Positions 1 to 51,722 of a stretch of 51,722 nt of DNA are shown in pieces. This stretch comes from Phycisphaerae bacterium (GTDB taxonomy: Bacteria > Chloroflexota > Anaerolineae > 4572-78 > J111): positions 1 to 51,722 of the forward strand of contig JANQQF010000007.1 in NCBI GenBank assembly GCA_028285035.1. The letters are read 5' to 3'. Below the pieces are notes generated by a model. The model searched no databases. It was not told the DNA's origin and was given only the letters and a program-made list of their open reading frames with translations. The position numbers and the translations under genes are program-made. The stretch's first letter is position 1. Every line of letters starts with the position of its first letter.

Positions 1-149
1 GTTTGGGAAAGTACTATAACTACCATTTTTCCGCAGTTGAAACCTGCCCTGTTTGAACGAAAAAGTTGAAACTCCTTCTATTTGTACAAAAATAAGGTAT
101 TAAATGACAGTCTACACTAATCACTAGACACTTACGATAAGGGACAATT

Positions 150-1115
150 ATGACTTCACAAAGAGGCAGTAAAGATTGGATGCTCAAAGAGGGTGTGATT
201 AGTGGATGGCAGAGGGTGGCCGATCACTTTGATTTAACCTTTCTGCCTGGGAGGCGGGTAGATAAAGCACATCTATTTGGCTCATACCAAGGGTGCTACT
301 TTGATCTGGAAACAGATGGGAGTCTCGATGGTCGACAGGACACCCGCTTAAATGTTACGCTGGAAGGTGACTGGCTATCAAATTTACCAGCGCGTTCAGC
401 GGGCTACTTCTCAAAGCTGCTCACGCTGATGGAGGCCCCGGTTACTCTTGATGGACAAATTTATCTTAATTACAAAAAACGTCAGGTATCTTATATCCAA
501 AACTCACTTGAATATCGTGAGAGTCATTTGCGGTATCTATTTTATCTGATGCGTGATTTGCTGAGACTCCTTCCTCAAATGCTCACAAATGGATCGCCCC
601 TTGTGCCGCTCTTAAAGGCAATTGCCTATCATAACGGCTTGACACTTCAGCCGTTTGCCGAACAGATATTAACCAAATTAGACGAAAATACACTTACTCA
701 AGGCAAAGCCCTCCCGCTAATTTGTACCGACTGTTTGGCCCATTATGATCAGGGCAATCTTTTATCCCAAACAAAAGCACACTGTCGGATATGTCACCAA
801 AATCTTCGTTATTTTCCAGGCTTTATTGTCGGGGTCTTGGACCGTACAAATGATATTTCTCAACACCAACAGGATCAAACCATTCGGATTGGCTGGTGGC
901 CAGACAAAAAGATTATTGATTTTGATCGAATTGAGATCCTCAATGCCTCTGATGAAGATGTGGAGCGATTTGTCGTCCAGCTTAGCAATGATACAGACCC
1001 CGTTCGACGTGATCATCTCCCACAGATCACCTGCCAAATTGCAAAAGATTGTGTTTTATCAGAAAATACGCAGAAAATTTTGCGGCGCACGTTTAAGTCG
1101 GTATCAACCATCTAA
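150..1115 (+). CDS. Uncharacterised protein with a C-terminal zinc-ribbon-like CxxC pair
   Basis: I do not recognise this 321-residue protein. The visible feature is two cysteine pairs at about residues 192-218 (CTDC and CRIC, about 20 residues apart), which suggests a small zinc ribbon in an otherwise mixed alpha/beta protein. There is no signal peptide and no obvious membrane segment. Residues 1-130 contain several aromatic and charged stretches without a known motif. The gene is in the same direction as the FGE/SIR2/STAND genes that follow, but a 196-base gap with its own -10-like element separates them, so co-transcription is uncertain. The coding call rests on length, sensible composition and the cysteine pairs; the function is unknown. 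Confidence 0.75.
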   Translation: MTSQRGSKDWMLKEGVISGWQRVADHFDLTFLPGRRVDKAHLFGSYQGCYFDLETDGSLDGRQDTRLNVTLEGDWLSNLPARSAGYFSKLLTLMEAPVTLDGQIYLNYKKRQVSYIQNSLEYRESHLRYLFYLMRDLLRLLPQMLTNGSPLVPLLKAIAYHNGLTLQPFAEQILTKLDENTLTQGKALPLICTDCLAHYDQGNLLSQTKAHCRICHQNLRYFPGFIVGVLDRTNDISQHQQDQTIRIGWWPDKKIIDFDRIEILNASDEDVERFVVQLSNDTDPVRRDHLPQITCQIAKDCVLSENTQKILRRTFKSVSTI

Positions 1116-1171
1116 TTCAGCCGTGATTGTTATCATGCTTTCCCAACATAGAAAAATATAACCATTTGGGG

Positions 1172-1177
1172 TATAAT
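1172..1177 (+). promoter_or_regulatory. Candidate -10 element for the FGE/SIR2/STAND operon
   Basis: TATAAT in the context GGGGTATAATATT, 135 bases upstream of the GTG start at 1312. No good -35 hexamer is visible at 16-18 bases upstream. The same GGTATAATATT string occurs upstream of the PP2C gene at 22312. Confidence 0.4.
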
Positions 1178-1311
1178 ATTTTTTAGTTGCCACTCAGATG
1201 ATAGTACTAATGTCCCAACCAGACGCAGCTATCTTGAAACAAAAATTTCCAAGCTGATTAATGACCACCCTAATTTCACTATTTTTGATCAGCTAAATTC
1301 GAGAGTTTTGT

Positions 1312-2331
1312 GTGACGACCCTCAAAGATTTTCGCCAACAGGTCCGAAAAAATTTAGAAATCCTTCAAGAACGCGAAGCAAAAGCTGGTGCTTCAGCCGA
1401 TTTGAAACTTCTTAACCAAATCGAAGATCACAAGCAAGCCATCGAGCTGATTGAAGATGCGTTGAGAACTGAGTTAACCGAGAAGAGCCTCACTGAGCTC
1501 AAGGAAGCCTTACGGCCTCTTGTCATCGCTAATAACGTTGAAGCCTTAGCAGTCGATGAGATAGAACTCATTCGCTCATTTGAGTATGAGCCAGAAATGG
1601 TTCGTATTCCCCAAGGCTCGTTTTTGATGGGGCGTATTGCTGGAGAAAATGTACCTGACCCGGAAACTCCTCAGCACGAAATCACTTTGCCAGCCTACGA
1701 AATCGGCAAATATTCTGTGACAAATGAGCAATTTTATGAGTTTGTTAAAAAGAATCCACGTCTTGCTCCGAAAAAAGTAGGATGGAATGTACGGAGGCAA
1801 CCCCCATCTAAGCGTTTAGATCACCCGGTTGTTGGCGTGAGTTGGGATGATGCCCGCGCCTATTGTCAGTGGCTCAATGAGCAAACGGGCAAGAGCTATC
1901 GCCTGCCGACCGAAGCCGAGTGGGAGAAAGCCGCACGTGGCACAGATGGGAGACTTTATCCATGGGGTGATGAGTGGCTTGATGGATATGCCAATACAAC
2001 TTATGATGAAGCACGACGTCAGAAGGTCTTTACCACGGCGGTAACAGCGCACCCAGATGGAGTAACCCCCTTTGGATGCTATGACATCGTTGGCAATGTT
2101 CAGGAGTGGACCCAAACGATCTGGGGCATTGGTTCACATTCTGCCGATTTTGATTACCCGTATAAAGCCGACGATGGTCGTGAAGCGATTGACACACTTC
2201 ACCCCAATCGACGTGTCTTTTTTGTATTGCGGGGTGGTCCCCCAGAAAACTTAAATTGTACAGCCCGTAGTGGATCTGAGCGGGATACTCGATCTCCTTG
2301 GGTTGGATTTCGTGTGGTTCGCGAGATTTAG
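1312..2331 (+). CDS. Adaptor-domain + FGE-sulfatase (C-type-lectin-fold) protein
   Basis: Residues 1-85 form a helical, charged domain containing LLNQIEDHKQAIELIEDAL. Related adaptor-like segments occur at the front of bacterial conflict proteins, and a homologous copy lies at 51190-51606. Residues about 95-339 are a formylglycine-generating-enzyme/sulfatase-modifying fold: MVRIPQGSFLMG, SVTNEQFYEF, VVGVSWDDARAYCQWL, YRLPTEAEWEKAARG, YPWGDEW, DIVGNVQEWT, VLRGG and GFRVV all match the family in order. The paired cysteines of true FGE near the C-terminal RGG segment are absent (only one Cys, in NLNC), so a binding or sensor role is more likely than formylglycine synthesis. The start is GTG at 1312. 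The gene is followed after 41 bases by the SIR2-like gene, probably in one operon. Confidence 0.85.
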   Translation: MTTLKDFRQQVRKNLEILQEREAKAGASADLKLLNQIEDHKQAIELIEDALRTELTEKSLTELKEALRPLVIANNVEALAVDEIELIRSFEYEPEMVRIPQGSFLMGRIAGENVPDPETPQHEITLPAYEIGKYSVTNEQFYEFVKKNPRLAPKKVGWNVRRQPPSKRLDHPVVGVSWDDARAYCQWLNEQTGKSYRLPTEAEWEKAARGTDGRLYPWGDEWLDGYANTTYDEARRQKVFTTAVTAHPDGVTPFGCYDIVGNVQEWTQTIWGIGSHSADFDYPYKADDGREAIDTLHPNRRVFFVLRGGPPENLNCTARSGSERDTRSPWVGFRVVREI

Positions 2332-2372
2332 CCCCATAGGACGTATACAACTCTATTTGGAGAGATTCATTC

Positions 2373-3368
2373 ATGCCAAGAATTAGACCTGGTCAACGTA
2401 AGGTCGCAAGAACCTGGCAGCAAACCATCGTAGAGCGGATTAAGAGTGGGCGTGTTGTACCGATCATCAGCAAACGAATCAGTCACAATCTGGTTCTGGG
2501 TGGGTATGAAAAAACCGTTCAAAATTATAAAACCTACACCAATTTTCCCTTTGAAACCGCCCCCCCTATTCCGCAAATTGCCCAATTTACTCGAGTCACC
2601 GATGAAAATGTGACTGATCAACGGGTGCTCAAGGAAGACTACATCAATTTCGTGAAGAACCTATTATTCGATCTTGCTGAAAAAGATGGGGTTTCGGCCA
2701 ATGTCTTAGCCGAAGTTGAGGCGGAATTTGATGATGTCATCTTTTCAGAGTTCTCCGAACGGCTAGGGTATCCTCGTTTTGATCAACCAGAAATTGATCC
2801 TTTACTAACTCTCGCTAACTTACCACTCCCCATCTACTTGACCACGGGTTATCACAACTATATCGAGGTAGCGCTACAATTTGTTGGGAAAAATCCTCAT
2901 ACTGAGGTTTGCCGTTGGAATAAAGGGCTTGAGGGTATTCCCTCCGCCTTTGATGATCCCAATTATCAGCCGACTGAAGATGAGCCATTAGTTTATCATC
3001 TGCACGGCTATGATGCTTATCCAGCCTCACTCGTGCTGACTGATGATGATTATATGGAGTTCCTCATTGCGGTCTCCCAAAATATTGGCCGTGATACGGA
3101 TCCGATCCCCCGACGTGTCCGGCAAGCAATGGCCGATTCGTCACTGATTATGTTGGGTTATGATCTAAGCAAAATTGATTTTCGGGTCATCTTTTGGGGA
3201 TTGATAAAACCCAGACCCCTCCAACAAACCAGTGTATCTGTCCAGGTTGTTCCTGACGAGGTTGAACGAAACTACCTACAAAAATATCTGGATGAATTTG
3301 AATTTAAAGTGTATTGGGGCAACATTCAGGAATATACCCAAGAATTATGGGAGGCTTTAGAAGGTTAG
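2373..3368 (+). CDS. SIR2-like (SIR2_2 family) domain protein
   Basis: A 331-residue cytosolic protein. It opens with a segment at about residues 28-45 (RVVPIISKRISHNLVLGG) in the place where SIR2-like proteins bind NAD, then has LPIYLTTGYHNYIEVAL, an HLHG motif around residue 208 where the family has its catalytic histidine, and SSLIMLGYDLSKIDFRVIF near the end. These match the SIR2_2 family found in anti-phage and other conflict systems, where it usually degrades NAD. The glycine-rich nucleotide loop is divergent, so NADase activity is inference. The ATG is preceded by GGAGAG. The stop is one base from the start of the FHA-STAND gene, which implies translational coupling and a shared function. 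Confidence 0.8.
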   Translation: MPRIRPGQRKVARTWQQTIVERIKSGRVVPIISKRISHNLVLGGYEKTVQNYKTYTNFPFETAPPIPQIAQFTRVTDENVTDQRVLKEDYINFVKNLLFDLAEKDGVSANVLAEVEAEFDDVIFSEFSERLGYPRFDQPEIDPLLTLANLPLPIYLTTGYHNYIEVALQFVGKNPHTEVCRWNKGLEGIPSAFDDPNYQPTEDEPLVYHLHGYDAYPASLVLTDDDYMEFLIAVSQNIGRDTDPIPRRVRQAMADSSLIMLGYDLSKIDFRVIFWGLIKPRPLQQTSVSVQVVPDEVERNYLQKYLDEFEFKVYWGNIQEYTQELWEALEG

Positions 3369-3369
3369 C

Positions 3370-6300
3370 ATGATGGAAGAAATCTCTAAGCCACCCATTT
3401 TAATTGTAGAGAACACGGGACAAGTCTTTCCGCTCGGGGAAGAGTTGATTACGATTGGCCGGAAGACGGGTAATACGATTGTCTTGAGTAACGACCTCAA
3501 GGCCTCTCGTCACCACGCGACCATCACTTGGGAGGATGGCACATACATCTTACGAGATTTGGGAAGCTCCAACGGAACGATTGTTAATGACAAACAGGTG
3601 TCCGAGCCACAAGAATTAAAAAATAATGATGTCATTCAAGTGGGTGATACTGTCTTTCGCATCAGTCTCCCTCTAGGTGAGACCATCGTTAGTATGCCGC
3701 CCCCAACGGAACCCTCGATGGATGATGCACCACCTGCGGCCAGACAAGAGTCGGAGGTGATCCTAACCAACATCACCCCGCTCCCCATTCCTGATAATCC
3801 TTATGTAGGACCCCGAACCTTCACTCAACAAGAGGCCACCCGCTTTTTTGGACGCGAGTTGGAAGCACGTGAGTTACACTCTTTGATTGTCTCACAGCGG
3901 ATGGTTCTCTTTTATGCTCAGTCCGGGGCAGGTAAAAGCTCACTGATTAATACCCGCATCATTCCACAACTTCGTGAGGCGAATTTCCCCGTGTTGCCTA
4001 TTGGGCGGGTCAGTGGAAAGTTGCCAGAAGGCATTGATGAAGTCGATAACATCTACATCTTCAATTTACTTTTAAGCCTGGATGAGAGTGATGGCGATCC
4101 AACCCGTTTCATCCAAATGAAATTGACCGAGTTCTTGAAAAATCTAACCAGTATGGATGGTCAGCATTATTATTATGATGACTCGGCTGTGGAAGAAATT
4201 TTTGAAACCAATGAAATTCATGAGGATGAGGTATATTACGAAGAGTCGCCCTATGTCCTTATCATCGATCAATTTGAAGAAGTTGTAACCAATCACCCTC
4301 ACCGTTGGGAGGATCGCGAAAATTTCTTCCAGCAACTCGCCGAGGCAATGGCCAATGACCCCTATTTGTGGGTTGTTTTGACCTTACGAGAAGATTACAT
4401 TGCGCCCCTCGATCCGTATATGCATTTATTGCCCGACAAGATGAGGGCGCGTTTTTATATGCAACGGATGAAGTATGAAGCGGCCTTGGAAGCGGTTAAA
4501 AAGCCGGCTGAACAATATGGTCGGCCCTTTGCCCCAGGTGTTGCTGAAAATTTAGTGAATAACCTCCGGCAAATTCGGACCTACTCTGCTGAGGTGCCAG
4601 ATAAGATAAAAACCGAATTAGGTGAATTTATCGAACCCGTTCAGCTACAAGTCGTCTGTTATCAGCTTTGGGAAAATCTAAAAGATCGGCCGCCAGGCGC
4701 AATCACCCAACAGGATTTAACCGATTTAGCAGATATTGATCTCGCACTAGGGCAGTTTTACGAACAAGCCGTTCATAACGTCGTTGAGAAAACCAACGTC
4801 ACTGAAATTGAACTGCGTAGTTGGTTTGAACGCGAACTGATTACCGAGGCAGGCACAAAGGGGACGGTTTATCGGGGAATGGCCCAAACGGGCGGTATTG
4901 ATAATGAGGCCGTTGATTTATTAGCAAACTCTTTCATTTTGCGTTCCGAAGCAAAAGCAGGGGGCACTTGGTACGAACTTGTCCACGATCGTTTTGTCAA
5001 TCCAATTCTATATTCAAACAACGCCTGGCGGTTGGAGCAGCCCTTGCTCCAAATGGCTCAATCGTGGATTGACTCAGATCGTAGCGAAACCAAGCTGTTA
5101 GAAGGCCAACAACTATCTATTTCTACAGAAACGAACTGGCACCATCTTGGGACAGAAGTTGAAGAGTTTGTCGAGGCCAGTCTGCAGGCCCAACGAATCA
5201 AGGATGAGATACACCGTCAGCAAGAGTTAGAACAGGCTCAAACGCTTTTGGAAGAGCAACGTAAGCGAGTAGAAGAGGAACGCAAGCGCGCCGAGCTAGA
5301 GGCTGAAACAACAGCAAAATTGCGACAACGCGCTTGGTGGCTGGGCATGCTATTCAGTATTTCTGTATTGATGGCAGGGATCGCTGCCTTTTCAGGCTGT
5401 CAGGCCCGAGAACAAAGCGCCAACGCCCAAATCAAAGCTGATGAGGCACAGGCCGCAGAAGCAACGGCGGTTCAGGCTGGAGCAACTGCCATTGCTGCGC
5501 TCGATGAGGCCAATACTGAACGGGCGAAAGCTATTTCAGCCCAGCAAACAGCCGAAGCACAAGCAACGGCTGCGGCCGTAAACGCTGAGGCCGCACGGGA
5601 AATTTTACAAGAACAAGTGGAAAGTGAAGCCGCGATGGCGGCCCAGGTCGTTGATGCCGCCGCAACTGAAACAGCTCGTGATACAAAAGCAATTAGTCTT
5701 GATGCAACGAGTACAGCTCTGGCTCTTGTTGACCAATCACTTAGGGCGACAGGTACAGCCCAAGCAGTAGCCACAGAAACGGCGGTCGCGGCAACAGCAA
5801 CTCAAACCTATCTAGAAGAACTACTGGCCCCAACCGCCACAGCTATCCCACAAGGTGTCGATACGCCTACGCCGACCTCGACCTCGTCTCCAACACCAAC
5901 CGCCACCCCTGATGTGGCACCAACTGAAACTGCCGTAGCTGTAGCTACCCAACAAGCAGAAGTGCGTATTGCCGAAGAAGTGTTAGCCGAAGAAGTTGCT
6001 GCTGCTGAAGCCCCAGTGGGCTGTTCTATCCAGCCTGAAGGCAGTTTTGTAGAAACCTGGAATAACCATCGAGATGAATTGGGTTGTCCGCTTAGCGCAA
6101 AGCCGATTAGTGGCTCGTTTGCCGAACAAGAATTTGAACGTGGTTTTATGTGGTGGTCACAAATTTTGGGACAGTTTTTTGTGACAATTGATCCAGTGAA
6201 CGAAGAAGCTGAGCCTGAATGGCTTAGCTTTACGGAGGATAACTTACGATCTGCAGGTCATACTGACCAATGTGAGCCTAGTATTCCAAAGTCGGATGAA

Positions 6301-6513
6301 GATTTAGTCAAGCCGATCAGTGGCTTTGGGGCGATTTGGTGTTCAAGCCCAGAGTTGCAGAGGGCCGTTGGTTATGGCTTGGAAAATGAATATGCTGTGC
6401 CAAATGATCAAGTACAGCGTTTTGAAAATGGCTATGTGATCAAAGACACGGAAGGCAATATCTTCGTCCTTTATGGTGGTTTAGAAGAAGGGGTGTATGA
6501 GCTTGCGAATTAA
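3370..6513 (+). CDS. FHA-STAND ATPase with transmembrane segment and extracytoplasmic repeats
   Basis: A 1047-residue multidomain protein. Residues about 20-100 are a forkhead-associated phosphothreonine-binding domain (ITIGRKTGN, SRHHATI, LGSSNGT). Residues about 138-600 are a STAND-type P-loop NTPase: NPYVGPRTF and FFGRELEARELHSLI, Walker A QSGAGKSS near residue 185, Walker B VLIIDQFEEV near 296, then a winged-helix-like region with WYELVHDRFVNPI. Residues about 615-655 are a charged coiled coil and about 656-678 a membrane span. An Ala/Thr/Glu-rich rod follows, with a Pro/Thr segment. The C-terminus (about 885-1047) carries two LGFP-like repeats (LGCPLSAKP, FERGFMWW; GYVIKD). FHA and ATPase would face the cytoplasm and the repeats the outside. 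Its partner is probably the upstream SIR2-like protein. Confidence 0.87.
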   Translation: MMEEISKPPILIVENTGQVFPLGEELITIGRKTGNTIVLSNDLKASRHHATITWEDGTYILRDLGSSNGTIVNDKQVSEPQELKNNDVIQVGDTVFRISLPLGETIVSMPPPTEPSMDDAPPAARQESEVILTNITPLPIPDNPYVGPRTFTQQEATRFFGRELEARELHSLIVSQRMVLFYAQSGAGKSSLINTRIIPQLREANFPVLPIGRVSGKLPEGIDEVDNIYIFNLLLSLDESDGDPTRFIQMKLTEFLKNLTSMDGQHYYYDDSAVEEIFETNEIHEDEVYYEESPYVLIIDQFEEVVTNHPHRWEDRENFFQQLAEAMANDPYLWVVLTLREDYIAPLDPYMHLLPDKMRARFYMQRMKYEAALEAVKKPAEQYGRPFAPGVAENLVNNLRQIRTYSAEVPDKIKTELGEFIEPVQLQVVCYQLWENLKDRPPGAITQQDLTDLADIDLALGQFYEQAVHNVVEKTNVTEIELRSWFERELITEAGTKGTVYRGMAQTGGIDNEAVDLLANSFILRSEAKAGGTWYELVHDRFVNPILYSNNAWRLEQPLLQMAQSWIDSDRSETKLLEGQQLSISTETNWHHLGTEVEEFVEASLQAQRIKDEIHRQQELEQAQTLLEEQRKRVEEERKRAELEAETTAKLRQRAWWLGMLFSISVLMAGIAAFSGCQAREQSANAQIKADEAQAAEATAVQAGATAIAALDEANTERAKAISAQQTAEAQATAAAVNAEAAREILQEQVESEAAMAAQVVDAAATETARDTKAISLDATSTALALVDQSLRATGTAQAVATETAVAATATQTYLEELLAPTATAIPQGVDTPTPTSTSSPTPTATPDVAPTETAVAVATQQAEVRIAEEVLAEEVAAAEAPVGCSIQPEGSFVETWNNHRDELGCPLSAKPISGSFAEQEFERGFMWWSQILGQFFVTIDPVNEEAEPEWLSFTEDNLRSAGHTDQCEPSIPKSDEDLVKPISGFGAIWCSSPELQRAVGYGLENEYAVPNDQVQRFENGYVIKDTEGNIFVLYGGLEEGVYELAN

Positions 6514-6560
6514 TTGTTGGCTTACTTTATCTATTGAACCACAAACTTAATTAAAATAAG

Positions 6561-6587
6561 AAAACCGTCATCTGGGCGGTTTTTTTA
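6561..6587 (+). terminator. Intrinsic terminator after the FHA-STAND gene
   Basis: AAAACCG pairs with CGGTTTT around a nine-base loop (stem arms 6561-6567 and 6577-6583), followed by more T. It closes the FGE-SIR2-FHA/STAND operon and separates it from the second STAND gene. Confidence 0.75.
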
Positions 6588-6677
6588 ATAATGTTAACCT
6601 TTTTTCCTATGGGGAAAGTTTAACATTTATGCTATATTTACAATTACACACTTAATTTAGATAGACAGACTAATTCA

Positions 6678-7997
6678 ATGCAATCGTTAGGGCACAATAA
6701 CCCCTATGTGGGGCCACGCACATTTCGCAAAGAGGAACGAGATCGCTTTTTCGGTCGTACCGCCGAAGCTCGCGAACTACTGTCGCTGGTGATATCTGAG
6801 CGGCTGGTGTTGATTTATGCCAAATCTGGGGCAGGCAAAAGTTCTCTCATCAACACCAGCCTCATTCCCCAATTGCAAGAAGAAGGCTTTGCTACTCTGC
6901 CGATTAGTCGCGTAAGTGGCACGTATCCCCCGGATCAGCCTCGGCCCCGTAATATTTTTAGCTACAATTTGATGAGCAGTCTCGATCATAAACAAGCTCA
7001 TATTGATCACTTCAGCCAAATCTCTCTAAAAGATTTTCTGGCCCGATTAACCAGCCTTGATGGGGAAACCTACTTCTATGATCATGAGGCACCGACTGAC
7101 GAAGCATATGAGTCAAGCCCGTATGTCCTCATCATTGATCAGTTTGAGGAAATCATTACTGGCTACCCAACCGCTTGGTCTGAGCGAGAAGAATTTTTCA
7201 AGCAGCTTAACGAAGCAATGCAGGCCGATCCTCATCTATGGGTTGTCCTGGCCCTCCGGGAGGATTACATCGCCGCCCTTGATCCCTATGCCGCCTTAGT
7301 TCCGAATAATCTACGTGCCAGATTTTATTTACAACGGCCTACATGTGACGCGGCCCTAGAAGCGATCAAGAAACCGGCTGAACTAGCTGGACGACACTTT
7401 GCCCCTGGTGTTGCCGAGACCTTGGTCAATAATTTACGTCAAATTCGAGTGCCCGGTTCCTCCACGCCGCAACCCGGTCAATTTATCGAGCCGGTTCAGC
7501 TTCAGGTGGTTTGTTATCAGCTTTGGGAAAATCTGAATGGGAAAGAACACCCCGAAATCACCCAGAATGATCTGCCGCTGGATTACATCAGCTATGCCTT
7601 ACGAGAATTTTATGAAGTGGTCATTCATCGCGTGGCGCGACAGACTGGCGTATCGGTTTATACTCTACGAGAATGGTTTGACCGCGAACTGATTACCGAG
7701 TCCTACACCAGAGGCACGGTCTATCGGGGGGAACAAAAAACGGGTGGCCTCATTAATGAGGCGGCTGATCTACTTGCCCAACATTATCTACTTCGAGCCG
7801 AGCTACGCTCTGGTGGCACGTGGTATGAACTCACCCACGACCGCTTTATCAACCCTATTCGCCGCTCAAACGCCAGACATCAACTCACCCGCCTCAAGCG
7901 CTGGCGCGGCACCTCAATGGGCCTGTCTTCTTTTATTCTAGTGGGTTTTATTGTAACGCTGATTTTTAAGCTCTTTTGGGATAGAGCGGATGATTAG
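6678..7997 (+). CDS. Small STAND-type ATPase with C-terminal membrane anchor (paralogue of 3370-6513)
   Basis: A 439-residue protein that aligns end to end with the central ATPase module of the preceding gene: NPYVGPRTF, FFGRTAEARELLSLV, Walker A KSGAGKSS near residue 50, Walker B VLIIDQFEEI near 150, LREDYIAALDPYA, FIEPVQLQVVCYQLWENL and WYELTHDRFINPI. It lacks the FHA domain, the coiled coil and the extracytoplasmic repeats, and ends in a single hydrophobic span (about residues 412-432) with a short charged tail. It has its own transcription unit between two terminators. It probably arose by local duplication. A role as a membrane-tethered partner or competitor of the larger STAND protein is inference. 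Confidence 0.85.
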   Translation: MQSLGHNNPYVGPRTFRKEERDRFFGRTAEARELLSLVISERLVLIYAKSGAGKSSLINTSLIPQLQEEGFATLPISRVSGTYPPDQPRPRNIFSYNLMSSLDHKQAHIDHFSQISLKDFLARLTSLDGETYFYDHEAPTDEAYESSPYVLIIDQFEEIITGYPTAWSEREEFFKQLNEAMQADPHLWVVLALREDYIAALDPYAALVPNNLRARFYLQRPTCDAALEAIKKPAELAGRHFAPGVAETLVNNLRQIRVPGSSTPQPGQFIEPVQLQVVCYQLWENLNGKEHPEITQNDLPLDYISYALREFYEVVIHRVARQTGVSVYTLREWFDRELITESYTRGTVYRGEQKTGGLINEAADLLAQHYLLRAELRSGGTWYELTHDRFINPIRRSNARHQLTRLKRWRGTSMGLSSFILVGFIVTLIFKLFWDRADD

Positions 7998-8062
7998 TGG
8001 TGCTTTTACGTGAGTCTGGGTTGGTTTACGGTAGACAATTTAACTGAATGATTTTATAATAG

Positions 8063-8098
8063 AAAAGTCCACTATAAAATTTTATAGTGGACTTTTTT
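8063..8098 (+). terminator. Perfect 34-bp palindrome acting as terminator
   Basis: AAAAGTCCACTATAAAA (8063-8079) is followed directly by its exact reverse complement (8080-8096) and two further T. With a few central bases opened it forms a long hairpin with a T tail, 66 bases after the small STAND gene. It is long and has no designed loop, so it could also be a recognition palindrome. Confidence 0.7.
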
Positions 8099-8183
8099 GT
8101 ATATAAATTTATGGCTGACGTGTCAGTATAGTAGTTATTAGGTTGCTTAAGTCATAAAGAAGAACAGATGGAAGTATAAGAAT

Positions 8184-8753
8184 ATGTCAATTGATTTGGC
8201 AGCCAGTGTGGCGATTATCCATTTAGAACAAATCCTTCTGATTAAGCGAGAAGATGTAGAGATGTGGGCCTTACCCAGTGGTCAAGTTGAGCCGGGCGAG
8301 TCGTTATCACAAGCCGCCATCCGAGAGGTAGGCGAAGAAACCGGTCTTGAGGTAGAATTAACACGGTTGGTCGGGATCTACAGCTTCCCACACTGGTTGG
8401 GAGGTAATCATACCGTATTGTTTGCCGCGACCTCGATCAGAGGTCAGCTAAAAGCCCAAGCCGGGGAGGTTCTTGAAGTGAAGTATTTTGCGGCTGAGGA
8501 CATCCCTGAAGATATAATTTGGTGGCACCGTCAACGGATCAACGATGCACTGAAAGGGATTGGTGGCAGCGTAACCTGGAGGCAGAATGTCAGTTGGCCA
8601 TTTGATCAGATCAAAACCCGAGCTGGATTGTACACCCTTCGTGATCAGTCGGGCCTATCAAGGCGGGAGTTCTTTCAACGCCATTTTTCAAGGCCGGTGT
8701 TAGAGGAGAGGGTAGAGGTCCTAGAAGTTGGGTCCGCAGGAGAGGAGCAATGA
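8184..8753 (+). CDS. Nudix hydrolase
   Basis: A 189-residue protein. The Nudix box is complete at about residues 37-59: G-QVEPG-E-SLSQAAI-REVGEETG, matching GX5EX7REUXEEXGU, with the catalytic REVGEE glutamates that bind divalent metal. Such enzymes hydrolyse a nucleoside diphosphate linked to another moiety; the substrate cannot be read from the sequence. The C-terminal 60 residues (TRAGLYTLRDQSGLSRREFF) are an extension beyond the core fold. The stop overlaps the start of the HIT gene by four bases (ATGA), so the two proteins are co-translated and may act on related nucleotide substrates. The gene is more G-rich on the coding strand than its neighbours. Confidence 0.88.
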   Translation: MSIDLAASVAIIHLEQILLIKREDVEMWALPSGQVEPGESLSQAAIREVGEETGLEVELTRLVGIYSFPHWLGGNHTVLFAATSIRGQLKAQAGEVLEVKYFAAEDIPEDIIWWHRQRINDALKGIGGSVTWRQNVSWPFDQIKTRAGLYTLRDQSGLSRREFFQRHFSRPVLEERVEVLEVGSAGEEQ

Positions 8754-9316
8754 TGGATGGCGAACTTGATCCGCGGATTGTGGAGCGGTTAAGAGCAGTG
8801 AGAGCGTGGTACGCGCAGCAACCGTCTGGCCGGATCGACTTCAGCTCAGGTAGCTATCAGACCGAGATCAAGAGCAACGCCTGTTTCATATGTCGGCTTG
8901 TAGCGGGAGATGAGGATATTCATAGCCACACAATAGTTGCGGAAAATACAGAATTGATCGCCTTCTTAGACCGGTATCCGTCCTTTGCAGGGCATACCTT
9001 GGTTTGCAGCAAGGTCCACGTGGAGAATGTCTTTGTAGAGTATTCGATGGAGCAATATCTGAGATTGCAGGCATTTGTCTATCGGGTGGGACAAGCGATC
9101 AGCAAAGTAATGAGACCGGAGCGGGTGTATGTGTGTTCATTTGGGAGCGTGCAGGAAGTGTCGCACGTCCATTTTCATATCATCCCGTTGCCGTCTGGCA
9201 TACCGAGGGATGGGCAGCAGGCGGTAGCGATGATAAGAAGTCTCATTGGGGTGCAGGTGATGAATGAGGAAGAGCAAGAGGGATTGGCTGCCCAGATCAG
9301 GCAAGCGATGGAATAA
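8750..9316 (+). CDS. HIT-family nucleotide hydrolase/transferase
   Basis: A 188-residue protein with the histidine-triad motif HVHFHIIPL at about residues 143-151, which carries the nucleophilic histidine, and with NACFICRLVAGDED (about residues 43-56) at the front of the HIT fold, where a CxxC zinc pair often lies. HIT proteins cleave or transfer nucleoside monophosphates from dinucleotides or aminoacyl/sulfo adenylates. About 40 extra residues precede the core. It overlaps the Nudix gene by four bases, so a coupled two-step nucleotide clean-up is plausible but inferred. No terminator directly follows; the next hairpin is at 9610. Confidence 0.87.
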   Translation: MMDGELDPRIVERLRAVRAWYAQQPSGRIDFSSGSYQTEIKSNACFICRLVAGDEDIHSHTIVAENTELIAFLDRYPSFAGHTLVCSKVHVENVFVEYSMEQYLRLQAFVYRVGQAISKVMRPERVYVCSFGSVQEVSHVHFHIIPLPSGIPRDGQQAVAMIRSLIGVQVMNEEEQEGLAAQIRQAME

Positions 9317-9464
9317 ATTGATTTGGTGGATGCCAGCGGTGGGTCTAAGCTGAGTGAGTAGCAGGCGGTAGATGATGATAACATTGAGGACAAGCGGCAT
9401 TTGATAGAGCGGGCAGTCATTCCATCTGCCGTAAGTTGTCAATGAATGAGGTGGTGGCATCGGG

Positions 9465-9524
9465 CCGCCTAACAACGCGCTTGTTCCGACTGATAGAGCA
9501 GCATGGTTTTTGGGCGTTAGACGG
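9465..9524. repeat. attC-like imperfect palindrome in a 294-bp gene-free stretch
   Basis: CCGCCTAAC (9465-9473) and GTTAGACGG (9516-9524) are inverted repeats with one mismatch, separated by 42 bases. They have the form of the R'' (RYYYAAC) and R' (GTTRRRY) boxes of integron attC sites, in the order found at the 3' end of a gene cassette. Pairing of the inner boxes is weak, so an authentic attC is uncertain. The rest of 9317-9609 has only short unsupported open frames and no recognisable gene. Confidence 0.4.
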
Positions 9525-9609
9525 AGAGTACGGCGAATGTCACAGCTCGGCGGCACAGCTTTGGTTACAATTGTTGCTTAATGGAACCAAAAACTCCACA
9601 GATTGGGAT

Positions 9610-9646
9610 ATAAAGCGCAACCTCTGAGCCAAAGGTTGCGCTTTAT
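9610..9646. terminator. Bidirectional terminator hairpin between convergent units
   Basis: A 14-bp perfect stem (ATAAAGCGCAACCT, 9610-9623, with its complement at 9633-9646) around a nine-base loop. It lies between the plus-strand Nudix/HIT side and the end of the minus-strand DUF35 gene. T tails are short on both sides. Confidence 0.65.
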
Positions 9647-9656
9647 CAAACAAACC

Positions 9657-10076
9657 CTACGCCGGTTCCATCTCCAACTGAGGCCGGAACTTGTAACCGT
9701 AGATAATCAAGCCTTCCTCGCCCTGCGTCCGCAATTTACGCGTGACCATCTCCACGGGCATTCCGATTTCAAGATCATCCTGATCGACATCGGTCAATTG
9801 CGCCGTAACCAGTGGCCCTTCCTCAAGTTTGACCAAAGCGACCGTGTAGGGCGCTGACTCTTCATAGCCTTCGGGCGGGTTGTGAACGGTGGTGTATGAG
9901 AAAATTTCACCCTGTCCGCTGAATTTAAAATCGGGTTGTCGCTCGTCATCTGCGCAGTAGGGGCAGACATCGCGGGGTGGGAAAATCTTGCCATCACAGT
10001 TTGGGCAGACTTCGCCCACCAATTGGTATCGTTGTGGATTTAAACGCCAGTGGCGTGCAATTTCAATTGTCATCAT
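9657..10076 (-). CDS. DUF35 zinc-ribbon/OB-fold acyl-CoA-binding protein
   Basis: A 139-residue protein with an N-terminal rubredoxin-like zinc ribbon (CPNC at about residues 24-27 and CPYC at 38-41) followed by an OB-fold (GEIFSYTTVHNPPEGYEE, APYTVALVKLEEGPLV, VEMVTRK). In archaea and some bacteria, DUF35 proteins sit between acetoacetyl-CoA thiolase and HMG-CoA synthase and form a complex that lets acetoacetyl-CoA pass from one active site to the other. It is the last gene of exactly such a trio here (synthase, thiolase, DUF35, all minus strand), which supports that role. Confidence 0.88.
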   Translation of the reverse strand: MMTIEIARHWRLNPQRYQLVGEVCPNCDGKIFPPRDVCPYCADDERQPDFKFSGQGEIFSYTTVHNPPEGYEESAPYTVALVKLEEGPLVTAQLTDVDQDDLEIGMPVEMVTRKLRTQGEEGLIIYGYKFRPQLEMEPA

Positions 10077-10185
10077 GATCTCCTAAAGATAGTGGATAGG
10101 GGCTGGTGATTAGTGGTTAGAAAAAACTTGTTTCGGTTCAGCCCATCCGTGTTTAGTGTTTATATTTAGCTCAATTACATTCAAG

Positions 10186-11343
10186 CTAATTCAATCGCTC
10201 CAGAATATGGGTAATAATTGTCGCACCGCTGCCCCCAATATTTTGGGTCATTCCGATACGAGCATCTTTCACCTGATTTTTGCCAGCTACACCACGCAGT
10301 TGTTGGATCGCTTCGACAACCTGATACAGCCCGGTCGCGCCAACGGGATGACCACGCGCCTTGAGACCACCTTGGGTTGTAATGGGCAGTTTCCCTTCAG
10401 GGGTGATCTCCCCATCACGGGCCAGCCAGGTTCCTTTACCGCGTTCAGCAAAACCACAGGCTTCTAAGCTCAACGCCGACATAATGGTGAAGGCATCGTG
10501 CAATTCAAAAAAGTCGATGTCCTCTAGCCCTAACTCAGCTTGACGAAACGCCTTCTGGGATGACATCTCGGCCGCACTGAGCCAGAGTGGATCGCGACGA
10601 TCGTGCACACTTAAACTGTCTGTGGCCATTGCACTGCCTCGAATGCGGATCGGATTGTCTGCGAATTCACGAGCGATATCTGTTGGGCATAAAATCACTG
10701 CTGCGGCACCATCTGCCATCGGACTGGCATCTAACAGCCCGATCGGATCAGCGACCATTCCGGATTTCACAAAGGCTTCCCGACTGATAGGGTCTTGAAA
10801 CCGGGCGTTGGGGTTGTTGGCCCCGTTGGCGTGGGCGTTGATGGCAAAGCCGGCAAAATCCTCACGTTTGACCTGATACTGGTGCAAATACCGCTGCATC
10901 ACCAAGGCATTAAGGGCGACAAAGCTGACCCCATGCACGACCTCATAATCTGCATCGGCTGCCGCAGCTAAGCCAGCAGTTAATTTGCTGCCCACATCAT
11001 CAGTCATCTTTTCAACACCGAGGGCAATCACAATGTCCTGTATTCCGCTAGCCACACCGATATAGGCTTGGCGTAACGCCGCAGCCGCACTGGCACAAGC
11101 GGCCTCAACTTTAATCGCCTCAATGCCGCGTAAGCCAGCAAAATCGGCAATCAAGGACCCCAGGTGAGCCTGACCAGAAATCTCACCTGAAAGCATATTG
11201 CCTACATACAATGCATCAGCCCGCTCAATGTTTGCATCTCGCATTGCATCAGCTAAGGCATAATAGCCTAAATGGCGAATACTTTTATCCCAATGTTCGC
11301 CAACGGGAGTTTGTCCAATTCCAATAATCGATACATCTCTCAT
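10186..11343 (-). CDS. Acetyl-CoA acetyltransferase (archaeal-type thiolase)
   Basis: Thiolase-fold enzyme condensing two acetyl-CoA to acetoacetyl-CoA, the first step of the mevalonate route. The nucleophilic cysteine is in EAACASAAAAL (about residue 80-90), HDAF is in the second half, and the catalytic histidine is in RGHPVGATGLYQ near the C-terminus. I place the start at ATG 11343 (MRDVSIIGIG), which has AGGTG a few bases upstream, rather than at the TTG four codons earlier. The start is 27 bases after the HMG-CoA synthase stop and the DUF35 gene follows 109 bases later. A sterol-carrier/thiolase role in fatty acid breakdown is the alternative, but the neighbours favour mevalonate synthesis. 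Confidence 0.9.
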   Translation of the reverse strand: MRDVSIIGIGQTPVGEHWDKSIRHLGYYALADAMRDANIERADALYVGNMLSGEISGQAHLGSLIADFAGLRGIEAIKVEAACASAAAALRQAYIGVASGIQDIVIALGVEKMTDDVGSKLTAGLAAAADADYEVVHGVSFVALNALVMQRYLHQYQVKREDFAGFAINAHANGANNPNARFQDPISREAFVKSGMVADPIGLLDASPMADGAAAVILCPTDIAREFADNPIRIRGSAMATDSLSVHDRRDPLWLSAAEMSSQKAFRQAELGLEDIDFFELHDAFTIMSALSLEACGFAERGKGTWLARDGEITPEGKLPITTQGGLKARGHPVGATGLYQVVEAIQQLRGVAGKNQVKDARIGMTQNIGGSGATIITHILERLN

Positions 11344-11370
11344 TACACACCTCAATCTACCTTACATCGC

Positions 11371-12423
11371 TTAATTCAACTGATACTTTTTCCGATAACG
11401 AGCATACGTCGCATAATCTATTTCTTGGCGTCGGCTGATATACCCTTGCGTTGTTTGGGCCAACCTTTGTTTTGTGGTGATGGCGTCATTAACAACCAAG
11501 GAGAAAGCATCACTACCGGCACCAGAGCCAAAGGAAACACACAAAATCTTGTCACCTGGCTTGGCAATATCCAACACAGCCGTCAAACCCAATAGACTAG
11601 CCCCAGCGTAGGTATTACCCACAATCGGCGATAGCAGCCCCGTCACCCACTGCTCTTTTTCAAAGCCAAGGGTAGTTGCTGCCCGCTGGGGAAACTTTTT
11701 GTTGGGCTGATGAAGGACAATGTGATCGAAATCTTGGGCTGTACGACCTAACTCGCTCATCATATGTTCCGCTGCTGCCAACACATGCTGAAAGTAGGCT
11801 GGCTCGCCGGTAAATCGCTGGCCGTGGCTTGGGTAATGTGTGGTGGGTCGTCGCCAAAAATCAGGAGTATCCGTCACAAATGAATACGTTGCTTCAAATG
11901 TGGCTAAACTTTCTTCGGACGCACCGATAATAAATGCCGCACCGCCCGCAGCCGCTGTATATTCCAACGCATCCCCTGGCCGACCTTGGGCTGTATCTGC
12001 TCCAATGCCCATCGCATACTCAGTCATACCACTGCCGACAAAACCGATTGCAGCCTGAACGGTTTCCGTACCTGCTTTACAAGCAAATTGCCAATCAGCA
12101 GCCTCTGTATTTGGTGTGGCCCCAATCGCCTCGGCAATAATGGTGCTGGTGGGTTTAACGGCATAGGGATGACTTTCACTCCCCACCCAGACGGCCCCAA
12201 TTTTCCGGGGATCAATTCCACTGCGGGTGAGCGCATTACGGGCTGCCTCCAAGCCAATCGTCATTGTATCTTCATCGGGGCCAGGAACCGCTTTTTCTTT
12301 GATCGGTACGCCCCGCTCATTTCCCCAAACCCGGGCTACTTCCAAAGCGGGTAGGCGGTATCGGGGAATGTAACTTCCGTATCCTACAATACCTGTTTCC
12401 AGGCGTGGTTTCATTAATGTCAT
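11371..12423 (-). CDS. Hydroxymethylglutaryl-CoA synthase
   Basis: About 350 residues, archaeal type. It condenses acetoacetyl-CoA with acetyl-CoA to HMG-CoA. It starts [14 protein letters not shown], carries the acylated cysteine in [15 protein letters not shown] (about residue 100-112) and [15 protein letters not shown] with the catalytic histidine, and ends with [15 protein letters not shown], all in the expected order. ATG 12423 ([11 protein letters not shown]) has AAGGA nine bases upstream and is preferred to the TTG ten codons earlier. It is the first gene of the synthase-thiolase-DUF35 operon; the reductase lies 190 bases upstream on the same strand. Confidence 0.92.
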
Positions 12424-12612
12424 ATTCTTTATAATCCTTAATATATCTACCAAGAAGTCATCGTTTTAATCGAAATTTCAAATTATTTGTTTGAGAGACT
12501 GATAGAGAAAAACTGTGATACCCTTATGTTTATTACTTAGGCCTTGTTCATCTCTATGAGTGTCTCATCTCTTGATGGTACTATCTCAGTAGTTATAGGG
12601 TATAACTGATTG

Positions 12613-13887
12613 TTAGGCTGTGATAAGCTCTTTGGCTCGACCCTCTCGAATATTTCCTTCTGCGACTAATTGATCCGCAATACGTTGAATTTCGCCACCT
12701 TCAGCCCCAGCCGATAAAGCAACTTGCCGTGCGTGCAGACGCATGTGCCCTTGTTGAATTCCCTCAGCCGCCAAGGCTCGAATAGCAGCCAAGTTTTGGG
12801 CCAGTCCCACAGCCACCATAATTTCAGATAGGGTTCGGGCATCAGGTTGTTTCAAAATTTTCATCGAAACTCGGGCCGTCGGATGGGATTTAGTAGCCCC
12901 ACCAACCACACCTACACTCAAGGGCATCTCAAGTACACCTCGCAAGCAGGAGCCATAATCTTCATTGTAGACCAAAGACCATTCGGTTAAACTGCCGTAA
13001 TGTCCGTCTCGGGCGGCGTAGGCGTGAGCACCTGCTTCAATCGCTCGCCAGTCATTTCCAGTTGCCACGGCCACAGAGTCGATCCCATTCATAATGCCTT
13101 TGTTGTGTGTTGCCGCTCGGTATGGGTCTGTGGCAGCAAAGGCCCATGCTTCAAAAATTGCTTGGGCCACCTGCTCGCCAGACAACCCATTTCGCGCAAA
13201 TTTTTCAACTGGAATTAAACATTCAGCCCGAGCCGTACGACGATCTGTCAGGTTTGAGAGAATGCGTAGATTGGCCCGACCACCACTGATGGCTTCCAAA
13301 AGCGGCGCGATTGTCTCAGCCGCCGTATTTACCGCGTTGGCACCCATCGCATCTCGGCAATCGTACAAAATATGAACGATCAACATCGGGCCGGCTGGGG
13401 TATTGGGGAAGGACCGACACTCAATGTCTTTGGCCCCACCGCCCAATTTTTGAATAGTGGGGTGATGTTGGTTCGCTAACTCTAAAAGATCTTCCTTGGC
13501 GGCCATAATATTGACAACCGCCTGCTCTAGATCTGTCACATCCATCAATTGAATCTGTCCGATCATAATCGGTTCGCTACTGGTTGTATGGAAGCCCCCC
13601 CCTGATCGGGCTAACTTTGCTGCAAAACTAACGGCAGCAACAATGCTTGGTTCTTCAACAACCAAAGGTATCACAACCTCCTTACCATTAATCGAAAAGT
13701 TGGTAGCTACTCCCAACGGCAAGGTATAACGACCAACAACATTCTCGATCATCACATCTGCTTGCTCTGTGCTCAAACCACCTTCAAGCATCTTGAGTTC
13801 TTCGGCCGTTAGTTCGGCGTATTCAGCTAAGCGTTGTTGACGTTCATTCAGAGGTAGTTTGTATAAACCTGACAATTTTGGTTGCAT
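12613..13887 (-). CDS. mvaA: Hydroxymethylglutaryl-CoA reductase, class II type
   Basis: A 424-residue enzyme that reduces HMG-CoA to mevalonate. Class II features: MIENVVGRYTLPLGVATNF with the catalytic Glu (about residues 55-70), EEPSIVAAVSFAAKLAR, KGIMNGIDSVAVATGNDWRA with the catalytic Asp, and GHMRLHARQVALSAGA with the catalytic His near the end. There is no membrane anchor, unlike eukaryotic class I. The start is ATG 13887, with GGAG seven bases upstream; the longer TTG start is unsupported. The class II enzyme of Pseudomonas mevalonii works catabolically, but with HMG-CoA synthase and thiolase next door a biosynthetic direction is more likely (inference). Direct repeats lie upstream. 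Confidence 0.93.
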   Translation of the reverse strand: MQPKLSGLYKLPLNERQQRLAEYAELTAEELKMLEGGLSTEQADVMIENVVGRYTLPLGVATNFSINGKEVVIPLVVEEPSIVAAVSFAAKLARSGGGFHTTSSEPIMIGQIQLMDVTDLEQAVVNIMAAKEDLLELANQHHPTIQKLGGGAKDIECRSFPNTPAGPMLIVHILYDCRDAMGANAVNTAAETIAPLLEAISGGRANLRILSNLTDRRTARAECLIPVEKFARNGLSGEQVAQAIFEAWAFAATDPYRAATHNKGIMNGIDSVAVATGNDWRAIEAGAHAYAARDGHYGSLTEWSLVYNEDYGSCLRGVLEMPLSVGVVGGATKSHPTARVSMKILKQPDARTLSEIMVAVGLAQNLAAIRALAAEGIQQGHMRLHARQVALSAGAEGGEIQRIADQLVAEGNIREGRAKELITA

Positions 13888-14491
13888 CACTAATCTCCAT
13901 ACCAAGTTGGAATTTTCTTTCAAGATTGATTGAAAGTTTTGAAACTGAGATAACTATAACATGAATGTACTCTCAAAAACTATCAATTGGAGATTAGCTT
14001 ATGCGATTCATCACAAAAAAACTCTCAAAAACTATCAATCGGGGTATTTTTAAGAGAATTTATTTATGCACATCCATTATTGCGAAATAAGTGAGGGACA
14101 GGCATCGACTATGGCAACAGAATAAATGAGTCAAATTCATTCAGATTTGAGACTACGATTGCGTATTTCGTAGAAAATAAGGGCTTAAATACGAAATATG
14201 TAATAACCTGAATATGGAGTTTCTAAAGAACAAGTCATTTCGAGAAGCACTGCGCCGTACGCATCGAAGAAGCGCAAATCCCTACAGAGGCCGTTTGCAA
14301 TTGATCATGTCAGGGATTTCGCGCATCCGTGATGCGAACTTCGTTCCACTTTGTTTCACTACGCTCGAATTGACAGTAATTAAGCCTCGAATTCAGATGA
14401 ATACGAAATCGCAGGGTTGATTTCCGATGAGGGCTTTATAAGCACTGTTTTGTTACTCATGCACCTCGCTCAAATAAACCCTAAACAGCTA
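13888..14491. other. Gene-free stretch upstream of the reductase
   Basis: No convincing gene. It holds the 19-bp direct repeats (13969-14039), an 8-bp inverted repeat TATTTCGT/ACGAAATA (14164-14171 and 14191-14198) and an imperfect hairpin (14272-14283 with 14312-14324). The short open frame at 14214-14420 runs through this last hairpin and shows no protein-like pattern. Confidence 0.5.
13969..14039. repeat. 19-bp direct repeat pair upstream of the HMG-CoA reductase gene
   Basis: ACTCTCAAAAACTATCAAT occurs exactly at 13969-13987 and 14021-14039, with 52-base spacing (about five helical turns). A weaker inverted relative is at about 13923-13950. They are 82-152 bases upstream of the reductase start, where an operator pair could lie. 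Confidence 0.5.
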
Positions 14492-14530
14492 AAAAAGAAA
14501 AAAAGCCCCTGGTTGTGTAACCAGGAGCCT
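14492..14530 (-). terminator. Intrinsic terminator after secDF
   Basis: Read on the minus strand, GCTCCTGGTT pairs with AACCAGGGGC around a four-base loop (arms 14519-14528 and 14505-14514, one G-U), followed by a run of T (the A-rich 14492-14504 on plus). It lies 33 bases after the secDF stop. Confidence 0.85.
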
Positions 14531-14562
14531 TGTTCAAAGCTAAAATATATTTCTACTGATAC

Positions 14563-16998
14563 TTAGGCAGGGGCCTCTACAGGCTGACGACCAGTAATGC
14601 GGCGGAAGAAGTTACCAAGCTCGCCTTGTTTCCAAGAAACTAGAACGGGAACAGCGTTGAAGATAGATGAGTAGGTTCCACTAATGACCCCGATCAGAAT
14701 CGTAGCAATAAATTGATTGACGGTTGCCCCGCCAAAGAAGAGAATAGCGGCTACAACAAACATCGTACTCAACGAGGTACCAAGACTACGATTGAGGGTT
14801 TCCAACAGGCTACGATTACAAACCGTTTCATACGCCTCTGTACGATAGCGGGGTAGGTTTTCACGCACCCGGTCAAATACGATGATCGTATCGTGAACGG
14901 AGTAACCGATGACGGTCAAAATTGCGGTCAGGAATAAGGCATCGATCTCCCAACCCCAAATCAAACCAAAGATAGCAAACAGACCAGCGGTCAACAACAT
15001 ATCATGGAACATTGCTATAACGGCAGCAACCCCGTAGCGGAAGGCGTTGGGTACCGAGCGGAAGGCGAATACCAAATAAAGAAGGATTGCAACAGCAGCA
15101 GCTAAAACCGCATAAGCCCCCGCCTGAGTGACCTCACCTCCAATGGTTGGTCCAACCGAGTCAACCCGAAGTTCCTCAAAGTTGCCAAGTTCGCTCCGCA
15201 AATTTTCTTGAACAAGCAATTTGGCTTCATCATTCAGGAATTTTGAGCGAATTAAGATCGTTTCTTCACCTGCAATCTCTGCTGTAGTAACAATCGTATC
15301 ATTGAAATCAACCTCATCAAACGCAAAATCCTCAAAAATGGTCAGGACTTGACCTGGTTGAACTGGTTGGTCAAAATTCAACTCCATCAATGTACCACCG
15401 ACAAAGTCGATGCTAGGCTTGAGGGGGCTACCAAATTGAGCGACAGAAATGCCCATACCAATCAGACCTGGAATAATTAATAAGGCTGATAAAAGATAGT
15501 ATGAGCGGCGATACCCAGCGATGTTAAATATCGCAGACATCCAGCTAGGCGCACTTCTTTCGGATCCGAGCATACTAAAGCCCATTAGGACCGCATTATC
15601 TTTAACCCCAGCCCCTGTAATCCCAAAGACAAAGCGCATGAACGCACGGGTTACAGTCATAGCGGTAAACAAATTGAGCACAACCCCAATGAAAAGGGTA
15701 ATGGCAAACCCTTTCACAATACTCGCCCCAAAGTTGGTTCCAAACCAGAACAAGATGGCACAAGTAATAATCGTGCTAACCGCAGAATCACGGATCGAAG
15801 GCCAGGAGCGACGGAAGCTGAATTCCAAAGCCAGCTTCATATTACGGCCAGAGCGCAATTCTTCCTTAAGTCGTTCAAACACTAAGATATTGGCATCAAC
15901 CGCCATCCCCACCGATAGAATAAACCCGGTAATAGCTGGTAAAGTTAGCGTTACGGGAATGAGCTTGTAGACCGCAAAGTTAAGAAGACCATAGATAATC
16001 AAGGCCAAAGCGGCAATAAATCCAGGGAGGCGATAGTAGACAACCATGAACAGAAGAACCACGATCAGGCCGAGCGTTCCAGCCCGAATACTTTTGGCAA
16101 CAGAGTCTTGTCCCAAAGTCGGCCCAACAGTTCGGTTCTCAACGACTTCCAGCGGAATAGGTAGGGCACCATACTGCAACTGAATGGAAAGAGCTTGTGC
16201 CTCTTCCAGTGAGTCATTGTTCCCTAAAGAAATTGTCCCTTGCGTTGTAATTTGAGCACGAATTGTGGGACAAGAGACAACAACCTTATCCAAGACAATA
16301 CAAAGGAAGTTTCCAATATTGGAACCAGAGTATTGCCCGAAAACCTGACCGCCGTCTGAGGTAAGGGTAAAGGGAATATCGATGCTACGCGTGTTAGGGT
16401 CAAACCGAGCCGCTTCAACACGATCTAACGAGCTACCCGTGATGATGGTTTCATACACAGCATCTGGGGCAACCTCACCTTCTTCGCCTTCGACAGGTTC
16501 ATCGCTCAAGCTTGTTTGAATTCGGGTTCCAGCAGGAATCGGGGCAGGGCCAGCATCAACAAACTCAAGCAATCCCGTTTCTTTTAGGGTGCGAATGGCC
16601 AAATCAGGATCAGAAATCCCTGGCAATTCAACAATCATGCGATCCTCGCCTTGTAGCTGAACCAAAGGCTCAGTCACACCAAGAGCATTCACCCGATTGT
16701 CCACCACAATTCGGGCTGCCTCCATCGCACCATCACCCAGTTCTTGGCCTTGGGGCAGATCAGCTTGGAGGACCACTTGTAAGCCCCCCTGCAAATCAAG
16801 CCCTTGGTGAACCCGAATACTACGCTGTTGGTCCCCCTGCCAAATGAGCAAGCTGGCCCACCAAGGCGGTTGCTCCGTGTTGATCGCGGCGTCGGATTCT
16901 GGTGGGTAGGTATATTCCACTTCAGAAATAACAACCCAGACCGATAGGCCTGTTAAAATTAATAAAGCAATAACTGTGAGAATGTTCCGTTGAGTCAT
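14563..16998 (-). CDS. secDF: Fused protein-export protein SecDF
   Basis: An 811-residue polytopic membrane protein that uses the proton gradient to pull secreted proteins through SecYEG. The SecD half has an N-terminal span (residues about 7-25), LDLQGGLQVVLQAD, a large periplasmic P1 region, and the membrane block with TLPAITGFILSVGMAVDANILVFERLKEEL. The SecF half follows from about residue 490, with SIDFVGGTLMEL and ILTVIGYSVHDTIIVFDRVREN. The two characteristic D-containing helices of the proton path are present in both halves. SecD and SecF are separate genes in many bacteria; the fusion is also common. A terminator follows, and the Lgt/selenoprotein operon ends just upstream. Confidence 0.95.
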   Translation of the reverse strand: MTQRNILTVIALLILTGLSVWVVISEVEYTYPPESDAAINTEQPPWWASLLIWQGDQQRSIRVHQGLDLQGGLQVVLQADLPQGQELGDGAMEAARIVVDNRVNALGVTEPLVQLQGEDRMIVELPGISDPDLAIRTLKETGLLEFVDAGPAPIPAGTRIQTSLSDEPVEGEEGEVAPDAVYETIITGSSLDRVEAARFDPNTRSIDIPFTLTSDGGQVFGQYSGSNIGNFLCIVLDKVVVSCPTIRAQITTQGTISLGNNDSLEEAQALSIQLQYGALPIPLEVVENRTVGPTLGQDSVAKSIRAGTLGLIVVLLFMVVYYRLPGFIAALALIIYGLLNFAVYKLIPVTLTLPAITGFILSVGMAVDANILVFERLKEELRSGRNMKLALEFSFRRSWPSIRDSAVSTIITCAILFWFGTNFGASIVKGFAITLFIGVVLNLFTAMTVTRAFMRFVFGITGAGVKDNAVLMGFSMLGSERSAPSWMSAIFNIAGYRRSYYLLSALLIIPGLIGMGISVAQFGSPLKPSIDFVGGTLMELNFDQPVQPGQVLTIFEDFAFDEVDFNDTIVTTAEIAGEETILIRSKFLNDEAKLLVQENLRSELGNFEELRVDSVGPTIGGEVTQAGAYAVLAAAVAILLYLVFAFRSVPNAFRYGVAAVIAMFHDMLLTAGLFAIFGLIWGWEIDALFLTAILTVIGYSVHDTIIVFDRVRENLPRYRTEAYETVCNRSLLETLNRSLGTSLSTMFVVAAILFFGGATVNQFIATILIGVISGTYSSIFNAVPVLVSWKQGELGNFFRRITGRQPVEAPA

Positions 16999-17172
16999 AA
17001 CAACTATTCAAGCCTCTACTTAACTAAGGGATGTGAATCAATTAACGATTTATTTTATGATTGTCTCGATCAGAAAGTCAATCAATTCTTGGTCTGAACA
17101 GGATCAGATTGCAAACAAGCCGATTATAGCCTCGGCTCTAACAATGTCAAATGAACCTAAATTGACTCCAAT

Positions 17173-17209
17173 AAAAAAGACCCCAAACATTAAAATTAAG
17201 GGTCTTTTG
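17173..17209 (-). terminator. Intrinsic terminator after the lgt-selenoprotein operon
   Basis: On the minus strand AAAAGACCC (17208-17200) pairs with GGGTCTTTT (17183-17175) around a 16-base loop, followed by T. It lies 27 bases after the stop of the small Rdx gene and before secDF, so secDF is a separate unit. Confidence 0.75.
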
Positions 17210-17235
17210 CTTATTATTTGAATAAATCACTAAAG

Positions 17236-17481
17236 TTAAGACAATTTTGCCTCAACCAGTCGATATATCTCACCAGGTTCAGCATGCCGCTCGGTTGATA
17301 ATTTTGAGTAAACAAGCTCTTCATTAACCGTTACTTCAAAGCGACCACCTTTTGAAGGAATGGCAGTCAGGGACTCGATCTGTGGGCCAAGCGTTTCATC
17401 ATCCAACAATTCAGACATCAGGCTCACGGCCCGAGGCGTATAGTTTCAAACACGACAATATTCAAGGGTGATTTTTAACAT
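17236..17481 (-). CDS. SelW/Rdx-family selenoprotein with in-frame TGA (CxxU)
   Basis: Read from ATG 17481 with TGA at 17448-17446 decoded as selenocysteine (U), this is an 81-residue Rdx/SelW-like thioredoxin-fold protein: MLKITLEYCRVUNY, then PRAVSLMSELL, PSKGGRFEVTVNEELVYSK and HAEPGEIYRLVEAKL. The family normally has CxxC or CxxU after the first beta strand; here the second redox residue falls exactly on the TGA. The downstream part alone (from GTG 17427) lacks the active site. TAGGAAGG, overlapping the lgt stop, gives a Shine-Dalgarno ten bases before the ATG, so the gene is coupled to lgt. A hairpin suitable as a bacterial SECIS follows the TGA. The alternative is a Cys-to-stop mutation or a base error. 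Confidence 0.88.
17418..17448 (-). promoter_or_regulatory. UGA selenocysteine codon and SECIS-like hairpin
   Basis: UGA (17448-17446) is followed after 11 nt by UCGGGC (17434-17429), a five-base loop CGUGA and GCCUGA (17423-17418), pairing in six base pairs with one G-U. The 17-nt upper hairpin, the 11-nt spacing and the GU in the loop resemble the SelB-binding hairpin of E. coli fdhF. Folding is by eye. Confidence 0.65.
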
Positions 17482-17496
17482 TTCTAGATCGCCTTC

Positions 17497-18423
17497 CTAA
17501 GCCTTATTACGACGAACTTTTCGAGAAGCGGGTGGGCGACGGGTTGAGCGACGGGTATATTCTAGTGAGCCAGCTTCCATAAAAGGAACCGAAATTCTAC
17601 CTGATCGTACCAAAATAATAAATAGCCCGACAAGCGCAAAAATTATGGAGAGAAGCATTGAGGTGCTAATGCCTAAGCCAAAAAATTCAGGCTGATCAGG
17701 GCGGAAGTTACTCTCAAGCACAGCTCGTCCGATGCCGGTAGCTAACAAGGCACAACCCGCGATAACACCAGTCGCAATTTTGTCACCACGCCGTAAGATT
17801 AAGAAGGTGATAATTCCAGCAGCCAATAGATTCCAAACCATTTCATAGGCAAAGGTTGGGTGAAAGAGGGTCGTCTCTATAGGATATGCTGTTAAATCCC
17901 GCCAAGGGTCAATTCTGTAATCAGCCTGAATGGGAATCCCCCACGGCAAATCAGTGGGGGGACCATAAAGTTCTTGATTGATAAAATTAGCAAGACGACC
18001 AACCGCTTGACCGATTAGGTAGCCAGGGCCGATGGCATCAGCTAATAGCCAAAAATCGACCTTATATCGTCTAGCATAGTACCACCCAATCGCTACGGCA
18101 AAAATAACACCACCTAAAATATTCAAGCCACCTTGATCAACTCGAAAAATAGTGGTTGGGTCATCAAGATATCGGCTATCACCACCAATCATATCAGCGA
18201 CGACAAACCAAATACGTGCACCAACTAAGCCTGCTATCAAAATCCAAATCATCGAGTCCCACACAATATTTGGGTCTTGTCGTTTTCGGCGAAAATACCA
18301 AGCCGCATAGAATGCGGCGCATAGCGCCCCAAACATGACGAGTAAACCATACCAACGAATAGGTAAAGAAAAATCACCTATTTGAATAGTATAGATAATT
18401 GGATCAATCGGTTCTGGAAACAC
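17497..18423 (-). CDS. lgt: Prolipoprotein diacylglyceryl transferase
   Basis: A 308-residue membrane enzyme that moves a diacylglyceryl group from phosphatidylglycerol to the lipobox cysteine of prolipoproteins. About seven spans are visible. The Lgt signature is present as GRLANFINQELYG (arginine conserved), with LFHPTFAYEM and FRPDQPEF (second conserved arginine) further on. The loop that reads GGMSFHGG in E. coli is GGLNILGG here, so the usual His is Leu. The start is GTG 18423. The gene lies 47 bases after the alkaline-phosphatase-superfamily gene and is coupled to the selenoprotein gene. The basic tail (TRRSTRRPPASRKVRR) is cytoplasmic. Confidence 0.9.
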   Translation of the reverse strand: MFPEPIDPIIYTIQIGDFSLPIRWYGLLVMFGALCAAFYAAWYFRRKRQDPNIVWDSMIWILIAGLVGARIWFVVADMIGGDSRYLDDPTTIFRVDQGGLNILGGVIFAVAIGWYYARRYKVDFWLLADAIGPGYLIGQAVGRLANFINQELYGPPTDLPWGIPIQADYRIDPWRDLTAYPIETTLFHPTFAYEMVWNLLAAGIITFLILRRGDKIATGVIAGCALLATGIGRAVLESNFRPDQPEFFGLGISTSMLLSIIFALVGLFIILVRSGRISVPFMEAGSLEYTRRSTRRPPASRKVRRNKA

Positions 18424-18470
18424 AATACTTTTACCTTTCTAGCCTGAGTGGCTTACTCAGACAATTGACA

Positions 18471-20042
18471 TTACTCTATATACCCCAAGGCTCTTAACTG
18501 CTTTAGAATGTTTTCATCATTCTCAAAATTCACCGAATTTTTACTTTGCCAAGTATCAGGCTGTCTCGCAATGGCCTGGGTGACAAAATTCTTCAGTTTG
18601 ACTGACAGAGTATCAGCGATAGTAGTATGGTCTTGGATAATATTTTCTTCTTCAGTGGGGCTACTTGTTAGGTTGTACAACTCATCACGAACACCATCAA
18701 TTCTAATGAGCTTATACTCGTCGTTATATGCAGCCCAACGATTAAGCGTACAATGAAATTTCTCAATATACTCCGGGGCATGTCGCTGAAGAATGCCTAA
18801 AATCGTGGAGGGAGGATAGGCTTCTACAAATACAGTACCAGCTTCTGGGTCATCCCCTAATACAGTTTGTTTCAAACTAAGATCACTCGCATTTGTTGCG
18901 GGTCGATATTCTGTTTCATTCAATTTTACATGAGCGGTATCAAGAATGGTATGGAAGATACGTCGCGTGGAAACATTCTCACTAATCGTTTGATTTTGAG
19001 CCATTTGATCCGGGAACTTAATCATCAATGGCACATGAACGAGTTCTTGATATGTAACAAATGAATGTCCCATAAAATTATGCTCACCCATTCCTTCACC
19101 ATGATCAGCGACGATAATGGTGAGGGTGTCTTCAAGTTGATTCAAGTATTCAAGTAGAGGCTGGAGTAAATGGTCCTGATAGTTAACCTCAACATCATAC
19201 ATATCACTTAGGGCTTGCGTCTCAAATTCATCCAGCTCACCATCATCCACAGGTAGCAACCAACGATATGCCTCAGTATTATGAAGCCGAATTATATCCC
19301 GAGCTTCACGGCTATCCTTAAAATAAGGCATAAATTTGTCAATAAACTTACCAGGTGGATTGTATGGAGTATGGGTCTCCATCAAGTTAAAGAAGACAAA
19401 TTGAGGGGTGGAGTCATTTGCCTTTTCTTCAAGGAACTGTTTGACATCTTGAATACTTTGAGCCGTATTCCCCTTGAAGTTTCCTAATTTTGTCCAAATT
19501 GGGACAAAACTGGCATTCATTGATACCTTAAAAAGCCAATCTGAATGAGCAAAGGCATTTTGAATTGGATAGGAAAATTTGCGAAGTTGTTGGGTATATT
19601 TTTCCCAAAGCCGATCAAAAGGCTTGGGTATCCGGCTAGAGCGACTCGGCACCGAGGGAACCGCGCCACAATAATTATAAAAGGTACCAAATCCACGCTG
19701 TAATCCATTGTTCAAAACGCCTAACAACGGATTATTGCAAAACCCAGTGGTGTTGTAGCCACTGGCACTTAACAGCCCCGCTAACGTATCAAACCGCTCA
19801 TCCAAAGCATCGTGTACTTGAACCGTTTGATGGGTTGTGGGATATTCGCCGGTAAACATGGAGGTGTGTGAGGGGGTGGTCCATTGAGCTGCCGAAATGC
19901 CATTCTCAAAGGTTGTTGCATTTCGAGCAAAATCATCAATATTCGGTGTCGTTTCTCGATCATATCCATACAATGAAAGCCGATCTCGACGATGTGTATC
20001 AAGGACAATGAGAACGATATTGGGATATTTTTTTCCGACCAT
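18471..20042 (-). CDS. Sulfatase-like alkaline-phosphatase-superfamily hydrolase, Thr at the nucleophile position
   Basis: A 523-residue protein of the sulfatase fold: PNIVLIVLDTHRRDRLSLYGY (metal-binding Asp), TTPNIDDFA, WTTPSHTSMFTGEYP, FVFFNLMETHTPYNPP and TIIVADHGEGMGEHNFMGH (metal-binding Asp and His). In true sulfatases the nucleophile is Cys or Ser in CxPSR; here the same position is Thr (TTPSH) and the arginine is His, which fits phosphodi/transferase members of the superfamily better than sulfate ester hydrolysis. No signal peptide is visible, so it would be cytoplasmic or peripheral. It is sandwiched between two lgt paralogues on the same strand, which hints at envelope lipid metabolism, but the substrate is unknown. 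Confidence 0.85.
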   Translation of the reverse strand: MVGKKYPNIVLIVLDTHRRDRLSLYGYDRETTPNIDDFARNATTFENGISAAQWTTPSHTSMFTGEYPTTHQTVQVHDALDERFDTLAGLLSASGYNTTGFCNNPLLGVLNNGLQRGFGTFYNYCGAVPSVPSRSSRIPKPFDRLWEKYTQQLRKFSYPIQNAFAHSDWLFKVSMNASFVPIWTKLGNFKGNTAQSIQDVKQFLEEKANDSTPQFVFFNLMETHTPYNPPGKFIDKFMPYFKDSREARDIIRLHNTEAYRWLLPVDDGELDEFETQALSDMYDVEVNYQDHLLQPLLEYLNQLEDTLTIIVADHGEGMGEHNFMGHSFVTYQELVHVPLMIKFPDQMAQNQTISENVSTRRIFHTILDTAHVKLNETEYRPATNASDLSLKQTVLGDDPEAGTVFVEAYPPSTILGILQRHAPEYIEKFHCTLNRWAAYNDEYKLIRIDGVRDELYNLTSSPTEEENIIQDHTTIADTLSVKLKNFVTQAIARQPDTWQSKNSVNFENDENILKQLRALGYIE

Positions 20043-20142
20043 TAAATAATATAAACCCTTTCAAAGGCTGTAGCCCGCTAGTTTAACTTGCCTAAGGCAT
20101 AGAGGCAAATGTTAGATAACTTACCCCGTCGAAGCCAATAAC

Positions 20143-21006
20143 TTAGTTGGATGATCGACGATTAATGTAAATCAAATAAAGACCAAACACAATCGCAATG
20201 AAACTAACAACTTGAGCGACAGGCACTTCTAAGATTACCCAAGCATCAGGTCGAAGCGCCTCTGTAAACAATCGGCCTAATGAATAAAAAATAAGATATG
20301 CTGCGAAAATATCACCGTCACGTAGCCACCTCGGAGACTGACGAGAAATGATAAGCAGTATGATAAACCCAATTAGCGTCCAAATTGACTCATAAAGAAA
20401 TACCGGGTGAAAAAGTGTCTCTAGTGGGTAGACGGTCAAGTCATCATAGGGGGTAATCCGCTGATTGACATTCGTAATAGTAATCCCCCAAGGCAAGGTA
20501 GTTGCAGTCCCATAAAGCTCTTGGTTGAAAAAATTTCCCCAGCGCCCAATCGTTTGCCCCAATAATAGAGCCAAGGCTGTAATATCAAGCCAACGCCAGG
20601 TATTAAGATGATGTCGTCGCGTGTAAAGTATGACAGCTAAAATGCCGCCTAATATTCCCCCAAAAAGACCGACACCGCCTTCCCAAATAAACAAGGCCGT
20701 TGGAAACGGAATGGCGATACCAAAAATGGTGAAATTAGAAAAAGGCTGTTCAATAAAGTAGTAGTTGAAATTCCGACTAGCACCGAACGGGGAAGACATA
20801 ATATGATATAGACGGGCACCAATAATTCCGACAATCAAAATCCAAACCAATAAATCTGCAATATGTCTAACGTCTTCATTTCGACGTTTGACCTCCAAGT
20901 ACGCAATCGATGCACTGACAACAATTGCACATATCAGCAGAGCACCATGCCAGTGAATCGTAAGTGGGCCACTTTGATATAAAATCGGACTTTGGGGAGA
21001 CTCCAT
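20143..21006 (-). CDS. lgt: Second prolipoprotein diacylglyceryl transferase
   Basis: A 287-residue membrane protein, paralogous to 17497-18423. It has GALLICAIVVSASIAYLEV, GARLYHIMSSP, GQTIGRWGNFFNQELYG (the Lgt signature with its arginine), LFHPVFLYES and TEALRPDAWV. The GGMSFHGG loop of E. coli reads GGVGLFGG, so the His position is Phe. ATG 21006 has AAAGG six bases upstream, and a good promoter lies immediately before it. It heads the run lgt - sulfatase-like - lgt - selenoprotein. Whether both Lgt copies are active, or one prefers other lipids or substrates, cannot be told from sequence. Confidence 0.9.
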   Translation of the reverse strand: MESPQSPILYQSGPLTIHWHGALLICAIVVSASIAYLEVKRRNEDVRHIADLLVWILIVGIIGARLYHIMSSPFGASRNFNYYFIEQPFSNFTIFGIAIPFPTALFIWEGGVGLFGGILGGILAVILYTRRHHLNTWRWLDITALALLLGQTIGRWGNFFNQELYGTATTLPWGITITNVNQRITPYDDLTVYPLETLFHPVFLYESIWTLIGFIILLIISRQSPRWLRDGDIFAAYLIFYSLGRLFTEALRPDAWVILEVPVAQVVSFIAIVFGLYLIYINRRSSN

Positions 21007-21038
21007 CTTAAACCTTTAATTTTTGTAAAAGTGGATGT

Positions 21039-21066
21039 ATTATATCATAGAGATGTAGATTACCAA
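21039..21066 (-). promoter_or_regulatory. Promoter for the second lgt and downstream genes
   Basis: On the minus strand TTGGTA (21066-21061), a 16-base spacer and TATAAT (21044-21039), 33 bases before the ATG at 21006. Confidence 0.6.
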
Positions 21067-21232
21067 CGTAAGTTTCTCAACGATTGCGAGGTCAATAAAA
21101 AGAGTTTATAAGAGTTTGTAATGGCTGTTACCTATCTTATCTTTCCAATATGCTACGATAAGTGAACCATTCATATTAACAATAGTTTTTTTGATTTAAC
21201 GATGTTATCAGGAAGAGGATAGGTTTATCAGC

Positions 21233-21490
21233 ATGAGTACAAAATTAAAGATTTTTATTGCTGAAGATTGTCCTAATTGTGTTGAAGCCAGAAACATAGC
21301 CGCACGTATTGAGCAAAATTACCCTGAGTTTCCGATTGAAGTTATTGATATAGGGGATAAGCAAGCCACTGTTCCGGAAGCAGTCTTTGCAACACCAACA
21401 TTTATGTTGGATGAGCGCATTGTCTCACTGGGGAACCCAGCGTTTGAGGAAGTGGTTGAATGGGTCAAAGATGCTCAAATAACATCATAA
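21233..21490 (+). CDS. Thioredoxin/glutaredoxin-like protein
   Basis: An 85-residue thioredoxin-fold protein: KIFIAEDCPNCVEARNIA with a CPNC redox pair at about residues 13-16, and the cis-proline segment ATPTFMLDERIVSLGNP. Such small proteins reduce disulfides or act as glutaredoxin-like partners. It stands alone between the divergent lgt gene and a terminator, upstream of a Crp/Fnr regulator. Which thiol system it serves is unknown. Confidence 0.85.
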   Translation: MSTKLKIFIAEDCPNCVEARNIAARIEQNYPEFPIEVIDIGDKQATVPEAVFATPTFMLDERIVSLGNPAFEEVVEWVKDAQITS

Positions 21491-21527
21491 GCATCATTCT
21501 GGTTTATGTTAAAATATATCACATTTG

Positions 21528-21565
21528 GAAATAGAGGGACTGTCAAAAGTTCCTCTATTTCTTTG
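21528..21565 (+). terminator. Intrinsic terminator after the thioredoxin-like gene
   Basis: GAAATAGAGG (21528-21537) pairs with CCTCTATTTC (21552-21561) around a 14-base loop, followed by TTTG. It lies just before the Crp/Fnr gene at 21589. Confidence 0.65.
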
Positions 21566-21588
21566 TATAAAGGTATGGTTAATTAACG

Positions 21589-22260
21589 ATGAAATCAGAT
21601 CAAAAAATTGATTATCTCAAGATGGTTGATATTTTTCAGGATCTTTCGAAAGATGAAATGGCTGAAATGGATCAAACCACAACGATGAGTACCTGTCGCC
21701 GAGGTAAAATTTTCTATCAGCCAGAAGATACTAGCGAGGTATTATTTATCCTAAAAAAGGGCCGGATTCAGTTGTATCGTATCTCTCCAGAAGGGAAGAA
21801 ACTCATCGTATCGACCATTGGCCCAGGCACAATTTTTGGCGAGATGGCTATCATTGGTCAACGTATGCACAACACATTTGCCGAGGCGATTGATGATTGC
21901 CTCCTTTGTGTCATGAGTCGCCACGATGTGGAGCGGCTTATCTTAGGAAACCCTGCTGTGGCCTTACGAATTATGGATGTTATGGCCCACCGATTAAGTG
22001 AAGCAGAAACCCGTTTAGAAGATATGGCGTTCAAAAGCATTCCAGCGCGTTTGGCTGCATTGCTCTTAAGATTACAAGAAGAACAGGGCGATGAGATTTA
22101 TGGTTATACTCATCAAGATTTGGCAGAAGCAGTTGGTACTTATCGAGAAACCACGACCCAAATTTTGAATGAGTTTAAAGCCAAAGGATTTATTGAAATT
22201 GGACGTAAACGTATAAAGGTGATCGATCTTGAAGGTTTAGAGTTAGCGGCGATGGAGTAA
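21589..22260 (+). CDS. Crp/Fnr-family transcription regulator
   Basis: A 223-residue regulator. Residues about 10-130 form a cyclic-nucleotide-binding beta-roll ([37 protein letters not shown]). A long dimer helix follows, then a Crp-type winged helix at about 165-215 ([39 protein letters not shown]). There is no N-terminal CxxC-type cluster for an iron-sulfur centre, so it is not an obvious oxygen sensor; the effector is unknown. It is separated from the PP2C gene by 129 bases with a -10-like element. Confidence 0.92.
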
Positions 22261-22311
22261 AGTGTCACTTTAAAATTGTTGTGACGAGCTACACACTCCT
22301 TTAAAGTATGG

Positions 22312-22317
22312 TATAAT
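22312..22317 (+). promoter_or_regulatory. Candidate -10 element for the PP2C gene
   Basis: TATAAT in TATGGTATAATATT, 72 bases before the TTG start at 22390. No clear -35 is visible. It shares GGTATAATATT with the element at 1172. Confidence 0.45.
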
Positions 22318-22389
22318 ATTATTGCCTAAGCGGATTCCAAGAATATTGAAAATATCCTATTCCATAAAATAATTGACGGTATCGCCACA

Positions 22390-24465
22390 TTGACCTCAAA
22401 TTTGAGTACATCCTCAAAACTTGATTTATTTCAGAATTTCATTCAGCGTTGGCAAGACATTGTTAATAGTGAGGTCATCCTTCTGTCAACCAATGGGGCA
22501 ATAATAACTGCCTCGTCTAATACACCTCAGCTCAATTGGTCAGATATATTACAAAAAACTAAATTAGATCAATCTAGCCAATTATCCTATCAAGGTCATT
22601 CAATTTTTACCACCCCTCTGATTATTGATCAAAAAATTGAAGGTCAGGTATTAGCCCTTGATATCAAAGATACCAACACAAGTCTCCTTCCTTCCTTAAC
22701 CAACCTAATTACAGAACGGCTCGTTGATGAAATTGCTCTCAGAGGAATGACTGATGAACTTATTGGGGCCTGGGATCAATTGGAGCTTATCTATCGTGTA
22801 ACAAAAAATTTAACACTAACCTCCGATTTAGTCGCAGCCCTTCATTCAATTTTGCAAGAGATTAGAAAAGTCATCGATACAGAAAACAGCTTTATTTTGC
22901 TCAAACGGTCAAATCATTTAGAAAGCGTGACCGCAAAGCCACTCTCAAGTAATCCATATTACGACAAAAACCTTTTAAACACTTTGGCAAGCTCCGAACA
23001 GGTAGCATTATGCAATGATGTACAAGCTTGTCGTGAGTTATGGCCTGAAGCACCAGATCACATTGAAAATATGTTGGCAACGGCATTACCAGGTTTAGAA
23101 GATGGAGCCCAAGCTGTAATTGGGTTGGTTAACAAAGCCAACCAAAATTTCTCCGCTGGTGATGTAAAACTTTTAGCAGCATTAGCACAACAAATCGGCT
23201 CGATTATAAAAAACTTTCTTATTCACGAGAAGCTAATTATCGAAGGGCGTTTAAGCCGTGAGCTAGAAATTGCGGCAGAAATCCAGGAAAGTCTATTACC
23301 CACGAATTTACCTCAAATGGGTAACATCTCGATGGCGGTATCTTCAAGTCCGGCCTCAGAGGTAGGGGGTGACTTCTACGATTTTATAACTGTTGATGAT
23401 TGTCACCTAACCCTAGTAATGGGAGATGTTTCTGGCAAAGGCATTCCAGCAGCTATGCTAACCTCTGTCACACGGACAATATTACGTGTTGAGGCCATGC
23501 GAGGGGCTTCGCCACAAGAAATTATTGAACAGGCAAATCACGTTTTACATCAGGATTTAAGTCGAGCCGACTCATTTGTTACTGTGTTCGTTGCCACAGT
23601 TGATACAAAAGAGGGAACATTAGAGTATGCAAGCGCAGGTCATACCCCAGTCTTATTGTGGCGTGACGCTTCACGAACAACTGAACAATTACGTTCAACA
23701 GCGCTTCCTATCGGTATTTTTGGTTACAACAGCACTAAACCTCATCCAATAAAACTTCAAGAAGGGGATACACTTCTCCTATATACAGATGGAATTACAG
23801 AAGCCCAATCACCAAATGGTGATTTATTTGGCCTGAATCGTCTAATGTACATTCTTGAATCTCGGGCGAATGAACCACCCGAACAAATCCAACAATTCAT
23901 TCAATCAGAAATCTCTGCTTTTCGTCGCGGGGCAAAAGGAGGAGATGATGCAACAATGCTTATCCTCAAGTTGCATCCACAGTCAACAATGGCAAAACCT
24001 CAAGATATATCAACCGTTATCAAGACAATAGACTTTTCTTATCCTGCCGATTTAGATCATCTCAATGAAATCACGGCAAAGATTACTGAGAGTTGTCGAA
24101 TGCTGCCGTCTTTACCAAGTGGTTTTAATGGGGATGATTTTGTATATTTGATTGAGTTGGCCATATCAGAGATATGTACCAATATCATTAAACATGCTTA
24201 TGCAAAGAGTGAGGGCAATCTTGATGGCTGTATCACATTACTTAATAATGGCATCCAGTTAGATTTTTATGACACGGGTGAAAGCTTCGACCCAAATACC
24301 GTTCCACAGCCCAAAACAGACCCCTATGCCTTAGTAGAAGGGGGATACGGCCTGCATATTGTCCGCCAAATTATGGATGTTGTCTCATATGAGCATCATC
24401 CAAAACGAGGTAACCATTGGTATCTACTAAAATTACTCCCAACAAAAGCTGGGGAAAGAGAATAG
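22390..24465 (+). CDS. PP2C-type (SpoIIE/RsbU) phosphatase fused to RsbW-like kinase domain, with GAF
   Basis: A 691-residue signalling protein. An N-terminal sensor region (about 1-120) is followed by a GAF-like domain (about 130-285). The SpoIIE/PP2C phosphatase spans about 290-525: LEIAAEIQESLLP, VGGDFYDF, LVMGDVSGKGIPAAMLTS, GGDDATMLIL. A GHKL ATPase of the RsbW anti-sigma type (about 545-690) has ELAISEICTNIIKHAY and GYGLHIVRQIMD. Phosphatase and kinase acting on STAS antagonists are thus on one polypeptide, and two STAS genes follow. The start is an unusual TTG at 22390 with only a weak Shine-Dalgarno; no ATG lies near. The enzyme should set the phosphorylation state of the STAS proteins. 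Confidence 0.9.
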   Translation: MTSNLSTSSKLDLFQNFIQRWQDIVNSEVILLSTNGAIITASSNTPQLNWSDILQKTKLDQSSQLSYQGHSIFTTPLIIDQKIEGQVLALDIKDTNTSLLPSLTNLITERLVDEIALRGMTDELIGAWDQLELIYRVTKNLTLTSDLVAALHSILQEIRKVIDTENSFILLKRSNHLESVTAKPLSSNPYYDKNLLNTLASSEQVALCNDVQACRELWPEAPDHIENMLATALPGLEDGAQAVIGLVNKANQNFSAGDVKLLAALAQQIGSIIKNFLIHEKLIIEGRLSRELEIAAEIQESLLPTNLPQMGNISMAVSSSPASEVGGDFYDFITVDDCHLTLVMGDVSGKGIPAAMLTSVTRTILRVEAMRGASPQEIIEQANHVLHQDLSRADSFVTVFVATVDTKEGTLEYASAGHTPVLLWRDASRTTEQLRSTALPIGIFGYNSTKPHPIKLQEGDTLLLYTDGITEAQSPNGDLFGLNRLMYILESRANEPPEQIQQFIQSEISAFRRGAKGGDDATMLILKLHPQSTMAKPQDISTVIKTIDFSYPADLDHLNEITAKITESCRMLPSLPSGFNGDDFVYLIELAISEICTNIIKHAYAKSEGNLDGCITLLNNGIQLDFYDTGESFDPNTVPQPKTDPYALVEGGYGLHIVRQIMDVVSYEHHPKRGNHWYLLKLLPTKAGERE

Positions 24466-24540
24466 ATACCCTTATTTTATAGTACGTTGCGTAAATTGCA
24501 TCTTGGTTCGTTCAAGATTACAATAAGTCAGGAGCTATGT

Positions 24541-24579
24541 TTGACAGATGGTTGTGACATTTTTGCTATTATGTATTAT
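24541..24579 (+). promoter_or_regulatory. Promoter-like region before the STAS genes
   Basis: TTGACA at 24541 and TTGTGA at 24552, with TATTAT at 24567 and 24574; TTGTGA to the second TATTAT is a 16-base spacing. The first STAS ATG is about 90 bases downstream. Confidence 0.5.
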
Positions 24580-24669
24580 TCTTGTATCAAATACCCTTTT
24601 GTACAAACTTTACACAACCGGATCAAATCATCAATTTTATTCTAATCACAACCACACTGGAGGCAATTA

Positions 24670-25011
24670 ATGGAGATTTCTATTAACTCCGAAAATCCGA
24701 CAACTAGTATTGTCTCATTCAATGGGGCCCTAAATGCTCGTTCAGCTGAAGAAGCCAAACAAGTATTCCGAAATTTGACAGAGGAAGGTGTGACTCAAGT
24801 CATTGTCGATTTACAAGGTGTTCCATTTATTGACAGTTCTGGTCTTGCATCATTAGTTTCGGGGCTAAAAACCTTAGGCGGTGAAGCATCAAATCTAAAA
24901 TTAGCCGCCCCTCAATCCCAAGCTCGTTTATTATTTGAGCTAACAATGTTTGATCGTGTTTTTGAGATACACGACTCTGTCGACCTGGCCAAAGAAAGTT
25001 TAGCTGACTAG
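24670..25011 (+). CDS. STAS-domain anti-sigma factor antagonist
   Basis: A 113-residue protein of the SpoIIAA/RsbV type. The phosphorylatable serine lies in VPFIDSSGLASLVSGL at about residues 54-69. It would bind the RsbW-like kinase when unphosphorylated and be reset by the PP2C phosphatase encoded upstream. GGAGG lies seven bases before the ATG. A paralogue follows after 20 bases, so the pair is one unit and probably forms a graded or two-input switch. Confidence 0.92.
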   Translation: MEISINSENPTTSIVSFNGALNARSAEEAKQVFRNLTEEGVTQVIVDLQGVPFIDSSGLASLVSGLKTLGGEASNLKLAAPQSQARLLFELTMFDRVFEIHDSVDLAKESLAD

Positions 25012-25031
25012 CTTGGTTTTCTTCGCTTATT

Positions 25032-25370
25032 ATGAAAATATCACATCAACGACTTGATACAGGTATTATTCTCATTCACCTCGAAGGTCGACTAGACGCT
25101 ATCACTAAAGATTTAGTTAAAGAAACGTTCCAAGATTTCTTAACAAAGAATGATGTTAAACTTGTTATTGACCTAGAACAAGTTCCATTTATTGACAGTT
25201 CTGGATTAGCGGCTCTGGTTTCTGGTTTACGAACATCACGTGAAAACGGGGGCAATATTGCCTTGAGTGGAATCCAACCACAGGCACAAACAGTATTCCG
25301 CTTGACCATGCTTGATCGGGTGTTTTCTGTTCACCCAACATATCAACAAGCAGAACAAAGTCTACTTTAA
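25032..25370 (+). CDS. Second STAS-domain anti-sigma factor antagonist
   Basis: A 112-residue paralogue of the preceding protein, with VPFIDSSGLAALVSGLRT carrying the conserved serine. LTMLDRVFSVH at the end matches LTMFDRVFEIH of the first copy. The N-terminal strands differ (KISHQRLDTGIILIHLEG), so the two may have different partners. It precedes the CheY-like receiver by 49 bases. Confidence 0.92.
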   Translation: MKISHQRLDTGIILIHLEGRLDAITKDLVKETFQDFLTKNDVKLVIDLEQVPFIDSSGLAALVSGLRTSRENGGNIALSGIQPQAQTVFRLTMLDRVFSVHPTYQQAEQSLL

Positions 25371-25419
25371 AGACTTCCAATAAATTAACAAACAAAGTTT
25401 ACAAGCCAGGACGTATTTT

Positions 25420-25791
25420 GTGTCTGCAACTGTCTTAATCATTGATGATGCTGTACATATTCGCCGGTTAGCGGCACGAATGTTAGAACGTGTCGGGTAT
25501 CAAACTTTGCAGGCAAGTGATGGGCTGCAAGGGTTAAAATACTTACGAGAGAAAAAGCCTGATATTGTCACTTGTGATATTTCGATGCCCAATATGGATG
25601 GGCACGAATTTTTGGCCTCGGCTAAGGCAGATAAAGAAACAAGTAACATTCCGATTGTCATTATCACTGCAATTGGTCAAGAAGGTGAAGCTGAAAAGGC
25701 AACCAAAATGGGGGCCGATGCTTATCTTACGAAACCATTTAGCTCGAGTAATTTGATAGAAACAATACAATTACAGTTAAAAAATAAGTAA
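25420..25791 (+). CDS. CheY-like single-domain response regulator
   Basis: A 123-residue receiver domain. VLIIDDA gives the acidic pocket, DIVTCDISMPNMDG contains the phosphoacceptor Asp (about residue 53), IVIITA the switch Thr and YLTKPF the conserved Lys. There is no output domain, so it signals through protein contacts. The start is GTG 25420 with CCAGG nine bases upstream. It ends the partner-switching cluster and is followed by a terminator; no histidine kinase is adjacent. Confidence 0.92.
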   Translation: MSATVLIIDDAVHIRRLAARMLERVGYQTLQASDGLQGLKYLREKKPDIVTCDISMPNMDGHEFLASAKADKETSNIPIVIITAIGQEGEAEKATKMGADAYLTKPFSSSNLIETIQLQLKNK

Positions 25792-25810
25792 TATAATTGG
25801 CTACAAAATA

Positions 25811-25838
25811 AAAAAGCCCCATAACTTGGGGCTTTTTT
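25811..25838. terminator. Bidirectional terminator between the CheY-like gene and clpC
   Basis: AAAAAGCCCC (25811-25820) and GGGGCTTTTT (25828-25837) pair around a seven-base loop, with T-rich tails on both strands. It lies between convergent genes. Confidence 0.9.
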
Positions 25839-25858
25839 GTTGTTAAGTAACGTCAGTT

Positions 25859-28306
25859 CTACGCAATTGCTTCGGGAAGTTCAACAGGCTCCTCTGTTGA
25901 GGAAGCAATAACTTTCAGCACAAACTCTTCATCTTCTACAACCACTTCAATCGTATCACCTAAGGTACACTCACCTGCCAATAGCTTCTCAGATAAAGCA
26001 TCTTCAATCTTATTCTGGATAACCCGACGCAATGGACGTGCTCCAAAATCAGGATCGTAACCTTCTTCTGCGATCAATGTTTTCGCCTCTTCAGATACAA
26101 TCAAGGTGATATTTTGTTCAGCTAATCGCTCCTGTACCTGATTTAGCAGCAATACAACAATCTCGGTAATTTCTTGTTTAGTTAAAGCTCGGAAAATAAC
26201 CATTCCGTCTAAACGATTACGGAACTCTGGACGAAACATTCGTTCCATCTCCAGCATAACTTTCTTCCGCATAGATTTATAGGCTTCTTCTTCAGTCTGA
26301 GCCTCATCACGCTTAACACCAAAACCAAGGCTTGTTTCTCGTTTAATTAGATCTGCACCAACATTAGAGGTTAAGATCAAAATAGCATTACGGAAATCTA
26401 CCTTTTTCCCCTTAGCATCACTCAAATGACCATCTTCCATAATTTGGAGCAAGGTATTAAATGTTTCGGGGTGGGCTTTTTCAATTTCATCAAAAAGTAT
26501 AACGCTATAAGGTCGACGGCGAACGGCTTCAGTTAACTGTCCACCTTCTTCAAAGCCAACATATCCAGGAGGTGAACCAACAAGACGAGCAACGTTATGT
26601 CGCTCCATAAATTCACTCATATCCAACTTAATGAGCGCCTCTTCACTACCAAACATAAATTCAGCTAAAGCCTTGGCCAACTCTGTTTTACCAACGCCTG
26701 TCGGCCCTAAGAAAATAAATGTACCAATCGGCCGTTTTGGATCTTTCAGACCTGCACGAGCCCGACGAACGGCTTTAGAAATTGCTTCAATCGCTTCGTG
26801 CTGACCAATGACCCGCTTGTGTAGCGCATTTTCCATTTGCAACAAACGCTCTTTTTCTTCAGTGGCAAGTTGCTTAACGGGTATGCCCGTCCACATAGAA
26901 ACAACTTCAGAGACATCTTCTGCCGTCACTTTAGCTTGGTTTGTTGGTGTGTCCTCTTCTTTATCTAGGTCATCAAAAACATCTGAGGCATCAGAGAAGT
27001 ATTCTTCAGCCTCCACTGGCTCTTGCTCATCATCTTCACGAGTAACTGCTTCAGCCATCTCAGAAGCAAATGGCACTTTATAAAGGCGAACTCGCGCACC
27101 TGCCTCATCAATTAGGTCGATAGCCTTGTCTGGCATGAATCGATCTGTTACATATCGTGCTGCTAAATGAGCCGCAGAAGAAAGTGCCTGATCTGTGATC
27201 TCTAAATTATGGTGTGCCTCGTAGCGACTACGAATGCCCTTCAAAATTTCAATTGTTTCTTCTATTGTTGGTTCATCAACCATAACCGATTGGAAGCGAC
27301 GCTCTAAAGCTGCATCACCTTCAATATGCTTGCGATACTCTTCCAAGGTTGTGGCTCCAATACATTGAAGCTCACCTCGAGCTAAAGCTGGCTTAAGGAT
27401 ATTGGCTGCATCAACTGAGCTACCAGCAGAGCCAGCCCCAACCAACATATGAAGCTCATCAATAAAAAGTATAGCACCAGACTCTTTAATTTCGTCAATA
27501 ACTCGCTTTAGTCGTTCCTCAAATTGGCCTCGGTACATTGTACCAGCAACCAGGGAACCAACATCAAGCATAACAACACGTTTCCCAAGTAAAATATCGG
27601 GGGCTTCGTTATTAACAATTCGTTGAGCCAAACCTTCTATAATTGCTGTTTTACCAACACCAGGCTCACCAATCAAAGCGGGGTTGTTTTTAGTTCGGCG
27701 AGAGAGAATTTGAATAACCCGTTCAATTTCCGTTTGTCGACCAACCACAGGGTCTAACTTTCCTTCACGAGCCTGAGCCGTTAAATCAGTCCCTAACTGA
27801 TCAACAAGTGGTGTATTCTTATTACCTTCTTTTGCCGAGGTTGAAGATGGGCTTTGTGACGATGTTTCCATCATCACTCGTGCGGTTTGTGAGCGAACTT
27901 TATCTAACCCAATGCCTAGTCCCTTCAACACATCAACGGCAACACCTTCGCCAGCTCTTACTAGCCCCAACAACAAATGCTCGGTACCAATATAGTGATG
28001 CCCTAAACGACGAGCTTCGTCAACAGCAAGCTCAATGACTCGCTTTGTTCGTGGGGTAAGGCTCAATTTTCCATACATAGCACGCTGACCACGGCCTACG
28101 GTCCGCTCGACACGCTCCCGAATTTGTCGTGGATCAACGCCTAAATCACGTAGTACTCGAACTGCAACTCCATTTTCCTCACGTACCAATCCCAACAGAA
28201 GGTGTTCAGTGCCAATGTAGTTGTGGTTGAGACGTTGTGCTTCTTCTTGTGCCAAAGTCAAAACGCGACGGGCACGCTTGGTAAAACGATCAAACTTATC
28301 AGCCAT
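25859..28306 (-). CDS. clpC: ClpC-type AAA+ unfoldase lacking a recognisable UVR/M-domain
   Basis: An 815-residue Hsp100 unfoldase that feeds substrates to ClpP. Two N-terminal Clp_N repeats ([20 protein letters not shown] and [20 protein letters not shown]) are followed by AAA+ domain 1 ([27 protein letters not shown]) and domain 2 ([30 protein letters not shown], then the Clp C-terminal domain with [16 protein letters not shown]). Between them, where ClpC has the UVR coiled coil for adaptors, residues about 405-455 are an acidic segment ([20 protein letters not shown] and on) without helix-forming heptads. No CtsR-like operator was seen upstream. It is probably monocistronic. Confidence 0.93.
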
Positions 28307-28445
28307 TTAATAATTTCCTGTGAATTTATCAGAAACCGTTAAAGTGAAACAATCCTAAAAGAGTTTTCATATACTATCTACGGTATCATACATATTCCTA
28401 TGTAATGATTAATGTAGGTTGAAAATAGTAATCATCACAGAATTA

Positions 28446-29651
28446 CTATTCTGAGGCATTACCACTTTCGCTATCTGTTTCGTCACTACTAGTAGATTGA
28501 TACTCTGACCAATCCTCATCCTCACTTTCGTCAACCTGTTTCAAGCTCAATCCCATTCTTTGTCGCTCAGGATCAATATGAATGATACGAACTTTTAAGT
28601 CTTGACCTTCAGACACGATTTCACGAGGATGATTGACATTTTTATGGGACAATTCTGAAATATGAATCAACCCCTCAATACGATTATCAATACGAGCAAA
28701 TGCCCCAAAATCAGTAATTTTTGTCACAACTGCGTCTGCAATTTGATTAATTTGGTAATGCTCAAAAACTTCTGTCCAGGGTTCAGCATGGAGACGCTTG
28801 AGGCTAAGTGCAACCCGCTGTTGATCCTGGTCGACATTAAGCACGTACACTTGAATTTCATCATTGACATTCAAAATCTCACGAGGGTGTGAAATGCGGG
28901 TCCAGGCCAATTCTGACAAGTGAATAAGACCATCCACCCCACCAATATCAACAAAAGCACCAAAATTAGCCAAACTTGTCACGCGACCATCTTTGATATC
29001 ACCTTCTTTAATATCATCCAACAGCTTAGCTTTTTCCTGACGAAACTCTGCTTCTACGGCTTTCTCAGAGAAGATTAGACGATTTCGCGAACGATCAACC
29101 TCAATAATCTTCAAACGTAAAGTTTCACCAGTCATTTGATTCCAACGGCCAGGGCGTTGAGAGCCAGATTGATTGGCCAACTGAGAGCCAGGGACAAATC
29201 CTCGGATAAGACCGAAGTTAACGATTAAGCCCCCCTTGTTGTTACCAATGACTTTACTTTCAACAGAGTCACCGGCTTCAAATACACGTTTGGCCTCATC
29301 CCAATCTTTTTCGATTCTCGCCTGACTGAGCGATAGTCGAATACGATCTTCATCATCATCAACATTGAGGACAAACACGGGTACTTCATCACCGACCTTA
29401 ATTTCGGCAATTTCTTCTGCACTTAAATTTTCCAAATCCCGAGCATCTACAATTCCTTCTGATTTAGCACCAACATCAATCAAAATCTCATTGGATCGCT
29501 TGCTAGCAACAACACCTCGAACAATCTCTCCAGGTTGTAATACTCGGAAAAAACTTTCTTGCTGGTCCAACAACTCGGCCATCGACATCATTTGATCATT
29601 CTCCTCCCAATCGGCCGAATTATTACCGAAGCGGGTTTGTTCATCTGCCAT
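28446..29651 (-). CDS. rpsA: Ribosomal protein S1-like protein with four S1 domains
   Basis: 401 residues with four S1 RNA-binding OB-folds, starting near residues 38, 122, 207 and 293: PGEIVRGVVASKRSNEILIDVGAKSEG, GDSVESKVIGNNKGGLIVNFG, EGDIKDGRVTSLANFGAFVDIGGVDGLIHLSEL and IADAVVTKITDFGAFARIDNRIEGLIHISEL. It would help bind mRNA to the 30S subunit. The acidic Ser/Glu-rich tail (about 375-401) is a common end. E. coli S1 has six domains, so this is the short type seen in many other phyla. AGAGGAG lies upstream of the ATG. Confidence 0.9.
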   Translation of the reverse strand: MADEQTRFGNNSADWEENDQMMSMAELLDQQESFFRVLQPGEIVRGVVASKRSNEILIDVGAKSEGIVDARDLENLSAEEIAEIKVGDEVPVFVLNVDDDEDRIRLSLSQARIEKDWDEAKRVFEAGDSVESKVIGNNKGGLIVNFGLIRGFVPGSQLANQSGSQRPGRWNQMTGETLRLKIIEVDRSRNRLIFSEKAVEAEFRQEKAKLLDDIKEGDIKDGRVTSLANFGAFVDIGGVDGLIHLSELAWTRISHPREILNVNDEIQVYVLNVDQDQQRVALSLKRLHAEPWTEVFEHYQINQIADAVVTKITDFGAFARIDNRIEGLIHISELSHKNVNHPREIVSEGQDLKVRIIHIDPERQRMGLSLKQVDESEDEDWSEYQSTSSDETDSESGNASE

Positions 29652-29743
29652 GAACTTTCAGATCTCCTCTTAAGGGGCTTTTGGCAATACACATTATACT
29701 TGGAGTCCAAACAAAAATCAAACACTCCAAAAATAGGAACAAC

Positions 29744-30130
29744 TTAAGAAACTACTGCAACAGCTTCAACCTCAACCTTTGCCCCTAAAGGCAACGCAGC
29801 AACCTGAACTGTGCTTCGAGCAGGAGGGTCAACTTCAAAGAAACTACCGTATATACTATTGATTAGGACAAAATCACCCAAATCAGTGACAAAAATCGTT
29901 GTTTTGAGAATATTATCCAAGCTACTTCCAGCAGCCGCTAACACATTTTTCAAGTTTTCCATGACTTGACGAGTTTGGGCCTCAGTATCATCACTCACTA
30001 ACTGCCCAGTATCTGGAACGAGTGCAATCTGACCAGCTGTGTAAACTAGATTTCCTAAACGTACGGCTTGTGAATAGGGACCAACTGCGGCTGGGGCATT
30101 GCTTGTGGAGATAATTTCTTTAGAGGACAT
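29744..30130 (-). CDS. ridA: RidA-family enamine/imine deaminase
   Basis: A 128-residue member of the Rid/YjgF/UK114 family. The signature (NAPAAVGPYSQAVRLGNLVYTAGQIAL) and the active-site arginine in DPPARSTVQVAALP are intact. RidA hydrolyses reactive 2-aminoacrylate-type enamines released by PLP enzymes. The gene is on its own, upstream of rpsA and divergent from guaB. Confidence 0.93.
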   Translation of the reverse strand: MSSKEIISTSNAPAAVGPYSQAVRLGNLVYTAGQIALVPDTGQLVSDDTEAQTRQVMENLKNVLAAAGSSLDNILKTTIFVTDLGDFVLINSIYGSFFEVDPPARSTVQVAALPLGAKVEVEAVAVVS

Positions 30131-30222
30131 AATTATTCCTTACCTATGTTATTCAGATTGTAGTCCACAATTGCTATAAGGTCAAGGTGCTCTTGTGCGA
30201 CATTTTTCTCATTTTAACATAG

Positions 30223-30271
30223 AGATAATCAAAGAGCCAAAGCTCAAGATAATCAAAGCATCAACGCTTTG
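30223..30271. repeat. Short direct repeat and hairpin upstream of guaB
   Basis: AGATAATCAAAG occurs at 30223-30234 and 30247-30258 (24-base spacing). CAAAGC (30254-30259) and GCTTTG (30266-30271) form a small hairpin. They lie between the divergent ridA and guaB genes and could be regulatory; no known motif is recognised. Confidence 0.3.
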
Positions 30272-30363
30272 ACAGCGATTGCTGGATACCCAAAGATGAA
30301 GTAGAATGCGAGTCTTAAAATCAAATATATGAGTTGTAGGTATTATCCAAGAAAGAATATAAA

Positions 30364-31827
30364 ATGAAACTTCGTCAAACTAAAGGTTTAACCTTTGATG
30401 ATGTCTTGCTTGTGCCAAAGCGATCAGCAATTGCTTCACGGCAAGATGTCAATACATCAACAAAATTAACCCAACAAATCCAATTACGACTACCTATCAT
30501 CAGTGCCAATATGGATACAGTGACTGAGGCGGCAATGGCGGTGGCCATGGCTCGCGTTGGTGGAATTGGTATTATCCACCGCTTTATGACCATCCAAAAT
30601 CAGGTTCGTCATGTACAACAGGTTAAACGATCTGAAGGTTTTGTGGTTGAAGACCCGCACGCCATTGCTGAGGATGCATCCATTGACAAAGCCCGCAATC
30701 TTATGCAGCGATATGATGTCGGCGGTTTGGTTGTGACAAATGGCAACCAGAAACTGATAGGCCTAGTGACCCAGCGGGATATTATCCTTGCGCCAAATCC
30801 ACTAGCAAAGGTGAGTACAGTGATGACACCACCCGATGAAATTATTAGTGTCACCGCCGAAGCCTCATTACAGGAAGCCCGTGTCCTTCTTCACGAACAT
30901 CGGCTTGAAAAGCTACCTGTCGTCAATGAAAACGGACAGTTAGTTGGTCTTATAACAGCCCAAGACGTTGTAAAACAAGAGCAACATCCTCATGCAACAA
31001 AAGATAACAAAGGACGGTTACGGGTGGGTGCGGCCATCGGCGTTCAAGCCAATGATATGGAGCGAGCCGAGGCACTTTTGGATGCGGGGGCTGATCTACT
31101 CGTCCTGGACATTGCCCACGGTCATGCCGAAAGCTGCATCAAAATGATAAAATCATTACGCTCATCCTTCCCCGCCGCACAAATTATTGCCGGAAATGTT
31201 GCATCAAAAGATGGCGCGCGTGATTTAGCTGAAGCAGGTGCCGATGCCATAAAAGTTGGTGTTGGTCCAGGCTCAATCTGCACCACCCGAATTGTGACTG
31301 GGTTCGGCGTCCCCCAACTCACGGCAATTATGGATAGTGTAGAAGGTGTTGCTGAGTCCGGTCGCGAAATTCCAATCATCGCTGATGGGGGGATCAAAAC
31401 CTCGGGGGATTTAGTCAAAGCCCTGGCTGCTGGTGCGTCAACAGTTATGATTGGTAGTCTGTTTGCTGGGTGTGAGGAAGCCCCAGGGGCAACGGTTATT
31501 CGTGATGGGCAAAAGGTCAAAGTTGTTCGTGGTATGGCTTCGCTTGGTGCGGCAATCGGACGAAAGGCCGTCGAGAAGAAAGATGATGATGAAAGTGCCG
31601 AAAGTCAAGAGGATTGGGATAAAGTCGTCCCCGAAGGTGTTGAGGCTGTCGTGCCTTATCGCGGTGAAGTGAAAGAGCTAATTTATCAGCTCATCGGTGG
31701 TTTGCGCTCTGGTTTAAGCTATGGCGGGGCCAAGACCATTGAAGAGTTGCAAGAAAACGCTGAATTTATCGAAATCACGCCTGCGGGACGACGAGAAAGT
31801 GGTTCTCACGACGTTAATCGAATTTGA
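30364..31827 (+). CDS. guaB: Inosine-5'-monophosphate dehydrogenase
   Basis: 487 residues. It oxidises IMP to XMP with NAD, the committed step to GMP. The TIM barrel begins [13 protein letters not shown]. Two CBS domains occupy about residues 95-210. The catalytic cysteine is in [15 protein letters not shown] at about residue 305, followed by [21 protein letters not shown] and the flap. The C-terminus ([17 protein letters not shown]) is complete. It is followed 16 bases later by trmL, with which it is probably co-transcribed. Confidence 0.95.
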
Positions 31828-31843
31828 GACCCGCTCACTATTC

Positions 31844-32308
31844 ATGTTTAATGTCGTTTTGGTCGAACCTCAAATTCCGCAAAATACAGGCAACATCGCC
31901 CGACTTTGTGCAGCTTCTGGTCTTGAGCTAATCATTGTCGGGCAACCCAATTTTTCAATGAGTGATCGATACTTAAAACGATCTGGGCTGGATTATTGGG
32001 AGTTTGTCAGAATTAAACAAATTGCTGATAAAGACACTTATTTGGCTGGGCTGGACTCAGCCAAAATCCATTTACTTACCACAAAAGTAGACCGCCCCTA
32101 CACTGAAATCAAGCCACAGCCAGGAGACAGTTTTCTGTTTGGCCGAGAGGATGCAGGTTTATCAGAATGGCTTCTTCAGACTCATCCTGCATCCTGTGCT
32201 ACAATCCCAATGAAAAATCATCCTCGGGTTCGAAGCCTTAATCTGGCCACTAGTGTGGGTATTGTCATGTATCACATGTTGGCCCAATATAACTTTGATC
32301 TCCCATAA
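31844..32308 (+). CDS. trmL: tRNA (cytidine(34)-2'-O)-methyltransferase TrmL
   Basis: A 154-residue SPOUT methyltransferase. FNVVLVEPQIPQNTGNIARLCAA is the family start, FLFGREDAGLS and IPMKNHPRVRSLNLATSVGIVMYHML the knotted SAM-binding C-terminus. TrmL methylates the wobble ribose of certain leucine tRNAs. I place the start at ATG 31844, sixteen bases after the guaB stop, because the open frame further upstream overlaps guaB and has no family similarity. Confidence 0.92.
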   Translation: MFNVVLVEPQIPQNTGNIARLCAASGLELIIVGQPNFSMSDRYLKRSGLDYWEFVRIKQIADKDTYLAGLDSAKIHLLTTKVDRPYTEIKPQPGDSFLFGREDAGLSEWLLQTHPASCATIPMKNHPRVRSLNLATSVGIVMYHMLAQYNFDLP

Positions 32309-32364
32309 GCCCTTGAGCCATAATTCTCTTAAATTTTTTAAGTCTCTCAGCATAACTCCCCAAG

Positions 32365-32384
32365 TTACCCACAGTTTATCCACA
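32365..32384 (+). promoter_or_regulatory. Two tandem DnaA-box-like 9-mers
   Basis: TTACCCACA (32365-32373) and TTATCCACA (32376-32384) are in the same orientation, one helical turn apart; the second is a perfect DnaA box and the first has one change. AT-rich sequence follows. No dnaA or dnaN is adjacent. Confidence 0.4.
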
Positions 32385-32439
32385 ATTTATTCCTCATAAC
32401 CTTAAGATAGAAATCCTATTTTAAAATTGATTATTTTAG

Positions 32440-32458
32440 GGTATGTTAAGTTCATACC
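32440..32458. repeat. Inverted repeat upstream of the secreted-protein gene
   Basis: GGTATG (32440-32445) and CATACC (32453-32458) with a seven-base centre, about 50 bases before the ATG at 32510. A possible operator. Confidence 0.3.
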
Positions 32459-32509
32459 GTTATTACAACAATTTTTTTGAACAAATATATCGGAGGTATC
32501 TTTAATTTT

Positions 32510-34210
32510 ATGCAATTCAAAAAATGGGGATCCGTAACCCTCATTCTTCTAACCGCTTTGATAATCTTCCCAATCATACTCCAAGCCGCCAATTTGCTTA
32601 CGAATGATGGGCTAGAAGAGCCATTCGTTACATATGACACCTACACCGACCCATTTAGCCGAACCTGGGATTTAAAGGTGGCTCAGGGTTGGGAAAAATT
32701 TATCTTATCAGATGGGACATATGAGGAAGGCAGACGTTTACGTTTTTTTTCATCCTCTGATTGGGCTGCCTTTAACTTAAGCCCCTTTACCGAAAAGCGA
32801 GATGGCTCAAATGCCCAAGTATGGTGGTCGTCTGAGCTTTTCGATACGGGCATCTACCAACAGATATCAGGCTTAAGCATCGGCGAAACATATGGATTTC
32901 AAGCTGGAACCTTACAAGTTTTTGAAACGACAAGTAGCAAAGCGCATGGAAAGATGTTCCGTAGTGTCGGAATTGATCCTTTAGGGGGGACGGACCCCAC
33001 CAGCCCAAATGTGGTCTGGAGTCCCGAAGAAGGCTTGGATGTCGATTGGTTTTATCCAGGGGTGGGGGCGCAGGCTCAAGCCATGACAATGACTGTATTC
33101 ATTCGGGTGCGCAGTATTGAAGAGGCCTCTACCCCAAATTCAAATCAGGTTTGGATAGACGACACCTTCTTTGACATCGCCCCCAATGACACCACGCTGG
33201 TCTTAACCAAAATCGCGCCCCTCAACATTAAGGCCACTTGGAGTGGCATCGCCCGCAGTGGCTTTACCATCAAAGGATATGAAGCGCAATATCGAAAAAC
33301 ATCGGAGACAGATTGGACCGATTTACAGGTGTTGGATAGTAGCAATGATTTTTCCACGGCAACAAACGGCACATTTGCCGCTGAGGTAGGGGAAACCTAC
33401 ATCGTTCGAGCCAGAACCTGGCACGAGCAAGATGGGGGTGACTCCCATGAGGTTCCTGGCCCTTGGGTAGAAGAGACAATCACTTTCGGAGGGGTCGTTT
33501 ATGGGCAAGTCATGGATAATCGCGAAACCACACTGAATGACCTAACCGTTACCGCTAGTAATGGTCTAACCGATACCTCTGATCTGACCGGGAATTATGC
33601 ATTATTCACTGGGGCCGGTGATTTTAAGCTCACGGTTAGTAGCCTCGGCAATTTTAATTTGCCTCAACCTATCGTCGCCGAAATCCCTAATGAGCAAACA
33701 GCCCTACCAATAAGTATCACCCTACGTCCGGCAGATGATGCGATCGTTAATGGTGATTTCGAAAATGGAAATCTCGATGCCTGGACCCACAACATTACGA
33801 AAACAAATTTTATCTCAACAGGCCATCGGAGCGGGGACAAAAGCCTCTGTTTCTCCACAAATGCAACCTTAACCCAAACTCAAGTTGTATCCAACATGTT
33901 CAGACCAACACTTTCATTGTGGTACAAAGTGAGTAACGGGGATGGGGATGATACGCTTGCAGTCAATGCCCTAGGCGCGGATGGGGTAACTGCCATCACT
34001 AGCTTTACAACAAAGCAAGTCAATGACACCTGGAAACATACTTGGCTTGATTTGGGGCTAGACGAGGTTTACACAGGCACCCTAGGAGCACGGATCAATC
34101 TTAATCAATCCGCCCCAACACTGGCTACAGTTTGTTTGGATGAGGTTAGTTTTGGCGGAGCTCGCGGCGGACCGAACACACTTCGGCTACCAATTATTAT
34201 CAAAAGCTAA
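32510..34210 (+). CDS. Secreted multidomain protein with LRLPIIIKS C-terminal tail
   Basis: About 566 residues. The start is ATG 32510 (MQFKKWG then a hydrophobic stretch ending ILQAANLL), a signal peptide, with GGAGG 13 bases upstream. The N-terminal module (LTNDGLEEPF ... VWIDDTFFDI) and a later one (IVNGDFENGNLDAWTHN ... VCLDEVSF) resemble carbohydrate-binding or jelly-roll domains. Between them are a fibronectin-III-like segment (GFTIKGYEAQYRK) and a carboxypeptidase-regulatory-like fold (GVVYGQVMDNRETTLNDLTVTASNGL). No catalytic motif is visible. The last residues, NTLRLPIIIKS, match the tails of the secreted proteins at 40485 and 43460. Probably an exported adhesin or glycan-binding protein; the ligand is unknown. 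Confidence 0.8.
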   Translation: MQFKKWGSVTLILLTALIIFPIILQAANLLTNDGLEEPFVTYDTYTDPFSRTWDLKVAQGWEKFILSDGTYEEGRRLRFFSSSDWAAFNLSPFTEKRDGSNAQVWWSSELFDTGIYQQISGLSIGETYGFQAGTLQVFETTSSKAHGKMFRSVGIDPLGGTDPTSPNVVWSPEEGLDVDWFYPGVGAQAQAMTMTVFIRVRSIEEASTPNSNQVWIDDTFFDIAPNDTTLVLTKIAPLNIKATWSGIARSGFTIKGYEAQYRKTSETDWTDLQVLDSSNDFSTATNGTFAAEVGETYIVRARTWHEQDGGDSHEVPGPWVEETITFGGVVYGQVMDNRETTLNDLTVTASNGLTDTSDLTGNYALFTGAGDFKLTVSSLGNFNLPQPIVAEIPNEQTALPISITLRPADDAIVNGDFENGNLDAWTHNITKTNFISTGHRSGDKSLCFSTNATLTQTQVVSNMFRPTLSLWYKVSNGDGDDTLAVNALGADGVTAITSFTTKQVNDTWKHTWLDLGLDEVYTGTLGARINLNQSAPTLATVCLDEVSFGGARGGPNTLRLPIIIKS

Positions 34211-34245
34211 TAGAGGAATCAATTAAAATCCGTACAATCGATGTA

Positions 34246-34324
34246 TGTCACTCCCGCATGCTTTTAGCGGGAGTCCATCGTTTACGACCCGGTGGATGCC
34301 CGACAAAACCAGTCGGGCATGACA
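34246..34324. repeat. REP/MITE-like palindromic intergenic element
   Basis: A 79-bp unit bounded by TGTCA and TGACA, holding two hairpins: CCCGC..GCGGG on the left and GCCCGAC..GTCGGGC on the right, with GTCCATCG and CGGTGGATG complementary in part. It has the layout of dispersed REP-like elements and may also terminate the convergent genes on both sides. Confidence 0.6.
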
Positions 34325-34373
34325 TGACAACTTTAATTTTCCGATATTTATCTGGTTTGTCTATAAGTAGGGA

Positions 34374-35558
34374 TTATCGCAAAATGAGTTCAGTTTGGGG
34401 CTGATGTAAAAACTCAGCCCCATTTTCAGTGACCAGCACATTTTCTTCCAAACCGATATGACCATACCCAGGGACAGGTATGCTCGGCTCGACGGTGTAT
34501 ACCTGTCCCGCTTCAAGCAAATATTCCGGCGTGTCGCCATATCGTTCCCAGCGGGGGCCAAGTACACCGGCGCCATCGTGGACCGTTTGACCAAGCTGAT
34601 GTCCCGTCGCATGCATAAATTCGGGATAGCCAGCATCCACAACAATTTTTCGCGCCACCGCATCGATTTCCCAACCTGACACACCCGGTTTCATCGCCGC
34701 CACAGTGGCTTGAATAGCCTCAACAGCCACATCAAATGCCCGCTGTACAGGTTCAGGGGCGGTTGTCTCACCAGCAGCCAAGACATAAACCATCCGCTGA
34801 ATATCCGAACAATAGCCCGCCTTCTTCACCCCAAAATCAAAATGGATCAGATGTCTAGGAGCAACTTCGATGTCGGTCGGCCCCAAGTGCCCTACCGGCG
34901 AATCAGGCCCTGTATCCACCGCTGGGCAATGTTCAGACTCCCACGCTGTCTCTAGGCCTAAATCAGTCACTTGCTGAAGCACCTGATTGGCAACATCACG
35001 CTCACTCATCCCAATCTTTAACGTATCAAACGTATTTTGATAAATTGCCTCGGTCACCTCGATCGCAGCTTTAATCCGTTCGACTTCTTCTGAAATTTTT
35101 CGCCCTCGCACGACTCGAATAATTGCCTCTGCTGAAATCAGCCGATTGATATATGGCGTATCAGCCAAAGTTTCCAGCAAAATTTGATACAACCCATAAC
35201 TCAAACCATCCGCGTGGACATCATTGGTTGAATAATTGAGCGCAATCGTTTGTGGATCAAGTCGCGCCAAAGTTTCTCGCAACACAGGCCGAATGGATTG
35301 ATGGTAGGGAATAATTTCTGAGTATGCGCCCGTTCGTCGAGCCGCTTCTGCATCAAAATGTCCGGCAATGACAATGCGCTCACCAGAACGATGAATAAGC
35401 AACGCACTTTGCCACGTCAAATCGTGCCCGTAAATCAACGGCAAAATTGGATCACCGCCAGCCGTTGTCTCTCGGACAAACGTCAGCCAGAGATCTACAT
35501 CCTGTTCTTGCAATATGCCAACGGCTTGCTCAACTTTGGCTTGAATGAGTGTAGACAC
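34374..35558 (-). CDS. M24-family metallopeptidase (Xaa-Pro aminopeptidase-like)
   Basis: 394 residues with a creatinase-like N-terminal domain and a pita-bread catalytic domain. The five metal ligands are visible in order: HFDFGV (Asp), YCSDIQR (Asp), ATGHQLGQ (His), TVEPSI (Glu) and GLEENVLV (Glu). It should remove an N-terminal residue before proline or act on a related amide. There is no signal peptide, so it is cytoplasmic. The start is GTG 35558, two bases after the rimO stop, so the two are one operon. The function with rimO is probably housekeeping. Confidence 0.9.
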   Translation of the reverse strand: MSTLIQAKVEQAVGILQEQDVDLWLTFVRETTAGGDPILPLIYGHDLTWQSALLIHRSGERIVIAGHFDAEAARRTGAYSEIIPYHQSIRPVLRETLARLDPQTIALNYSTNDVHADGLSYGLYQILLETLADTPYINRLISAEAIIRVVRGRKISEEVERIKAAIEVTEAIYQNTFDTLKIGMSERDVANQVLQQVTDLGLETAWESEHCPAVDTGPDSPVGHLGPTDIEVAPRHLIHFDFGVKKAGYCSDIQRMVYVLAAGETTAPEPVQRAFDVAVEAIQATVAAMKPGVSGWEIDAVARKIVVDAGYPEFMHATGHQLGQTVHDGAGVLGPRWERYGDTPEYLLEAGQVYTVEPSIPVPGYGHIGLEENVLVTENGAEFLHQPQTELILR

Positions 35559-35560
35559 GC

Positions 35561-36937
35561 TTACACCACCATAATTGGCTCATCGGCAGGCATCGCCACC
35601 AAATCATACTCCATTGCGCCAGTGACCAAGACAGGCACCATCTGGCCGACAGGCAACTCCTTCTCGACGACAACATAGCCATCGATTTCGGGCGCATCGC
35701 GGAAGCTGCGGGTGATGCTGACCCCATCACCAACGCCATCCACCAACACATCCAGCCGTTGGCCAACCATCTGTTGGTTGCGTTCCAAGGAAATCGGCTG
35801 TTGGAAGGCCATCAGTTGCTCCCAGCGGGCCTGCTTGACTGCCTCTTCGACGGGGTTGGGCAAATCAAACGAGGGCGTCCCCGGTTCGGGAGAGAAGGTG
35901 AAGGCCCCGACACGATCAAATTCGACCTCATCCATAAAATCAAGCAAGCCATCAAATTCGGCGTCGGTTTCGCCAGGATAACCCACGATGAATGTGGTTC
36001 GTAGCACGGCATTGGGCATACTGTTGCGATAGTATTCGATCCAGCGGACCAACTTATCGACATTGTGCGGTCGGCGCATCCGCTTGAGGGTATCGGGATG
36101 ACCGTGCTGCAAAGGCATATCGATGTAGGGAATGATTTGGGGATGAGCCACCATCACATCGACCAGTTTGTTGCTGGCGTGGCCGGGATAGGCGTACATC
36201 AAACGCCACCACTCAATGCCAGGGGCAATATTGACAAAATCTTCCAACAAAGAAGGCAAGCCATCCACCTCACCCCAATCGCGTCCATAAGCGGTGGTGT
36301 CCTGGGCGATGATAATTACCTCTTGTACGCCAGCTTCTTCTAGGTGCTGTGCCTCGGCCAGTAGGTGCTCACGCGGGCGACTACGATTTAGTCCTTTGAA
36401 ACTGGGAATGGTGCAGAACGCACAAGGCGCTGAACACCCATCACTGATTTTGAGATAGGCGGTCGCTCGACCAAACTCCACTTGCTGCCGATCGAGGGAA
36501 ACCGTCTCCAGAACCGTGTCACCTGTTTCAGGCAAGTGATAGAGGGGTTCGGGCCGTTTTTCAGCCCGCAATTTTTGAATAAATGGTACGATATCAGCCC
36601 AAGCCCGAGTGCCAATCAAGCCATCCAAACCATTGACTTGTCGGGTTACTTCGCTACCAAAGCGCTGGGCCATACAGCCCGCTGCAATCAACAGTTGGTT
36701 CTTCTTTTTTATCGATGCCAATTCTTGTAGCGTTTCAATCGATTCATCCTTAGCAGCTTGCAAAAAGCCACATGTATTCACAATCAACACATCCGCTTTA
36801 TTCGGGTCCTCAACCGCATTGTAGCTAGCCTGTAGCATCATCTCGCTAATGCCTTCGCTGTCGTAAACATTTTTGGGGCAGCCCAATGTCAGCAGAAAAA
36901 AGCTTGGCTCTTTCTGATTTCGTCGTTTCTTTGCCAT
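35561..36937 (-). CDS. rimO: Ribosomal protein S12 methylthiotransferase RimO
   Basis: 458 residues. N-terminal UPF0004 domain (LTLGCPKNVYDSEG, VNTCGFL, AAGCMAQR) with three cysteines for one iron-sulfur cluster. The radical-SAM core has the CxxxCxxC cluster at ISDGCSAPCAFCTIP, then IDMPLQHGHPDTLKRMRRP, and a C-terminal TRAM domain from about residue 385. The LGCPKN and PLQH forms separate RimO from the tRNA enzyme MiaB. The ATG has AGGA upstream. Confidence 0.93.
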   Translation of the reverse strand: MAKKRRNQKEPSFFLLTLGCPKNVYDSEGISEMMLQASYNAVEDPNKADVLIVNTCGFLQAAKDESIETLQELASIKKKNQLLIAAGCMAQRFGSEVTRQVNGLDGLIGTRAWADIVPFIQKLRAEKRPEPLYHLPETGDTVLETVSLDRQQVEFGRATAYLKISDGCSAPCAFCTIPSFKGLNRSRPREHLLAEAQHLEEAGVQEVIIIAQDTTAYGRDWGEVDGLPSLLEDFVNIAPGIEWWRLMYAYPGHASNKLVDVMVAHPQIIPYIDMPLQHGHPDTLKRMRRPHNVDKLVRWIEYYRNSMPNAVLRTTFIVGYPGETDAEFDGLLDFMDEVEFDRVGAFTFSPEPGTPSFDLPNPVEEAVKQARWEQLMAFQQPISLERNQQMVGQRLDVLVDGVGDGVSITRSFRDAPEIDGYVVVEKELPVGQMVPVLVTGAMEYDLVAMPADEPIMVV

Positions 36938-36959
36938 AATCGTTTATCCTAGATAACAA

Positions 36960-36984
36960 AACCGGGCTTGGCCCGGTTCTTTTT
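36960..36984. terminator. Terminator hairpin between rimO and the ABC permease gene
   Basis: AACCGGGC (36960-36967) pairs with GCCCGGTT (36971-36978) around a three-base loop; the plus strand has a run of T after it and the minus strand a shorter one (TTTTGTT). It ends the ABC operon on the minus strand. Confidence 0.75.
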
Positions 36985-37051
36985 TAAAAATCAGTACAAA
37001 AGCATACCATAAAATTGATTTGGATGATAATTTATCCAAACCGTCCAGCCC

Positions 37052-39544
37052 CTACTCCTCCGTATGCTCCCGCAAAAAGACAATGGGCTTCTGTCGCAAA
37101 ATTGATAGCGAAGCCAACATCCCTACAGTTATGACCAAAAACATCGTGATGAGAATCATCAACAGGCTGGCAATGATAAAGGGTTGGTAATCGAGACGGA
37201 AGGCGAAGGTGATAATGATCCAACTGCCGACTTGGGAGACAAGCAAAGCCAGCGTAGCACTGACAAAGCCGAGCAACAGATTTTCCAAGGTGAAGACCGT
37301 CAAGACAAATCGGCTCGTGGCCCCCACGACTTTGAAATAAACCGCCTCTTGGATGCGGGCTAATCGCGTGGCGAAGACGGAACTGATGATAATCAACAAG
37401 CCAGCGATGATGCTGAAAAAGGTGAAGAAGCGGATGATGACAGATAACTTGCCCAAAACATCAGCGACCGTGTTGAGCACCTCAGTCACATCAATCACAC
37501 TCACATTCGGAAAAGCGGCGACAATCCGATTTTGAATTTGAGGAATTTCAGCCTGTTCGACCCGCGCTCCTGTAAAGACCGTTTGGGGCGCATCTTTGAG
37601 TATCTCTTCCGGTAAAACAAAATTAAAGTAGGGGATAAAGGCTTCTTCGTCTCCACTGCGAATGCTGGTAATTGTTGCATCCAACGGCACGCCTTGAATC
37701 CGGAATGACAAGGTGTCGCCCACGTTAAAATCACGAATTTCAAACATCTCATCCAAAATCGAGACCTGAGCGCCCTCAAAATTAGGAGCAAATAGGCTTG
37801 GCCCATCGATGACCTCTTCCCCTTCAAGCAACTCACTCCGATACGTCAGGTTAAAAGTTCGACCCAAATTATCGCCCCGTCGTTCTTCCTCGGCCTGGCG
37901 ATCAATTTCCTCACCATTGATCGCCACAATATCGGCCCGAATGAGGGGATAGTAGGCTGTCTCAAACCCCAAAACGTCACCGAAATCATCCACTTGATCC
38001 GGTTGAATGTCGATGAAAAAGACGTTGGGGGCATTATCAGGCCTGGCCCGTAGGAAGGAGGCGTCGAGATTTTGCTCGATCAAATAGATGGTAAAGACAA
38101 CAGCCATCGAGGTAGCGAGGGTGATGATGATGGCACGGGTGGCATTGCGCGGACGAAACAGACCTTTGAGCGCTTGTCGCCAAGCCAATTCACGCAAGCG
38201 TCGTTTTCGCAGAAAAAAGAGTGTCACCTCGGTGATTCCAGAGGTCAACAGGATAAGGGCCAGGACACCACCGACAAAATATAACCCGACCGTGATGTCA
38301 CGCAGTTGCCACAATACCAGCCCCACGAAAAAGAGAAAGATCAGGCCGATGGTGCCATAAAATGGCCAGCCTCGTTTAGAGCGGGTTGCCTCCTTGCGAA
38401 AAATAAAACGAGGTTTGAGATCATTGAGACGATAGAGCGGTAGAAAGGTAAAGGCGGAAACAACGAATAGCCCGAGCAAAAAACTTTGCACGATTGCTCG
38501 TGGAGAGATGACGAGTTCAACATTGGGCGGGAGCAAGTCAGCAAAGAGAATCGGAAAAAAGCTCTGCAGTAATAGGCCCAGACCCAAGCCGAGCAGCGTG
38601 CCGATTAAGCCCAGGGCAATAACCACCACCAGATAGTGAATGGTAACAAAACGGCTGGTACTGCCCAATGTTTTGACAACGGCAATCGTCGACTCTTTCT
38701 CCTTCAAAAACGCAACCAGGGCGCTTTGTGTACCAATTCCCGCAAGAAGGAGCGTAAAAATGCCGATGAGGCTGAGAAAAAAGATAAAGTTGTCGAGAAA
38801 TTCCTGGACTCCCGACTCTGCGGTCTGAAAGGTATCGACCGTTTCCTGTTTCTCTGCCACGGCTTCCAGTCGAGCCGCCAGTGGATTCATTTCAGACTCA
38901 TCAGCCACTTTGAGCAGCAACTTATAGTTGACCACGCTCCCCCTTTTGATGAGATCAATGGCCTCTAAATCCGCAGCAGCAATAAACACCCGGGGACCAA
39001 GGGTGAAGAAGTTGACCGGACGATCTGGCTCGGTCAAGACCACATCTGCAATCGTCAGTGTCGCTTCCCCGACTCGTAGTGGATCGCCCACAGCAACTTG
39101 GAGCCGATCAAGGAGAGCCTGCTCAACAATCACACTACCAGAGGCTAACACCGCTGCAAAGTTTCGGCCCGAAGCCAACTCGACCTCGCCATAAAATGGA
39201 TAGCCGGGTTCAACCACCTTCAAGGTCGATAGGAGGGAATCATCTTCATCAACGAGACGTACGATTGAAATAAAACGATAAACTAACGCTCGTTCAACAT
39301 TTCCCTGAGCCAACTCAGCGTCAACAATGTCGTTGATGTCAGAGGATATCGCGGTATTTGACTCAACGATAATATCACCGGCCTGAAGCTTACGAGCATC
39401 TTGCTCCAACACCTGATTGACGCTATCGCTCAGCCCCCCCAAGGATACCAATGTTACAATCGATAGAGCCACACAGAAAACAAATACGGTAGCCTGTTTA
39501 CGGGAACTCATCAATTGGCGAAGGATAAAACGGCTATGCAGCAT
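37052..39544 (-). CDS. FtsX/MacB-like ABC transporter permease
   Basis: About 830 residues. It has one N-terminal span after MLHSRFILRQLMSSRKQATVF, an extracytoplasmic domain, a three-span FtsX block (about 260-380), further spans around 395-480, a second extracytoplasmic domain (about 490-680) and a second FtsX block (about 680-820). This duplicated layout fits the large permeases of the MacB/LolCE-like ABC class that move lipoproteins, peptides or drugs using an extracytoplasmic lever. I prefer ATG 39544, which overlaps the ATPase end by 11 bases; the annotated-longest start at 39574 has no Shine-Dalgarno. The partner ATPase is immediately upstream. The substrate is unknown. Confidence 0.87.
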   Translation of the reverse strand: MLHSRFILRQLMSSRKQATVFVFCVALSIVTLVSLGGLSDSVNQVLEQDARKLQAGDIIVESNTAISSDINDIVDAELAQGNVERALVYRFISIVRLVDEDDSLLSTLKVVEPGYPFYGEVELASGRNFAAVLASGSVIVEQALLDRLQVAVGDPLRVGEATLTIADVVLTEPDRPVNFFTLGPRVFIAAADLEAIDLIKRGSVVNYKLLLKVADESEMNPLAARLEAVAEKQETVDTFQTAESGVQEFLDNFIFFLSLIGIFTLLLAGIGTQSALVAFLKEKESTIAVVKTLGSTSRFVTIHYLVVVIALGLIGTLLGLGLGLLLQSFFPILFADLLPPNVELVISPRAIVQSFLLGLFVVSAFTFLPLYRLNDLKPRFIFRKEATRSKRGWPFYGTIGLIFLFFVGLVLWQLRDITVGLYFVGGVLALILLTSGITEVTLFFLRKRRLRELAWRQALKGLFRPRNATRAIIITLATSMAVVFTIYLIEQNLDASFLRARPDNAPNVFFIDIQPDQVDDFGDVLGFETAYYPLIRADIVAINGEEIDRQAEEERRGDNLGRTFNLTYRSELLEGEEVIDGPSLFAPNFEGAQVSILDEMFEIRDFNVGDTLSFRIQGVPLDATITSIRSGDEEAFIPYFNFVLPEEILKDAPQTVFTGARVEQAEIPQIQNRIVAAFPNVSVIDVTEVLNTVADVLGKLSVIIRFFTFFSIIAGLLIIISSVFATRLARIQEAVYFKVVGATSRFVLTVFTLENLLLGFVSATLALLVSQVGSWIIITFAFRLDYQPFIIASLLMILITMFLVITVGMLASLSILRQKPIVFLREHTEE

Positions 39545-40220
39545 GGCGATACTCGTCGGTGCTAATTTTGCCATCGTGCAAGGTAATCACCCGCTCGGCA
39601 GTCTCGGCAATTTCAGGACTGTGCGTGACCATAACCAGGGTCGTTTGCCGCTCTTGTTGCAATTCAAGTAACAGCTCCAAAATAGCCTCGCCATTTTTTG
39701 AGTCAAGATTCCCCGTTGGCTCATCCGCAAAAACAAGTTTGGGGTCATTGATCAAGGCACGGCAAATGGCCACCCGTTGCTTCTCACCCCCAGAAAGTTG
39801 ATGGGGATAGTTATCAGCCCGATCTTGCAAGCCCACTCGCTTAAGTAAAGTCTCAGCCTTACCAAGCGCTTGCTTATCCTTTTTCAGTTCAGCTGGAAAC
39901 ATAATATTTTCTAAGGCGCTCAATGAGGGGACCAGATGGAATGACTGAAAGACGAAGCCGATAAACTCATTCCGCATGGGAGCCAACTCATCCTCGGTCA
40001 TATGGGTGATATCAGTTTGATTGACAATCACTTGACCTGAAGAGGGTTGGTCGAGACCAGACATCAAACTAAGCAGTGTCGATTTTCCGCTACCGCTGCT
40101 ACCATTAATTACTAAAAACTCGCTATTGCTAACAGAAAAAGAGACGTTATCCAGTACTCGAATTTGGCGATCTCCAATCGTGTACGTTTTTGTAACGCCC
40201 TTTGCTTCAAGAATATTCAC
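39534..40220 (-). CDS. ABC transporter ATP-binding protein, MacB/LolD type
   Basis: 228 residues. Walker A GSSGSGKST near residue 42, Q-loop FVFQSFHLVPSL, signature LSGGEKQRVAI, Walker B LVFADEPTGNLDS and the H-loop MVTHSPE are all intact. The FHLVPSL and TGNLDS wording is typical of the MacB/LolD/FtsE-like group. The start is GTG 40220. It overlaps the permease gene and forms a two-gene operon with it; there is no membrane fusion protein or outer-membrane channel gene nearby, as expected for an organism without a classical outer membrane channel. Confidence 0.92.
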   Translation of the reverse strand: MNILEAKGVTKTYTIGDRQIRVLDNVSFSVSNSEFLVINGSSGSGKSTLLSLMSGLDQPSSGQVIVNQTDITHMTEDELAPMRNEFIGFVFQSFHLVPSLSALENIMFPAELKKDKQALGKAETLLKRVGLQDRADNYPHQLSGGEKQRVAICRALINDPKLVFADEPTGNLDSKNGEAILELLLELQQERQTTLVMVTHSPEIAETAERVITLHDGKISTDEYRHAA

Positions 40221-40378
40221 AGGTAAAACCCCGGTTATGTATTTTGACCGGAGAAATTATAAAAGATGGTGGGGTAGAGTCAAGTGCAATTTTATGGGGG
40301 TTAAGGCGGGGTTGAGAGGTATGCTTGTTTGGTGGAAGTTTGGAGATACACTGATTACGGTTAGGCGTCATACATATC

Positions 40379-40430
40379 CCGTATTGCGTAGGGGGTCTTG
40401 GTTTTCTATCCTACGCAATACGCAATACGG
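40379..40430. repeat. Hairpin with repeated CGCAATA units
   Basis: CGTATTGCGTAGG (40380-40392) pairs perfectly with CCTACGCAATACG (40410-40422). A tandem CGCAATA extends the right arm, so CCGTATTGCG (40379-40388) can instead pair with CGCAATACGG (40421-40430). It lies in the 264-bp gap upstream of the ABC ATPase gene and downstream of the secreted dehydrogenase gene; probably a dispersed palindrome or terminator. Confidence 0.5.
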
Positions 40431-40484
40431 AATAATCTATTTAACGACAAAAATTGGTTCTCAATGATAAAACATAGCAAAATT

Positions 40485-42065
40485 TTACTTCAGCACCACC
40501 GGCAAGTAAATCTGTTTCCCATCAATGATGATTGTGTTAGACAGTGTTACTGAAGTGACAATTGGGTTTTCGATGATTGCTACGTTTTGCAGTGCCCCGG
40601 TCACAACACCTGTGGCGGTGACGTGATAAGTGATTTGCACGGTCGAGGTAGGGTTCATATCACCAGTCCACTCAATTACAGATGAGTTGTAGGTCGCCGT
40701 ACCAAGCGTCGCAGTCAGGGTATTTGTCACATAGGACAAGCCTACTGGAAGCGTATCAGTCAAAAACGTGGTTTGGGTTAAAGGGTCACCCGCATTTATC
40801 AGGCTAATGGTGTAGATAAATGTATCGCCTGTTTTGCCATAAGGTGGCGTCACTTGTTTGGTCGATAGACTCAGATCAGGGGTTGGGTCTGTAATTTGGT
40901 AGATTTCGCCTGTTGTATAACTGGTTAGATAAAGATTACCAGCCTCATCTTCGCCAAAGGTTGAGATAAAATGACTGGTATCAAGCAACAGGGTATTGTC
41001 CCAACTGCTCCCATTTTGTTGTAGCCCCCAAATCTTGCCGCTACAGTAATCGCCATAAAAGTAAATCCCCTGCATTCGAGGATAACTTGAGCCACGATAA
41101 ACATACCCACCCGTGACCGAACAATCAGACCCATTCACATACTCGGCGACTGGTAAAGTCAGGCCGGTTTGATCGCAGCTACTGCTGTTATAACAGTGGG
41201 CCCCTTCCATTGTGTTCCACCCATAATTTTCGCCGCCACTGCTACTGGCTGATTGATAATCAATTTCCTCATAGCTCCCCTGACCAACATCGCCAAGATA
41301 CAAATCGCCTGTCTGTCGATCAAAAGAGAACCGCCACGGATTACGCAGCCCATACGCCCAAATTTCATCCCGCTGGGCCGCGTTACTGGTGAAGGGGTTG
41401 CTGGCTGGATTAAAATAGGTGGCAGGATCTCCCGTTTCCACATCGATCCGCAAAATCTTCCCGAGCAATGTGCTTAAATCCTGGCCGTTTTCATCTGGGT
41501 CGCCACCCCCACCGCCATCCCCTGTCGCAATGTAAAGGTATCCATCATTTGGGCCAAACGCTAATTGGCCACCATTGTGATTTCGATAGGTTGGATGGCC
41601 GATGTCGAGGATAATCTGCTCGCTACTTTCATCGGCATCATTGGCTGAAGACAATCCATATCGAGCAATAATGAGGTTACTGCTATTGTTTGTATAGTAG
41701 ACATAGAAATGCTGATCTGAGGCATAATTCGGGGGAAAGGCCACACTCAACAAACCTTCTTCCCCACCATCCGTTTGCACTTTATCTTCAATATCCAGAA
41801 AAGGTGTCCCTAAAACAACATCATCTTCAATAATCTTTATTATGCCTGATCGCTCAACTACAAAAATGCGGCCCGTTCCATCTCCCGCGTGGGTGATATG
41901 TACAGGCTGGGTAAACCCCTCAAAACGTTTGACCAGTTCAATATCCGGCCAGGTCGATGTCTCCCGGGCGTCAACAAATCTAGATGGGATAACAATCAGG
42001 GAGATGCCAATGAGAAATAAAGCAATACAAAATGAGGTTAATACCTTGAGGCGATTAAGTAACAC
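40485..42065 (-). CDS. Secreted PQQ-type sugar dehydrogenase-like protein with DUF11 domain
   Basis: 526 residues. A signal peptide (residues 1-33) is followed by a six-bladed glucose/sorbosone-dehydrogenase fold: GFTQPVHITHAGDGTGRIFVVER, GGEEGLLSVAFPPNY, GGQLAFGPNDGYLYIATGDGGGGGDP, GKILRIDVETG and WAYGLRNPWRFSFD. From about residue 390 comes a DUF11-type immunoglobulin-like domain (GDTFIYTISLINAGDPLTQT, VQITYHVTAT). The last residues, IYLPVVLK, repeat the tail motif of the other two secreted proteins here. GTG 42065 has AGGAG six bases upstream. Oxidation of an external sugar with PQQ is likely for the family but not proven. Confidence 0.88.
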   Translation of the reverse strand: MLLNRLKVLTSFCIALFLIGISLIVIPSRFVDARETSTWPDIELVKRFEGFTQPVHITHAGDGTGRIFVVERSGIIKIIEDDVVLGTPFLDIEDKVQTDGGEEGLLSVAFPPNYASDQHFYVYYTNNSSNLIIARYGLSSANDADESSEQIILDIGHPTYRNHNGGQLAFGPNDGYLYIATGDGGGGGDPDENGQDLSTLLGKILRIDVETGDPATYFNPASNPFTSNAAQRDEIWAYGLRNPWRFSFDRQTGDLYLGDVGQGSYEEIDYQSASSSGGENYGWNTMEGAHCYNSSSCDQTGLTLPVAEYVNGSDCSVTGGYVYRGSSYPRMQGIYFYGDYCSGKIWGLQQNGSSWDNTLLLDTSHFISTFGEDEAGNLYLTSYTTGEIYQITDPTPDLSLSTKQVTPPYGKTGDTFIYTISLINAGDPLTQTTFLTDTLPVGLSYVTNTLTATLGTATYNSSVIEWTGDMNPTSTVQITYHVTATGVVTGALQNVAIIENPIVTSVTLSNTIIIDGKQIYLPVVLK

Positions 42066-42154
42066 AGAATGCTCCTGACAAACCTAATTTCATTTACAAT
42101 TTACAATCCACCGTTTACAATTCTTAATTCTATCCTATCTGTGTTACCGCGATG

Positions 42155-43450
42155 TTACCGACTTTGAAATTGTTTAGCCCTTTGCACACGCTCAGAAGTC
42201 GGCGGGTGTGTGGCGAAAATTATTTTTTCCCAATAGGGAGGATTAACCGAAGATAGATTTTGTTCGGATAGACCTTCAAATAGCGAGATAAATTCAGCAG
42301 GCTTTTGACTAACCGTCAAGGCAAACTCATCGGCTTGCCGTTCAGCATAGCGGGAAATGCCGTTTTGGAAGGGAAGGGATAAGGTCGTGACGATTGAAAC
42401 AACAGCCATCAAATAAGGCAATCCAGCAACATCCGCTGGGCCAGTTAGGTTGAGCCGCCCCCAGCTTCGATTGATCAACCAGCGCAAGGCAAACAAGCCG
42501 ATCCAGCCCCCAGCAATCACCCCCAATGTTCCCCACAGCAAATGCCGATAATACCAATGCCCTAACTCATGCGCCAACACCACCTCGATTTCATCGGAAC
42601 TATAGCCTGTGATCAACGTGTCATAAAGCATCATTCGCTGTAAGTCACCAAAGCCTGCCACGTAGGCATTAACTTGGGTGGTCTTACTGCTGGCGTTGAT
42701 GACAAAGACCCCGTCTACAGGCATTTGAGCACGTTCGGCCAAAGCAACAATACGTTCATTTAAATCTGGTTCTTCTAGTGGCTGGATTTCAAAAAAGAGC
42801 GGTGTAATAATGAGTGGGGCGAACAAGGTAAAGCCAATTGCCAAGACAGCCAAAATCGCGCCACCAATTACAGGCCAACGCCGCGGCATCTGACGAATAA
42901 GCACAAAGAGGCCGCCCCATATCACAAGATCCGTCAGGAGGGCAATGGTCACATTCTTCCCCCAATCGCTGAACCAGCTCCCTACAGTATGGGCAGATAA
43001 GCCAAATTGATGGGCCAAAATAAAGCTGCGATAAAACGCAAGCGGCAAGTTGAGTAGAAACCAACTAAGATCAAAGAGGGTCACAAAGCTAACAATAACA
43101 AGCAAGGTGATGCCAAAATTTTCACCCAGCCATCGATCAAGAAAAGCCAACTTGAGCACATTTCCATCAAACTTCGTATCTAGCCATTTTCGGAAAGCAA
43201 CCGCACCACCAGTCAATTGAAAGGTAAGGAATAGCAATGGTGGCAGTAATATCCGCTGGATCCGCATGGGGCGCAGGAGCGTATGCAGGGCCTCAGCCTT
43301 TGGGCTATTACTTAAACTCCCATCCTCGTGCCGGATCAGTGCCGTAGATAAATCAGCCGCATTTTGGCCCAGACCGCTACTCCAATAAAAAAGGGGGCTG
43401 ATCAACAACAGAATCACTAGCCCAAAGAAAAGTATTCGAAAAAATTTCAT
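42155..43450 (-). CDS. M48-family (Ste24/CAAX-protease-like) membrane metalloprotease
   Basis: About 431 residues with several membrane spans and the zinc motif HELGH in VVLAHELGHWYYRH near residue 285; the third ligand Glu lies in RQADEFAL. The long N-terminal membrane region with LDLSWFLLNLP-like spans and VNAYVAGFG mark it as Ste24-like rather than HtpX. The start is ATG 43450: the stop of the upstream protease gene forms TAAGGA, the Shine-Dalgarno for this gene, so translation is coupled. Its role is in membrane-protein or peptide turnover; CAAX processing itself is not expected in bacteria. Confidence 0.9.
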   Translation of the reverse strand: MKFFRILFFGLVILLLISPLFYWSSGLGQNAADLSTALIRHEDGSLSNSPKAEALHTLLRPMRIQRILLPPLLFLTFQLTGGAVAFRKWLDTKFDGNVLKLAFLDRWLGENFGITLLVIVSFVTLFDLSWFLLNLPLAFYRSFILAHQFGLSAHTVGSWFSDWGKNVTIALLTDLVIWGGLFVLIRQMPRRWPVIGGAILAVLAIGFTLFAPLIITPLFFEIQPLEEPDLNERIVALAERAQMPVDGVFVINASSKTTQVNAYVAGFGDLQRMMLYDTLITGYSSDEIEVVLAHELGHWYYRHLLWGTLGVIAGGWIGLFALRWLINRSWGRLNLTGPADVAGLPYLMAVVSIVTTLSLPFQNGISRYAERQADEFALTVSQKPAEFISLFEGLSEQNLSSVNPPYWEKIIFATHPPTSERVQRAKQFQSR

Positions 43451-43459
43451 CATCAATCC

Positions 43460-45019
43460 TTATGAGATAAAAATCAGCGGCAAATAGATCCAATCTTTTG
43501 CAGGCGTAATGGGTGGTGGGTCAATAGGGGGTTGGGATGTATCCACTATGAATGAATGGATTGAACTCCAATCACTATAGGTCTCACAATTTTCATAACT
43601 ACTTCGGCCTCGAACCCGCCAAAAGTAAGTTGTGTCCGTTAGAGGTGCGGTCACAGTGTAAGCAGTTGTGGTCTGCGTAATAACAAGCGGGCCAGTAAAA
43701 GTCTCGCTTGTATCCAACTGAAGTTGATACTGCGCGGTCGTAATCATCTCACCCCACTGTAATAGGGGGACATTGTGGGTTAGGGTCAACATATCTGTGG
43801 GTGATATCAGTGTCGGCGGTGAGGTATTACCACATATCTGTGGCTCAATCATCGGCCAAATCTTGTCGATTCGCACCCCTTTATTGGGACAGATACCCCA
43901 ATGATGAAGGGCAATTACCTTGTGCGATGATCGAGCAATGACGGGCGAACCAGAGCTCCCCGTGGTTGTGTCGCAATTGTAGGCAGTATCGGTATCTGGC
44001 ACAACAATATCAGGACGAGGGCTGGCACGACTCTCATCATCGATGCGACATACATTCCCACTATGTTCACTACTCTCAATCCCAAACTCCTTTGGATTGC
44101 CCCCACCGTGTTGCGGAATATAAATCTCTTCATCCAGAACAGGTGGACGAATGTCAAGCGTGAGATAACCAAAGTCGGTTATGGTTTCAAAATTATTCAC
44201 CGTAAACAAAGTAAAATCGTGCGGATAATCAACAAGCAACAACTGATCGCCCGTCACTTTGACCACATTGGTAGGTTCACTCCCACCACATTCGGTCCGT
44301 TGATAATTGAACCAAAATTCAGCCGCTGACAGTTGCGTTTGATCTTCGATGCAATGCTCATTGGCAATCATATGATTATTGGGACCGATGCGCCACGCGG
44401 TACAGCTGGTGAACGAGCCAACACCCTCTGGCATCACCATCCGCGCCACAGGGGCTACTTGGTTAAATTCGGTTGGGTGTGAGGCCTCATAACAGACCAC
44501 ATCGGTTCGCTCATTGCTGCCACAGGTGGAAAAGGGTGTAATCGGCGAGGTGGGTAAGTTGGTCAAATCATAGCCCCAGCCATAACGATCAATCACAGCC
44601 CCGAATTTAGAGTCTGCTGCCGTAATTGGCGCTGATGAGGTATGTAATTTGATAATTGCCGTATTGCCACTGATTGAGGTTGCCCAGAATTCAGATTTGT
44701 GCGACGGAGTCTGATGGTCATATCGATAAATTTCGGTGCCAGCAGGGTTTGAAACGGTTAGATAATCATCAGGGCGCAATGCAAAGGTGTCAAAATGAAT
44801 TTTGATAAACGTTGCGGATGGGTGGTAAATGCTGTGAGTCCAACTTTCGGGGTCAGTGTAGGTAATGTCAAGATTAATGGCCACCTGCTCACCAATCGGA
44901 GCCACCTGTGGTTGATATTGCTCAAAAATAGCCAGAGGCGGAGACGACGTCGGTGAAACATTTAGAATAAAGGCCCATATCAAGTTTAGAAAAATAGAAA
45001 TAAAGACAGTTGAACGCAT
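43460..45019 (-). CDS. Secreted trypsin-like serine protease with Fn3-like domain
   Basis: About 519 residues. A signal peptide (MRSTVFISIFLNLIWAFILN) is followed by an N-terminal beta region and a chymotrypsin-fold domain at about 175-395: His in HMIANEHCIED (about 218), Asp in DYPHDFTLF, and Ser in DTTTGSSGSPVIA (about 353). Several cysteines could pair in disulfides. A fibronectin-III-like domain (LLQWGEMITTAQYQLQLD, YFWRVRGRS) follows, then a proline linker and the tail DWIYLPLIFIS. It resembles lysyl-endopeptidase/glutamyl-type S1 proteases. The start is ATG 45019, preferred to a TTG eight codons earlier. It is coupled to the M48 protease gene. Confidence 0.88.
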   Translation of the reverse strand: MRSTVFISIFLNLIWAFILNVSPTSSPPLAIFEQYQPQVAPIGEQVAINLDITYTDPESWTHSIYHPSATFIKIHFDTFALRPDDYLTVSNPAGTEIYRYDHQTPSHKSEFWATSISGNTAIIKLHTSSAPITAADSKFGAVIDRYGWGYDLTNLPTSPITPFSTCGSNERTDVVCYEASHPTEFNQVAPVARMVMPEGVGSFTSCTAWRIGPNNHMIANEHCIEDQTQLSAAEFWFNYQRTECGGSEPTNVVKVTGDQLLLVDYPHDFTLFTVNNFETITDFGYLTLDIRPPVLDEEIYIPQHGGGNPKEFGIESSEHSGNVCRIDDESRASPRPDIVVPDTDTAYNCDTTTGSSGSPVIARSSHKVIALHHWGICPNKGVRIDKIWPMIEPQICGNTSPPTLISPTDMLTLTHNVPLLQWGEMITTAQYQLQLDTSETFTGPLVITQTTTAYTVTAPLTDTTYFWRVRGRSSYENCETYSDWSSIHSFIVDTSQPPIDPPPITPAKDWIYLPLIFIS

Positions 45020-45263
45020 AAAATGGGTTGTACCACATCTCAAGGAGAGTGACCAATTTTGTTCATTATTTCTATTTGATTGACCGAAAAAGAGGATGCG
45101 GCCTGCCCAAAAATCCAGACATTGTTGAGCAGGCCGATGAGGATGTGTGCGGTATCACGGGGTTTAGAGGATGACCAATTAATTGCGGTGTTGTCTGGCT
45201 TACATACATGTCCTAAAAATTTTAAAAAAGTTACGGCCACTTTAAAAATTAATATCTAATATC

Positions 45264-45292
45264 TTGGCAATCATTAAAATTAGACGTATACT
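45264..45292 (+). promoter_or_regulatory. Canonical sigma-70 promoter for the structured leader
   Basis: TTGGCA (45264-45269), a 17-base spacer and TATACT (45287-45292). Transcription would begin near 45299. The preceding part of the gap (45020-45263) holds only AT-rich sequence with a weak inverted repeat near 45216-45249 and no gene. Confidence 0.65.
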
Positions 45293-45293
45293 C

Positions 45294-45468
45294 CGCCCGT
45301 TCAGGCGTGAAGGACGTTCATATACGAACGGGCGTTCAAATATGAGCGCCTACTCACACTGAAGGCCTGTTCGCATTGAAGCGAAAGTAGCTGGGACGTC
45401 TGGCTCAAGCACAACCGAACCTAAAACGGGGATCAACTTATTCTGTTGATCGCCGTTTCATCTTTTTT
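45294..45468 (+). ncRNA. Structured leader or small RNA ending in an intrinsic terminator
   Basis: Downstream of the promoter, CGCCCGTTC (45294-45302) can pair with GAACGGGCG (45326-45334), while GGCGTTCA (45331-45338) can pair with TGAGCGCC (45343-45350); the two use the same bases and exclude each other. TTCGC (45370-45374) can pair with GCGAA (45381-45385). The region ends in a 14-base-pair stem with one mismatch (45424-45437 and 45445-45458) plus six T (45463-45468). The terminator sits 14 bases before the HyuA ATG with GAGGA between them, the layout of transcription attenuation or a riboswitch. It does not match a riboswitch class I know; it may instead be an independent small RNA. Confidence 0.55.
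45424..45468 (+). terminator. Intrinsic terminator directly before the HyuA-type gene
   Basis: AAACGGGGATCAAC (45424-45437) and GTTGATCGCCGTTT (45445-45458) pair with a single G-G mismatch around a seven-base loop; TTTTTT follows. The next gene starts at 45483. Confidence 0.85.
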
Positions 45469-45482
45469 GAGGAATATTTGAT

Positions 45483-47480
45483 ATGTCAATTTTTCTAGGA
45501 ATTGATACTGGGGGCACCTATACTGATGCCGTTTTGTTTGATGATGCGGATGGGGTTATCACCTCAACCAAGGCTCTAACCACAAAACACGATTTATCAA
45601 TAGGGATTCGTGAGGCGTTTGATGCCGTTTTAACTGATCCACTCCCTGATATTCAACTCGTGTCCTTATCAACAACCTTGGCGACAAATGCGGTTGTTGA
45701 GGGTCGTCGCAGCCCAATTGCCTTACTCTTGCTGGGATATCACCCCGATGCCCTAAAGCAATCGGGCTTATCCCGGGCCCTTGGCAGTGACCCTGTCATA
45801 TTTATTGATGGCGGGCACAAAGCCCGGGGCGAAGAGCAAATGCCCTTGGACTTGGAAGCAGCGCGTGAGGCTATTTTGACCTATGCTTCCCAAGTATCAG
45901 CTTTTGCTATCTCTGGATATTTTTCGGTCCGCAACCCAAAACACGAATTGGCGGTAAAAGCCTTGGTTCGGGAATTAACCGACCTCCCTGTATCGTGTGG
46001 TCACGAGCTAACCTCGAACCTTGATGCTCCACGGCGGGCTGTAACGGTAGCCTTAAATGCCCGACTAATCCCCCTTTTACAACAGTTGATCTTAGCTGTT
46101 CAGGGGATGCTTGATGAGAAAAATATCGATGCGCCCCTAATGGTTGTGCAAGGAGACGGCTCCCTGATGAAGGCGGAGATGGCCTTGGAACGCCCTATCG
46201 AAACAGTGCTTTCTGGACCAGCGGCTAGCGTCGTTGGCGCAAAGCAATTGGCTACAGAAGATAACGTCTTTGTAGTTGATATGGGTGGCACTACTACCGA
46301 TATCGCGCTTCTGCGAGATGGTCAACCTGTTCTAGATAAGGCTGGGGCCGTTGTGGGTGGTTGGCAAACGATGGTTGAGGCGGTCGCCATTTATACTGTC
46401 GGGTTGGGTGGCGACAGCGAGGTGCGGATAGATGAACAGGAAGGGGTGGTGGTCGGCCCTCAGCGAGTGGTCCCGGTTAGCCTATTAGCCCACCAAGATC
46501 CAAAGATCCTGGAAATTCTCCAAGAACAAATGAAAGAGCCAGTGATCGATCGTTTTGCCGGACGATTTATTATGCGCCAACAAGGCGGAACGGCTACGGA
46601 CCATCGACTTTCCAGGGCACAAAGCGAAATTTGGGATCGGTTGCAAGAAGGACCGATCCCAATGCACGATTTGGTGGAAAATCGGCTGTTGAAACGAGGG
46701 ATGGAACGGCTACTCAAACGAGGGTTGGTCATTGCCAGTAGTCTGACCCCAAGTGATGCCGCTCATGTCTTGGGGCTTCAGAAACATTGGGAGCCTGAGG
46801 CGGCTAAATTGGGGACGGCGCTTTGGATACGTCATTTGGATCGTAAGGCAACTGGCTCACCGAAAGAAATCGAGCAATTTTGTCACAAAATTATTGATCA
46901 GGTCGTGGTTCAATCTGGGCGAGCTTTGGTTGCCTCGGCTTTGGCTGAAACAGACCAACTCAACTTAGATGATTATGCCTCCATTCGCCGCGTGCTAGTC
47001 GATCGAGCAATGACCAGTCTGAGAGAGGCCGATCCCCTGATTGAGCTAAAATTGTACATGCACCGCCCTATCGTTGCGATTGGGGGCCCAGTCCAGACCT
47101 ACTATCCGCAGGTAGCCGAACATCTACACACCCGGCTGGTCATTCCCCCCCATGCCGAAATTGCAAATGCCGTTGGCGCTGTGGCGGGCGGGATTATGCA
47201 ACGAATCGAGGGTCTGATCCGCCCCGTCGGTGAAGATATATTCCGGGTCCATTTACCGACAGGCAACACAGACTTCCGAGACTTGACGAAGGCTGATGAA
47301 TATGTCACGGTCGAGGTCAGCAAGTTGGCCAAGCTTGAGGCAGAACGGGCCGGGGCTGGGGAAATACAGGTCAAAATCTCACGCAAGGATGTGATTGTTC
47401 CGGTCAGTGATGGTGAGGAAATGTTGGTTGAGATTGTGGTGCGGGCAACAGCGACGGGACGACCAAGGTTAGGGAAGTAG
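45483..47480 (+). CDS. Hydantoinase/oxoprolinase (HyuA)-family protein
   Basis: 665 residues with the ASKHA-type ATP-binding fold of HyuA/OplAH: N-terminal phosphate loop FLGIDTGGTYTDAVLFD, then STTLATNAVVEGR, GHELTSNLDAPRRAVTVALNARLIPLL, ETVLSGPAASVVGAK and VFVVDMGGTTTDIALL. Family members use ATP to open hydantoins or 5-oxoproline or to activate ketones, normally with a HyuB partner. No HyuB lies in the window, so the reaction is unknown. Residues about 340-470 form a charged, winged-helix-like insert (EIWDRLQEGPIPMHDLVENR). GAGGA lies nine bases before the ATG, after the terminator. It converges on the 7TM gene with a six-base gap. Confidence 0.85.
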   Translation: MSIFLGIDTGGTYTDAVLFDDADGVITSTKALTTKHDLSIGIREAFDAVLTDPLPDIQLVSLSTTLATNAVVEGRRSPIALLLLGYHPDALKQSGLSRALGSDPVIFIDGGHKARGEEQMPLDLEAAREAILTYASQVSAFAISGYFSVRNPKHELAVKALVRELTDLPVSCGHELTSNLDAPRRAVTVALNARLIPLLQQLILAVQGMLDEKNIDAPLMVVQGDGSLMKAEMALERPIETVLSGPAASVVGAKQLATEDNVFVVDMGGTTTDIALLRDGQPVLDKAGAVVGGWQTMVEAVAIYTVGLGGDSEVRIDEQEGVVVGPQRVVPVSLLAHQDPKILEILQEQMKEPVIDRFAGRFIMRQQGGTATDHRLSRAQSEIWDRLQEGPIPMHDLVENRLLKRGMERLLKRGLVIASSLTPSDAAHVLGLQKHWEPEAAKLGTALWIRHLDRKATGSPKEIEQFCHKIIDQVVVQSGRALVASALAETDQLNLDDYASIRRVLVDRAMTSLREADPLIELKLYMHRPIVAIGGPVQTYYPQVAEHLHTRLVIPPHAEIANAVGAVAGGIMQRIEGLIRPVGEDIFRVHLPTGNTDFRDLTKADEYVTVEVSKLAKLEAERAGAGEIQVKISRKDVIVPVSDGEEMLVEIVVRATATGRPRLGK

Positions 47481-47486
47481 AGGTTT

Positions 47487-49448
47487 TTATTTAGCGACCG
47501 TTTCTGGCGTTGTCGTAATAGTACTCCCATTCGACTCCATCTCACTGAGGGTGCGGGCAACCTCTTCGATGGCTAGTTTTTGCTTACGATAAAGATCGGC
47601 CTCGCTCATTGCCAATCGCTGGGCAATATCACGGACCCGCATTCCTTGGACAAATTTAAAATCAAGAATATTGTACATCAACCACTCGGCGGTGGTGTGA
47701 TGACGTTCGCCATCAGGACGTTGGTTTTCAATGGCTTGCCCCAGCACAGAGCGCAACGCCCGTACAGCATTACCATCGTGTTCAGCCAAGGCCTCCTGAA
47801 CCACGCGCAGCCCAAGCAGAGGGCTGTTGGTCAGCTTTGGGCCGCCCCAGTAGTGAGTCAAGGCATCGCGCACCATTTTTGGGAAATCCTGTTCATGAAT
47901 TGGGCTATCGGCTAATACCGCCAAGCTAGGGGAGCCGGTATAGCGGGCGGCGCTACGAAGTCGCTGAACCTTTTCGATTTCAGGAATGATGTTGTTCAGG
48001 GCATCAAATACCTCACGTTGCAGACGGCGATCCTCAAGCGCCATCTCCACTTGAGACACGAGTTCGGACATCGCTTCTTCTTCCTCTGGCGTTAAATCAT
48101 AGGTGTCCGAGCGAGCCTCTAAGCCCAGTAAGCCAAGAAAATGATTGCGAGCCTTATCCTGAAGTAAAACAAACCAAAACTCATTTTGAATGATGAAATA
48201 GTATCCAGTATTTCCATTGCGATCTGTGACCAGATCATTAACATTAATCTCAGCCACGGCTCGTTCAATTCGCTCCAGATCACCGACATACGTTTCCAAA
48301 CGGGGCCCTTGTCGTGCGCCAAGATTGTAGACAAATCCGGTGTCTATACGCAATATTTCACACTGAGCGGTTAACACGTTCTCCAGGGCTTGCTGCAAAT
48401 CATTTGTTGTCACCAGCCGTCGGTCTAATTCCGTAATCCAGGCAATTTCCTCCCGATCCTGAGGGAAGAGCAACCGATCAATCGTTGACTTGGCACTGCT
48501 AATAAATTGCTCACCCAACACAATCACCATCACAATAGCTGTCGCCAGCATAAACTCACGGGGCAGGCCAAAAATTATGTCACGACCAGGGAAGGCCAGG
48601 AAAACAAAAATGACCAATGTCGCCACGACCGTTCCACGTAGAAAAAAGTGAACAAGATCGTGTTTTACCACCCGATCAGGGGACAAGGCTCCAAAAAAGG
48701 CAACGCTATAAGCCATCACCATAATCATCGAGCCAATCCCGATATTCCCCAGGAAGAGTGTACTCAACAAAATGACCGAGGGGAGATTGGAGGCCCCGCC
48801 AGCGATGAGCATGTACGGGAAAACCCCGAGAGCGGGCGCGGCAAAGGTGATGGCCAACATCGTCATTCGGCGTCGAATGCCAGGCGTCAAACAGCGAGCC
48901 CGAGCAATATAAATTTTGTAAAGCCCCCAAGCTACGGTTGTGTAAAAGTAGACGGTGAAGACCCAGAAGAAAGGACCCGCCCGAAATTGGGTAATGCCAG
49001 GGGAGTAAAAGGGATTACGGACAAGGTGCTCGGTTTGGATCGCTAACAAAACCAGAAAAAATCCAAAGACATAAGCCGTGATGACGGTAAAGCGACGGCG
49101 TGAGGAATGGGCGTTTGTCATTCGTAGCAGGGCATCCGCGAAATGAAGATAAGCAGCGGGCATAAAGGCAATGCCGATCCATTGAAACTTTAGCCAAGCC
49201 GTCGCCGCTTCAACATTCTCCACCGTAAACAAGGCCACATCACCGGCATAGGTAAAACAAACACACGCCAACAGGATAGCAAAACTGCGGCCCACCGCCG
49301 TTTTACGATTTTTCGTCAAGGTGTAAACAAATAAAGAGAACGCCAAAATGATAATAGCGGCGGACAGAATTTCATTCAATCGAGATAAGACAAAAATAGG
49401 GTCAGTTAGATTTTCTAACATAGGATCATTACAATCATCTCCCGCCAT
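47487..49448 (-). CDS. 7TM sensor-like membrane protein with GAF-like and HTH-like C-terminus
   Basis: 653 residues. The first 320 hold about nine hydrophobic spans, of which the first seven match the N-terminal 7TM sensor region of some histidine kinases (LNEILSAAIIILAFSLFVYTL, FQWIGIAFMPAAYLHFADAL). After about residue 325 comes a cytoplasmic region: LTELDRRLVTTNDLQQALE-type helix, a GAF-like domain (about 345-470), a coiled coil, and at the end VRDIAQRLAMSEADLYRKQK, an HTH of sigma-70 region-4 type. There is no kinase H-box or ATPase. A membrane-tethered regulator is possible; this is inference. ATG 49448 has AAGGA upstream. Confidence 0.78.
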   Translation of the reverse strand: MAGDDCNDPMLENLTDPIFVLSRLNEILSAAIIILAFSLFVYTLTKNRKTAVGRSFAILLACVCFTYAGDVALFTVENVEAATAWLKFQWIGIAFMPAAYLHFADALLRMTNAHSSRRRFTVITAYVFGFFLVLLAIQTEHLVRNPFYSPGITQFRAGPFFWVFTVYFYTTVAWGLYKIYIARARCLTPGIRRRMTMLAITFAAPALGVFPYMLIAGGASNLPSVILLSTLFLGNIGIGSMIMVMAYSVAFFGALSPDRVVKHDLVHFFLRGTVVATLVIFVFLAFPGRDIIFGLPREFMLATAIVMVIVLGEQFISSAKSTIDRLLFPQDREEIAWITELDRRLVTTNDLQQALENVLTAQCEILRIDTGFVYNLGARQGPRLETYVGDLERIERAVAEINVNDLVTDRNGNTGYYFIIQNEFWFVLLQDKARNHFLGLLGLEARSDTYDLTPEEEEAMSELVSQVEMALEDRRLQREVFDALNNIIPEIEKVQRLRSAARYTGSPSLAVLADSPIHEQDFPKMVRDALTHYWGGPKLTNSPLLGLRVVQEALAEHDGNAVRALRSVLGQAIENQRPDGERHHTTAEWLMYNILDFKFVQGMRVRDIAQRLAMSEADLYRKQKLAIEEVARTLSEMESNGSTITTTPETVAK

Positions 49449-49486
49449 TCAGTCATCCTTCAAGCGAGAGCCTTTAATCTTTTCAA

Positions 49487-50014
49487 CTAAATTGAGCGTG
49501 TAAAAAACAAAGCAATATCGCCATTGAGGTAATAACGTTCATTGTAACCGCAATACTGAAAACCGTGCTTTTGCGCGAAACAGATGGCCGGATAATTTTT
49601 TGTTTGCAATTCGAGGGTGATTTGGCCTAAATGACGATGCAACGCCCATTCATGAGCGGCTTGCAACAGGCGGGTCGCTATCCCCTGACGACGGTAAGGC
49701 GAAGCGACGGCTAAATTCGCGATCCACAACATATTTTGCCAGCGGTTAGGAATCGCATCAATAAAGGCAACCACCTCTTTACCATCATTGAGGACAAAAA
49801 AGCACCCTTTTTGTTCCCAATGATCAACAAATTCCTCGGGCAGCCGAGGGTAATCGACCCGCATCGGTCGAGGTAAACGGACAGTATCAAAATGAATATC
49901 GGTGGCTCGCTCCGTTTCATTGGTCCGCATCTGCCAGACATAGTCCGTCACGTAGGTCATATTTAATTGGCAACAAGCATTAACATCTGCTAGCTTGGCT
50001 AGACGAGGCTGCAT
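49487..50014 (-). CDS. GNAT-family N-acetyltransferase
   Basis: 175 residues with the GNAT fold. The acetyl-CoA loop is YRRQGIATRLL (about residues 113-123), preceded by LWIANLAVASP and followed by ITLELQTKNYPAICFAQKHGFQYCGYNERYY, the typical C-terminal part of RimI-like enzymes. The acceptor is unknown. It lies 38 bases upstream of the 7TM gene on the same strand. Confidence 0.9.
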   Translation of the reverse strand: MQPRLAKLADVNACCQLNMTYVTDYVWQMRTNETERATDIHFDTVRLPRPMRVDYPRLPEEFVDHWEQKGCFFVLNDGKEVVAFIDAIPNRWQNMLWIANLAVASPYRRQGIATRLLQAAHEWALHRHLGQITLELQTKNYPAICFAQKHGFQYCGYNERYYLNGDIALFFTRSI

Positions 50015-50213
50015 ATCAAATCGCTTTTTTCAAAATTGTGTACAGGCGATTCTAGCATTCGGCTGAGGAATTGGCAAGCAATTTGGGGTGGGGGAGTGGT
50101 GGAATAGTTTCAGTCTCCCTCTGGCTTGGGGAATATTCAGCGTAGTCGGCAATTATTTGCTGGATTATTTATCTGTGTGATTTACCTTAACCCTAAACAA
50201 ACGCATCAACAGT

Positions 50214-50694
50214 TCAATCATTTTCATCTGCCAACTCTAGAGCTTGTTGATACAATCTTTTTCCAATTCTGATTCGATGGGAAATCAGTTTGTCTAAACT
50301 CGATTTAATTTCGTTAATATGATCTATTTTTTTTGCTTGCAATAATCCCAATCGTACCAATCGGATGCAAGCCGTGCAATTTAGCTATCTTACGTCCTTT
50401 CACATCATCAATCAGGACATTGTTGATCTCATCCTCTAAAGCCAAAGCGATGACCTCGGCCTCGCCTTTATCAACATCCTTACTCAAAAGTTGGACTGCT
50501 ATTTTATTTTGAACAATTTTAATTCTATCAGTGGCAAATATCTTAAGTTGTTTAGAATAAGGCTTGCCCCACGCTGAAGCTTCTTCAAAAACACCCTGCG
50601 GAATATAAATTTCATCAAAAATCAATGGCAATAGTTCCAACTGTCCCAATATAGCAAAACCGATCAGGGGTGAGGTATTGGTCACAATCTTCAT
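50214..50694 (-). pseudogene. DUF3368 (PIN-like) toxin gene frameshifted in an A8 run
   Basis: The open frame from ATG 50694 (MKIVTNTSPLIGFAILGQL, PQGVFEEASAWGK, VDKGEAEVIALALE, VLIDDVKGRKIAKLHGLHPIGTIGIIASK) is a VapC-like PIN-domain toxin of the DUF3368 family but ends early at 50314. Right at the end is a run of eight A (minus strand, 50334-50327). Removing one base there continues the family C-terminus (IDHINEIKSSLDKLISHRI, then RLYQQALELADEND) to a stop at 50214, giving about 159 residues, the usual size. The gene overlaps its antitoxin gene by four bases. The shift may be real inactivation, slippage that restores product, or a base-calling error. Confidence 0.82.
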
Positions 50695-50954
50695 GTATCA
50701 AAGCTTTCAAGCTCTTGACTCAACTCTACAGTATCGTAATCAATCAAATCAATGGCGTGATGATCTAACTCAATCAAAAATCTTTCAAGACTCATTTCTG
50801 CCAATTCAGCCGCTTGCCCAAATGAAAGTTTATGATTTCGGAATAATTCTAAAGCCGTCAGTAGACGCATCTGACTCACAAACTCATCTTGGCTTTGATT
50901 CAACGCTTGTAAAATACGTTCTGATATTTGAAAGCTTATCTGAGTTACACTCAT
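50691..50954 (-). CDS. UPF0175-family antitoxin
   Basis: 87 residues. TALELFRNHKLSFGQAAELAEMSLERFLIELDHHAIDLIDYD matches the UPF0175 family, a helix-turn-helix-like DNA-binding antitoxin found with DUF3368 toxins. GAGGA lies seven bases upstream of ATG 50954. The stop overlaps the toxin start (ATGA). It should neutralise the toxin and repress the pair's promoter. Confidence 0.88.
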   Translation of the reverse strand: MSVTQISFQISERILQALNQSQDEFVSQMRLLTALELFRNHKLSFGQAAELAEMSLERFLIELDHHAIDLIDYDTVELSQELESFDT

Positions 50955-51189
50955 CTGTTTATCCTCATTCTGTTAAATGTCCACGATGTAGAGTCTATTA
51001 TAGCTGGTCTCTTGAGGCAACAAAAGTTCAGACAATTTCTACTTTTGGATGGGTGGTGGGAGATTGTGTTATCATTAATTATTCTGTCTATGAAAAGTTC
51101 TAATCTGACTTTAGATGTAATTAAATAGGAGCTATTATACTTCAATAATATGATAGTAAATCTATGACCAAATACTATTGAATACTTTA

Positions 51190-51606
51190 TTACAACTCAT
51201 CCCATTGATAAAAAATATTTCCAGCTTTATCTTTTTTCAACTTAAAGTTATCAATATTTGTTTTTGCATTCTTTTCAAAGTATCCACCTACCCTCAATCC
51301 CAAATAAAACACTTCGCTAAGCTGCTCCTCAAATATCTTCTTCAAATCCTCTTGAGACTCATACTCACCTAGAACAGCAATTAGTTCTTCTACCTGCTTC
51401 GGAATGGTTTCTTTGACAACAATCACAACTCTATTAATGTCGAGATCTAAAGTCGCCAAACCTTCGCCTAACTGTTCAGAACTGATTTCCTCATTAAGAG
51501 CATTTTCTGTTAAATCTATAGCTCGTTCATAATCCTCAATTTGATTAACAACTCGAAGTGTTATTTGATCTGCTTGTTTTGCTTCTATTTCTTTAAGGAT
51601 ATACAA
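51190..51606 (-). CDS. Adaptor-domain protein, 5'-truncated, related to the N-terminus of 1312-2331
   Basis: 138 residues from TTG 51606. IEAKQADQITLRVVNQIEDY followed by ERAIDLTENALNEEIS lines up with REAKAGASADLKLLNQIEDH and KQAIELIEDALRTELT of the protein at 1312. The same frame stays open upstream and gives KLLKKNLYILKE, matching QQVRKNLEILQE, so the domain begins before the TTG; no ATG or GTG start is available in that frame before a TAG, so the 5' end looks lost. Residues about 60-138 are helical and then contain GYFEKNAKTNIDNFKLKK, unrecognised. No effector domain follows. Confidence 0.6.
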   Translation of the reverse strand: MYILKEIEAKQADQITLRVVNQIEDYERAIDLTENALNEEISSEQLGEGLATLDLDINRVVIVVKETIPKQVEELIAVLGEYESQEDLKKIFEEQLSEVFYLGLRVGGYFEKNAKTNIDNFKLKKDKAGNIFYQWDEL

Positions 51607-51701
51607 GTTTTTTTTGAGGAGTTTAAGAACGTATACGAAAATCCTGTCTGGTAAAATAGAGGGTAGGAAAAGCCTCTAAAAAACCAAACAGGAGAAGGAT
51701 A

Positions 51702-51722
51702 TTGTCGCACGAAAATCAAATA
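51702..51722 (+). CDS. Start of a gene at the window edge, possibly a transposase
   Basis: AGGAGAAGG (51690-51698) precedes TTG 51702, which opens the frame MSHENQI up to the window end. The spacing (seven bases from AGGAG) is good. Only seven codons are visible. It is divergent from the truncated adaptor gene, about 95 bases away, which would fit the left end of an insertion sequence. The identity is a guess. Confidence 0.35.

Follow-up and report, generated by a model that had tools for sequence, protein, structure and literature searches.

A very probable SelW-like selenoprotein gene of the Rdx family in Chloroflexota, with an in-frame TGA, and SECIS hairpins in two registers among its relatives

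The gene described here almost certainly encodes a selenocysteine-containing SelW-like protein (Rdx family) of a Chloroflexota bacterium. It lies in a stretch of 51,722 nucleotides, which is called the window below. The preliminary description of this DNA had proposed an Rdx/SelW-family selenoprotein hidden by an in-frame TGA, and this proposal is borne out by Pfam and NCBIfam matches and by a TGA at the aligned codon in every homologous locus of two samples. The actual insertion of selenocysteine (Sec) at the UGA is what we infer from the frame, the family, the position of the Sec codon, the conservation of the SECIS hairpin and the machinery found in kin, each of which was established by computation. 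The features of the gene are as follows.

17236-17481, minus strand: rdx / selW-like selenoprotein gene, 81 aa (translation with TGA as U; Pfam PF10262; NCBIfam TIGR02174)
17446-17448, minus strand: in-frame TGA, selenocysteine codon 12 of the CxxU motif (structure alignment; TGA in homologous loci)
17455-17457, minus strand: TGT, Cys of the CxxU motif, codon 9 (sequence)
17492-17498, minus strand: Shine-Dalgarno-like AGGAAGG, 10 nt ahead of the ATG, overlapping the lgt stop (sequence)
17418-17434, minus strand: bacterial SECIS hairpin of 6 bp, with the loop CGUGA at 17428-17424 (folding; compensatory changes; synonymous-codon null)

The frame runs from the start codon ATG (17481-17479) to the stop TAA (17238-17236), and with the TGA read as U the product is MLKITLEYCRVUNYTPRAVSLMSELLDDETLGPQIESLTAIPSKGGRFEVTVNEELVYSKLSTERHAEPGEIYRLVEAKLS. 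Under the standard code only an ORF of 63 aa is obtained, started by GTG (17427-17236). The active-site codons are TGT CGT GTT TGA, with the TGA three codons past the Cys codon, and in the alignment the U column coincides with the second Cys of the CxxC motif in the solved Rdx structures 3dex, 2fa8 and 2p0g, so the assignment of the CxxC/U site to these codons stands. The ribosome binding site that had been said to overlap the lgt stop is also there, with AGGAAGG at 17498-17492 against the stop TAG at 17499-17497. All the described features were thus present at their place, but they are on the minus strand, which the preliminary description had left unstated.

The family assignment was based on curated profiles. 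The Pfam Rdx profile (PF10262) matches residues 3-77 with an E-value of 2e-17 and 63.6 bits (cut-off 22.6); this match spans the TGA and begins 9 residues ahead of it. With the NCBIfam profile TIGR02174 (CXXU_selWTH) the score is 54.1 bits (cut-off 34.2). The protein therefore has both marks of the Rdx / SelT-SelW-SelH family, a profile score over the curated cut-off and an N-terminal CxxC/U motif, here YCRVU.

Homologous loci were collected in two samples. In the GTDB contig scan, a 34-row alignment (the window and 33 of the 120 listed database homologs) was matched on peptides downstream of U, and the best 80 of 381 confirmed loci were taken, whose record titles name Chloroflexota groups; a TGA three codons past the Cys codon was found at the aligned place in 80/80 of these best loci. 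The second sample consisted of 120 genomes from the class of the nearest kin and was searched with a 62-position model starting after U, by which Rdx genes were found in 48 genomes, with a TGA at the aligned position in 48/48. Alignment with homologues in related genomes had been suggested as a check, and in all 128 loci fetched it returned TGA and not a Cys codon. Both sets share some genes, and the window together with the 128 loci gave 124 different 45-mers after the TGA. A search of viral contigs yielded 16 stretches matching a pattern, none of which encodes a relative.

The expectation that gene finders would truncate the gene was confirmed in the protein databases. There, 406 homologs were found, and 108 of the 120 listed are 53-69 aa long; those of the short entries that were inspected begin after U. 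Eleven of the 120 listed homologs reach upstream of U, ten of them with W and one (P0003) with C at this position. The ten with Trp are P0002, P0007, P0009-P0012 and P0015-P0018, and the W is presumably a TGA translated under table 4 by metagenome gene callers, possibly a database artefact. P0003, which among the 120 listed homologs is 62% identical and has Cys at the U position, would be a true Cys form unless it is miscalled, so that a Cys form may exist somewhere. Among the database homologs, some are already annotated as Rdx family protein (Anaerolineales) or as selenoprotein W-related. Since the entries are mostly truncated pieces and some have an apparent false Trp, selenium use in Chloroflexota is probably undercounted.

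A six-pair hairpin with a GU loop, said to begin 11 nt after the UGA, was found at +12 to +28 as UCGGGC-CGUGA-GCCUGA, with its loop starting 17 nt after the UGA. The pair probabilities are 0.92-0.99, and the minimum free energy (MFE) is -9.3 for the first 35-40 nt, -8.2 for 21 nt and -7.4 for the bare 17 nt. The bacterial SECIS (bSECIS) model, as given in the available passages of its source, has a loop of 3-9 nt with G in the first two positions, a stem of 4-16 bp, a distance of 16-37 nt from the UGA and an MFE at or under -7.5 (PMC13188914); the window hairpin, with its 5-nt loop, 6 bp and 17 nt, lies within the published constraints. Compared with dinucleotide shuffles, the free energy of the window is unremarkable (z -0.66, with 46/200 shuffles as good), and because this measure is uninformative here, synonymous-codon nulls were used instead. 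When codons are shuffled synonymously, all six pairs of the window seldom arise together (p 0.019). The MFE of the whole segment against synonymous codons is a weaker test than the pair-specific one, giving a mean z of -1.10, p<0.05 in 19/81 sequences and p 0.111 for the window.

Across the 124 different sequences two hairpins are found, register A and register B, which are 4 nt apart. In register A, to which the window belongs, +12..17 pairs with +23..28 and the loop is +18 to +22. In register B, +17..21 pairs with +27..31, often together with +22:+26, and +16:+32 is added in about half (it is unpaired in 38 of the 81 B sequences); taken as a 5-nt loop, +22..26 reads for example AGUUU, GGUCU or AGUCU. 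A sequence was counted as A when none of the six A pairs was missing, and as B when no more than one of the 7 B pairs (+16:+32 to +22:+26) was; on this count 34 sequences belong to A alone, 73 to B alone and 8 to both, and 9 form neither hairpin. One or the other is thereby formed in 115/124, against 26.4 expected from synonymous codon redraws, and when the 3' arm was slid by 1 to 4 nt the count was 0/124 for A and did not exceed 7 for B. Two-sided pair changes occur in A at +12:+28 (8 sequences) and +15:+25 (4), and in B at +18:+30 (19), +20:+28 (14) and +19:+29 (8); the sets were chosen for pairing, and the low counts of broken pairs are partly a matter of construction.

Codon choice and loop sequence were also analyzed in these sequences. 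The choice of codon is restricted between +6 and +10 and relaxed by +13, and the Ser codon at +8 is AGY in 79/79, against 37% in the background. Typical codons differ synonymously between the registers, being GCC GTG AGC CTG in A and GCC GTC AGT TTG in B. The loop has the form C[NGUNN]G in 32/34 A-only and 58/81 B sequences, and a further form, AGGUU or AGGAU, is found in 15/81 B sequences. Under a stricter rule, which demands a closed stem with GU in the loop for A, or with G and then U/G in the loop for B, 75 of 80 unique sequences of the first set pass (A 36, B 42) against 4.9 expected. In the second set 43 of 44 further unique sequences pass (A 2, B 41) against 2.8 expected, this set being not blind, since the rule was finalized after these sequences had been looked at. 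Register A is rare beyond the nearest relatives, at 2/44 in the wider set, and three sequences (L012, L023 and L067) satisfy both strict rules and can form A and B.

That two registers exist is well supported. A quick tree of 74 protein columns needs 10 register changes: the window and the two loci closest to it, which are all of register A, are placed next to B sequences that form a group, and the bulk of the other A sequences falls in a different part. A single A clade is nevertheless not rejected by the AU test (p 0.845), and a better tree was found with the A sequences together; for this reason a recurrent origin of register A is not claimed. On balance we lean towards the view that each Chloroflexota rdx gene uses one of two mutually exclusive SECIS hairpins and that lineages moved between them via the dual-capable sequences, the recoding signal sliding along the message with no change of the protein. 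If this holds, the register shift would be a natural experiment on how exactly the spacing of UGA and loop must be kept for SelB. The two-register SECIS serves as a comparative data set on the tolerance of SelB for a UGA-loop shift.

The machinery for Sec was surveyed in relatives. Both nearest-kin genomes, G001 and G002, have selA (585 bits each) and a selD match over cut-off (368 and 365 bits), and both carry a tRNA-Sec with anticodon TCA. The selB of G002 is over cut-off in an open frame of 636 aa; that of G001 (locus L169) is in frameshifted pieces across several frames, by either assembly indels or decay. For 27 genomes chosen from the 80, tRNA-Sec is over cut-off in 25/27 and selB in 24/27. 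Neither was over cut-off in G020 and G026, both of which have selD, with a selA match of 21 bits in G020 and none in G026; the third selB miss is G001. By these relatives, the window's own genome would be expected to carry selA, selB, selC and selD.

Of the 48 Rdx genomes of the class sample, 42 have a tRNA-Sec scoring at least 60 bits; this line is our own and was drawn where the scores leave a gap, from 60.2 down to 54.0 bits. A further 53-bit match, in G057, was confirmed as tRNA-Sec by ARAGORN (anticodon TCA), and the five remaining Rdx genomes have selA, selB and selD over cut-off. By the same line tRNA-Sec is also present in 53 of the 72 class genomes that have no Rdx match, so Sec decoding is wider than rdx, and across the class Rdx is only weakly associated with tRNA-Sec. 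By the family cut-off of 47 bits, tRNA-Sec is found in 108/120 class genomes and in 5/14 control genomes. The selD genes of G001 and G002 each have one in-frame TGA. As a side observation, SelD has an in-frame TGA (KCAGUASK type) in 9/10 kin genomes searched (L159-L167), and 7 of the 9 fetched genes show GCAGGUNCUGC about 30 nt after the UGA, by our reading with a GU in the loop, the GGU standing about 33 nt after the UGA.

These data bear on three other explanations of the TGA. It is very improbable that the TGA is a real stop, by which the locus would be a pseudogene or only the downstream 63-aa ORF would be made; this ORF does exist and the listed database entries are mostly short, but the TGA stands at exactly this codon, three past the Cys codon, in both samples, the domain match begins ahead of it, and the synonymous codons around the hairpin are constrained. 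A reading of the UGA as another amino acid with no selenium, be it Trp by code reassignment or Cys, would account for the W of ten listed homologs and is just as improbable. Among the 37 main ORFs of the window the stops are TAA in 21, TAG in 14 and TGA in 2, and their 198 Trp codons are TGG, so UGA is not a general sense codon; moreover the site is the CxxC/U redox position, the SECIS is conserved, and the tRNA-Sec of kin has the anticodon TCA.

Still less credible is a sequencing or assembly error in place of a true TGT, TGC or TGG. The codon of the window is known from a single record, but the same codon recurs in 128 loci (80 + 48, a few of them shared), and such conservation excludes both an error and a decayed gene.

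With selenocysteine as the preferred reading of the UGA, the following course of expression may be proposed. Translation of lgt and rdx would proceed from one mRNA, the two genes probably being co-transcribed. At the UGA (17448-17446) a complex of SelB, GTP and Sec-tRNA, tethered by the GU-containing hairpin loop 17 nt downstream, would insert Sec rather than allow termination. The product would adopt the thioredoxin-like fold of Rdx proteins, and in its CxxU redox loop Cys9, by analogy with the family, may act as the resolving Cys. It would most likely be a selenol/thiol oxidoreductase working via a selenenylsulfide between Cys9 and Sec12; both the fold and this chemistry are as would be expected for the family.

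The surroundings of rdx in the window include the following features.

17497-18423, minus strand: lgt, upstream neighbour of rdx (Pfam LGT, E 5e-56; same order in L001)
18471-20042, minus strand: sulfatase-family ORF between the two lgt copies (Pfam Sulfatase, E 5e-45; a 59% identical ORF at the same place in L001)
20143-21006, minus strand: second lgt paralogue (Pfam LGT, E 2e-65; kept in L001)
17165-17215, minus strand: terminator-like hairpin with a U-run past the rdx stop (-14.6 kcal/mol, z -3.76)

Two lgt paralogues thus flank a sulfatase-family ORF over 17497-21006 (minus strand). The nearest kin loci are L001 and L002, whose rdx genes have 69% and 67% identity to that of the window. L001 keeps the block lgt - sulfatase - lgt - rdx, the three neighbours being 66, 59 and 61% identical; L002 has one lgt beside rdx, which is 60% identical to the second lgt of the window and 39% to the first. 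In four other loci (L013, L017, L023 and L027) rdx is directly followed by what we take to be a tryptophanyl-tRNA synthetase gene (KKGRVFSGARPTGRQHLGNYLGA). No terminator was listed at the hairpin 17165-17215 by a simple terminator scan. A full sigma-70 consensus (12/12; TTGACA, 16 nt, TATAAT) is located at 17150-17123 on the minus strand, between rdx and secDF (14563-16998), and adjoins this hairpin; given the consensus promoter and the terminator-like hairpin, secDF is probably transcribed from its own promoter. At gathering cut-offs Rfam gave no match in the window, and no tRNA was found there. The window was also scanned for further frames interrupted by a TGA, in those stretches of which the main ORFs cover less than half, with at least 5 codons before the TGA, 30 after it and 60 in total; seven other frames were obtained, none of which matched Pfam up to E 0.1, and no second selenoprotein was found among them.

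SelW-like (Rdx, CxxU) proteins were known as bacterial selenoproteins by 2005-2006, and the family is not new; what is new is the Chloroflexota member and one comparative observation, the two SECIS registers. A well-supported and usually mis-annotated selenoprotein is thereby added to a large, mostly uncultured bacterial group, in which Rdx was always a Sec protein in the 128 loci fetched. In the published passages available to us, SelW-like proteins rank with the most abundant selenoproteins of bacteria, and Cys forms are few in organisms that use Sec (PMC1088965, PMC1794560, PMC2398784). These passages count 48 SelW-like genes in the Sargasso Sea set (PMC1088965), 10 SelW-like proteins in 2006, when Cys forms were very scarce among Sec users (PMC1794560), and 427 SelW-like selenoproteins against 56 Cys homologs in the GOS data (PMC2398784). 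For Chloroflexi, 3 selenoproteins in 3 families are counted, with names not given in that passage (PMC1794560), and SelW-like is listed under pfam10262 in a 2022 review, as excerpted (PMC9312934). In the passages and openly accessible literature searched (subscription journals being outside the scope), neither a SelW-like protein of Chloroflexota nor a shift of SECIS register was found.

The gene of the window shares with the bacterial SelW-like selenoproteins (PF10262) the fold family, the CxxU motif and a bSECIS directly 3' of the UGA. The passages on those proteins name none from Chloroflexota, whereas here Sec is found in all 128 loci and with two SECIS registers. The best NCBIfam match by E-value is the epsilonproteobacterial SelW / SelTWH (NF041051, SelTWH_Campy) at 76.8 bits, which is below its cut-off of 88 bits, so that the window protein differs in not being a member of this equivalog. 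The SelW genes of Epsilonproteobacteria were, like that of the window, missed in annotation, and they have a 5/6-bp apical-loop SECIS, according to the relevant part of that report (PMC4607533). The Cys-type Rdx proteins 3dex, 2fa8 and 2p0g can be aligned with the window protein over 58-77 residues and have CxxC at the CxxU site, with Cys where the window protein has Sec. The window hairpin may be likened to the bSECIS of E. coli fdhF, from which it would differ in stem sequence and exact distance. With the canonical bSECIS, as outlined in the passage available, it shares a small apical loop with G then U, at 16-37 nt from the UGA (PMC13188914).
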